A stretch of DNA of 41,036 bases from a virus: IMG/VR virus record IMGVR_UViG_3300032006_000024, positions 1 through 41,036 of that record; one strand, given 5' to 3'. Under the pieces are notes generated by a model. It had not been told where the DNA came from, made no database searches, and saw nothing but the letters and a program-made list of their open reading frames with translations. Both the position numbers and the translations under genes were made by a program. Shown one piece after another: positions 1-41,036 of the stretch. The stretch's first letter is position 1. Every line of letters starts with the position of its first letter.

Positions 1-127
1 CTGCTATCTGTTCACTACAAACTACTAAAACCCTACCAATAATGCCTAATAATGACACTAACTAAAGCAATAAATGACCACCTAAGTGGCAATGTAGCCA
101 GTGTTCTGGGCGCACAGCAGGAGCAAG
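1..127. repeat. Direct terminal repeat of the contig (left copy)
   Basis: Bases 1-127 are identical to 40910-41036. An exact terminal repeat of this size is what a de Bruijn assembler leaves when it closes a circular or circularly permuted molecule, and 127 is a common largest k-mer. I read it as an assembly overlap showing completeness, not as a biological terminal repeat, although a short real terminal redundancy cannot be excluded from the sequence alone. The break falls in the packaging region between the small and large terminase genes. Confidence 0.9.
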
Positions 128-195
128 TCCACTCTAATCAAGACCCAGAGAGAGCCGACACACAAAACGCCAACATACAAAACGCCAATACATAA
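52..195 (+). CDS. Small ORF (47 aa) upstream of and in frame with terL
   Basis: An ATG at 52 opens a 47-codon frame ending in TAA at 193-195. The product is hydrophilic and ends in a pentapeptide repeat (TQNAN, IQNAN) encoded by the 15-bp repeats of this region. No SD precedes the ATG and no clear promoter is visible. The frame is the same as that of terL at 217; only the TAA separates them, and it sits where the two earlier repeat copies have CAA. It may be a separate small protein, a relic N-terminal extension of terminase, or a chance open frame over a packaging site. I do not recognise the sequence. Confidence 0.35.
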   Translation: MTLTKAINDHLSGNVASVLGAQQEQVHSNQDPERADTQNANIQNANT

Positions 196-205
196 AACGC
201 CTATA
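161..205. repeat. Three 15-bp tandem repeats (iterons) before terL
   Basis: The core AAAACGCC occurs at 164-171, 179-186 and 194-201, an exact 15-bp period, in units like CACAAAACGCCAACA. The middle copy covers the position where a -35 box for the terL -10 element would be. Candidate roles are a site for the small terminase (pac/cos-type recognition) or for a transcription activator. Because 15 is a multiple of three and the frame is open, the repeat could also simply encode pentapeptides. The repeats are certain; the function is inference. Confidence 0.75.
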
Positions 206-209
206 TAAA
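204..209 (+). promoter_or_regulatory. -10 element for leaderless terL
   Basis: TATAAA at 204-209 matches five of six bases of the sigma70 -10 box and is followed by 7 nt and then the ATG at 217. A transcript would begin at or next to the start codon. There is no SD between 190 and 217, which supports a leaderless message. No -35 consensus is present at 17 bp; the iteron core lies there instead, so the promoter may need an activator. Confidence 0.45.
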
Positions 210-216
210 TAGAACA

Positions 217-1596
217 ATGTCAGAAAGTTATACTTTACCTTGTGAATTTACTCCTAAACAAATTGAAGCATTTGAAGCAACTACCAATAGCAGGTACGTA
301 CTATACGGGGGGGCAAGGGGCGGAGGCAAATCATTCTTTCTAAGGTGGTGGTGTGTTCATTTCTTGTTATCACAACACATAAGACGTAATGGGAATGTTA
401 GGGTAATGTTAGCGTGTGAGGATTATCCTAGTCTCCAAGACAGACATATAGCAAAGATAAGAGCAGAGTTTCCAGAATGGTTAGGTAAACTAAATGAACA
501 GAGACACGAATTCACATTACGAGAGGGACTAGGTGGGGGTACAATAGCCTTCCGCAACTTAGATAAACCAGAGAAGTATCAGAGTGCTGAGTTTGCAGCA
601 ATCGCAGTAGATGAACTAACTAAGAATGACCAGCATGTATTTGATATATTACGCGGTAGTTTAAGATGGCCGGGAGTAAAACATACTGTATTTTTAGCAG
701 CCACTAACCCTGGGGGTATCGGGCATTTATGGGTGAAGCGGTTATGGTTAGACAGGGATTTTCCAGTAGAATTACACAATAAGAAAGATGAGTTTGCATT
801 TATACAAAGTCTACCATCAGACAACCCACATCTAGAGGAGACGTATTGGGCAGAGCTAAACAGCCTTCCTGACGATCTACGTAGAGCCTGGGTAGAAGGA
901 GACTGGTCAGTATTCGCAGGACAAGCATTTGGGCAGTTCCGACCTAGCAAGCACATATCACCACCTTTCGCAATACCAGAACATTGGTCACTATGGAGGG
1001 GTGTAGACTGGGGTTATCATTCACCATTTTGTTGTTTATGGTTTGCACAAGACCCAGACACTAGTCGCATTTACGTCTATCGAGAGTTGTATGCCAAAGG
1101 AATGACAGATCGACAGCAAGCCAGCACTATTTTAAATAACACACCCGAAATGAATTGTCATGTTACATGGGGCGATCCATCTATGTGGGCTAGGAAAAGT
1201 GCAGGCGATAGGGTATACAGCACAGCAGACGAGTATAGAGATAATGGAGTTGTGCTAACAAAGGCAAATAATGATAGACTTATAGGGAAGCGTAAAGTTG
1301 ATAGTTTGTTAGCCGACCTACCAGATGGTAAGCCAGGATTAGTTATTTTTACGACCTGCGAGAATTTACTACGCACACTACCAGCACTACCATACGACAA
1401 GGTGAAGGTAGAGGACGTGGACACAGACGCAGAGGATCATGGATATGATGCGTTGAAATATGGACTAACACGTGTACGTTCGGGAGATAGGAATGAGAAA
1501 CAAAGAGAAGCTGCACTTATACGCAACGACCCAATACTAACTGGAGTACCAGGTATATTTAAGGGTAAAAAGGCACTACCATTCACAGGGATATAG
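217..1596 (+). CDS. terL: Terminase large subunit
   Basis: This is the packaging motor ATPase and nuclease. The Walker A motif GGARGGGKS is at residues 31-39, the Walker B region ending in D132-E133 follows, and ATNPGG at 162-167 is the coupling segment. The C-terminal RNase H-like nuclease shows acidic residues in VDWGYHSP (D264), WGDPSMW (D320) and EDHGYDALKYG (D407, D411). At 459 aa it is a full-length compact terminase. The ATG at 217 is chosen because the ATPase domain begins just after it; there is no SD, and a -10-like box 7 nt upstream suggests leaderless translation. It would work with the small subunit (40400-40780) and the portal that follows. The frame continues upstream to 52 with only one stop in between. 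Confidence 0.95.
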   Translation: MSESYTLPCEFTPKQIEAFEATTNSRYVLYGGARGGGKSFFLRWWCVHFLLSQHIRRNGNVRVMLACEDYPSLQDRHIAKIRAEFPEWLGKLNEQRHEFTLREGLGGGTIAFRNLDKPEKYQSAEFAAIAVDELTKNDQHVFDILRGSLRWPGVKHTVFLAATNPGGIGHLWVKRLWLDRDFPVELHNKKDEFAFIQSLPSDNPHLEETYWAELNSLPDDLRRAWVEGDWSVFAGQAFGQFRPSKHISPPFAIPEHWSLWRGVDWGYHSPFCCLWFAQDPDTSRIYVYRELYAKGMTDRQQASTILNNTPEMNCHVTWGDPSMWARKSAGDRVYSTADEYRDNGVVLTKANNDRLIGKRKVDSLLADLPDGKPGLVIFTTCENLLRTLPALPYDKVKVEDVDTDAEDHGYDALKYGLTRVRSGDRNEKQREAALIRNDPILTGVPGIFKGKKALPFTGI

Positions 1597-1603
1597 GTGA
1601 CAT

Positions 1604-3394
1604 ATGGCAACATTCAATAACATTGACGATAGAGTAGCATTAGAGGATGCACGTGAGCGAGTAAAGAACTTGGTAGCAGAGTATGCAGACCGAGATAACA
1701 TGAATAAATCGCTTAAGCAGGCATTCAATTTGGAGAAAGCAGGATTGCCACCCGACTATGAATGGATAAAGCACACTGTAGATCCGTCACCTAGAAACGC
1801 ATTACTTGGTGCAGTTCGTTTGATGACTGCTACCGACCCACTATTTGCCGTAGCACGTGACCAGAACGAAGCAGGTTCAGAAGGTGTATCGGAAAACGTA
1901 GAGAAAGTAGCATCAGCTATGTGGTTGCAATCAGGTAGGGTACTAGGACGACCATGCCATTTCGATGCAGTATTATCAGGATTGTTGTATGGTGATATTC
2001 ATATGGCAATCGTAAAGACTGCTGATTTAGTAGAGTATGCTAAACAAGGTGAGAAGCGGGGCTCAGCAGCTCGAATGAAAAAAATAGCTGATAGAACACC
2101 ATATATATTTCGTGTATTAGATCCAACATTTGGTTATCCAGAGTACGACCAATATGGCATGAATAGTTATGTGAGTCGAGAGCAAATCAGAATAAAAGAT
2201 CTAATTGGTACATGGGGATCACTGGCTGATGAAATCATTCCAGGCGACAAAGAGGCTTGGGAGGAAGTTACTTTATATGATTATTGGGATTATGGACAAC
2301 GGATAGTGTGGATCGAGCAGTCAGATACCCCTATATTGCACGTAGAGCATGATCTAGGCTTCATACCGATCATTGCCCAGGTCACAGACGGTACAACCAT
2401 GTTTACTAAGCCAGAGGAGCGGAGAATGCCGTTCTTATATACAGCCTGGAAGTCAGGATTGATAGAGCGGAGCAACTTATCTATGACGTTAGCCTATTCT
2501 TTGGCGTATGCAATGGGATCTATGCCAGTAAATGTCTATGAAGCTAATGAGCCTGGTAAACAATTAGACATAAATTATAGTGAACCAGGTGGTACAGCGA
2601 CCATTGATGCTGGTGAGAGGGTATATCCACTACCAAAGAATGTGTTAGACGCTAGTTTAGCGCAAGTAATGGGCATGACAGAAGGCAAAATGGCTGAAAG
2701 TACCATTACTAGACAGGCTTTAGGCGAACCACCTGAACACGCACTACCATTTCAAGCTATATCACTGTTGGCACAACAAGGCCGATTACCATTAGTGGGA
2801 GTAAAAGAGATGGGTGCATGGGCTATTTCTGACGCAGTTACTTGTGCATTGATGTGGTTTAAGAAAGATGGTAAGAAAACTAAGATATATGACAAGAATG
2901 CAGGCGCTGCTTTTGAAATAGATCCTGCTATAATACCAGATGCGATCCAGTTGCAAGTAGAGCTTGAACCACAATTACCAATAGATAAATTACAGATGGC
3001 TAATATAGCCAGAATGGTAAGTGAAGGTGATGCACCACTAGCTAGTACACGTTGGGCGAGAGAGAACTTTTTGAATATTGGTCGATCAGAGGATATGGAC
3101 AAAGAGGTTTGGGAGGAACAATGGTCAGCACTAGCAGCGCAACAGAAGTTGTTCGAACAAACTATGGCTATTGAAGCAATGAAAGCACAACGGATGCAGA
3201 TGCAACAAGAACTGATACAACAAATGCAGGGTGAAGGGCAACCAGCACCAGATGAACAACCAGCTGCTGCTGAACAAGCAGTTGGTGGACAGGGTTTTGA
3301 TCCAGCGATGGGAGGACAATCCCCAGCTGCTGCTGGAGTTTATGAACAAGGTATACCAGCCCCTGCCGAACCTATTCCTGGTATGGGAGGATAA
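1604..3394 (+). CDS. Portal protein
   Basis: This 596-aa protein lies 7 nt after terL with an SD (AGGTGA). Position, size and sequence style (conserved stretches such as MTATDPLFAV near residue 75 and a long helical C-terminal part) fit a dodecameric portal, which forms the DNA entry vertex and docks the terminase. The last 100 residues are rich in Q, M, P and G, including repeated QMQ and PAP stretches, typical of a disordered portal tail or crown region. No tail-tube or sheath gene follows, so the portal probably connects to the adaptor at 21726-22583. Function is assigned mainly from context and length. Confidence 0.85.
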   Translation: MATFNNIDDRVALEDARERVKNLVAEYADRDNMNKSLKQAFNLEKAGLPPDYEWIKHTVDPSPRNALLGAVRLMTATDPLFAVARDQNEAGSEGVSENVEKVASAMWLQSGRVLGRPCHFDAVLSGLLYGDIHMAIVKTADLVEYAKQGEKRGSAARMKKIADRTPYIFRVLDPTFGYPEYDQYGMNSYVSREQIRIKDLIGTWGSLADEIIPGDKEAWEEVTLYDYWDYGQRIVWIEQSDTPILHVEHDLGFIPIIAQVTDGTTMFTKPEERRMPFLYTAWKSGLIERSNLSMTLAYSLAYAMGSMPVNVYEANEPGKQLDINYSEPGGTATIDAGERVYPLPKNVLDASLAQVMGMTEGKMAESTITRQALGEPPEHALPFQAISLLAQQGRLPLVGVKEMGAWAISDAVTCALMWFKKDGKKTKIYDKNAGAAFEIDPAIIPDAIQLQVELEPQLPIDKLQMANIARMVSEGDAPLASTRWARENFLNIGRSEDMDKEVWEEQWSALAAQQKLFEQTMAIEAMKAQRMQMQQELIQQMQGEGQPAPDEQPAAAEQAVGGQGFDPAMGGQSPAAAGVYEQGIPAPAEPIPGMGG

Positions 3395-3395
3395 C

Positions 3396-3449
3396 GTGCC
3401 TAAACCCTATAAGAAAAAAGGGAAACCAAAAAAGAAAGCTAAAAAATAA
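3396..3449 (+). CDS. 17-aa lysine-rich basic peptide
   Basis: A GTG at 3396 follows the portal stop by one base and is preceded by GGGAGG. It encodes 17 residues, 10 of them lysine, with no acidic residue, and ends at the TAA just before the next SD. Such a charge would bind DNA or RNA non-specifically. Very small basic ORFs after portal genes occur in other environmental phages, but I cannot name a family. The tight spacing and SD make it more likely than chance to be translated; a packaged DNA-condensing peptide is only a guess. Confidence 0.5.
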   Translation: MPKPYKKKGKPKKKAKK

Positions 3450-3460
3450 GGAGGCTTATT

Positions 3461-3637
3461 ATGGCAACAAAAATATATTACGAAAGATTTCCAAGTGGAG
3501 GAAAAACCGATTATTGGATGGAGGATTCTTTCGAGGAAGCATTTCCACATATATATATTGGAGATGGTGAATTAGAGGAGTTAGGACTTGGCAATATCAG
3601 TATAGACGAAATCATAGCGGATACTGAAGGTGACTAA
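3461..3637 (+). CDS. Small acidic protein, 58 aa, unknown function
   Basis: The ATG at 3461 has a strong SD (AAGGAGG, 9 nt upstream). The 58-aa product is acidic, with a short aromatic N-terminal segment (KIYYERF) and a glutamate and aspartate-rich second half. It lies 11 nt after the lysine-rich peptide and 2 nt before the next start, inside the same run of genes. No family recognised. Its acidic nature next to a very basic peptide is noticeable, but nothing shows that they interact. Confidence 0.7.
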   Translation: MATKIYYERFPSGGKTDYWMEDSFEEAFPHIYIGDGELEELGLGNISIDEIIADTEGD

Positions 3638-3639
3638 GA

Positions 3640-3819
3640 GTGTGGTATATAGTGAGTTGGCGTGAAAAGTGCAATATGAAAGTAGATGCTAAAACGGCTG
3701 ACGAAGCTCTGCATAAAGTATTAGAAGCATTACCAGTTTTAGAGGATGAGGAGTTTGAGATAGAGGATCTAGAGTGGCACGTCCATAATACAGACGAACC
3801 TTCAGATTACGATGGCTAA
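3640..3819 (+). CDS. Small protein, 59 aa, unknown function
   Basis: I place the start at GTG 3640, with AAGGTG about 7 nt upstream. The N-terminus (MWYIVSWREK) then forms the first beta strand before KTADEALHKVLEAL, resembling the many small phage proteins with a beta strand followed by a D-x-x-x-A-L-type helix. An ATG at 3676 would remove that strand. The C-terminus is acidic. The gene overlaps the next by 8 nt. No specific function can be given. Confidence 0.6.
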   Translation: MWYIVSWREKCNMKVDAKTADEALHKVLEALPVLEDEEFEIEDLEWHVHNTDEPSDYDG

Positions 3820-4150
3820 GACTAGAATGCAACTAAAGCAACAACTGATCGAGGAACGTGGTGTTTGTGATTGGTGTGGTGGTACGATATATGACGATGC
3901 TGATATGCACGAATGGTTAATAAAACGGAGTAACTTGCCAAAAGATAAACGTATATTCTCTAAATATAATTCTGCGATCTTACATCATCAATGCCATATG
4001 GAACATGGACAGACTAAAGCTATGCGTGAGCGTTTAGCACCTAAATTTGTTGAACGATATGGGAAAGACGCTATAATAGCATTCGTAGAGAACCTGAATT
4101 TACGTTCAGGTAAGGAATATATTAATACTATTAATCATAGTATAGTATAG
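3812..4150 (+). CDS. HNH-like zinc-binding protein
   Basis: This 112-aa protein has the layout of a small phage HNH protein: a first Cys pair (CDWCGG, about residues 19-24), a central MHEWLIKR segment in the place of the first catalytic His, and HHQCHMEHG at about 57-65 carrying the second metal-binding and catalytic His residues. In tailed phages HNH proteins near terminase and portal often assist DNA packaging by nicking or cleavage; that role is inferred here. The central motif departs from the classical HH pair, so activity may be altered. A 7-bp inverted repeat lies inside the gene (4092-4111). Overlaps the previous gene by 8 nt. Confidence 0.75.
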   Translation: MAKTRMQLKQQLIEERGVCDWCGGTIYDDADMHEWLIKRSNLPKDKRIFSKYNSAILHHQCHMEHGQTKAMRERLAPKFVERYGKDAIIAFVENLNLRSGKEYINTINHSIV

Positions 4151-4164
4151 TTAAGGTAACTATA
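4146..4164. promoter_or_regulatory. 19-bp palindrome between the HNH gene and the next gene
   Basis: TATAGTTA (4146-4153), centre AGG, TAACTATA (4157-4164): perfect 8-bp arms. It overlaps the HNH stop codon and ends at the SD (AGGAG) of the next gene. It could be an operator-like site or an RNA hairpin that affects access to the SD. No T-run follows, so it is not an intrinsic terminator. Confidence 0.45.
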
Positions 4165-4175
4165 GGAGAACTATT

Positions 4176-4430
4176 ATGCCACCACAACAAGTAGCCCAAT
4201 TAGAAGCACAAGGGATGCCTCCTGATCAAGCCTATGCAGCAGCCTATGAAGGACAGGCTATGCCACCAGGTGCGCCCCCAGGTGCATACATGGATCAAGC
4301 TCCACCTGAACAGGGCATGGGTGCTGATCCTAACCAACTTATTATGGAACTAAGTCAATTATTAGAGAGCTTAGAACCTGGCGATCCAATGGCACAGGCA
4401 CTAGCGCAAATATTAAGTAAATACATTTAA
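4176..4430 (+). CDS. Pro/Gln/Ala-rich small protein, 84 aa
   Basis: The start ATG at 4176 has an AGGAG SD. The first half is low-complexity, dominated by P, Q, A, G and M (repeats such as MPPGAPPGAY), and the last 35 residues form a likely amphipathic helix (LIMELSQLLESLEP then DPMAQALAQILSKY). Small proteins of this type are common near portal genes and may be virion or assembly factors, but no function can be assigned. The stop overlaps the next start (TAATG), implying translational coupling. Confidence 0.65.
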   Translation: MPPQQVAQLEAQGMPPDQAYAAAYEGQAMPPGAPPGAYMDQAPPEQGMGADPNQLIMELSQLLESLEPGDPMAQALAQILSKYI

Positions 4431-4618
4431 TGCCACATAATAGTTTACTGATAGATGAGGCTATCTTAGATGCACAAAGACGTGTAGATAATGCGTATGT
4501 AGATTGGGAGGAAAGATTTTTAAGCGCAGAACTCATGGCTGCTATGGCTTTGGAACAACCAGAAGCTGTAGTACCACCACTACAGGACGAGGACGATGAC
4601 TCATACACCACGCCATAA
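4430..4618 (+). CDS. Small acidic helical protein, 62 aa
   Basis: The ATG at 4430 overlaps the previous stop as TAATG, so translation is probably coupled. The product is 62 aa, mostly helical in appearance (SLLIDEAILDAQRRVDNAYV), with an acidic C-terminus (DEDDD). It overlaps the next gene by 23 nt. No family recognised. Context suggests a structural or assembly accessory protein. Confidence 0.6.
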   Translation: MPHNSLLIDEAILDAQRRVDNAYVDWEERFLSAELMAAMALEQPEAVVPPLQDEDDDSYTTP

Positions 4619-5789
4619 AGCGCAAAGCAGTAGAAAACAATATACTGGTAGTTCTAAATATACTAGTAAAAAGGCAACATATAGTCCAGAGGGATTTGTT
4701 GATAGACCTACTCTTAAAAAACCGAAGCCGAATGTCGCACACCTTCCACCTAGGGAAACGTCTTATGGCTTAGATGATAAATATAGAGGCACAACTGTAG
4801 CAAAATCTACATATGTACCACCTCGTTCACCTCCTCCGCAAGAGGCTATGCCAACATTTGATCCGAATGTGAGCGGTGTACCTGCACAAGATATTCGCTG
4901 GCAACCCCCTAGACACGTAGCAGACAGTGGTGCTTTTACTGTATCACAACAAGAGAGAGACAGGGCTGCTCCAACAATAGCAGCACAAGAAGTAGCCCAA
5001 ATTAAAGCACAACGTGAAGCGGAAGCTAAAGCAGTCATAGCTGCTGCTGCTCGTGACTACCATACACGTACTCAGGCAGCACATTATGATACAAGGCAAT
5101 TAAAGTATCAGCAGTATGGTGATGATCGTGGTGCAGTCGTAGGCAGGAACGTTCCTATGCAAGGTGTTCAGGATGCAGGTGCAGATCGCAAATTCCAGAC
5201 TACCAGTCAGAGATTACCAACAGGGGGTTACATTCGCCAAACATTAGGACCAGGATCTACACTTTGGTATGAAAAGGATACAGATAGAACTCAAACTGCT
5301 GCAGATAGCGTAGGTTTTTGGAATGCAGTAGCGGATAGAGCAAGTGACCCTGCCGAAAGTTATTATCGCAATAATTTAGCCGATGCTGTCGCAGATAAGT
5401 GGGAACAAATACGTAATCGGCAAGATATGGATATAGCAGAGCCTAATGATAGTTTAATTATGAATTCTTTAGAAAAGTTTTATAAAGAAACTGAACATGG
5501 CTTGACACCAGACGATATAGGTTTTGAAATAATTATTCCAGACGATAAAGTAGATACACAAGACGATCCAGATTCAACAGTAGTAGTACCTACAACTATT
5601 ACTACTACACCACCACCAGGAGGTGGCGGTGCTGGCGATGCTGGTGGCGGTGGTTGGGATTGGGGAGGCTATGGCTCAGGTGGATATGGAAATTATGGCG
5701 GTAATGTATATAACATAACTTATGGTAATCGAGGTTACGAACAGCGTATAGATCCCTGGGCTTATGGAATGGTGCAATGGCGCATATAA
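4596..5789 (+). CDS. Probable structural protein with Gly-rich C-terminus, 397 aa
   Basis: The N-terminal 100 residues are basic and proline-rich and look disordered. A central helix-forming region near 120-160 is rich in A, Q, R and E (QIKAQREAEAKAVIAAAARD). The C-terminal 60 residues are a glycine-rich run with tyrosines and tryptophans (GGGGAGDAGGGGWDWGGYG) ending in ordinary sequence. It sits directly before the giant gene (9 nt). Low-complexity aromatic and glycine tails are seen in phage virion proteins, but I do not recognise this one. It may be an internal or ejected partner of the giant protein. Confidence 0.65.
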   Translation: MTHTPRHKAQSSRKQYTGSSKYTSKKATYSPEGFVDRPTLKKPKPNVAHLPPRETSYGLDDKYRGTTVAKSTYVPPRSPPPQEAMPTFDPNVSGVPAQDIRWQPPRHVADSGAFTVSQQERDRAAPTIAAQEVAQIKAQREAEAKAVIAAAARDYHTRTQAAHYDTRQLKYQQYGDDRGAVVGRNVPMQGVQDAGADRKFQTTSQRLPTGGYIRQTLGPGSTLWYEKDTDRTQTAADSVGFWNAVADRASDPAESYYRNNLADAVADKWEQIRNRQDMDIAEPNDSLIMNSLEKFYKETEHGLTPDDIGFEIIIPDDKVDTQDDPDSTVVVPTTITTTPPPGGGGAGDAGGGGWDWGGYGSGGYGNYGGNVYNITYGNRGYEQRIDPWAYGMVQWRI

Positions 5790-5798
5790 GAGTGACTT

Positions 5799-8700
5799 AT
5801 GCCACGTACAACTGACAAAGATGAAGCAGCACAAATACTAAAAGAGTACAAGCCTAAATCTCCAAAAAAAATAACTCGTGCTGACGGTAAAACAGCATAT
5901 GAGATCAAAGGTGGCAATATTGCCTTCCTTGATGATGATATACGTGATGCAGGCGTATTGGTTTATAAGGGTACTAATCGTAAAGTTAGTGCATCTGTAG
6001 TAGATGCGTGGCGTGAGCGGTCTAGTTCAAACCTATCTAAAGCGGTTTACAAGCCTGATATTCCAAAAATAGTTGCGGAATCCAAAGCCGAACAAGCGAA
6101 AAAAGGTAGAGAAGGTGGTTGGCCGAGTCCAGACGTAGAAGCGGAACGGCAACAACGTGAATGGGAACGTAGTGATGATAAACCCCCTGAGTTTACCGTA
6201 ACCAAGACTCCAGGACCACAGTCCTCGATTGGAGATGTATTACGCTTTTTAGGAGAGGATGGACAACTACCACCTCCACAAACAGTCGAACAATTATTAG
6301 AAAGTCTGCCTGAGGATCAACGTGGTGTAGCGTTCGGATTACCTTTACTGCAACCTGATCCTGATAAATTGCCTTGGCAACAAGATACTTTAAGGCAAGC
6401 CTATGCAGCAGCAATGAGTAGTACAGTTGGTAAAGCAGCATCGGTTGTCTTATCAGGTGTAGGTATGGGAGCTTTAGGTCTAGTAACGCTTGGTCCAGTC
6501 GGTGCAGTCGCTGCTGGTACTGCTGGTATTGCAATGGGAGTGGCTGCGCAATGGTCAAGATCAGAAAGTGATTTTGATAACGATAGCTGGTGGTGGAAAG
6601 CAATGTCGCATTTGGATGTAGGTGTACACCAGATCGAAAAAGCTCTTGGTTTTGCGTGGCAATCTGGGTTAAGTCTTGCAGACCCAGAGGAATATGGCAC
6701 ATTTGTTGAACTACTAAAAAATAGAGAAGCTGCTTGGGAAGCTGGTATTCTTATTCCAGAAGTAGTGCCAATGTCTCATCGAGTATCACTTGGTGTAGGT
6801 CTTGGTGCTGGTTTTACGGCTGGACCACAACGATATATTTGGGGTGGTGTAGGTGGTTTGATAGGTGCTGGACTAGATCTAGTTTTAGGTCAAGAAGTAA
6901 TAATGGATAGCGATGAAGTATTTGTTGACTATGATCTAGACCCCGCAGTTGGTGGTATTACTCCTATTATCGAGGCACGTAACAAGATAGCAGAAATCTC
7001 GGCTTTAGATATTCCTGAGGAGGAACAGGAGGAATTGATCAACCTTACTCTGGCAGAAATAGAGGCTAGATTTGGTTTGCCTGGACAAATGCGAGAACTA
7101 GCATTCCAATTTTCGCCTTTTGATCCATTAGAGCATATGATGCTTGGTCAACGTAAGGTAATACAAGCTGCTGCAAAAGTTAAAGGCAATCAGTTATTAG
7201 CAGAAGTTGCTGCCAAAAATAAAGGTGGTTGGATAGATGTTACTAATCAGTATCGAATTCAACAACGTAACCTAGAACCATTACGACTAGGTACGGAGAT
7301 CGGAGACGAAATAGGAGCTGCGGAGAAATTACTACTCGGATCAGATTTGCAGATAGCACGTGAAGGTAAATTTGAAGCTAAACTGCATCATAAATTATTC
7401 GGGCTTACTCCAGGCTCAAGAGCAAGAGAACTGGTCAATTCCACGCATGACCACTTATCAGCTACTTTATCGTCTGTCGAATTGGATGAGGCTTTTCCAC
7501 ACGTTACTCATCAAATGATAAAACGCATGACAAATGCTCCAACCCAATTACAAGGTGATTTTCCAGAAGCAGGTAATTTAGCTAATACGGTTTACGGCAG
7601 AGTAGTCCAACGTGTATTAGAAAATGGTGCTTTGGCGAAAGTAGAAACCCTATTAGGTAATTGGGACTACCATAAGCCATTTGCGGAATTAGTCGATGAT
7701 ATTGCCGTCAAGCTAGATGTAGATCGCGAAATAGTTATGGAGCGTGTGATCAAAGGTGAGGCTGACGCTGTATTGTCTCAATATTCAAATAAACTTAGCC
7801 AAAGAGGCGAACAGATCAAAGAAATACAGCGACTAGGTGATCAAACAGGTTTACTCAAACCTGTGGAAGTGAATGCTAAAACGCTTACTGAAAATGTAAA
7901 AGCCTTCAAACAAGAAGGTGTGCCTTACACCTTAGATATGTATCGCTCGGCTTTGTATTCAGCAGTAGCTGATGGAGCTGCGGAATGGGGTATAAGTTTA
8001 TTTGGTGTCAAGCCTTATGGGTTTGGTACACAGCTTGCAGCTACTACTAAAGCACTAGAGTCTTTGATATTACTTACTCCTAATCCTGCCTACTATATGA
8101 ATAATCTATTGAATGGCTTGGTTACATTACCTGCACGTGGCATACATAGTTTCCGTAATTTATTTATGGGTAAAAAGGCTTTAGTTGATAAGATGTCTGA
8201 GTATGGAGCAATACCAGCTAGAATGACAGCAGGTATTGGACAGGCAGGTTTACCCGATGCGTTTGGTGGTAATGCTGGTTTAGATAAAGCAGTCAGTAAT
8301 GCACTCAATATTATTGGAAAAGCCGAACAACCACAAGGTGGTCTACCAACAAAAGTATTACATAAAGCTCAAAAGGGTATTCAGACATTTGCGGAAAAAG
8401 TCCCTACTTTTATGAACATGGGTAAAGCTGCACAAACTACTGAACAGTGGCAATCTGCTTATGCTGTAATGACAGGGTTTGAGGAAATGTGGTCACAAGT
8501 ACATAGATTAGGTGTAGGTGTAGATCATATGCCCCCAAGTCTTAGTGAGGCGTTAGGCGATACAGCAGTAAATGCTATCTATCAGGCTGTATTAGATGGT
8601 AAAAATCCTGCTGAAATTGGTAAGGCTATCCTAAATGAACCACAAAAAATATCACCTACTAGATTTTATGAGGCCATTGATAAACAAAGAGGTTTTGAAC

Positions 8701-11700
8701 CAGGCACAGCACGTAGAATATTGATCCGAGATGGTTTAGAGGATCGTTTGCAAGAGGAATTTGATAAGTTAGGAACAGATTTTACAGCTACTGATTTCAC
8801 ACGAGCAGTCGCTAGAGTAAAAGCAGAGGTTTCTGCAAATGTAGATCAGAGGTTTTTAGATGATCTGGAGGCACAGGCAGGTTATCAAGCAACTATATTA
8901 CAAGCGGAAGGTGCAGGAGGATTACTCAAACTTGTTGGTGATGTAGATAGTAGTCGAGCAATAACATACGACCTGCATTTTAAGAATTTGAATGAGTCTT
9001 GGGCTGACATAAACAATGCGACTACTCCAGAAATAAGAACAATTATGATCCAGTCTATGTTCCAACAGGCTGACGACTTATGGAAACGACAAAACCAAAG
9101 GGAACTAACTTTATACAATACTTTAGAAAATAGTGTGAACGAGTTAGGTTTGAAACCTGATACTGCACCCCAGCTATTACGTAATGTAGAACTAAAACAC
9201 AAAGCCGATGCGGATTTTCATCAATTACGACAAAAAACATATGGCGAATATTTTGCTAAAGATAAGGGTGAAGGCGATTGGGAGAACGATGTACAAATTC
9301 CACTAGATGCAGCATATAAAGATATGATGAAAAAGCACCAGGTATACACAGAACGTATCAATAAATACTTGGTAGCTACAGTAAAGAAAGCGACTAATAA
9401 TAAAGCATACGCAGATGCTTTAGCTAATGCGCAACGTAATATGTTGCAATTCAATACCGATGACCAAATGCGTGTAATGGAATTTTGGAAATCTATTCGG
9501 GAAGGTGTATCCGATCAGACTCATGCCGAATTCCATGCCGAACGGATTAAGTTACGGACAAAAGCTATAGAAAGACATGATAGAGATCTGGCACAAGTAT
9601 TCGCAACAAGCCAAGCGGATATAAAAGCAGCCGATATTACCAGTACCGCTAAAACATCAACCCAGGAGGAACAGGTCCAAGCCTTAGAAATGCGTCAACC
9701 TGAACTAACAACGGCTGAGGCTACTGCTCAAGTAAAAGGCGATCAAGCAGGCAAACTACAAACTGATGGTAGTTATGTGCCTGAAAAAATAGATCCTAAT
9801 CCAGAACCTGCTAAAAGCGTAACACAACCTAAATGGAATTACGGTGATGACGCACCTGACGCTATTAGAACAAACTCATTGAATGATGTAGACGTAATGA
9901 GTCCACACGACTACAACGATTTAGTTGCAGTAGGTAATGAGATCGACCTAATAGATGTCGTGGCACGTACAATAGTAGAACGACCTCAAGATTATAAGGC
10001 GTTGGGATCAACACCTGAGGCAATATTACAAAAAGTTATTGCCAATACTGATATAGATACTAGAGTTTCTGATGAACAAGGTTTGTATAGATATGGCACG
10101 GTAGAGTTAGACGATAAACATACCACTATATATCAAATCGCTAGAGAGGCTGGTATAGATGAAGCTGATATAGCACGTTGGTATTCAGAACATATACAAG
10201 AACGTATTGATGATGGTCTGCAAGAGCCAATCACGAGGGCGTTCGCAGTTAGAGGAAGTAGCAGATATTCAGTAGATGTAGCCGACTCTTTAGCTATTGA
10301 TGTAACTGCATTCGATGCTTACAAGCGTGACAAAGGGATAGCTATTGAGATCTCTAAACACGACTTATGGCGACCATTAGATTATGGTGTTGTGGCAGAC
10401 CTGCCTCCAGCGTTACGTAATGCCTATATGGAATATATAGAGGCTAGTAAGAAGCTAGAAATTATGCGACAAAAGCCTGAATATTTGGCAGGCATGGAGG
10501 ATGCAAAACTCAAATTCGCTGAATTTAGCGATGACGTGGTGTCAGCCAAAGCTTATTTGGTGAGAGCAAAGGAAGCCTTTAGTGTAAGAGCTACTAAAGT
10601 ATGGGATGGTGAAAGCGCATGGGAAGTTGGTGATGTGGTTTTATTCGACTATTACCCAGGTCGGGCGATCGATCTAAGAGGGGGCGCAATACCGAAAGAT
10701 TACCATAGACCAGCAGTATTAGTAGCTATAGGCGAGTATGCTGATAACCATAATGCAGTATGGTTAGTTGACCAAAACTTTATATACAGAACTCCACTTG
10801 ATCAAAACGATGTATATATTATAAGACCTTACTACGAAGGTGGTGCGAGAGATCCCAACTTTGATGCCAAAAAACTACCTGACGGTACAGACGATCTAGG
10901 TAATGACCTTGCTAGAGCATTAGACGAAGGTGGCATGGAAGCCGTCAACAAGATCATTGATCCTGAACTAAAAGCTGCTAGAGATATTGTTAGTAATGAT
11001 AAAGAAATCAATGATGCTACTAATGAAATGGCAAAGGAAGTGGTGGTTACAGAAGCTGTTGACGCTCCTCAGGGTGGACTAGGTGGAATAGCGTCAGATC
11101 CAGCATGGCTGGAAACAGAATTAAAACCTCTTATTCAAAATTTAGGTAATAAACAGTTACAAACGCAGTATGACGAACTGGTAACAACGCAGATAGTTAG
11201 AACTGCACAGGGTGAGCCTATGATAGCCATCCATGTAGAGGGTATTACCAAAAAACAAAAAGACCTTATCGTAAAACTAATGGACGAAATAGGTTATCAA
11301 CCAAATTCTAAAATATATCTGCAAACCAAAGCTGGCTCTAAAGATTCCTTTGATGTTTATGCACCTGCTCCTGAAACAGGTGGTCCACAAGCTCCTTCTG
11401 TTGAAGCTATACGTTCCTGGCGCACTCGTGCTGACGTACAAGAACAACTACGAGCTACATTAGCTGATAGACCTGCTCCTGAACCAGAACCCAAGATGGA
11501 TGTTTTCGAACAGGCTAAGTTGGATCGAAAGCACAACGAGAGCGTATTAGAGGATCTAGCAGTAGAGGCTATGGGAGCTTATATTGTAGGTCGAGAGCCT
11601 GATTGGGACTCTGGTGGCGTAACAATACAGCTTGATCAAGCTAATCCACTACGAGATACTGTAGGTGTATATATTGGTCGTGACGCATATCGTTATAACG

Positions 11701-14700
11701 ATTTGCGTAAAACTACGTTTGACCAAGCAAAAGCATCGGTTGAGGAGTTTTTGCAGAGCAAAGGCTTTGAAAAAACTGGTGAAACAACAAAAGTTGATCG
11801 TAATTATTCCAGGGTACAAAAAAGATGGGATGAAGCTACGCAACAAATGCGTGTTGTGTCTGGTAGACGTGAAAATGTTAGGGAAACTGTAACAGGTGAT
11901 GTATGGAAAATAAATGCTCCTGAATATCGAGTAAAAATAGCACTTGAGAAACCAGGTGTTCCACAAGCAACAACTTTTACTGGTACTGATGGTCAAGTAG
12001 AAGCTGTAATGACGTTACTTGATGCTCGTGCTAGATCGGCTGTAAGTAGACGTGAGGTTGCAGATGTTGACGAATGGTATGCCCATAGATTTGCAGGTGT
12101 AACTAAAGATCCACCAACTACTGGTGATGTTGTGTTACAGGGAACGGAGAAAGGCGCAGTTACATTCCTGGAGGATGGCAGGGCTCTCTTGCATATGATG
12201 AGTCAGTCAGATGTAAGTACAGCAGTACATGAGATTGGGCATGTATTTAGACGTGAACTTGAAGGAGACGGATTCCTGGGGAATTCTATTTTGCAGGAGG
12301 ATCTGGCAATAGCTGCAGAATGGTCAGGTGCTACTTTTGTTAGCCAAGATCCAATACTTGGACCTAAATACGACTGGTCTGTTGAGGCAGAGGAAAAATT
12401 TGCACGTGGGTTTGAAAAATATTTATCCGAAGGTAAAGCTCCCAACTCTAGTTTAGAAATAGTATTTGAACAACTAAAACGCTGGTTACGTAACATTTAT
12501 AAAAGTATTGTCAATTCTCCATTAGAGGATGAACTATCACCTGCAATGCGAGACTTGTTTGATCGGTTATTAAATGATTATCCTGATCTAGCTGGTGTTA
12601 CTGGAAACTCTGTAAAAGGGTGGGGATCTGATCCTAATAAACAATACGATCTGAAATGGCGTATTGTAGAAGGCAGAGACATTATTGCTAGTCACCATCC
12701 ACCAGAGTCTGTTTTAACTACCATGAAGCGCAATCCAAAGTATGCTCAAGAATATCAACCAAGACAACGTGGGCGACAGGCTAGTACAGATCAAGTATTA
12801 AACATCTCTAAACAGTTAAGTGCTGACGAACTACTAAAAGACACCAATAGTATTCTTGAAGGTTCACCAATTATTACACCAGAAGGTCAAATATTAAGTG
12901 GTAATGTACGTTACCTTGCGTGGCTTTTCGGAGCAAAACAGTATCCAGCAGGTGTTGAAAGTGCAAATGTGGAGAAATATACAGCCGAACTAAATAAGTT
13001 ATTTAGCGGTGATGTTAGCGCATATGGCATAACGGATTATGAGCCTGGTATGTTTGAAATGCCAATGTTAGTACGTGTACTAAATAACCGAAAATTGATC
13101 CCAGACTTTGTACGTGAAGCTAATGTATCAACTGTACAGGTTATGTCTAGAGTAGAAACGGCTGTTGCGGACGCAGCCAGAATAAGCGATGAGTCTCTGC
13201 GTAAATTACATATAGATGCTACTGGTAATATGGACGCAACGTTTCGTAGTGCAAAAAACAGAGATTTTGTTAAATCGTTTATAGAAGGTATACCTGAGAC
13301 AGAGCGTGCTGCTTTATTCGATGCGACAGGTATGAAGTTAACTAGTGATGCTATCAACAGACTAACGGCTGCAGTATTTGCAAAGGCTATACCAGGCGAA
13401 ACAGGTGTACGATTAGCTAATTCTATATTTGAAACTAATGAGTTAGGTGTAAAAAATATCACTACGGCTGTAGTGAGACAAGCTGGTAATATTGCTGACA
13501 TAGAGGCATTGGCTAGAACCAATAATATAAGACCCGATTTAGTTATTGCTGAGGATATAGGCAAGTCTGTCCTTAAATTGCAAGAGATCAAACAAAGCTC
13601 CAATTCGAATGTACAGGATTATCTTGATCAATCGGCTCTGTTTGGGGATGAGCTTAACGCATTCCAAAAAGAATTACTTACGGATTTCAATAATCATGCT
13701 AGAAGTGAGAAAAAAGTCCGAACTATCTTGAAGCATTATTACGAATTAGTTAAGAAAGAGCCTGCACCACAGCAGACTCAAATGCTGGAAATACCTAATA
13801 ATTCCAAACCAGCCTTATGGGAACGTGCTAAGGATCTGATGAAACAAGAGCTTGATCCACCACCAGCATCACAGGACGTACTATTCCAACGTGGCGAAGT
13901 CAAGAATTTATACGCATCACACAATTTGAGTGTAGAACGTGTAAATCAAGCTATGGCTTTAGGTGGTTTTCCTAGCCCTAGTATTGCTATACATAAGTCG
14001 GAGTTAGGACATACTGGTTTTGGCAACGTCACCATTATTTTCAAAAAGGACGTAGTCGATCCACAAAAAGGTGCATGGGTTTACGAAAGGGATGCCTACA
14101 GCAAAAGAGGAGCAATACCAGCTTATCCACGAGTAAAGATGAAGGATTATGACGCTTTGACAGCTAGAATGCGACCTGCATATGAGGCTATCGGACGTAA
14201 ATACTGGGATGAGGGAGGCGGCTTTCAGGAAAATTTGATCGGAAATATCGATGAAGGTGGGCTATGGAATGTAAATAAACAACAAGCCATCGAAAAAGCA
14301 TTGATGATGGATACTATAAAATATATGTACATGATGGAAACCAATCGATTACCAGAGGCTATTTCTTTAGAGCGAATGAATAGTTTGGAAGAGGGTGATC
14401 GAATAATTTCATACTATGTAAAAGTTCAGGATGGAAAAACATCTCCGTTAACATCAAACGATAAATTAGAGGTACTTAACTATTATAAAACAAAGGATTG
14501 GATTGATCGCGGTTTTTTCGATGCTATGGAAAAAGGCTCACAAATAAAGTTTAAAGATGCTGTTTATCGGAAACACTATGAGGTAATTAAAGATCCTGCT
14601 GAGTTGCACAAAAAGGCGGTTGAACACCCAGATCCATTTTTTAAAGGTGGGCAGTATATGTCTCCTGATATAGTTATTAAAGATGTAGCTAACAAAGGTG

Positions 14701-17700
14701 GCGTAAAAAATGATATAGAGAAGGCACGTGCGTTACTCTGGCAAGGTTGGTTGGATGGGCTAAACACTCAAACTTTTGACGTGTCTACTAACGCAGTAAC
14801 CTATAGCGTAGCAGACAATCCTATATTCGCAGGGTCATTGGAGCGTGGCAGAATTAAGTATGGAACACCTGATTATATTAACTACGTACAAGAAACAATA
14901 GGTTCTATGTTTGGTCCACCTCGCATTAAAGTACAAGGCGAATGGCGACCATATACTTTGAATAATGTAGTTTTAGCTAAAGGTCTGCCAAAACCTGGTC
15001 GGGAAATTGAAGGAATGTCCGAAGGTAAGGTACGTGCTTTGTCTGCACGTAGGTTTACTAGCGTACACCAAATACGCAAATATAGCGATCAACTACAACC
15101 TTCCGATATAGTCCAAGAGTATATAGGCGACACTAGAGGTTTATATTCGGAAGTAACGAAAATACGAAAACAGCATAAAATTTATCACCATGATGAGGAT
15201 CTTGTAATGGAAACTATCGCTGAGTTCAATCAAGCGGTAATGGGCAAGAGGACTGCCTCACTTGCAGTTTCTGATATTGATGCACAGCGTAGGGTAATGA
15301 AAAGTATATTACGCAGAAACGGTTATGAGCTTTTTGAAGATCCTCAATCTATTGATGACTTCCAATTAACTATGGAAGGAGATCGATTTTACATTCGGGG
15401 CGTATCACCGACACAAATTGATAAAGCAATAGAATTGGCTAAAGTTATACGTGAAACTCCTGCACGCTATTTTGAGGCTATACCACATCGTGCTGTCCGA
15501 TTTGATGAAGTAGCTGCTATGGTAGTACCACATGATACACCTCAAACTACTATCGACGGACTTAAGCGTAGAGGTATAGAAATAAAAACATATAATGCTA
15601 ATGATAAAGCCTCACGTATAAAAGCTGTTAGGTCAACATATTCTAAACCTGATGTATTGTTCCAGGTAGCAGGCGAGAAAAACACAAACGCAACTCATCA
15701 ATTAGATCCAATAAAGATGGGTCAACAAGTAGCGGATGATCCTGATCGTTTCCAGACCATTAAGTTTGCAGATGGTCGAGAGGCAATCATTCTAGGTAAA
15801 CTTAGCCCTAAACCTGATGATGATATTGTACAGATCGTAAGACCAATAGCCGAAAGCATTTTGGTGCGTTTTGTGGATGAGCCAGAACCTCGTACTATTA
15901 AACTGTCAGGCGATGAACTGGTGCGTGAATACTCTAGGAGTGGCGCAGGTGCAGAAGGTCAGCCATTTGCAATGAAAGAGGTACAGCTTACTGGTGATCT
16001 AGTGCCTGGTACGATAGACCGAATGGGTTATCAACCTGTACCGTATGGTAATGCTATGGAGGAAATGCAGTATCAGACTATGCCTCTATTAGACGATATG
16101 GTAAATATGGCACAGACCAAGAATGGTGTTATGGATACGGTCAATTCTGGTAATTTTATACGAAGTCTAGAACCAGCCGAAGCCAAGCAATTTGCTGATT
16201 GGTTGCGTAAACAACAGGGTAACATGGCTGAAAGTAAACTGTTGTCTATGAAATGGGGCGAGTACAAACGAGATGCTGCTCTATTGAATTATGGACGTAG
16301 ATATAATCAAAATCACTACTTAGGTTTAGTTGCACCATATGAGTTCTGGCTAACTACTAGTATGCGTAAGTGGGCAATACATTCTATTGATCGACCTAAA
16401 TGGTTAGCAGCTTATTATCGTATGAATAAATTCTTACATACGCAGGTACAACAACCAGATTTCCCAGACCGTTTGGCAGGTAGAGTAAAGATACCGTTAC
16501 CTTTCTTGCCAGACTGGATGGGCGGTGGAATGTGGATAAACCCAGGCGATATAGGCTTGCCGTTTGGTAGATTTTTATGGCCGTTTGAAGCACGACAACG
16601 TAGCCAGGAGCAGACCACTATGAAAGCCAATCGGCAACTGTACGATATGCTTGAGGATGGTAAGATCACACAGACCGAATTTGATACAGCTATGGAAAGT
16701 CGTTCAGGACAAGTTTATGATCGGGCAGTAGAAAATGCTCAAGCAGAGGATTCAAATTTGCGCTTTGACGCATTTGACTGGTCTACGATGACGGCATCTC
16801 CTCATGTACCCCTAATGTGGGCGTATCAGTACCTTAGAGGCACGCCAGAAAGAATTGGACCTCTACCTATGACAAGACAACTTAAAGCCATATCTGCGCT
16901 TCTAGGGATCGGTGGACCAGGCGGTGTAAATATCGAGGAAAACCTAAGACGTAAATTTGATTTACCAATTTATGATCAGTGGGACGATTATCGTATAGAT
17001 CGAGCGTTATCCGACATGGCTGCCGAAGGATTGATAAGTGTCAACGAAGCTAAAATAGCGATGATCGAAAAACGTGGTGATATATATTTACAGGCTGTAC
17101 AGCGTTCAGCAGAACAGGTTGGTGCAGGCACATTGAATGCGTTCATATTTGGTAGTTCAGGACAACTATATCCAGAAGGTGAACGTAGGCAACGAGTATT
17201 GAAAAAACTAATGAGTGCAGCTTGGGCAGCGCAGGAAGGTGGCGACACAGAAGCAATAAGTAGGTTCTTTGATGCTTATCCTGAATATGAAGCCAGGTTA
17301 GCCTTATTTGATGACAAAGACGAAAGATTACGCAATTTCTTGGTAGATAATGTATGGAACAAATGGTTTGATTTACCAAAGCTATACAAAAAACAACTTA
17401 AGGATCAACTTGGCGACACTTTCTCTAACTCATTTATAAAAAAACCAGAGGATGGATCAAAGCGAGATTACAGTGTTATTCCGCTTGAAACACTAGCGAT
17501 GTGGGCTAAAGCGATTGGTTCTTATATTCCAGACGTACCTGAATTAGAGGATATTGGCAAAATACCAATCGAATATGCACCATATGAAATGGCAGTATTA
17601 TATGATCAGTATGGTGCGGAACGAGCTGCGCTATTAGAAGCATTTGGTGTCGAAGGCGCAAATCTAAATGAACAGTGGGATAATTGGCACAAGCTAAATG

Positions 17701-19040
17701 AGCAATATTTTGATCTCAAAGAAGCTAAGGAGACTAGTCCTGAGCAGGTAGAGATTGATAAATTGATCGAAAAGGACGTACCTAACTTTGCCGATCTGGA
17801 GGAGGACTACTATAGAATACCTGCTGTAAATCAAAAGCGTGCTGTCAAAGATTTATTATGGCCGAATGCGGATGTACTGTGGGAACAGTATTTTGACATT
17901 CCAAAGGACTCCAGGATAACTATTAGCGAAACTCCACCTGCATCACTAGATCCAGCATATAACGAGTATTATGCAGAACAAACCCAACTATTCCCTGACA
18001 TTGGTACGGTCTATGACGCTTACTACGATATGCAATCTGTCAAGGAATTTTATGCTATACGTGATGCTAAATGGGCAAACTATGGCGCAGATATGGGCGA
18101 GTACGGTGTACTAAAAAACAATGCTATATCCTGGCGACAGGAAAATTGGCCGAATGCTGCTGCAATGGAAATTGAATATTACACACTAAAGAATAGTGGT
18201 GCATCAAAAGAACAACTACGTAATTATAGATCCACACACTCTGAACTAATGAGCTACTGGTCAGAGAAAAACAAAGACGATTCTCCGCATACTATAGCTA
18301 AGGACTTTAGAGAGGAAAAGGGACTAATTGAGGTCTGGAACTTCACTGAGGAGTGGGATCGGACACATCCTGATAAGGTGGCATATGAAGCAGATCATCC
18401 CGAAATGCAACAACATCGAGATTGGAAAGCTAAATGGGGTGGTCGCAATCCTGAACTAATGGCATTCCTTCAAGAACATCCACGTAGACGTAGAAGTGAG
18501 CGATCACTGTACTATGAAAAAAATCTCAAAGAGTTAGGAGATTGGGACGATGCGTTTGATGAAAAGCACCCTGAGATCCAAAAGTTCCTTGATGATAACC
18601 CTGAATTAGAGGAGGCTTGGGAAATTGAACGTGACTGGCAAGATGCAAATCCAATGAAAGTACAAACGCTCAAGGCAGCTAGTGATGCTTCTGACGAATT
18701 CTTGGAAGCTAATCCAGTTCTAAATGCAGTTTGGGATAATAAACGTAAATGGTTAGAGGAATATCCTGAGTTGGAGCAGTATGTAGAGACTACTCCTGTT
18801 GAGGAAATCGCTGAAACAGTAGATGAATTATTTACACACAACCCAGCACTATCACGTATGTGGGTTATTGGATTGATGGGCGGTGGTCTAAGCGATGCAA
18901 CAATAAGAGCTTTGCGTGGCGAATGGGAACTTAGTGGAAGCACTGAGCCGTTTGAAATATGGTTAGCTGAAAAATCCGATGGTGCGATGCTACAAATGGC
19001 TGGTAGTATGCCAGAGCAAGAGGTAGCAGTAACAAACTAG
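5799..19040 (+). CDS. Giant polyvalent-type virion protein, 4413 aa
   Basis: One uninterrupted frame of 13.2 kb. Seen in order: a charged N-terminus; glycine-rich hydrophobic segments at about 210-250 and 325-366 that could insert in a membrane; a PNPAYYMNNLLNG segment near 756; a zincin motif HEIGH (H2144, E2145, H2148) followed by EEKFARGFEKYL, as in metallopeptidase domains of polyvalent proteins; a ddrB-ParB-like domain at about 2285-2660 (IIASHHPP, LQ-type QPRQRGRQAS segment, SGNVRY); a large-polyvalent-protein-type domain from 2700 to 3180 opening with ASHNLSVERVNQAMALGGF; an aromatic conserved block near 3497-3597 (APYEFWLTTSMRKW); and helical W/HPE repeats at 3927-4344. DVLFQ occurs near two domain borders. 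Position between portal and scaffold suggests a packaged, ejected protein that acts in the host early; this is inference. No RNA polymerase motifs were found. Confidence 0.85.
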   Translation: MPRTTDKDEAAQILKEYKPKSPKKITRADGKTAYEIKGGNIAFLDDDIRDAGVLVYKGTNRKVSASVVDAWRERSSSNLSKAVYKPDIPKIVAESKAEQAKKGREGGWPSPDVEAERQQREWERSDDKPPEFTVTKTPGPQSSIGDVLRFLGEDGQLPPPQTVEQLLESLPEDQRGVAFGLPLLQPDPDKLPWQQDTLRQAYAAAMSSTVGKAASVVLSGVGMGALGLVTLGPVGAVAAGTAGIAMGVAAQWSRSESDFDNDSWWWKAMSHLDVGVHQIEKALGFAWQSGLSLADPEEYGTFVELLKNREAAWEAGILIPEVVPMSHRVSLGVGLGAGFTAGPQRYIWGGVGGLIGAGLDLVLGQEVIMDSDEVFVDYDLDPAVGGITPIIEARNKIAEISALDIPEEEQEELINLTLAEIEARFGLPGQMRELAFQFSPFDPLEHMMLGQRKVIQAAAKVKGNQLLAEVAAKNKGGWIDVTNQYRIQQRNLEPLRLGTEIGDEIGAAEKLLLGSDLQIAREGKFEAKLHHKLFGLTPGSRARELVNSTHDHLSATLSSVELDEAFPHVTHQMIKRMTNAPTQLQGDFPEAGNLANTVYGRVVQRVLENGALAKVETLLGNWDYHKPFAELVDDIAVKLDVDREIVMERVIKGEADAVLSQYSNKLSQRGEQIKEIQRLGDQTGLLKPVEVNAKTLTENVKAFKQEGVPYTLDMYRSALYSAVADGAAEWGISLFGVKPYGFGTQLAATTKALESLILLTPNPAYYMNNLLNGLVTLPARGIHSFRNLFMGKKALVDKMSEYGAIPARMTAGIGQAGLPDAFGGNAGLDKAVSNALNIIGKAEQPQGGLPTKVLHKAQKGIQTFAEKVPTFMNMGKAAQTTEQWQSAYAVMTGFEEMWSQVHRLGVGVDHMPPSLSEALGDTAVNAIYQAVLDGKNPAEIGKAILNEPQKISPTRFYEAIDKQRGFEPGTARRILIRDGLEDRLQEEFDKLGTDFTATDFTRAVARVKAEVSANVDQRFLDDLEAQAGYQATILQAEGAGGLLKLVGDVDSSRAITYDLHFKNLNESWADINNATTPEIRTIMIQSMFQQADDLWKRQNQRELTLYNTLENSVNELGLKPDTAPQLLRNVELKHKADADFHQLRQKTYGEYFAKDKGEGDWENDVQIPLDAAYKDMMKKHQVYTERINKYLVATVKKATNNKAYADALANAQRNMLQFNTDDQMRVMEFWKSIREGVSDQTHAEFHAERIKLRTKAIERHDRDLAQVFATSQADIKAADITSTAKTSTQEEQVQALEMRQPELTTAEATAQVKGDQAGKLQTDGSYVPEKIDPNPEPAKSVTQPKWNYGDDAPDAIRTNSLNDVDVMSPHDYNDLVAVGNEIDLIDVVARTIVERPQDYKALGSTPEAILQKVIANTDIDTRVSDEQGLYRYGTVELDDKHTTIYQIAREAGIDEADIARWYSEHIQERIDDGLQEPITRAFAVRGSSRYSVDVADSLAIDVTAFDAYKRDKGIAIEISKHDLWRPLDYGVVADLPPALRNAYMEYIEASKKLEIMRQKPEYLAGMEDAKLKFAEFSDDVVSAKAYLVRAKEAFSVRATKVWDGESAWEVGDVVLFDYYPGRAIDLRGGAIPKDYHRPAVLVAIGEYADNHNAVWLVDQNFIYRTPLDQNDVYIIRPYYEGGARDPNFDAKKLPDGTDDLGNDLARALDEGGMEAVNKIIDPELKAARDIVSNDKEINDATNEMAKEVVVTEAVDAPQGGLGGIASDPAWLETELKPLIQNLGNKQLQTQYDELVTTQIVRTAQGEPMIAIHVEGITKKQKDLIVKLMDEIGYQPNSKIYLQTKAGSKDSFDVYAPAPETGGPQAPSVEAIRSWRTRADVQEQLRATLADRPAPEPEPKMDVFEQAKLDRKHNESVLEDLAVEAMGAYIVGREPDWDSGGVTIQLDQANPLRDTVGVYIGRDAYRYNDLRKTTFDQAKASVEEFLQSKGFEKTGETTKVDRNYSRVQKRWDEATQQMRVVSGRRENVRETVTGDVWKINAPEYRVKIALEKPGVPQATTFTGTDGQVEAVMTLLDARARSAVSRREVADVDEWYAHRFAGVTKDPPTTGDVVLQGTEKGAVTFLEDGRALLHMMSQSDVSTAVHEIGHVFRRELEGDGFLGNSILQEDLAIAAEWSGATFVSQDPILGPKYDWSVEAEEKFARGFEKYLSEGKAPNSSLEIVFEQLKRWLRNIYKSIVNSPLEDELSPAMRDLFDRLLNDYPDLAGVTGNSVKGWGSDPNKQYDLKWRIVEGRDIIASHHPPESVLTTMKRNPKYAQEYQPRQRGRQASTDQVLNISKQLSADELLKDTNSILEGSPIITPEGQILSGNVRYLAWLFGAKQYPAGVESANVEKYTAELNKLFSGDVSAYGITDYEPGMFEMPMLVRVLNNRKLIPDFVREANVSTVQVMSRVETAVADAARISDESLRKLHIDATGNMDATFRSAKNRDFVKSFIEGIPETERAALFDATGMKLTSDAINRLTAAVFAKAIPGETGVRLANSIFETNELGVKNITTAVVRQAGNIADIEALARTNNIRPDLVIAEDIGKSVLKLQEIKQSSNSNVQDYLDQSALFGDELNAFQKELLTDFNNHARSEKKVRTILKHYYELVKKEPAPQQTQMLEIPNNSKPALWERAKDLMKQELDPPPASQDVLFQRGEVKNLYASHNLSVERVNQAMALGGFPSPSIAIHKSELGHTGFGNVTIIFKKDVVDPQKGAWVYERDAYSKRGAIPAYPRVKMKDYDALTARMRPAYEAIGRKYWDEGGGFQENLIGNIDEGGLWNVNKQQAIEKALMMDTIKYMYMMETNRLPEAISLERMNSLEEGDRIISYYVKVQDGKTSPLTSNDKLEVLNYYKTKDWIDRGFFDAMEKGSQIKFKDAVYRKHYEVIKDPAELHKKAVEHPDPFFKGGQYMSPDIVIKDVANKGGVKNDIEKARALLWQGWLDGLNTQTFDVSTNAVTYSVADNPIFAGSLERGRIKYGTPDYINYVQETIGSMFGPPRIKVQGEWRPYTLNNVVLAKGLPKPGREIEGMSEGKVRALSARRFTSVHQIRKYSDQLQPSDIVQEYIGDTRGLYSEVTKIRKQHKIYHHDEDLVMETIAEFNQAVMGKRTASLAVSDIDAQRRVMKSILRRNGYELFEDPQSIDDFQLTMEGDRFYIRGVSPTQIDKAIELAKVIRETPARYFEAIPHRAVRFDEVAAMVVPHDTPQTTIDGLKRRGIEIKTYNANDKASRIKAVRSTYSKPDVLFQVAGEKNTNATHQLDPIKMGQQVADDPDRFQTIKFADGREAIILGKLSPKPDDDIVQIVRPIAESILVRFVDEPEPRTIKLSGDELVREYSRSGAGAEGQPFAMKEVQLTGDLVPGTIDRMGYQPVPYGNAMEEMQYQTMPLLDDMVNMAQTKNGVMDTVNSGNFIRSLEPAEAKQFADWLRKQQGNMAESKLLSMKWGEYKRDAALLNYGRRYNQNHYLGLVAPYEFWLTTSMRKWAIHSIDRPKWLAAYYRMNKFLHTQVQQPDFPDRLAGRVKIPLPFLPDWMGGGMWINPGDIGLPFGRFLWPFEARQRSQEQTTMKANRQLYDMLEDGKITQTEFDTAMESRSGQVYDRAVENAQAEDSNLRFDAFDWSTMTASPHVPLMWAYQYLRGTPERIGPLPMTRQLKAISALLGIGGPGGVNIEENLRRKFDLPIYDQWDDYRIDRALSDMAAEGLISVNEAKIAMIEKRGDIYLQAVQRSAEQVGAGTLNAFIFGSSGQLYPEGERRQRVLKKLMSAAWAAQEGGDTEAISRFFDAYPEYEARLALFDDKDERLRNFLVDNVWNKWFDLPKLYKKQLKDQLGDTFSNSFIKKPEDGSKRDYSVIPLETLAMWAKAIGSYIPDVPELEDIGKIPIEYAPYEMAVLYDQYGAERAALLEAFGVEGANLNEQWDNWHKLNEQYFDLKEAKETSPEQVEIDKLIEKDVPNFADLEEDYYRIPAVNQKRAVKDLLWPNADVLWEQYFDIPKDSRITISETPPASLDPAYNEYYAEQTQLFPDIGTVYDAYYDMQSVKEFYAIRDAKWANYGADMGEYGVLKNNAISWRQENWPNAAAMEIEYYTLKNSGASKEQLRNYRSTHSELMSYWSEKNKDDSPHTIAKDFREEKGLIEVWNFTEEWDRTHPDKVAYEADHPEMQQHRDWKAKWGGRNPELMAFLQEHPRRRRSERSLYYEKNLKELGDWDDAFDEKHPEIQKFLDDNPELEEAWEIERDWQDANPMKVQTLKAASDASDEFLEANPVLNAVWDNKRKWLEEYPELEQYVETTPVEEIAETVDELFTHNPALSRMWVIGLMGGGLSDATIRALRGEWELSGSTEPFEIWLAEKSDGAMLQMAGSMPEQEVAVTN

Positions 19041-19059
19041 CATATAATGTATAATCTTG

Positions 19060-19088
19060 TTGACTAAAAGTAAGTTTTATTCTATTAT
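19060..19088 (+). promoter_or_regulatory. Sigma70-type promoter of the capsid unit
   Basis: TTGACT (19060-19065), 17-bp spacer, TATTAT (19083-19088): both boxes match five of six bases. Transcription would start about 19095, inside or just after the SD (GGAGG, 19089-19093) of the scaffold gene, so this transcript would be leaderless or nearly so while read-through messages would use the SD. Two additional perfect TATAAT strings at 19043-19048 and 19050-19055 lack a matching -35. The 9-mer CTTGTTGAC is shared with the region before the endolysin (31236-31244). Confidence 0.6.
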
Positions 19089-19097
19089 GGAGGAAAC

Positions 19098-19817
19098 ATG
19101 AGCGAAAACCAAACGTTCGAGGAAGCTGTTTCAGAAAATCAACTGGAGCAGGCAGAAGGGACTCAGGAAAGCGCACAGGAGACTACTGATGATAGTAGTC
19201 TGACAGCCGATAAAGTTTCGGCAATGCTCGATGAGCGTATGTCCGATGTGTTCGATAAAGTGGACATAGAGTGGCAACGCAGAATGGATAGGAGAGCAAC
19301 TAAGTTAGAGGAGCGTGTACAAAAACAATTACACGCAGCCGATAACCTTATGGCAAACCTGAAAACTCAGGGAGTACAAGTCCCAGAGGAAGCAGTAAAA
19401 GCTGTAAGACAACAGGTAGTAGATGAAGCATATCGACAGCCTGTGGAAACTGACAATAGCTCTCAGAATGGGAATGTAGCGTCTGCAGCAGAGACAGCCT
19501 ATTATCAACAGATAACAGCTGCTGGGAATGCAATGATGGAAAACTTTGGTTTACAGGATGGCGATCCTGAGATTGAAGCTATCAAAACAGATGGTTCACC
19601 TCAAGAATACTACCAGAGCATAACTGAAGCAGGACAGGCTAAAACTAGTAGATTGGCTGAGGAAAACAATAAAAAGACTCCTCCGCAAGCGTCAATTCCT
19701 GGCACTAGTGGTCAACGTGCAGTAGGTACTGCACCACCAAGTAATCCATATACGGTGAACTTGGACAGTCTTTACTCCCAAGCCAATGCAAAGTCTCGTA
19801 AAAATTATGGGACATAA
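19098..19817 (+). CDS. Capsid scaffolding protein
   Basis: This 239-aa protein precedes the major capsid gene, the usual place for a scaffold. The N-terminal 45 residues are very acidic and Q/E-rich, the middle (residues 45-120) is a predicted coiled coil with heptad-like charge pattern (KLEERVQKQLHAADNLMANL), and the C-terminus is polar with a basic end (SQANAKSRKNYGT) suited to binding the capsid interior. Such proteins guide procapsid assembly and are then lost. The start ATG has an optimal SD. First gene of the promoter-bounded capsid unit. Confidence 0.8.
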   Translation: MSENQTFEEAVSENQLEQAEGTQESAQETTDDSSLTADKVSAMLDERMSDVFDKVDIEWQRRMDRRATKLEERVQKQLHAADNLMANLKTQGVQVPEEAVKAVRQQVVDEAYRQPVETDNSSQNGNVASAAETAYYQQITAAGNAMMENFGLQDGDPEIEAIKTDGSPQEYYQSITEAGQAKTSRLAEENNKKTPPQASIPGTSGQRAVGTAPPSNPYTVNLDSLYSQANAKSRKNYGT

Positions 19818-19840
19818 ATAATCTTAAGGGGATTTGAAAA

Positions 19841-20842
19841 ATGGCTTTAACACTAAATGAGCTGTATAAACAAAGCCGAGACTCTCTCCAACAAGGTATA
19901 TTGGCAGACCTTCTGCGTAAATCCGACTTGATCGGATTGGTTCCTTTTCAGAGCGTAAAAGGATTGCGTGTTACTGCAAATCGTTGGCAGGCTGACCAAT
20001 TACCAAGTGTAGCTCACAGGCGCATAGGCGCAAGTTACACTGAGAGTACAGGCAAAACAGAGCAGGTTAGTGAAACTCTTTTCATTCTCGGTGGTGAAAT
20101 CAAGATTGATCGTGTACTAGCTATGGACAAGACGGTTATTGAAGACCCTCTTACCACACAGACTAGACAGAAAGTTGCTGCTATGGCTTACGAATTTAAT
20201 AACGTAGCTATAAACGGTGATCACGCATCTGATCCTGATACCCCAGAGGGTATGTTAAAAAGGGTTTCCAACCTACCAAGTCGGATGTCCATTGACTTGG
20301 CTTCCAGTGGTGACTCTTTGAAAGTATTAGCAAGTACTGCTAATGAAAATTCTTTCCTAGATGCACTTCACAAAGCGTTGAAATATGTTGGACATCGTAG
20401 TTCCGCTTCTGGTGGACCAAGCGATTCTGGCATTAGCGCAATAATAATGAATGAAGCAAGTTACTTGGGCGTAGGACAAGTTCTACGTAGAGTAAGTCTA
20501 CTCGATCAGAATACTGATCAGTGGGATCGTACATTCGATAGTTTCAATGGTGGCGTTTTCGTTGATGTTGGTCTGAAAGCTGACCAAAGCACCGAAATAA
20601 TCACCTCAACAGAAAACCCAGGCGATGGTGGAAGTGACAGTTCCTCAATCTATGTGGCACGTTTCAATGCCGATGACGCATTTAGAGGGTTGCAATTAAA
20701 TGAATTAGCACCTTATGATGTGTCTGCGGAAATGGAAACAGCCCCACAACTACTTCGTAGAATTGATTGGGCATACGGCTTCCAGCAGGTCGGACAATAT
20801 AGCCTTGCTCGTATCAAAGGCTTCAAGATGGCGGCAAGCTAG
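19841..20842 (+). CDS. Major capsid protein, HK97-fold
   Basis: This 333-aa protein follows the scaffold by 23 nt and has SD AAGGGGA. Helical N-terminal arm (LTLNELYKQSRDSLQQGILA), then an E-loop-like region, GGEIKIDRVLAMD near 88-100 resembling the spine and P-domain entry of HK97-type capsid proteins, and a C-terminus ending YSLARIKGFKMAAS. Length is at the usual size for small HK97-fold capsid proteins without a delta domain. It would form the icosahedral shell together with the decoration protein that follows. Confidence 0.85.
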   Translation: MALTLNELYKQSRDSLQQGILADLLRKSDLIGLVPFQSVKGLRVTANRWQADQLPSVAHRRIGASYTESTGKTEQVSETLFILGGEIKIDRVLAMDKTVIEDPLTTQTRQKVAAMAYEFNNVAINGDHASDPDTPEGMLKRVSNLPSRMSIDLASSGDSLKVLASTANENSFLDALHKALKYVGHRSSASGGPSDSGISAIIMNEASYLGVGQVLRRVSLLDQNTDQWDRTFDSFNGGVFVDVGLKADQSTEIITSTENPGDGGSDSSSIYVARFNADDAFRGLQLNELAPYDVSAEMETAPQLLRRIDWAYGFQQVGQYSLARIKGFKMAAS

Positions 20843-20854
20843 GAGGAATGAAAA

Positions 20855-21217
20855 ATGTTTGATAGTAATCTAATGTTCACAGCTGCTGCAGTTACTGCAG
20901 ATGGCAACAGTTCTGTCCTAGATATAGGTGCTACTCCTGCAAACGGTGTTGTAATTGAAGTTGCGGTTACAGCAGTTTCAGGTAGTTCGCCTACTATGGA
21001 TATTGTTGTTCAGGAAAGTGCCGATAACTCAACCTATAAGGCTCTGGCTACCTTTGATCAGATCACAGCCACTGGTAGACATACTCGTAGGGTACAATCA
21101 AGCAAGAGGTATTTGCGCTTGAACTATGACATTGGTGGATCATCTAGCCCTAGCTTCACAATGGCTAATGGTATTGCCAGTGGTTTCCCTGGACCTGACG
21201 AAACTGTAGTATCGTAG
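20855..21217 (+). CDS. Capsid decoration/stabilisation protein
   Basis: 120 aa, immediately after the major capsid gene with SD GGAGGA. The sequence is beta-rich and short of charged residues, opening MFDSNLMFTAAAVTADGNSS and containing VLDIGATPANG, a pattern found in small phage capsid decoration proteins that follow the capsid gene. Such proteins sit on the outer capsid surface as trimers. A strong hairpin terminator follows (21238-21280), so this gene closes the capsid transcription unit. A tail-type role is less likely given its position. Confidence 0.65.
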   Translation: MFDSNLMFTAAAVTADGNSSVLDIGATPANGVVIEVAVTAVSGSSPTMDIVVQESADNSTYKALATFDQITATGRHTRRVQSSKRYLRLNYDIGGSSSPSFTMANGIASGFPGPDETVVS

Positions 21218-21237
21218 TAGTTAGTAAAAACTAAAAT

Positions 21238-21280
21238 AAGGGCAGATGGCAGAAACTTTGTCCTCTGTCCTTGTTTTTTA
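21238..21280 (+). terminator. Intrinsic terminator after the capsid unit
   Basis: AAGGGCAGA (21238-21246) pairs with TCTGTCCTT (21264-21272) with one G-U pair; inner bases GGCA and TGTC can extend the stem, and a run of six T (21274-21279) follows. It separates the capsid genes from the neck genes and would keep capsid mRNA in excess. Confidence 0.75.
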
Positions 21281-21304
21281 GAACAATATATAAGGAGACT
21301 AAAA

Positions 21305-21724
21305 ATGTCTGAGCATATTATTAACACAAAGGATCGTAATTACAGTGGTAAAACCTTCGGGGTTAAATTTGAAAATGGGTCTGCTGTGGTAAATGATAAT
21401 ACTGTACCTGAGCATTTGGGTCGGCATCCTGAGGAAGTAGCCGATCTTATGAAAAGGGATTTTGATTATGATGTGCGTGAAAGCGGACACACCCAACAGA
21501 CTTTTGCAGTACCCGATTTGCCCTGGAAAGAGGCAAAAAGCAATATGGGTTCACCTTTAGCATCTTGGTCTGATGCTTCAGAAGGCGATACACTTGTGCA
21601 TGATGACTATGGACAAGTAACTGTAGTTAAAGCGAACAAGCGTTCTGCACGAGTAAAAGCCGATAATGGCGAAGTACTATTAGTGCGAGATAAGGATTTA
21701 TTGACTAAGCTAAATATGGAGTAG
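21305..21724 (+). CDS. Head or neck region protein, 139 aa
   Basis: The ATG at 21305 has SD AAGGAGA. The N-terminal half (GKTFGVKFENGSAVV, then HPEEVADLMKRDFDYDV) resembles small proteins between capsid and adaptor genes in several phages that describe a short beta hairpin and a helix. The C-terminal half has a compact beta-rich segment (GDTLVHDDYGQVTVVKANKRS) that looks like a small barrel or KOW-like turn. It ends at 21724, 2 nt before the adaptor gene. No enzyme motif. Probably a virion or head-completion protein; confidence in that role is low. Confidence 0.6.
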   Translation: MSEHIINTKDRNYSGKTFGVKFENGSAVVNDNTVPEHLGRHPEEVADLMKRDFDYDVRESGHTQQTFAVPDLPWKEAKSNMGSPLASWSDASEGDTLVHDDYGQVTVVKANKRSARVKADNGEVLLVRDKDLLTKLNME

Positions 21725-21725
21725 T

Positions 21726-22583
21726 ATGGCCGATTTATTTGACATCCTTTTAGGAGTAGCACGTGACTCTGGAATGTTACGTGAAGGTACTGCTACAGGT
21801 GGATCAACTACTACAATAGTAGATAATGTAGGGCGTGATGAGGATGCTGATGTATTCAATGGAGGAACTGCATTTATAGTCTATGATGCAGGAGGTGCAA
21901 GTGCTGCGCCTGAAGGACAGTCCAAATTAGTTACTGATTTTGCAAGTGGTGGCACTATAACCACACAAGCATTTTCTGCAGCAGTAGTTAGTGGTGACTA
22001 TTATGGTGTAATGAATAAGCGGTATCCACGTTGGGCAATGATCCAAGCCGTAAATGAGTCATTAAGAGATATAGGTAGAGTTGGTACTGTTGACAGTACC
22101 ACGTTAGATACAGCTGCCAGTACACGTGAATATAATCTACCTGTGGTTGCCAAATACGATTTGCGACAAGTGTGGTTAGCGCAAGCTACTACTGCACCGT
22201 TTCGTTGGCGCAGATTACGTACCTGGCGTACTGAATGGACGGCTGGTGGAGCAGTCGGTAAGCTAATATTTGATGAGCAATTACCAGCAGGTTATGGAAT
22301 AAAACTTATTTACATGGCAGAGCATCCTGCTGTACGTGATGATACTGGACAGATCAGTGACTACGTGCCACGTCAGCGTCTGATAGCTGAGGCAGTAATG
22401 CGTCTATATAGATGGCGATTGATAAAAGTCGGCTCGTCTAATGCTACGGCTGTACAACTATTCAATGAAGCTAATGCAAAACTAGAACGCATTAAACGCT
22501 TGTACCCAATACATGAACCTGAAAAACTACCACAATTATGGATGGAAAATAAGCCGTACACTACTATTGAGACGAACGTCTAA
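21726..22583 (+). CDS. Head-tail adaptor (connector) protein
   Basis: 285 aa. The N-terminal part opens with LLGVARDSGMLREGTATGGS, a beta-rich region seen in adaptor-type phage proteins of this arrangement. The C-terminal half (RYPRWAMIQAVNESLRDIG, then a YNLP beta segment and GKLIFDEQLPAGYGIKLIYM followed by two helices) fits an adaptor that binds the portal ring and continues the DNA channel. The family call rests on this layout and on its place between capsid and tail genes; I cannot confirm a precise homologue. The stop overlaps the next ATG (TAATG). Confidence 0.65.
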   Translation: MADLFDILLGVARDSGMLREGTATGGSTTTIVDNVGRDEDADVFNGGTAFIVYDAGGASAAPEGQSKLVTDFASGGTITTQAFSAAVVSGDYYGVMNKRYPRWAMIQAVNESLRDIGRVGTVDSTTLDTAASTREYNLPVVAKYDLRQVWLAQATTAPFRWRRLRTWRTEWTAGGAVGKLIFDEQLPAGYGIKLIYMAEHPAVRDDTGQISDYVPRQRLIAEAVMRLYRWRLIKVGSSNATAVQLFNEANAKLERIKRLYPIHEPEKLPQLWMENKPYTTIETNV

Positions 22584-24499
22584 TGGCACGCTATGGAGGA
22601 CAGGGGTCTAACCCAGCAGGTCGAAATAGATACTCGACCTTAGGTAAAAGCGCATCGCAACAACGTGCCGATACTAGACGGCAGGGAGCTACAGAAAAGC
22701 GTGAAACTGCTTATAGTCCTGCTCCAGTAGCACAAGTTACATCATCATCCTCACCATCTGATTGGCTAGGTCAAAATAATGCAATAGTTGATAGACCACG
22801 TATAAGTCCTTCTACAGTAGTAGGACGTAGATCAGATACTCCTGCACGACCAGGCGATGTTGGAGGTAGTATTGAAGACCAGATCACCTATAATCCACCA
22901 TCTAATGAAAGAAGTCCTGAGCAGTATCAGATGGATCTGGAAAACGAAAGACATGCTGAGGAACAAAAACGAGCCGATACAAGGCGACAACAAGCTCAAA
23001 CGGCAAGACAAAAAGCACGAGAGGGAAAAAGCAGTAAGGCTTCACCAGTTAACACAAAACTTACACGTAGCATTAACAACGTTAGACAAGTTACTGCACC
23101 TAACACTCGTCCTCCAAGAAGCCAATACCAAACACTGAAACCAGCAGAAGGACAACTATCTAGCACAGCTAGGTTAGAAAATGATCAAATTAAGTATTCG
23201 TTACCAAGTCATACACCATTGGTAGAGCTTACAGGTAGGGATAAAACTATAGGTATATCGGGTTCGGGTGGACCAATTAACAAGGGTATGCAGAAAACAT
23301 ATCCAGATCAAGGAGGAGAAGGCCGATTTAGTGTTACTAATATACCTCATGCTGAAGTAAAGACAGATCGGTATTTGCGAGACGATAAATGGTATGAAAA
23401 AGGCGGTTGGAATGCAGCTAAAGGTTATGATTATCAAGGTAACATATTGAGTCCTGATAGACTAGCTGAAAAAGCTGCTGATCGGAAAATATGGTTCGAA
23501 ACACGGGCTAAGGACGCATCAGATTATCAAATAGCAGGAATGGTAGCTGATAGAGTTACAGAGGCAAACCAAAGCCTTGTACATCCTGAGGCATCTAAAG
23601 CTGGTAGCAATCTACATTATTTAAAAAAGCCACATAAAGGTGGACATGGGCAGTCTTACGAGGATCACCTGAAACAAACAGGCGAGCTAGGTTCTGATGT
23701 TACTTACGATATGGTATTAACAGCAAGAGACCACTTTCTCGCTCGATCTGATCTTACTGATGCAGCTAAAGAAATAATCAGAGATACACCAATCGTAGCA
23801 CATACACCAGCGGGAGCAATGGGAGCAAATGCTAGAGGTTTTTATTATAATCCAGACAATAAGGATATGAGTTACCAGGATATAGACCGTTTAGCTGGAA
23901 TATTTGGACATGAGGCAATTCATGTACTAGATGATGTGTCGAAAACTAGCAGAGATCCTGGTGCTGACAAATATATATCAGAACTTAAAGCTGCAGCTGG
24001 TATTGATGATCGCAGTTTTCAACAACTGGTAGCTGATATTACACAACCTGCTTTAGCCAAATATACTGGTCGAGGTGACGATATACCTGAAGCATTATAT
24101 GATCCTACTGACATAAAAGCATGGAATGAAGGTGATTTCGGTGCTTTCTATCCACAGCATCAATATACATACTTTGGCGAACAGAAGGCATGGGCAATAC
24201 CACCTGAATTGCAAGGTAAGTATGACTACTTTACGAAGGATGCCTTCAAATTGCCTGCTGGAACTCGATGGGAATTGTACACCCCCAACGAAGGGAAGCC
24301 TCACCATCGAGATCCAGATGGGAATATTATTTACAAGGAACAGTTTAGAAAATGGCGAGTCGTAGAAAAATCTGGTAGTGAGCCAAGTAATGTACTACCA
24401 CGACAAACTCTACGGTTTACTGGCACAGAAGGACAGACATCATCTGATGATTATAGAGATATAAGAGATTTGTTTCAAGGACAAGCTAGGTATCAATAA
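22583..24499 (+). CDS. Virion-associated protein with zincin motif, 638 aa
   Basis: The first 200 residues are low-complexity, rich in R, Q, S and P (repeats such as QRADTRRQ at about 28 and 130), and look disordered. The second half is folded and contains GIFGHEAIHVLDD, with H443, E444 and H447 forming an HExxH zinc-binding motif; nearby acidic residues could be the third ligand, which I cannot fix. This suggests a zinc metallopeptidase, perhaps for virion maturation or cutting cell-surface material on entry. It is translationally coupled to the adaptor and followed closely by the tail nozzle-like gene. No amidase or transglycosylase motif is visible. Confidence 0.65.
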   Translation: MARYGGQGSNPAGRNRYSTLGKSASQQRADTRRQGATEKRETAYSPAPVAQVTSSSSPSDWLGQNNAIVDRPRISPSTVVGRRSDTPARPGDVGGSIEDQITYNPPSNERSPEQYQMDLENERHAEEQKRADTRRQQAQTARQKAREGKSSKASPVNTKLTRSINNVRQVTAPNTRPPRSQYQTLKPAEGQLSSTARLENDQIKYSLPSHTPLVELTGRDKTIGISGSGGPINKGMQKTYPDQGGEGRFSVTNIPHAEVKTDRYLRDDKWYEKGGWNAAKGYDYQGNILSPDRLAEKAADRKIWFETRAKDASDYQIAGMVADRVTEANQSLVHPEASKAGSNLHYLKKPHKGGHGQSYEDHLKQTGELGSDVTYDMVLTARDHFLARSDLTDAAKEIIRDTPIVAHTPAGAMGANARGFYYNPDNKDMSYQDIDRLAGIFGHEAIHVLDDVSKTSRDPGADKYISELKAAAGIDDRSFQQLVADITQPALAKYTGRGDDIPEALYDPTDIKAWNEGDFGAFYPQHQYTYFGEQKAWAIPPELQGKYDYFTKDAFKLPAGTRWELYTPNEGKPHHRDPDGNIIYKEQFRKWRVVEKSGSEPSNVLPRQTLRFTGTEGQTSSDDYRDIRDLFQGQARYQ

Positions 24500-24501
24500 T
24501 T

Positions 24502-27039
24502 ATGGCTATTACAGTTAATCCTACTACAGCAAATCCTACCCATCATTTGTCACTAGCTGACGGCAGTACAACTATTGGTTTGATAGCTGGTATGGCTAGT
24601 GGTGGAGGTGGATTTACACCTAATATTATGGCAATGAGGCGTGTGCCATATAGACGTAGCGCACTAAAAACGTCTACTGGACAAAGTAAATACGGTGATC
24701 TTGAACCGCCATACAGTGCTATAACACAGTCCGATTGGTTAGGTGGGCGTGGCGTTGAGGGTTTTGAAACTAATAAGAATGCGTTTTATGATAACCACAA
24801 TTCCTGGATGATGACTGAGAACCAGGTAACTTTAGCTCCACAATGGAGTTATGCTACTGGCTATCGTAGCCAAGATATGTCATTACCAGGTAGTGTGACC
24901 TGGACAGGTTTAGTTACTGGTAGTCTGAATGTAGTGAGTTCGTTTAGTGCAAGTGCTTCATATGCTGCAGATAAGGCGCAGGTGTGGATACGTAGAGTAG
25001 GTACTCCAAGTGCTGTCCTTACGTGTCAACTATTAGATGCCAGTGACAGTGTATTAAAAAGTGCTACAGTTAGCACATCGGTAATAACCGATACAGTAAG
25101 TGTATTACACTCGTTTGATTGGTCTACTACACAAAGTCTTTCGTCTGGCACTACTTATAAGATAAAACTAGTTAGTACGGCTGGTACAACAGCTAATCAT
25201 TGGGAGATCGCTACTACTGGTGGCAATCCCTATTATAGGGTGTCTGATGTAGCTGTACCTAGCAAGTGGGTATTTTTCAATTTTAGAAGTGCTTTATATA
25301 GTGTGAAGTCACCTGATGACAGCACTGTTGCACCCAAAGTCTACCTGAATGGTGATCGAGGAGCTGCCGATGATAACAGTGCCAATAAGTTATTGCTCAA
25401 TGATGCCACCAAATCTTGGACTACTAATGAGTGGGCTGGGTCAGTAGTAAAAATTGTCAAAGGACCAGGCAAAAGCGAAACACGTGTAATAGCTAGTAAT
25501 ACAGGTACTGCACTCACCGTATCGCCTGCATTCTATGAAACACATACTACAACTACAGAGTATGTAATTCTAGGTAGCAGTAAGTGGACAGAGATCACTG
25601 GACATGGTCTGACTGAACCTGTAAACAGTGTCGCTCCTGCGGATGATATATGTTATTTTGCACAAGGCGATGATACGGCACTTCGTAGATTTAGGCATTA
25701 CAATAATTCAGGTACGTTTACTGCTGAGTGGGCAGCGGATGGCACTAATAAAGCTGTGTTTTTACACGTATTTAGAGATCAAGTAAATGGATACCAGATA
25801 TGGCGTGCGCTAAACTCAGATAGTAATGGGCATGTTAGTGTTAGTAGAGGACCACAAGTGGCATGGGGAACTAATATCACCTTTGAAAGTGCTATACGTG
25901 TAGGAGCAAACAATGCTCAAATCACTAACCTAATAGACTATGATAATCTTATTTTTACCTTCAAAGAGGATGGTATCTATGCCATCCAAAATGATCTACC
26001 TGACAAACTAAGTGCAGACTTTGGAACACAACTATCTCCTATAAATGGATCAGCTGCTGCAATACATTCTCCATATTTATTCCTGAGCTTTATGTATTCA
26101 GTAGAAAGATTATATGGACGTACGCTCGATGACGTTGGACCAGTCAAAGGTGCTGGAATGCCTGATGGTAGGCAAGGACCAATCACTTCTTTAATGCCAA
26201 TAGTGAAATATATTGTAGCAAGTATGGATGCTGGTGATAGTGGGACTAGTAGTGTGATGATATATGAAAATGCCTGGTCAGAGTTGATGCGTGCGCCTGA
26301 GAGTGGTGAACGTATAAGAACATTGGGATACCAGGTTGTACCTGATAAACCACATAAGATCTGGGTTGGATGCGGTGGCGATCTTATCTCTATACCATAT
26401 CCTGAACGAACATTCAACCCATATCAAGATAGCAATATGACCTACCAACACGAAGGATATTGGATCACTTCCTGGATGGCACAGAATATGGTTGATCTAC
26501 CCAAGTTTTTCAATGAGCTTAAGATATTTTCTGAAAAACTATCCAGCAATATTACCATTGTGGTTGAGTACCAGGTTGATGATGCTACGGATACTAGTGC
26601 ATGGACTAGCTTGGCTACATTTAATACCAGTCCTATTCAAAGTCAAGACATTGGTAGTGGCTCTGTTACAGGTAGACGTATTAGATTGCGGTTTAGAATG
26701 CTAACTAATAGTAATACTGTGTCTCCCAAAGTATCAGCTACAGTTACTGAGATGGTAGCTAAACTTCCTGTCAAGTTCCAGTATCCCACTACTTTCCAGA
26801 TCGGACGTGGTAATGTAAACCTACTTGGGGATGAGGATACACAAGATCCTGGCACTGTAGAGACTCAACTAAAGACATGGGCTGAAAGTGCATCTCCTCT
26901 TACATTACGCACAGTAGATGAATTGACTGATGATCGGACTGTATTTATAGATCCTGCGTCACTTACCATGACACAATACAATCCAGGCGAAACTGATACT
27001 GTACAGTGGGTGGGTAACATGACAATACTAGAGGCATAA
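24502..27039 (+). CDS. Large tail protein, nozzle-like, 845 aa
   Basis: 845 aa of mostly beta structure. Features include an N-terminal segment with RRVPYRRSALKTSTGQ, WTGLVTGSLN and a jelly-roll-like insert near 140-240 (VTWTGLVTG to HWEIATTGG), KSWTTNEWAGSVVKIVKGPG near 310-330, and several short repeats of aromatic-ended strands (for example FRSALYSVKSPDDST, FTFKEDGIYAIQND) compatible with a beta-propeller. In short-tailed phages a protein of this size after the adaptor is the nozzle that closes the tail channel. The assignment is inferred from context and fold impression; a minor tail protein is the main alternative. Confidence 0.6.
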   Translation: MAITVNPTTANPTHHLSLADGSTTIGLIAGMASGGGGFTPNIMAMRRVPYRRSALKTSTGQSKYGDLEPPYSAITQSDWLGGRGVEGFETNKNAFYDNHNSWMMTENQVTLAPQWSYATGYRSQDMSLPGSVTWTGLVTGSLNVVSSFSASASYAADKAQVWIRRVGTPSAVLTCQLLDASDSVLKSATVSTSVITDTVSVLHSFDWSTTQSLSSGTTYKIKLVSTAGTTANHWEIATTGGNPYYRVSDVAVPSKWVFFNFRSALYSVKSPDDSTVAPKVYLNGDRGAADDNSANKLLLNDATKSWTTNEWAGSVVKIVKGPGKSETRVIASNTGTALTVSPAFYETHTTTTEYVILGSSKWTEITGHGLTEPVNSVAPADDICYFAQGDDTALRRFRHYNNSGTFTAEWAADGTNKAVFLHVFRDQVNGYQIWRALNSDSNGHVSVSRGPQVAWGTNITFESAIRVGANNAQITNLIDYDNLIFTFKEDGIYAIQNDLPDKLSADFGTQLSPINGSAAAIHSPYLFLSFMYSVERLYGRTLDDVGPVKGAGMPDGRQGPITSLMPIVKYIVASMDAGDSGTSSVMIYENAWSELMRAPESGERIRTLGYQVVPDKPHKIWVGCGGDLISIPYPERTFNPYQDSNMTYQHEGYWITSWMAQNMVDLPKFFNELKIFSEKLSSNITIVVEYQVDDATDTSAWTSLATFNTSPIQSQDIGSGSVTGRRIRLRFRMLTNSNTVSPKVSATVTEMVAKLPVKFQYPTTFQIGRGNVNLLGDEDTQDPGTVETQLKTWAESASPLTLRTVDELTDDRTVFIDPASLTMTQYNPGETDTVQWVGNMTILEA

Positions 27040-27040
27040 T

Positions 27041-27508
27041 GTGGCAACACGATATAAGTCTAGTGTTTTTACTTGGTCTACTGCTGGTGCTTATAGCGCA
27101 CCAACGCAGGACGGTACGTTTATTGACGATAAGACCCAGGACGAAGGACCTCCGTATTCAATACAAGGCAAATCAGCTTCCGATTTGGAATGGCGAGTAT
27201 ATCAAGCGTTCAAAGAGATAGGAATTCAAGAACAAGATATACAATTCCAGGTATCGTTTTATGGTGGACAAATGCTTCCAGGTGGTATGGTCTTAGATTT
27301 TATTGTGCGTAGATGGCCTGAGAGTATTCCAATAGAAATTGAAGGACAATATTGGCATGAAGGTGAGAAACGTACTTCTGATGAGTTCAAGAGAGCGAGA
27401 TTATTTGAGGAACAGGGTTGGTTGACTCCGTTGGTAACTATTACTGAGTCCGAGATAATGACCGATGATATGGCAGTTAGTGTTGTAAGGGACAAAATAG
27501 GTATGTAA
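27041..27508 (+). CDS. PD-(D/E)XK-type nuclease-like protein in the tail module
   Basis: 155 aa, starting with GTG at 27041 after GAGG. The C-terminal domain has the order of a Vsr/DUF559-like nuclease: a helix (WRVYQAFKEIG), a beta strand ending in acid (VLDF, D86), then IEIEGQYWHEG with E99 and E101 and a following helix (KRARLFEEQGW) and strand LVTITESEI. This resembles the PD-(D/E)XK catalytic core, though the lysine is not clearly placed. A nuclease between tail genes is unusual; it may be a passenger gene. Its stop overlaps the start of the fibre gene (TAATG). Confidence 0.6.
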   Translation: MATRYKSSVFTWSTAGAYSAPTQDGTFIDDKTQDEGPPYSIQGKSASDLEWRVYQAFKEIGIQEQDIQFQVSFYGGQMLPGGMVLDFIVRRWPESIPIEIEGQYWHEGEKRTSDEFKRARLFEEQGWLTPLVTITESEIMTDDMAVSVVRDKIGM

Positions 27509-29250
27509 TGGCAGGCGAAAGTAGATTAGCAGAATTATTACTCAAAGAATCCGACCAGTTAACTACTCCAGAGTTATCGGAGCTAAAGGCTAAATTAGAT
27601 CTGGTTGATAAGGTTAGCCTACAGTTAGGTATTATTGCTGGACAACCTAGCACTATTATGATTGACCGTACCACTAGAATCGGTCAAATGACATTAGCTG
27701 GTGCAGGTCTAGGTGTCGCTGGGGCTGGTGGTGGGTTGAAATCAGAGGGTTATACGGCTGGTTCGGCTGGTTGGCAGATCGAAGGTAGTGGTGATGCGGA
27801 GTTCAACGATATTACAGCTAGAGGTGTTATATATGCTACTAGTGGTGAGATAGCTGGTTGGACAATCAATTCTACCTCTTTGGCAAGAAATGATGCCACA
27901 TTAGCTAGTGCTGGTTATCTATTGTTAGGGACTGGCAATAACATAGTAAGAGTAGATAGCCAGGATGCTACATATAGAATATGGGTTGGACATGCTACGG
28001 CAGGATCAGCACCTTTTAGAGTAGAAAAAGATGGTGGCATAACAGCTACTGACGCTACTATTACAGGTAGTATTACAGCTACGTCAGGTACGATTGGTGG
28101 TTGGACTGTATCGGGTAATACTCTTACTGCTACTGGCATAGTGTTAGATGCTGGCAATCAAAAGATAACGGTTGGATCGGCAGCTCCCAATATTGTTATT
28201 GATGGTAATAATAAGTATATTAGGTCTAGCAATTATAGTGCTAATACTAGCGGTTTCAATATAGATGGTACTAACGGTTCGGCTGAGTTTCAAAATATAA
28301 CTGCACGTGGTCTACTCAAAAGCACAGTTACCCAAACTAATACTCAACATAGTACAGCAGGTACATTCATAGTAAATGATGCTAGTGATGTATTGTTGAA
28401 TGATCTAGCCGATGATGCGCTTACCATTGATGTCAAAACACAGACTATGAACCGTAATAGTATGATTTATATGTCTCCTGATGCAACTAGAAGGGAATGG
28501 ATACGTGTTACGAATGATGGAGCTGCTATCACAGGTGGGTATAGATATACAGTTGACCGAGATCTAGAAAATACTGGTGCTTTTGCATTTACGGCTGGCG
28601 AGTCTGTTATTACTCGTGGGTCTGCATCTGTGTCAACACGTGCGCCTATGTGGGGTGAAGGTAAGACTGGATTTCTTTATACACCTACTGCACATACACC
28701 TAGTGGTGGTATCGGTAGTGTATATGGATGGGCTAGGGCAATGCTAGGTACGCAAGGTAGTATATTTGCAGGCTACTTTACCTATACTAAGTCAGAATTT
28801 ACGGATGGTGTATTGATGATCTTTGGCGAGTCTAGTTTTTCATTTGGTGGTACAGGCTCATCGGCATATGGTGGTTGGGTGGAATTAGAAGGTACAGAAA
28901 ATTCAGGTCCTTATATCGGCATTGTAAGGCGTGATGGACCAAATGCTACGGATTATCAATCGTATGGTAGATTTGGCAGACTAGCAGGCTTTTTAGATTA
29001 TGGTGCTACTGACGATATTGGTATCGGATTAGGACAAGTGGGCGACTCGTTGTCATGGGATAAAACACAGGGCATGAGAATAACAGCAGGAGATGACAAA
29101 ACACAAGTTACAGGCAGTTACATACAAATGCCCTCGCTAACTACTACAGAAAGAGATGAAATCTCTGCAAGCAATGGCATGTTGATCTATAATAGTAGTA
29201 CAAATAAATTACAAGCCTATGAAAATGGAGCGTGGGCTAACATTATTTAA
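27508..29250 (+). CDS. Tail fibre / receptor-binding protein (first), 580 aa
   Basis: After a helical N-terminus the sequence shows repeated beta motifs of trimeric phage fibres: ATSGEIAGWTIN, ATSGTIGGWTVSG, VGSAAPNIVIDGNNKYIRS and AEFQNITARG, the last also occurring as AEFNDITARG. These G-G-W-type repeats are typical of central fibre segments. The end has LTTTERDEISASNGMLIYN and LQAYENGAWANII, a common trimerisation end of phage fibres. It would sit at the tail tip and contact the host surface. Translation is coupled to the preceding gene; the next gene has a GGAG SD. Confidence 0.8.
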   Translation: MAGESRLAELLLKESDQLTTPELSELKAKLDLVDKVSLQLGIIAGQPSTIMIDRTTRIGQMTLAGAGLGVAGAGGGLKSEGYTAGSAGWQIEGSGDAEFNDITARGVIYATSGEIAGWTINSTSLARNDATLASAGYLLLGTGNNIVRVDSQDATYRIWVGHATAGSAPFRVEKDGGITATDATITGSITATSGTIGGWTVSGNTLTATGIVLDAGNQKITVGSAAPNIVIDGNNKYIRSSNYSANTSGFNIDGTNGSAEFQNITARGLLKSTVTQTNTQHSTAGTFIVNDASDVLLNDLADDALTIDVKTQTMNRNSMIYMSPDATRREWIRVTNDGAAITGGYRYTVDRDLENTGAFAFTAGESVITRGSASVSTRAPMWGEGKTGFLYTPTAHTPSGGIGSVYGWARAMLGTQGSIFAGYFTYTKSEFTDGVLMIFGESSFSFGGTGSSAYGGWVELEGTENSGPYIGIVRRDGPNATDYQSYGRFGRLAGFLDYGATDDIGIGLGQVGDSLSWDKTQGMRITAGDDKTQVTGSYIQMPSLTTTERDEISASNGMLIYNSSTNKLQAYENGAWANII

Positions 29251-29260
29251 GGAGTAAACA

Positions 29261-30592
29261 ATGGCAGAAACAACTACTTCAAATTATCCAGCAGCGTTAG
29301 ATAATAATACTTCGTTACTTGGCGATCAAGTAAACCAGAAGTCTTTAACGTTGTCGGGTGCGCATACTAATTCAGTAACAACAATCACCACTACAGCAAC
29401 TATATCAGGAGTGAATGCGCCTGGATACTGTTTGATAGACAGTGAGGTAATACACTACACAGGAGTATCGGGGGCGACACTAACCAGTTGCACTAGAGCT
29501 GCGAATGGCACTACGGCTGCTACCCATGCGGATGGAGCGACTGTGTACTTTGTGCCTGTCGCTAATTGGGCTAACCAACTAAAACGTGCTATTGTTGCTA
29601 CGCAAACTGAGCTAGGCACTAATCCTGCTGGTGCATTCACCGATGTAAACACCTCCTTAAACACTTGGTTGCTTGGCGTAACTAACTCCATTACAGCAGG
29701 TACAACCCAAACTCAAGCTGGTGCTACTGCACTTACTAAAAATACAAATCGTGTAACTGTAGTGGGTACTAACGGTGATGGAGTGAAATTACCAACTGCT
29801 GTAGCTGGTCTAGAGATATTAATTATCAATGACGATTCGGCTCAGACTCTAAAAATATGGCCTGCTACTGGTGACGCTATAGATGGGGGATCAGCTAATG
29901 CAGTAGATGCCAATCAACTTGCTGCAGGTAGTTCACGCAGATATATAGCTGTGGATGCCACTAATTGGTATACTGCTACCGTTGCTGTTGATGTAGCTGA
30001 TAATTCTATAACTTTAGCGAAAATGGCTGGGGGAACTGATGGCAATCTCATTTCATATGATAGTAGTGGCGATCCAGTAGCTGTTGCAACTGGTAGTGAC
30101 GGACAGGTACTTACTTCCGCAGGAGCAGGGCAACCACCAGCATTTGAAGCAGCAGCAGGCGGTGGCAAGATATTGCAGGCGGTGGTGGATTATGGCAGCG
30201 TTCAATATAGTACCACTAGCTCAACATTGCAAACTATCGATGATCCTGCAGTGTCTATAACGCCTGCAAATTCATCAAATAAGATTTTGATTGTGGGGGG
30301 CATTGTTGGATACAATCCTGCTGGCAATAGTTTTATTATAGATTTACAGCGTGCAATATCTGGCGGTGCAACAACTGACGGATTATCAGGCGAGACTACA
30401 GGTATGGGTTTTATAGAAGCAAGCGCACAAATTACTATGCAACAGACAGTGACGCATTTAGACAGCCCATCGACTACTAGCGCCTGTACCTATAAGATGA
30501 TGTTTAGTAATGCAAGTGGTGGTGGAACGACTTACGCAGGCATGAACACCTGTGGAGCTACTTTAATTGCAATGGAGGTAGACGGAACATGA
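29261..30592 (+). CDS. Tail fibre protein (second), 443 aa
   Basis: Beta-rich, T/A/G/S-rich protein. The N-terminal half contains GYCLIDSEVIHYTGVSG, followed by TRAANGTTAATHADGATVYF, a fibre or baseplate-associated motif common in phages, and a helix before WANQLKRAIVATQTELG. A linker (GSDGQVLTSAGAGQPPAFEA) leads to a C-terminal domain (about 300-443) ending with GGGTTYAGMNTCGATLIAMEVDGT, like receptor-binding heads of fibres. It follows the first fibre gene by 10 nt and overlaps the chaperone gene by 4 nt, as fibre and chaperone genes often do. Confidence 0.75.
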   Translation: MAETTTSNYPAALDNNTSLLGDQVNQKSLTLSGAHTNSVTTITTTATISGVNAPGYCLIDSEVIHYTGVSGATLTSCTRAANGTTAATHADGATVYFVPVANWANQLKRAIVATQTELGTNPAGAFTDVNTSLNTWLLGVTNSITAGTTQTQAGATALTKNTNRVTVVGTNGDGVKLPTAVAGLEILIINDDSAQTLKIWPATGDAIDGGSANAVDANQLAAGSSRRYIAVDATNWYTATVAVDVADNSITLAKMAGGTDGNLISYDSSGDPVAVATGSDGQVLTSAGAGQPPAFEAAAGGGKILQAVVDYGSVQYSTTSSTLQTIDDPAVSITPANSSNKILIVGGIVGYNPAGNSFIIDLQRAISGGATTDGLSGETTGMGFIEASAQITMQQTVTHLDSPSTTSACTYKMMFSNASGGGTTYAGMNTCGATLIAMEVDGT

Positions 30593-30954
30593 CAATACAA
30601 CATGAATATCAACTAAACAAAGGCGAAGCCGTAAAGCGGTTAGACCCTGACATACAATTCAAAGTATCAAACATAGGTACTGATGATGAAGTCATCGAAT
30701 ATCTTGACCCATCGCAAACACCACCAAGCTCGGCATCTATTTCTGCTGAGCTTGAAATCATGGCACAAGAGCTGCCTTGGAATATAGTTAGGGCAGAACG
30801 TGACATCCTGCTGGCTAAATGTGATTACGTGATGATGGCAGATTTTCCTTTAGAAGATAAGTCAGATTGGGAAGCATACCGACAAGAGCTAAGAGATATA
30901 CCACAAGACTTCGATGATCCTGATGATGTGGAGTACCCAAATGAGCCAAGCTGA
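30589..30954 (+). CDS. Tail (fibre) assembly chaperone
   Basis: 121 aa, overlapping the fibre gene by 4 nt. The C-terminal half has the signature of the phage tail assembly chaperone family: WNIVRAERDILLAKCDYVMM, then ADFPLEDKSDWEAYRQELRD and IPQDFDDPDDVEYP. In this family the conserved R, the cysteine or threonine before D, and W-x-x-YRQ-x-LRD-I-P are characteristic. It probably helps folding or attachment of the preceding fibre. Its stop overlaps the next start as TGATG. Confidence 0.85.
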   Translation: MTIQHEYQLNKGEAVKRLDPDIQFKVSNIGTDDEVIEYLDPSQTPPSSASISAELEIMAQELPWNIVRAERDILLAKCDYVMMADFPLEDKSDWEAYRQELRDIPQDFDDPDDVEYPNEPS

Positions 30955-31202
30955 TGAACGAACAACAGAACAACAACACATGGATAGATGTAGCTATAAG
31001 CTGTCTGGTAATTGTGATTGTACTAGCTTCTGTGTGGAATACGATAGCAACAATCAGAATAAACAAACAGATGGAGATGAATAAGGCACATCTTTGTTTT
31101 ATAACAGATTTTATGTTTGGTCCTGTTCCTCCTGAAAGTCAAGAGGAATTGTGTAATCAACTACGTGAGGACATTTATAACGCTTTAACACAAAAACCCT
31201 GA
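30954..31202 (+). CDS. Small single-span membrane protein, 82 aa
   Basis: A strongly hydrophobic segment at about residues 10-34 (WIDVAISCLVIVIVLASVWN) follows a short polar N-terminus; the rest is polar with two cysteines and an amphipathic end. It precedes the endolysin and could be a lysis accessory protein (holin- or spanin-like), but a single span and no lipobox or proline-rich region leave it open. The last codons lie inside the left arm of the terminator at 31192-31222, so this is the end of the tail transcription unit. Confidence 0.6.
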   Translation: MNEQQNNNTWIDVAISCLVIVIVLASVWNTIATIRINKQMEMNKAHLCFITDFMFGPVPPESQEELCNQLREDIYNALTQKP

Positions 31203-31222
31203 TCTCGAATGTCAGGGTTTTT
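31192..31222 (+). terminator. Intrinsic terminator after the tail unit
   Basis: AAAAACCCTGA (31192-31202) and TCAGGGTTTTT (31212-31222) form an 11-bp perfect stem around a 9-nt loop, ending in T5. The stop codon TGA at 31200-31202 is part of the left arm. The A/T symmetry would also allow weak termination from the other strand. Confidence 0.85.
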
Positions 31223-31239
31223 GCCTTAATGTAAACTTG

Positions 31240-31294
31240 TTGACCCATATATCAAGCAAAAGTCTTATTGGTTGATATTGTATATAATTATACT
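31240..31294 (+). promoter_or_regulatory. Promoter region of the endolysin gene
   Basis: The stretch holds TTGACC (31240-31245), preceded by CTTG as in the capsid promoter, and a perfect TATAAT (31283-31288) overlapping the TATACT at 31289-31294. TTGACC and TATAAT are too far apart (37 bp) to be one promoter. The -10 elements lie 11 and 5 nt before the ATG at 31300 and no SD exists, so the endolysin message probably starts at or within a few bases of its ATG. The exact -35 is unclear. Confidence 0.45.
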
Positions 31295-31299
31295 ACGAT

Positions 31300-32877
31300 A
31301 TGGAAATTCGTAAGCAGGATCTAGCGTTTATAATGGCGCAAGAGGGGTTTAGTCGGAAGGCATACGCTGACGGTGGAGGTGGGCGTTATTCTATAGGATA
31401 TGGAACAAGAGCGAAAGATGCACATGAAATTATATCTATTGAGGAAGCTGAAACAAGATTGCGTGATGCGCTGGAACACTTTGCGCAAGGCTTGGAACAG
31501 AAACTGGTTTTCGAACCTACGCCCGACCAACAAACGGCTTTACTTAGTTTGGTCTACAATCTGGGGCTGGCTGGTGCGAACAAAATCGTTACAATCTGTA
31601 ATGCAGGTGATTTTGTTAAAGCGTCCGAACACGCTAAAGAGTACGTCTACAGTAACGGCAACAAACTTGCAGCACTTGTGCGGAGACGAGACAGTGAAGC
31701 AAGGTTGCTATCCCGATCCGAGTCCAGATCTGTGGTGGTGGATAATGAAATGAATAGAGGTGAACCACGCACTCAATACGCTAGGGTTGTACACCTGGTA
31801 GAACAAAACGCATCTATTGATACTTGGGTACAGGTAGCAAGAGAAGCCTACGAGGCACGTAGTAGCGTGACGGCATCATACGATGACGCAGGTATTGGCA
31901 ACCTAGATGACCGTACAGTTATATTGCATGGGAAACACGAAGGCGCAGAACAGTGGTTTCAGCAGTATTATCCAGGAGTTAAGGTAGTAAGAGATCAAAT
32001 TCCTACTCCTGATCCTGACAAGCCGTCTATAGAGCCAACAAGCCACGCTCTGTGGGGCTTGCATGGGTCTGCTGATGCTTGTTGGGGACATGGTAGCGAA
32101 GCTATACCTGCCATACCTGCGATGGTGAAGGAAGCCAAGATCGAAGCGTTTAAGATATTGTCCACCGAAAGTCCTGATACGATTGAGCAAATGCGCAGGA
32201 TCAATCCTAATATGCACTTTGTAGTTAGGGCTATGTGGCAACCTTCTCAGGAACATAATACTGTAGATGATTTTTTACAGGCTACCTACCAGGACGTAAA
32301 GAAACATTACCAGGCAGGGGTTAGAATGTTCGAAATACACAATGAACCCAATTTGCATGTTGAAGGACATACCATCTGTTGGAATAACGGTGCTGAGTTT
32401 GCTGGTTTTCTAGCACGAGCTGCTGGTGAGTATAGAAGGGCGTGTCCTGAAATACAAATAGGATGGCCGGGCTTGTCACCAGGCGATTATATTCCCAACA
32501 TTAGGACTGCAGCTATGCCATTTTGGCAACAGGCAGTAGCGACTGGTGTGGTAGACGAGTGTGATTGGATCGGGGCGCATTGTTACTTTACCAATCAAGA
32601 TGAGATGCGTGGAAATGCAGGTCATTATTATCGTAATTATGTGCGTGGCAACAAGCCCATTCTCATTACTGAATTTTCAAACCCTAAAGAGGGTATTACA
32701 TCGGATGTAAAAGGCAACCAATACGTTACGTATGTGAATAGTTTAGATCCAATAGTACATTCAGCATACGCATTTATAGCAACTGCAAGCGGAAATTCGT
32801 TTCCGCATGAAGTATGGACAGGAACACCGATTGCGTATATAGTTGGTGGGCGACCTAATCATGGAACAGGAATATAA
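31300..32877 (+). CDS. Endolysin: GH24 lysozyme fused to TIM-barrel glycosidase
   Basis: 525 aa with two catalytic parts. Residues 1-140 are a T4-lysozyme-like GH24 muramidase: catalytic E15 in AQEGFSRKAYAD with D24, then RYSIGYGT and the LLSLVYNLG core. A linker (141-160) leads to a second module, with SYDDAGIGNLDDRTVILHG at 193-211 and a TIM-barrel of clan GH-A type having FEIHNEPN (acid/base E349) and ILITEFSNP (nucleophile E458). Such an architecture cuts glycan strands of the wall in two ways or adds a second target polysaccharide. No signal peptide is seen, so a holin is needed. The ATG at 31300 lacks an SD and lies next to -10 elements. Confidence 0.85.
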   Translation: MEIRKQDLAFIMAQEGFSRKAYADGGGGRYSIGYGTRAKDAHEIISIEEAETRLRDALEHFAQGLEQKLVFEPTPDQQTALLSLVYNLGLAGANKIVTICNAGDFVKASEHAKEYVYSNGNKLAALVRRRDSEARLLSRSESRSVVVDNEMNRGEPRTQYARVVHLVEQNASIDTWVQVAREAYEARSSVTASYDDAGIGNLDDRTVILHGKHEGAEQWFQQYYPGVKVVRDQIPTPDPDKPSIEPTSHALWGLHGSADACWGHGSEAIPAIPAMVKEAKIEAFKILSTESPDTIEQMRRINPNMHFVVRAMWQPSQEHNTVDDFLQATYQDVKKHYQAGVRMFEIHNEPNLHVEGHTICWNNGAEFAGFLARAAGEYRRACPEIQIGWPGLSPGDYIPNIRTAAMPFWQQAVATGVVDECDWIGAHCYFTNQDEMRGNAGHYYRNYVRGNKPILITEFSNPKEGITSDVKGNQYVTYVNSLDPIVHSAYAFIATASGNSFPHEVWTGTPIAYIVGGRPNHGTGI

Positions 32878-33109
32878 GGACGTACTTAATAGAATAAGGC
32901 ATCATATTAGAATACTTAATCATAGTTCAGAACGCATGGCAAATGACCATCAGCGTATGGCAGACAGCATGGACGACTTGGAGGATGATGTGGGTAAACT
33001 TAGTGAGCGTGTTAGTGCAATAGAAACAAATATACAGTGGTTGATGCGACTAGTAATGGTTGTATTAGGATCTGTACTCGCTTTGGTTGGTAAAATATTC
33101 GCAGCATAA
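32861..33109 (+). CDS. XhlA-like membrane protein, lysis accessory
   Basis: 82 aa from ATG 32861, overlapping the endolysin by 17 nt; a TTG 18 nt upstream is a poorer start. Residues 10-55 are a charged coiled coil (DSMDDLEDDVGKLSERVSAI), followed by ETNIQWLMRLVMVVLGSVLA and a short tail: one C-terminal membrane span. This is the plan of the XhlA haemolysin/holin-associated family. It probably works with the endolysin in host lysis, placing the protein in the inner membrane. Confidence 0.7.
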   Translation: MEQEYKDVLNRIRHHIRILNHSSERMANDHQRMADSMDDLEDDVGKLSERVSAIETNIQWLMRLVMVVLGSVLALVGKIFAA

Positions 33110-33112
33110 TAT

Positions 33113-33985
33113 ATGATACCTAAAATAGAAAGGGGTAAAAGTCCTGGTGCGTATTTTACTAGGCTAAAATATAGGCGTGGTTGGGAACAATACTTTTTAA
33201 TAGTATCGGATATTCACTACGATGCAGTGGGTTGTGATCGCAAATTAATAAAAAAACATTTAGACCAAGCGGTGGAACGTGACGCAGGCATCCTCCTGGT
33301 AGGTGATACATGCGATTTGATGCAAGGCAAAAAAGATAGGAGGGCAGCCAAGCACGCTTTGCGCCCAGAATATATGTTTGACGATTATCTTGGTGCGGTT
33401 ATGGAGGACGCAGCACAATTTCTTTCGCCTTACGCAAAAAACATAATGTTCATTGCTCAAGGTAATCACGAGTTAGGTTATAAAAAACACCACGAGATCG
33501 ATCCACTATCCATATTAGCAACACATATTAATGCAGAAACTGGCATTCGCCCTATCGTAGCACCGTATACTGGCTGGATGCAGTTCAAGTGTGAAGCGCA
33601 CACTGGCGGTAGTAGAAAAACAGTGCGTTTGAAATACCATCATGGTGTTGGTGGCAATAGTCCTGTAACCAAAGGGGCGATTGCATCTAATAGATCGGTA
33701 GCTATGTGGGAGGCAGATGTATATGTAAGAGGCCATATTCATAATCGTTTTTCCATGCAGATGCCATATGAACGGATCTCAGCTAACGGTACGATAGTGG
33801 AAGACCAAAATAGAATTTATCTACAAACTGGATGTTATGTTAGTGATTATGAAAATGGTGATAGCTGGAGTCAACAAAAAGGTTTTGGGTCGCCAGCATT
33901 GGGTGGATTTTGGTTGCGGTTATATTCTGAAGGCACTTCAGATCCTAACAACCTCGTTAAATGGATTGCCTATCCCACTGACTAA
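33113..33985 (+). CDS. Calcineurin-like metallophosphoesterase
   Basis: 290 aa with the full set of metal ligands of the family: SDIHYD (D33, H35), VGDTCDL (D65, D68), QGNHE (N118, H119), YHHG (H176, H177) and VRGHIH (H208, H210). These bind two metal ions and hydrolyse phosphate esters; the substrate cannot be told, with nucleotides, RNA or DNA ends all possible. It follows the XhlA-like gene by 3 nt with no SD, so coupling is likely. The unit ends with the non-coding island beginning at 33990. Confidence 0.85.
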   Translation: MIPKIERGKSPGAYFTRLKYRRGWEQYFLIVSDIHYDAVGCDRKLIKKHLDQAVERDAGILLVGDTCDLMQGKKDRRAAKHALRPEYMFDDYLGAVMEDAAQFLSPYAKNIMFIAQGNHELGYKKHHEIDPLSILATHINAETGIRPIVAPYTGWMQFKCEAHTGGSRKTVRLKYHHGVGGNSPVTKGAIASNRSVAMWEADVYVRGHIHNRFSMQMPYERISANGTIVEDQNRIYLQTGCYVSDYENGDSWSQQKGFGSPALGGFWLRLYSEGTSDPNNLVKWIAYPTD

Positions 33986-33992
33986 GCCACTA

Positions 33993-34001
33993 TGGTAAAA
34001 T
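33993..34001 (+). promoter_or_regulatory. Extended -10 promoter for the candidate small RNA
   Basis: TGGTAAAAT: a TG dinucleotide, one base and TAAAAT (33996-34001), which matches five of six -10 bases. Extended -10 promoters need no -35, and none is seen. The predicted start is about 34008, at the foot of the hairpin of the candidate RNA. It lies just after the phosphoesterase stop. Confidence 0.5.
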
Positions 34002-34007
34002 ACTTAC

Positions 34008-34090
34008 ATCACGTTATGCACTAACCTCCACGTAGTGCGTGTGATGCCTCCTTTGCACAACGCCTGGCAAAACCAGGCGTTGTCTTGTTT
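34008..34090 (+). ncRNA. Candidate small RNA with two exposed anti-SD motifs
   Basis: Predicted about 83 nt. CATCAC (34007-34012) pairs with GTGATG (34041-34046); after a 3-nt bulge (GTT) ATGCACTA (34016-34023) pairs with TAGTGCGT (34033-34040, one G-U), so the stem has 14 pairs. The apical loop ACCTCCACG (34024-34032) exposes ACCTCC. A single-stranded linker CCTCCTTTGC (34047-34056) follows, then the intrinsic terminator 34057-34083 with CTTGTTT. ACCTCC and CCTCCTTT match the anti-SD 3' end of bacterial 16S rRNA and can pair with GGAGG. Own promoter, hairpin and terminator argue for an independent transcript; an elaborate operon terminator is the alternative. Regulation of translation is inference. 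Confidence 0.6.
34057..34090 (+). terminator. Intrinsic terminator of the candidate small RNA
   Basis: ACAACGCCTGG (34057-34067), loop CAAAA, CCAGGCGTTGT (34073-34083): an 11-bp perfect GC-rich stem followed by CTTGTTT. It would also end read-through from the phosphoesterase gene. The arm CAGGCGT is repeated at 34121-34127, so the downstream region could compete for the left arm. Confidence 0.85.
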
Positions 34091-34094
34091 ATAG

Positions 34095-34220
34095 TATAAT
34101 GACAATACCATCCGTAGCGTCAGGCGTAAGCGGATGAAGAATATAAACCAACATACAAACAAATACACCTGACTATACTAGCAATCTATCACTTGCAATG
34201 AAATGTTGAACGCCTGACGC
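34095..34220. repeat. Long-range 11-bp inverted repeat, possible pseudoknot
   Basis: GCGTCAGGCGT (34117-34127) is the exact reverse complement of ACGCCTGACGC (34210-34220), 82 nt apart. The left arm sits in the loop of a smaller hairpin formed by CATCCG (34109-34114) and CGGATG (34131-34136), so an RNA from the perfect TATAAT at 34095-34100 could form a pseudoknot. The spacer 34137-34209 is A/C-rich and contains a 12-nt match (CCAACATACAAA, 34148-34159) to the iterons before terL (170-181). No ORF is visible here. Function unknown: operator pair, replication site or RNA. Confidence 0.5.
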
Positions 34221-34245
34221 ACTCGCATGTCCTCGTTGTAAACAT

Positions 34246-34274
34246 TTGACAAACCTTGATGTATATGCTAAACT
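34246..34274 (+). promoter_or_regulatory. Promoter of the ribbon-helix-helix gene (leaderless)
   Basis: A perfect TTGACA (34246-34251), 17-bp spacer ending TATGC, and TAAACT (34269-34274) with an extended TGC. The -10 box ends 7 nt before ATG 34282, so the transcript should begin at about the ATG; there is no SD. TTGACAAA followed by CTTG is shared with the promoter at 37345, suggesting shared control. Confidence 0.7.
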
Positions 34275-34281
34275 CCATATT

Positions 34282-34461
34282 ATGAGTAATAAAACGTGGA
34301 TAGCAGGATATGTATCATCTAAACTAAAGCAGGACATAATACGCCAGTCCGAACTGGAGGATCGGACGGTAAGCGCAACAGTCAAACGTGCGTTAGAGTT
34401 GTATTTAGAACAAGCAAAGGAGCTTACAAGTGGAAAACCAAACAAGGCTAGAGTACGATAG
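34282..34461 (+). CDS. Ribbon-helix-helix DNA-binding protein
   Basis: 59 aa. The start is ATG 34282, because an upstream TTG at 34246 would be the promoter -35 itself. The sequence has the Arc/CopG plan: a beta strand (WIAGYVSSKLKQDI), first helix (RQSELEDRT), turn and second helix (VSATVKRALELYLEQAKEL). Such proteins bind palindromic DNA as dimers of dimers. It is the first gene of the early-type region, so it is a good candidate repressor or activator of the promoters at 34246 and 37345. The end of the gene overlaps the next by 32 nt. A basic tail (KPNKARVR) follows the fold. Confidence 0.75.
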   Translation: MSNKTWIAGYVSSKLKQDIIRQSELEDRTVSATVKRALELYLEQAKELTSGKPNKARVR

Positions 34462-34636
34462 TTCCTGGTGGGAACACGAAGGGCGTTTTGAAATCACGAG
34501 TAGTCCTTGTGACTATTGTGAGTTAGATATTCAAAATCAGTTGTTGTCTGACGTGGTAGATGGACTGCAGTACTGTGAGGTTTGTTATCAAAAGTTAGTC
34601 AAAAACAAAACTATAATAAAGGAGGTAGCAGCATGA
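34430..34636 (+). CDS. Small zinc-ribbon-like protein, 68 aa
   Basis: Starts with GTG 34430 after AAGGAG (34419-34424), overlapping the ribbon-helix-helix gene. Two cysteine pairs, PCDYCEL (about residue 27-30) and YCEVCYQK (about 48-51), are 18 residues apart, as expected for a treble-clef or zinc ribbon. Acidic N-terminus with W-W. Such proteins often regulate or act as adaptors; the role is unknown. The stop overlaps the next ATG (ATGA). Confidence 0.65.
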   Translation: MENQTRLEYDSSWWEHEGRFEITSSPCDYCELDIQNQLLSDVVDGLQYCEVCYQKLVKNKTIIKEVAA

Positions 34637-34902
34637 GTTATGCTTTCGTGGAGCTAGTGGGCAAGCTGTATGTAAACCTAAACGAGGTTACTTATACACG
34701 TAGTTGGTATCGTGATGACGTTAAGATACTGACCATACATTTTACAAGCGGTGACAGTACTGATCTGTTCGGTGATGACATCGCATTGTTTGAGTCTGGT
34801 ATGCGTGAGAGCAATACAGTAATCGAGATGCCAGTGGACGACCCAAAAACACTATCTAATTTATCCAGGAAATACTTTGAAAAAGTAAGGGTTTCGGTAT
34901 GA
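34633..34902 (+). CDS. Unknown protein, 89 aa
   Basis: The ATG at 34633 has a perfect SD (AAGGAGG, 34619-34625); an upstream TTG in frame is ignored. The sequence begins MSYAFVELVGKLYVNLNEVT and contains ILTIHFTSGDSTDLFGDDIA: two beta hairpins followed by a helix, a plan found in small phage proteins of unknown role. The 3' end overlaps the next gene by 4 nt. No motif suggests an enzyme. Confidence 0.65.
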   Translation: MSYAFVELVGKLYVNLNEVTYTRSWYRDDVKILTIHFTSGDSTDLFGDDIALFESGMRESNTVIEMPVDDPKTLSNLSRKYFEKVRVSV

Positions 34903-35189
34903 ATAAAGAGGATAGAGTATTCGATGTAATTGGTATGTCACCGAGAGACGACAAAGATGGACATAGTTTTTGGGATGAGTTTTTTGCTAAGGGCAACCAT
35001 TTGCCTCAGCACAAACAAGATGCAATGGTGGAGCGTAAGAAAAACAAGGGGCACATGGAGAGTGACTTAGAATATGCCGAACGTGTAGCACGTGAAAACA
35101 TGAAGGGCATGGATAAATATGACGCAATGGTGGAGCGTAAGAATAACAAAGTTGATAGACTTGATAATAAAAAGGATAAAAAACAATGA
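34899..35189 (+). CDS. Charged repeat-containing protein, 96 aa
   Basis: The product is highly charged, K/D/E-rich, and likely helical or disordered. A 29-nt direct repeat (35019-35047 and 35121-35149, two mismatches, 102 nt apart) encodes DAMVERKKNK and DAMVERKNNK, so the gene contains a recent internal duplication of a helix-forming motif. It ends with KKDKKQ. It overlaps the neighbours on both sides by 4 nt. No family recognised. Confidence 0.65.
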   Translation: MNKEDRVFDVIGMSPRDDKDGHSFWDEFFAKGNHLPQHKQDAMVERKKNKGHMESDLEYAERVARENMKGMDKYDAMVERKNNKVDRLDNKKDKKQ

Positions 35190-35863
35190 CAGATACGACA
35201 GTAATCGAGTATGAGGACACACAGATAGTACCAAGAAATGAGTTGTACTTAGGCACTATGGTAGCAAGTGGACCAGAGGAAGTTTTGGCTATTGCTTCTA
35301 AGATAGCTACAACCTTGAAGGATGTGATTGATACGAGGAAGTTATACATAAAGATACATGGTAAGGCATATGTCCAGGTGGAGGGCTGGACGACACTAGG
35401 CGCACTGTTAGGGGTTTTGCCTAGAGAGTTATCAGTAGAGGAACAAGACGGTGATATAGTGGCTACTGTTGAGCTTATTAGAGCCAGTGATCAGCAGGTT
35501 GTCGGGCGTGGAAGCGCAATGGTTGGTATGGATGAGCCTACCTGGCAGAAACGTCCAGCTTATGCTCGCAGAAGTATGGCAGTAACTAGGGCAACAGGCA
35601 AGGCTTATCGTTTAGCGTTCTCATGGATTATGAACTTGGCAGGCTACGAGGTCACTCCTGCGGAGGAAATGATGGGCGTGAACTCTGGGCAGTCTAGTGA
35701 TGCGCTGAGGGATCGGTTCGATAAGCTCTGGAAGGAGTGCAAAGACGAAGGCATTCCAGCCAAAGAGCTAACTTCGATAACGCCTGATGCGTCTGATGCT
35801 GAAATCAAGGCAGCAGGCAAGGCTAATAAACTAGTATTAGACGCTGTTACTGGAGCAGCGTAG
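35186..35863 (+). CDS. Putative single-strand annealing (Erf/Rad52-like) protein
   Basis: 225 aa. A central block reads KAYVQVEGWTTLGALLGV, then WQKRPAYARRSMAVTRATGK and AYRLAFSWIMNLAGYEVTPA. Proteins with YA-x-RSMA-x-TRAT and A-YR near a GYE-x-TPAEEM end occur in phage recombination regions, and the layout (beta hairpins then arginine-rich helix) recalls Erf/RecT/Rad52-type annealing proteins that pair complementary strands. The family match is not certain. The C-terminus (LRDRFDKLWKECKDEGIPA) resembles tails of such proteins. Its neighbours are the nuclease and initiator-like genes, consistent with recombination-dependent replication. Confidence 0.6.
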   Translation: MTDTTVIEYEDTQIVPRNELYLGTMVASGPEEVLAIASKIATTLKDVIDTRKLYIKIHGKAYVQVEGWTTLGALLGVLPRELSVEEQDGDIVATVELIRASDQQVVGRGSAMVGMDEPTWQKRPAYARRSMAVTRATGKAYRLAFSWIMNLAGYEVTPAEEMMGVNSGQSSDALRDRFDKLWKECKDEGIPAKELTSITPDASDAEIKAAGKANKLVLDAVTGAA

Positions 35864-35939
35864 TGGTTAGGGTGACACCGACCCATCCAACGAATAGCGT
35901 AGCGCGTGCATGGTGTGGTGCGTGCTTATATTCTCCTTG

Positions 35940-35997
35940 TATAGGCAGGTTGTTAAGCGGTCACAGTGTCTGCTTAAGTATAGACAACCTGCCTATA
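35940..35997. repeat. Large perfect inverted repeat near the replication genes
   Basis: TATAGGCAGGTTGT (35940-35953) is exactly complementary to ACAACCTGCCTATA (35984-35997); the spacer contains a second stem, TTAAGC (35953-35958) and GCTTAA (35972-35977). A third copy of TATAGGCAGG lies at 37318-37327, just before the promoter at 37345. No T-run follows, so it is not an ordinary terminator. Likely a protein-binding site or replication-related cruciform; the initiator-like gene begins 41 bp further on. Confidence 0.75.
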
Positions 35998-36037
35998 TTA
36001 CAATGTATTACCCACAATCGAGTTAGGAGTGGCCTTA

Positions 36038-36511
36038 ATGAATAAACCCAAGTTATGGATACGGCTTTATATAGAATTGTTAGACGACCCTAAGGTAGCT
36101 ACATTGCCCGATAATCTTTATCGCCTGGCTATTGAGTTGTACTTATTGGCTGGTGAGGTCAACAAGGATGGTCTAATTCCCGACATTAAACACCTAGCCT
36201 GGCGTTTGAGAAGGCAAGAGGACACAACTACTGCACTAATTGAACAATTAAAAGAGGCTGGCGTGGTTATCGAGCGCAAAAATAAGCTCATCGTGCATGG
36301 ATGGAAAGATCGCCAAGCTCCATTATCGGCACGTGACCGTAAACGTCTGCAAAGATGGCGTGATGGTGTCACAAATCGTGACGTGGAGGTGACAAAAGAC
36401 GCTGACAATAGTGACTATATTAAGAAAGAGATTAAGAGTAAGAATAGAGTTAGAAAAGACAAGAAAAAAACAACTACATTATTTGGACGGATAAATGACT
36501 ACATTGGCTAA
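36038..36511 (+). CDS. Replication initiator-like winged-helix protein
   Basis: 157 aa from ATG 36038, with AGGAG 8 nt upstream; a GTG at 36029 would overlap this SD. The N-terminal 90 residues (LWIRLYIELLDDPKVATL, YRLAIELYLLAGEVNKDGL, IKHLAWRLRRQEDTTTALIE then IVHGWKDRQ) match the winged-helix plan of phage O/DnaD-type initiators that load host helicase. The C-terminal half is basic and lysine-rich. No ATPase motif. It lies 41 bp after the large inverted repeat, a candidate origin. Function is by resemblance and position. Confidence 0.65.
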   Translation: MNKPKLWIRLYIELLDDPKVATLPDNLYRLAIELYLLAGEVNKDGLIPDIKHLAWRLRRQEDTTTALIEQLKEAGVVIERKNKLIVHGWKDRQAPLSARDRKRLQRWRDGVTNRDVEVTKDADNSDYIKKEIKSKNRVRKDKKKTTTLFGRINDYIG

Positions 36512-36932
36512 TCACTTAACAGATTTACCAGGATATTGGAAACGAACGTATGAAAAAGACCTTAAGCGGATAACCTTATTAGTGGTATTAGAAGCATTAG
36601 GGTTAAGTAAGGAGCTTATGGATTTCTGGACAGCTACTAATAAAACCCACAAACTGGAAGCAGTAATGGATGCAGTGGAAACTTTATACAAGGCTGGGTT
36701 TATCGCAGGTGCTGACCCTCAAGCAAGGTGGGCATGGAACGACATAATCGAGGACTGGTACACTAACGACTGGCGAGGAGCGCAGGGATCATCGCCCACA
36801 CCAGAGCAGTTAGTAGAGCATTGCATGTCATGGAGAGCAAAACAAAAGGCCTTAAGTGTTAAGTGGCAATGGCATGGCAACCTGGCAGATGACCAGGTAG
36901 GCGATAAGGGTGGCATTAAGCAATATGGTTAA
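36495..36932 (+). CDS. Unknown protein next to the initiator, 145 aa
   Basis: Starts within the initiator-like gene (17-nt overlap) after GGACGG. The protein is helical, with W-rich motifs (DFWTATNKTHKLEAVMDAVE, RWAWNDIIEDWYTND and MSWRAKQKALSVKWQW). There is no Walker motif, so it is not a helicase loader of DnaC type. The position suggests a replication partner of the preceding gene. No family recognised. Confidence 0.65.
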   Translation: MTTLANHLTDLPGYWKRTYEKDLKRITLLVVLEALGLSKELMDFWTATNKTHKLEAVMDAVETLYKAGFIAGADPQARWAWNDIIEDWYTNDWRGAQGSSPTPEQLVEHCMSWRAKQKALSVKWQWHGNLADDQVGDKGGIKQYG

Positions 36933-37239
36933 GAGTGACCTAGAGCTAGAGCTAGAGTTCCACATGAAAGCACTTAATATTAAGAAGTGGGAACGTGAGT
37001 ATACCTTTGCCAAACCTAGACGCTGGCGGTTTGATTTTGCCTGGATTGACGACATGGTAGCTGCTGAAGTCGAGGGTGGGATTTGGTCAGGGGGTCGGCA
37101 TGTCACTGGTAAAGGGTTTCAACTGGATTGTGAAAAATATAATCATGCGACACTACTGGGCTGGCGTGTATTTAGATTTACACCATCACACATTGCCAGA
37201 GGTGACGCTGTAGAAATTATAAGGAAAGCATTAAAGTGA
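36925..37239 (+). CDS. VRR-NUC/resolvase-like nuclease
   Basis: 104 aa from ATG 36925 (GTG 36910 is an alternative start). The sequence RRWRFDFAW (D37), then AAEVEGGIWSGGRHV (E48, E50), a lysine-bearing GFQLDCEKYNHATLLGWRVF and a final FTPSHI fit the compact PD-(D/E)XK nucleases found in phage replication modules, often described as Holliday-junction resolvase or VRR-NUC-like. It would process branched DNA before packaging. It overlaps the previous gene by 8 nt and the next start by 4 nt. Confidence 0.8.
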   Translation: MVKSDLELELEFHMKALNIKKWEREYTFAKPRRWRFDFAWIDDMVAAEVEGGIWSGGRHVTGKGFQLDCEKYNHATLLGWRVFRFTPSHIARGDAVEIIRKALK

Positions 37240-37316
37240 TTAAAAGTATATTGGTCAGGGTGTTACTTCTACTCCTGGCGTATTGGGTACTCACAGTAAT
37301 TAACAATAATAAATAA
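37236..37316 (+). CDS. Tiny membrane peptide, 26 aa
   Basis: GTG 37236 overlaps the nuclease stop by 4 nt, with AAGGAAAG upstream. The 26-residue product is almost entirely hydrophobic (ILVRVLLLLLAYWVLTVI) with K at the start and NNNK at the end: a single membrane span. Many phages carry such small membrane peptides; no function can be assigned. The short length makes the call moderate. Confidence 0.45.
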   Translation: MIKSILVRVLLLLLAYWVLTVINNNK

Positions 37317-37340
37317 ATATAGGCAGGATTTACTCTTATT

Positions 37341-37374
37341 TATCTTGACAAAACTTGTCAAGATATGTTATCAT
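37341..37374 (+). promoter_or_regulatory. Early promoter with operator palindrome
   Basis: TTGACA (37345-37350), 18-bp spacer, TATCAT (37369-37374), all within a sigma70 layout. The -35 is covered by a perfect palindrome: TATCTTGACAA (37341-37351), centre AAC, TTGTCAAGATA (37355-37365). A bound protein would block RNA polymerase, so this is probably repressible. The transcript start near 37381 gives a leader of about 30 nt with SD GGAGG before the ATG at 37410. TATAGGCAGG lies 14 bp upstream of the palindrome (37318-37327). Confidence 0.75.
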
Positions 37375-37409
37375 AAGGTACATTAAATTGTGCGTGGAGG
37401 CGCAAAAAA

Positions 37410-37868
37410 ATGACCAGCGATTTCTTTTTTGAGGATGAGAAAATCGAAAGACAATATCTTGAACAGTCGGAGAAGGTAGTAATGTTTGTAGATAGTGCAG
37501 AGACAGAATTTCCACACAGCAAACTACATCAGTTATATAAAAAGTCTGATAGTAAACACATACCAGGACTAGACCACACTTGCGGTTTTTGCGGTGGTGC
37601 TAAGTGTCAAGGGTATGGAACGAATGAGGCATATATATTTAGTGATGTGCCTGAAAATGGTTTATGTTCTTGTTGGGAAAAGTACGAGGAGATACACAAG
37701 GAAAGTCCTAAAGATGAGAATGAGGCCTTTTGGAATGATGATATGGAGATGTGGATGCAACATCAACCTACCAGGATAATCTTACATCCTGATATAGCCT
37801 ATGATGTGGTTAGTGATGGTACACCATTAGACCAATTAGAGGAGGGGAAGGATTATGTATATGGATGA
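37410..37868 (+). CDS. Unknown zinc-binding protein, 152 aa
   Basis: First gene behind the operator-bearing promoter. Acidic protein with one cysteine cluster: TCGFCGGAKCQG (about 58-69) and GLCSCW (about 89-94), a possible zinc site. The C-terminal 50 residues are rich in D, E and aromatic residues. SD GGAGG is 9 nt upstream. No family recognised. As an early-promoter gene it may act on the host, but that is a guess. It overlaps the next gene by 14 nt. Confidence 0.65.
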   Translation: MTSDFFFEDEKIERQYLEQSEKVVMFVDSAETEFPHSKLHQLYKKSDSKHIPGLDHTCGFCGGAKCQGYGTNEAYIFSDVPENGLCSCWEKYEEIHKESPKDENEAFWNDDMEMWMQHQPTRIILHPDIAYDVVSDGTPLDQLEEGKDYVYG

Positions 37869-38496
37869 CGGTAGTTTCGATTGTGAGTGTATCAAGGACG
37901 GCTTAAAAGTAGACGAATATCTAGCTGAATGTCAGCGTAAACTTGAATCACCTATCAATGTAGGCTACTATTTTCAAGGTAGCCCTTCGTTAGATGGTTC
38001 AATACCTTACGGATTGACAGATGAGGAGCTAGGGAAGCACTTCAGAAGTGAGTACGAGTGGTATTTTCTATGTGAGGAATGCGGAAGGAATGTAGACCAC
38101 GATACAGGTGTCAAACTTGATGAGTTCTGGCAGAGCTATGACCTAACTGCCGACCATTGGCTAGATAGTGATGAGCTTACAGAGGCAGAGAGTGCCAAGA
38201 TCGCCCAGCTTAAGAGGGAACACGCAGGTGATGAAGACCAAGTAATCAAGCGACTAGTTGATTATCTAGCAAAAAGAACAAAAAGCCCAGTGGGTGAAAC
38301 TGCGCGACACTTTGCTGTATTGACGCTGTATGCAATGAATGAGCCAATCGGACTAGATAATGGTAAACCTGGCGCATATCTACCATATGATATAAAGCAC
38401 ACCATGTTAAGAAACCCAAAGATATTTGTAGAGGTAAAAGAGCATGTATTTGATTTAACAGAGTGGGCATTATCTAAAACTAACAAGGAGGAATAA
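37855..38496 (+). CDS. Unknown protein, 213 aa
   Basis: The start ATG at 37855 follows GAGGAGGGG. The acidic N-terminal half has CECIK and a cysteine pair (FLCEECGRN, about 77-85) with a nearby histidine, possibly metal-binding. The C-terminal half contains a helical region (KIAQLKREHAGDEDQVIKRL) and IPYG/AYLPYDIK-type patches. No known enzymatic motif. The gene is 1 nt before the next start, so it belongs to the same operon. Confidence 0.65.
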   Translation: MYMDDGSFDCECIKDGLKVDEYLAECQRKLESPINVGYYFQGSPSLDGSIPYGLTDEELGKHFRSEYEWYFLCEECGRNVDHDTGVKLDEFWQSYDLTADHWLDSDELTEAESAKIAQLKREHAGDEDQVIKRLVDYLAKRTKSPVGETARHFAVLTLYAMNEPIGLDNGKPGAYLPYDIKHTMLRNPKIFVEVKEHVFDLTEWALSKTNKEE

Positions 38497-38497
38497 A

Positions 38498-39223
38498 ATG
38501 TATAACCATCCTATCAAGAACAAGAACGGTCAATACCTGGCGACTAAAGACCAGTATGAGAAGTTAGTCAGTAATCACGACACCAACAAAAACGGCAGCA
38601 AGGATTATGCGCCAGTTATAAAGTTGTTTAGCCCACTTGGAGCGGCTACCTGGCTCATTTCTGAGCTAAACCCAAACACAGGGATGATGTTCGGATTGTG
38701 TGATTTAGGGATGGGTTTCCCTGAGTTAGGGTATGTATCACTTGAGGAAATCCTGGAGCAATGGATAGAGCAAGACAAACATATAAAATTACCTGATGTG
38801 CCTATGTCCAAGTATGCGGAGTTAGCAAGGGCAGAAGGCCATATTAAAATCCCAAAAGCAGAGAAAAAAGTAAGGATATTTGACGCTTCTCAATGGAATA
38901 TAAAAACATGGGCAACTAAGTATCAACCAATTACAAACCCACGTGGTAATGATTATTTTGTGGAAAATACGGATTGGATGACTAACAGCTATTTCGATAC
39001 CATTGGGGAGGATAAAGAGTACATGGTAGAGAAAGATATAACAGAGGAATACGTTTGGACGTGGCAAGAGTTTGACGGAGATTGGATACTATCGCAGGGA
39101 TATAAGTTGGCTAATCGTTTGGGTTACTTTATAACATCAATACCTTATGATAAGAATGACCCGACAGAAGTTGAAATAACGGACTATGACCTAAAACATG
39201 GCGAATTAAAGGTGGTGACATGA
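38498..39223 (+). CDS. DUF2958 domain protein, 241 aa
   Basis: SD AAGGAGG lies 7 nt before ATG 38498. Residues 40-90 (VIKLFSPLGAATWLISELNP then MMFGLCDLGMGFPELGYVSL, EEIL) match the DUF2958 domain found on plasmids and phages: KLF-P, TWL-x-x-EL, GLCDLG-GFPELGYVSL. The function of that domain is not known. The C-terminal 150 residues are not recognised and contain several W and Y. The stop overlaps the next start by 4 nt. Confidence 0.8.
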   Translation: MYNHPIKNKNGQYLATKDQYEKLVSNHDTNKNGSKDYAPVIKLFSPLGAATWLISELNPNTGMMFGLCDLGMGFPELGYVSLEEILEQWIEQDKHIKLPDVPMSKYAELARAEGHIKIPKAEKKVRIFDASQWNIKTWATKYQPITNPRGNDYFVENTDWMTNSYFDTIGEDKEYMVEKDITEEYVWTWQEFDGDWILSQGYKLANRLGYFITSIPYDKNDPTEVEITDYDLKHGELKVVT

Positions 39224-39333
39224 ATAGCAAAATAACCTGGATAGACAAGTTGGGTGCGATAGTGGGGGCTATCGCACTCATTTATCTTTTAGCGCATATT
39301 ATTGTAGCTATCGTTAGGGGAGTATTCATATGA
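39220..39333 (+). CDS. Small single-span membrane protein, 37 aa
   Basis: ATG 39220 overlaps the previous stop (ATGA), with GGTGG 4 nt upstream. The product has one hydrophobic span (KLGAIVGAIALIYLLAHIIV) and a short positive tail (RGVFI). The stop again overlaps the next gene as ATGA, a typical coupled small lysis or membrane gene. It may be a holin-like or accessory lysis peptide; no homologue is recognised. Confidence 0.5.
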   Translation: MNSKITWIDKLGAIVGAIALIYLLAHIIVAIVRGVFI

Positions 39334-39986
39334 GACTATGGCAGAAGTTACTACTAGCACAAATACCTTTGCTGATATTGTTTGGCTGGGTATATCGTAC
39401 ACAGGAGTTAAGAATTGAAAGGGGTGCTGGTCTAGTCGATGATCTCCGCACTCAAGAGGCTGTAATGCTCGATGGAAGTCTAAATATAACACAGGGCGAA
39501 TGGCACAGAGATGACCAGTCAAGATTACCATCGCCATTAGTAAATACAGTGATGCCGACACCGTCAGCGATACCAACACATTCCAGACCTGACCCAGTAA
39601 TGTATATGGCGAGGCTGTCATATTACAATCCCGACTTGGGCGCACCGATGAATTGTCATCCTGCGAATTGGAACGAACAAACAAATCAATGTGATACAAC
39701 CTTATTTGATGGTAGGATAAGGGAACACTGGACGCATTGGTTGAATACAGGCATAGCTTGCCCTATAGAGTTCAAACTAGGTACTAAGATAATAATACAT
39801 GCAAAAGAATATCCCAACGTCTATACCTGTGTTGATAGAGGTTCGGCTATAACGGCACTACCAGACGGTTCTCTAAGAATTGACTTGTTACAACGTGAGC
39901 CGATATGGATAAAAGACGGTGACGTAATAAGGGATTATTGGTCGCCATCTGGTAGTTACCTGGTCGCTATTGAGGTAGTGGACTAA
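39330..39986 (+). CDS. Membrane-anchored 3D/RlpA-like double-psi barrel protein
   Basis: 218 aa. The N-terminus MRLWQKLLLAQIPLLILFGW is a signal anchor. After a proline-rich linker (residues about 60-90) the C-terminal 120 residues (ARLSYYNPDLG, ACPIEFKLGTKIIIHAK, YTCVDRGSAITA, LRIDLLQRE) follow the pattern of 3D/RlpA-type barrels, which act on or bind peptidoglycan glycans (some are lytic transglycosylases). DRG and ID are the usual conserved positions. Together with nearby small membrane proteins it suggests a wall-acting or lysis function outside the membrane. Substrate unknown. Confidence 0.65.
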   Translation: MRLWQKLLLAQIPLLILFGWVYRTQELRIERGAGLVDDLRTQEAVMLDGSLNITQGEWHRDDQSRLPSPLVNTVMPTPSAIPTHSRPDPVMYMARLSYYNPDLGAPMNCHPANWNEQTNQCDTTLFDGRIREHWTHWLNTGIACPIEFKLGTKIIIHAKEYPNVYTCVDRGSAITALPDGSLRIDLLQREPIWIKDGDVIRDYWSPSGSYLVAIEVVD

Positions 39987-39998
39987 TAACAAACTGCG

Positions 39999-40027
39999 TT
40001 GCAAAAAGCCCAAAACTGGATTACAAT
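39999..40027 (+). promoter_or_regulatory. Promoter of the holin-like gene (leaderless)
   Basis: TTGCAA (39999-40004), 17-bp spacer, TACAAT (40022-40027), then 7 nt to the ATG at 40035. The start of transcription should fall at the ATG, and no SD is seen. This also argues against a TTG start at 39999, which is the -35 itself. The same 7-nt spacing is found at terL and the ribbon-helix-helix gene. Confidence 0.6.
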
Positions 40028-40034
40028 CGTATAT

Positions 40035-40235
40035 ATGAAAGAGCCAATATACAAAAGTACTCGGTTTTGGGTTTCGGTTTTAACTCCAATAGTATCAGCT
40101 GCGTTTGTGACAGCCGTTGAACATTTTCCCTTTTTATCAGTTATATCAAGTGACCAGGTAGTGGCAATCCTGGCGGGGTTTATCGTTATGATGGTCAGCT
40201 ATGTCGCAGCCAGGACGGTACGTAATTCCTCCTAG
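40035..40235 (+). CDS. Holin-like membrane protein, 66 aa
   Basis: ATG 40035 gives 66 aa with two hydrophobic spans: FWVSVLTPIVSAAFVTAV (about 9-26) and VAILAGFIVMMVSYVAA (about 44-60), separated by a short loop and flanked by charges (KEPIYKSTR, RTVRNSS). Size, topology and charge fit a small holin, which would open the inner membrane for the endolysin at 31300-32877. Location next to the wall-acting protein supports a lysis role. It overlaps the next gene by 35 nt. Confidence 0.65.
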   Translation: MKEPIYKSTRFWVSVLTPIVSAAFVTAVEHFPFLSVISSDQVVAILAGFIVMMVSYVAARTVRNSS

Positions 40236-40440
40236 TATTAAGTTTGTGGCAAGCATTCCGTCTATACAGTCAGCTATAAAGATAGCAGGCGATGCAGGGA
40301 TGCGAATAACAATAGATGTACCAGAAAGCGAGCTAATGAATGCTATCGGGCTGTTGGCGTTGCGTGACAGTCTCCTACACGTTGAAATAAAGGTGGAAAA
40401 TGACAAGAACGAAAATAGAAATAGATTTCTCGGAAGTTGA
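40201..40440 (+). CDS. Unknown protein before terS, 79 aa
   Basis: ATG 40201 overlaps the holin-like gene, and the end overlaps the terminase gene by 41 nt. The sequence is a plausible protein, with a beta-alpha pattern (IKFVASIPSIQSAIKIAG, MRITIDVPESELMNAIGL and LLHVEIKVEND). No SD is obvious, so coupling to the upstream gene is likely. No family is recognised. The large overlaps make it less certain, but the composition differs from a random frame. Confidence 0.55.
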   Translation: MSQPGRYVIPPSIKFVASIPSIQSAIKIAGDAGMRITIDVPESELMNAIGLLALRDSLLHVEIKVENDKNENRNRFLGS

Positions 40441-40780
40441 ACGCTTATCAGGCATTGGATTGTCTAATAAGGAAGTTGCGTCTGCTCTGGGAATTGCTGA
40501 GGCTACGTTGTACCGTAGAAAACAGGATAATGAGAGCTTTGAGAGTGCCCTAAAAAAGGGTAGAGCAAAAGCTGCAGCCGATATAGCTAATGCTGTGTAT
40601 GAGAATGCCATGAAAGGGAATATTACAGCGCAGATATGGTATGAAAAGACCAGGAGAGGCTTATCTGATAAGGTACAGATAGATGGAGACGTAGAGATTA
40701 AGCTGAATTATGAATGGAAACCTAAAGAGCAAAGACCTGAGGCTGGTGATCTAGGCACTCTAGACGAGAGTAACCCATAA
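40400..40780 (+). CDS. terS: Terminase small subunit
   Basis: 126 aa, SD AAGGTGG 6 nt before ATG 40400. Residues 19-41 (IGLSNKEVASALGIAEATLY) are a helix-turn-helix, and the following segment (ESFESALKKGRAKAAADIAN, then AVYENAMKGN and AQIWYEKTRRGLSDK) is the helical oligomerisation region typical of phage small terminases, with the characteristic A-x-x-GN-x-x-A-x-x-W-Y and LSDK end. It recognises the packaging site and delivers DNA to the large subunit at 217. The site probably lies in the repeat-rich stretch 40780-216. Confidence 0.85.
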   Translation: MTRTKIEIDFSEVERLSGIGLSNKEVASALGIAEATLYRRKQDNESFESALKKGRAKAAADIANAVYENAMKGNITAQIWYEKTRRGLSDKVQIDGDVEIKLNYEWKPKEQRPEAGDLGTLDESNP

Positions 40781-40813
40781 TGGAAGTCAAATCCTACGGA
40801 TGGAAGTCAAATC
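40780..40813. repeat. Two 14-bp direct repeats after terS
   Basis: ATGGAAGTCAAATC occurs at 40780-40793 and 40800-40813, a 20-bp period. The first copy overlaps the stop of terS as TAATG, and an ORF of 19 codons (40780-40839) could be read from it, but the repeat period is not a multiple of three, so the repeats are more likely DNA sites. They are candidate small terminase or packaging sites. Confidence 0.7.
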
Positions 40814-40837
40814 TCAGGGATTATAATAATAAATATT

Positions 40838-40862
40838 AGCCAGGAGATAATAAGCCAGGAGA
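40838..40862. repeat. Two 10-bp direct repeats in the packaging region
   Basis: AGCCAGGAGA occurs at 40838-40847 and 40853-40862, a 15-bp period like that of the iterons at 161-205. The stretch 40840-40909 is otherwise free of genes and terminators; I see no further structure there. The combination of repeats between terS and terL is typical of a packaging initiation site. Confidence 0.65.
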
Positions 40863-40909
40863 AAACCACAGGAAATCATATGTAAATGGTGTGTATTTCA
40901 GATGATTTA

Positions 40910-41036
40910 CTGCTATCTGTTCACTACAAACTACTAAAACCCTACCAATAATGCCTAATAATGACACTAACTAAAGCAATAAATGACCACCTAAGTGGCA
41001 ATGTAGCCAGTGTTCTGGGCGCACAGCAGGAGCAAG
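40910..41036. repeat. Direct terminal repeat of the contig (right copy)
   Basis: Identical to bases 1-127. Reading across the end, the 436-bp stretch from the terS stop to the terL ATG (about 309 bp after removing the duplicate) holds direct repeats, the small ORF at 52 and the 15-bp iterons. Confidence 0.9.

Follow-up and report, generated by a model that had tools for sequence, protein, structure and literature searches.

A candidate small RNA gene with two exposed anti-Shine-Dalgarno motifs in a phage genome, and its differently built counterparts in related phages

Introduction

What is encoded by a short noncoding stretch of a phage genome that carries, one after the other, a promoter, two anti-Shine-Dalgarno (anti-SD) motifs and an intrinsic terminator? 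The question is raised by positions 33993-34090 of an IMG/VR virus record that is 41036 bases long, referred to here in its full length as the window. To our knowledge, few phage small RNAs (sRNAs) have known targets. A phage sRNA with anti-SD loops or with the design described here was not found in the literature searched, which did not extend to preprints and most subscription papers.

A direct repeat of 127 bases is common to both ends of the window (1-127 is identical to 40910-41036), which probably makes the record a complete phage genome of 40909 bases. One third of it is taken up by an ORF of 4413 aa at 5799-19040. An endolysin (phage lysozyme) with a glycosyl-hydrolase-like C-terminal part is found at 31300-32877, the C-terminal Pfam matches being below the curated cut-off. 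The 5′ neighbour of the noncoding unit is a calcineurin-like phosphoesterase gene (33113-33985, plus strand), which adjoins the lysis gene and was used as the reference for divergence.

Results

Anatomy of the unit

The first-pass annotation had described an extended -10 promoter, a bulged hairpin with ACCTCC in its loop, a single-stranded linker and an intrinsic terminator, all outside of ORFs, and each of these is present on the plus strand. The extended -10, TGGTAAAAT, is at 33993-34001, with no -35 of note, and is identical in two relatives, L003 and L005; the predicted RNA start is at 34006-34009. Folding places a hairpin of 14 pairs with a 3-nt bulge on its 5′ side at 34007-34046, and all pairs are kept in the three sequences. 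The 9-nt loop, ACCTCCACG (34024-34032), forms anti-SD motif 1 and is predicted to be unpaired with a P of 0.85, although a weak C-G pair within it is also predicted. The linker, CCTCCTTT (34047-34054), forms anti-SD motif 2 and is likewise predicted to be unpaired (P 0.90). Loop and linker are both invariant in L003 and L005. The terminator, as read from the sequence, occupies 34057-34090 with an 11-bp stem at 34057-34083 and an imperfect T tract, CTTGTTT. Its loop (34068-34072) looks inverted between two of the phages, GCAAAAC in the window vs GTTTTGC in L003, on an outer stem that is the same in both.

On the plus strand the unit is free of ORFs of 40 aa or more, the nearest one ending at 33998. 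A minus-strand ORF of 54 aa overlaps the unit in the window and is not kept in L005. A minimal ORF in the hairpin, AUG CAC UAA, was set aside, as it is lost in L005.

Folding of the 83 nt first noted gives a z of -4.9 relative to shuffled sequences, and that of 34006-34090 a z of -5.7, with no shuffle as good. An extended -10 followed by two CCTCC is expected 0.07 times per genome in dinucleotide-shuffled windows, and the window has one; with the terminator included, the arrangement is found in 0 of 150 dinucleotide-shuffled windows. The unit is beyond chance.

Conservation of the window-type unit

Units of the window type are also found in L003/L004 and L005, with the phosphoesterase gene on the 5′ side and a ribbon-helix-helix-like gene on the 3′ side. 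In two relatives the unit is nearly unchanged, and the DNA of the upstream gene is only 62-63% identical to that of the window. Between the window and L005, DNA identity is 85% in the element, 63% in the upstream gene and 44% (unalignable) in the spacer that follows the terminator. It should be noted that this spacer is 98% alike in the window and L003, thus the element is isolated by the L005 comparison only. Invariant between the window and L005 are the -10 hexamer, the loop, the linker and both CCTCC motifs, and the latter are predicted to be unpaired in both phages (P 0.85-0.92).

Conservation and covariation in related phages had been proposed as a check on the unit. The CCTCC motifs are kept, and across the three window-type sequences all base pairs (24/24) are retained. 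Three pair changes are consistent but one-sided, and double changes number 0 in these three sequences, which is too little to be taken as covariation.

The closest upstream gene (92% aa identity) is that of L002, yet this phage lacks the window-type element. At that place it has an HNH-like gene and then a different promoter-terminator unit that contains TCTCC and no CCTCC. Strict scans did not find the element in records G005, G006, G013-G015 and G017, several of which are fragments.

Differently built units in relatives

Further relatives were collected via the upstream gene. The first-pass annotation had spoken of one phage RNA, a wording that proves too narrow: the phages of this group have several architectures, the window unit being one. 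In L029 the unit holds the same position as in the window and consists of TGGTACAAT, an 8-bp stem around an unstructured loop of 45 nt that carries two TAACCTCC, and a terminator, followed by a CopG/Arc-like gene. Elsewhere in L029, the leader of the gene after the regulator (5385-5475) carries TTTCCTCC and later AAGGAGG...AAAGGAG, possibly a cis-masked SD. The units of L013, L015, L020 and L031 have a TGTGGTA promoter, a stem around a large loop with GACCTCCTT, and a terminator, and a ribbon-helix-helix-like gene lies 3′ of the unit in L020 and L031. The outer stems of these four differ in sequence but each one pairs, ACGGGTGT with ATACCCGT and AGGGGTGC with GCACCCCT, as judged by eye from sequences and folds.

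In L172, L173 and L187 the promoter has the -10 sequence TATAAT with TTGCTA 17 bases on its 5′ side, and the RNA would carry ATCACCTCCTT near its 5′ end and a second hairpin with TTTCCTCC before the terminator; in L173 and L187 the 5′ part contains a hairpin with the loop CCTCCT. L025 displays the loop CCTCCTT on a 7-bp stem, followed by a terminator. L012 and L002 have TCTCC in place of CCTCC. The main CCTCC copy in the relatives is predicted to be unpaired (P 0.76-1.0), and second copies are sometimes partly paired. Thus promoters, stems and positions vary among relatives, and the exposed anti-SD is kept; the sRNA gene of this group is best read as fast-evolving.

A scan blind to CCTCC was made over 404 kb of relatives for noncoding units of 45-110 nt that run from an extended -10 to a terminator. 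It yielded seven distinct units, partly non-independent (two are of the window type and two of the L013/L020 type), and CCTCC is present in six of them. The seventh, from L012, has TCTCC within a 10-mer that is complementary to SD regions of three L012 genes. CCTCC appears in only ~4-34% of dinucleotide shuffles of the sRNAs, thus composition alone is insufficient as an explanation.

Gene neighbourhood and predicted targets

Downstream of the unit, a sigma-70-type promoter, TTGACA-17-TAAACT (34246-34274, plus strand), precedes a short ribbon-helix-helix-like regulator gene (34282-34461, plus strand). The window copy of this gene is without a family match; for its counterpart in L029 there are matches to CopG/Arc-like repressor families. 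The promoter stops 7 bases 5′ of the ATG, with the predicted RNA start at or adjoining the ATG, thus the 34282 mRNA is probably leaderless. By the same promoter spacing, a leaderless-looking start of the regulator gene is common to the window, L003, L005, L029, L020 and L031. The unit of the window is best read as placed at a border between late and early genes, where "early" is a label based on the order of the genes and on what they are likely to do.

Matching the whole sRNA to start regions gave long imperfect duplexes that were uninformative; therefore short single-stranded segments were used instead, by their complementarity to each phage's own sequences. Three putative target SDs, all on the plus strand, stand out in the window. 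The SD GCAAAGGAG (34414-34422) of the gene at 34430-34636 has 9 nt complementary to the linker sequence CTCCTTTGC and is conserved in L005 (L008 3983) and G022. The SD TAAAGGAGGTA (34617-34627) of the gene at 34633-34902 could form 11 pairs with the linker, two of them G-U, and is conserved in L005 and G022. The SD CGTGGAGG (37393-37400) of the gene at 37410-37868 could pair with the hairpin loop over 8 nt and is conserved in G022. Complementary segments are also present in L029, between CTCCTTTCGT and ACGAAAGGAG of the gene that comes first after the regulator, and in L012, between the linker TCTCGTCTCC and GGAGACGAGA immediately 5′ of three L012 starts. The pairing with phage mRNAs put forward in the first-pass annotation is supported at the level of complementarity, the longer matches being those to phage early genes.

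When the anti-SD core was kept and the rest shuffled, each phage's own sRNA scored above the shuffle mean against its own SDs in 11 of 11 phages, several of them closely related (p 0.005-0.31); for the window alone the result is not significant (p 0.25). In a swap test, sRNAs taken from relatives do as well as a phage's own in most phages, the window's own sRNA ranking fourth, and this test gave no support for own-phage target specificity except in L012/G001, G010 and G012. Taken together, the swap and core-kept shuffle results at best hint at target specificity in L012. Pairing of the sRNA with early-gene SDs is plausible from these complementarities.

Database searches and unrelated phages

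At the gathering score, no Rfam family matched the window unit, and with permissive thresholds every match scored far below the gathering level. A BLAST search with the element against phages and plasmids returned no homologues; five matches in Pseudomonas plasmids were rejected, as they are confined to 26 bases at the terminator. Scans of genome contigs with the exact form gave no match, and the loose form gave 74 scattered matches, none of which passes a filter for two motifs and a terminator.

A relaxed scan of IMG/VR found 35 stretches, most of them inside ORFs. Among the remainder are units in contigs without known relation to the window: L144 (6018, plus strand) and L148 (4546, plus), L167 (5958, plus) and L163 (minus), and L159 (minus). 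These combine an extended -10 and an intrinsic terminator with CCTCC copies that lie mostly in hairpin loops. Since chance matches are expected in a database of this size, and the conserved block extends past the element in both pairs, these units serve as a lead only. The gene that follows the L167 unit, by eye glutaredoxin-like, also has a start that looks leaderless. Pseudomonas phage Pa223 was rejected as a relative of L167, the match being only to the promoter of a tRNA-like stretch, and L065/L066 were dropped, as the opposite strand of the stretch appears, by eye, to be protein-coding.

Discussion

The interpretation that we favour, and hold to be somewhat better than an even bet, is that a phage sRNA gene stands on its own at 33993-34090 and that its product pairs with SD regions, likeliest those of the phage's own early genes. 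There is good support for a phage sRNA gene with displayed anti-SD motifs: the promoter-to-terminator unit is conserved, the 24 pairs are retained and the motif recurs across unrelated stems. The host-type extended -10 would yield an RNA of ~80 nt ending at its own terminator. The ACCTCC of the hairpin loop and the linker would remain single-stranded and base-pair with SD regions of mRNAs, and such pairing would block 30S binding and repress translation. The likeliest targets would be the early genes just downstream, at 34430, 34633 and 37410, and host mRNAs with strong SDs may also be hit. For the regulator gene beside the unit, a leaderless mRNA is predicted in the six phages named above, and this gene would escape.

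A broader action should be considered, whereby the RNA is a mimic of the 16S 3′ tail that binds host SDs generally, as a global decoy for host takeover rather than a regulator of particular phage genes. This is one form of the same idea, and the first-pass annotation had raised it; the best textual match, ATCACCTCCTT, is in L172, L173 and L187 and not in the window. That sequence resembles the 16S tail, the CCTCC(TTT) core is generic, and the swap test showed little own-phage specificity. However, the window phage's own genes also use SDs and would suffer too, and the L012 unit has no CCTCC but a match to SDs of L012 genes. We regard a global decoy as unlikely, if the most serious competitor. 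A plainer account is the end of a late operon, i.e., a terminator and a 3′ untranslated hairpin without action in trans, with incidental motifs. A strong terminator would be expected directly 3′ of the phosphoesterase gene, where the unit lies in the window type and in L029, but elsewhere it is found ~700 nt from that gene or after another gene. The unit's own extended -10 is invariant, and the motif is kept while stems and positions change and is present in six of the seven motif-blind units, all of which makes this account improbable.

Still less probable is a sponge or mimic of a host regulatory RNA or protein, whereby a copied anti-SD seed competes for sponges or a chaperone. Phage-encoded sponges, AgvB and AsxR, are known and are quoted in the source that describes the anti-SD seed common to the Caulobacter Sis sRNAs (PMC12559287), but no feature of the unit calls for a sponge, and complementarity to phage SDs already accounts for the motif. 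The poorest prospect is a DNA element of inverted repeats, either a repressor operator or a packaging or replication site: two interrupted palindromes do adjoin a regulator gene, but the inverted repeats are wholly changed among relatives, and it is the loop letters and the promoter-terminator order that are kept.

An sRNA pairing with SD regions has counterparts in known systems. NfeR1 (alpha-r14) represses ntrB via anti-SD motifs, and repression by masking of the start region was tested in that system (PMC10746234). The alpha-r14 or "cuckoo" sRNAs have several anti-SD motifs in unpaired hairpin regions, with stems free to vary (PMC10746234), and in predicted folds the window group likewise has unpaired anti-SDs on variable stems. 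They differ in being chromosomal, with three hairpins that each carry CCUCCUCCC; the window unit is phage-borne, displays CCUCC in one loop and one linker, and has one hairpin and a terminator in place of the three-hairpin CCUCCUCCC layout. The Caulobacter Sis sRNAs (SisA-D) share a 10-mer seed with an anti-SD signature and have many targets (PMC12559287), but they are host genes without demonstrated relation to the window unit in sequence or structure. The c4 antisense RNA of P1/P7 is a phage RNA that blocks a ribosome-binding site on phage mRNA, with complementary stretches thought to be in loops (PMC12197685). The window sRNA is similarly complementary to phage ribosome-binding sites; however, c4 has the single target mRNA ant, and the window has a self-contained unit in which motifs of the SD-core type fit several genes. 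AgvB and AsxR are stand-alone trans-acting phage sRNAs, but with host sRNAs and not SDs as partners. Like trans-acting phage sRNAs, the window unit is conserved, has its own promoter and terminator, and lies outside of ORFs. The window sRNA is best read as a separate family that would work like alpha-r14/"cuckoo" and P1 c4.

That anti-SD sRNAs are a recurrent phage device, evolved independently across lineages and reprogramming translation by SD masking, is a tentative idea which we consider somewhat doubtful. A short RNA gene of this kind would be present in the uncultured phage of the window and in most of the relatives open to checking, which suggests for this group a dedicated RNA that turns down translation of phage, and perhaps host, genes. 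An anti-SD gene that is kept while its stems, promoter and place change makes it possible to test whether SD masking sets the timing of early-gene translation or shuts down the host. An SD-masking RNA beside a regulator gene that is predicted to be leaderless, and so immune, would be a testable design principle.
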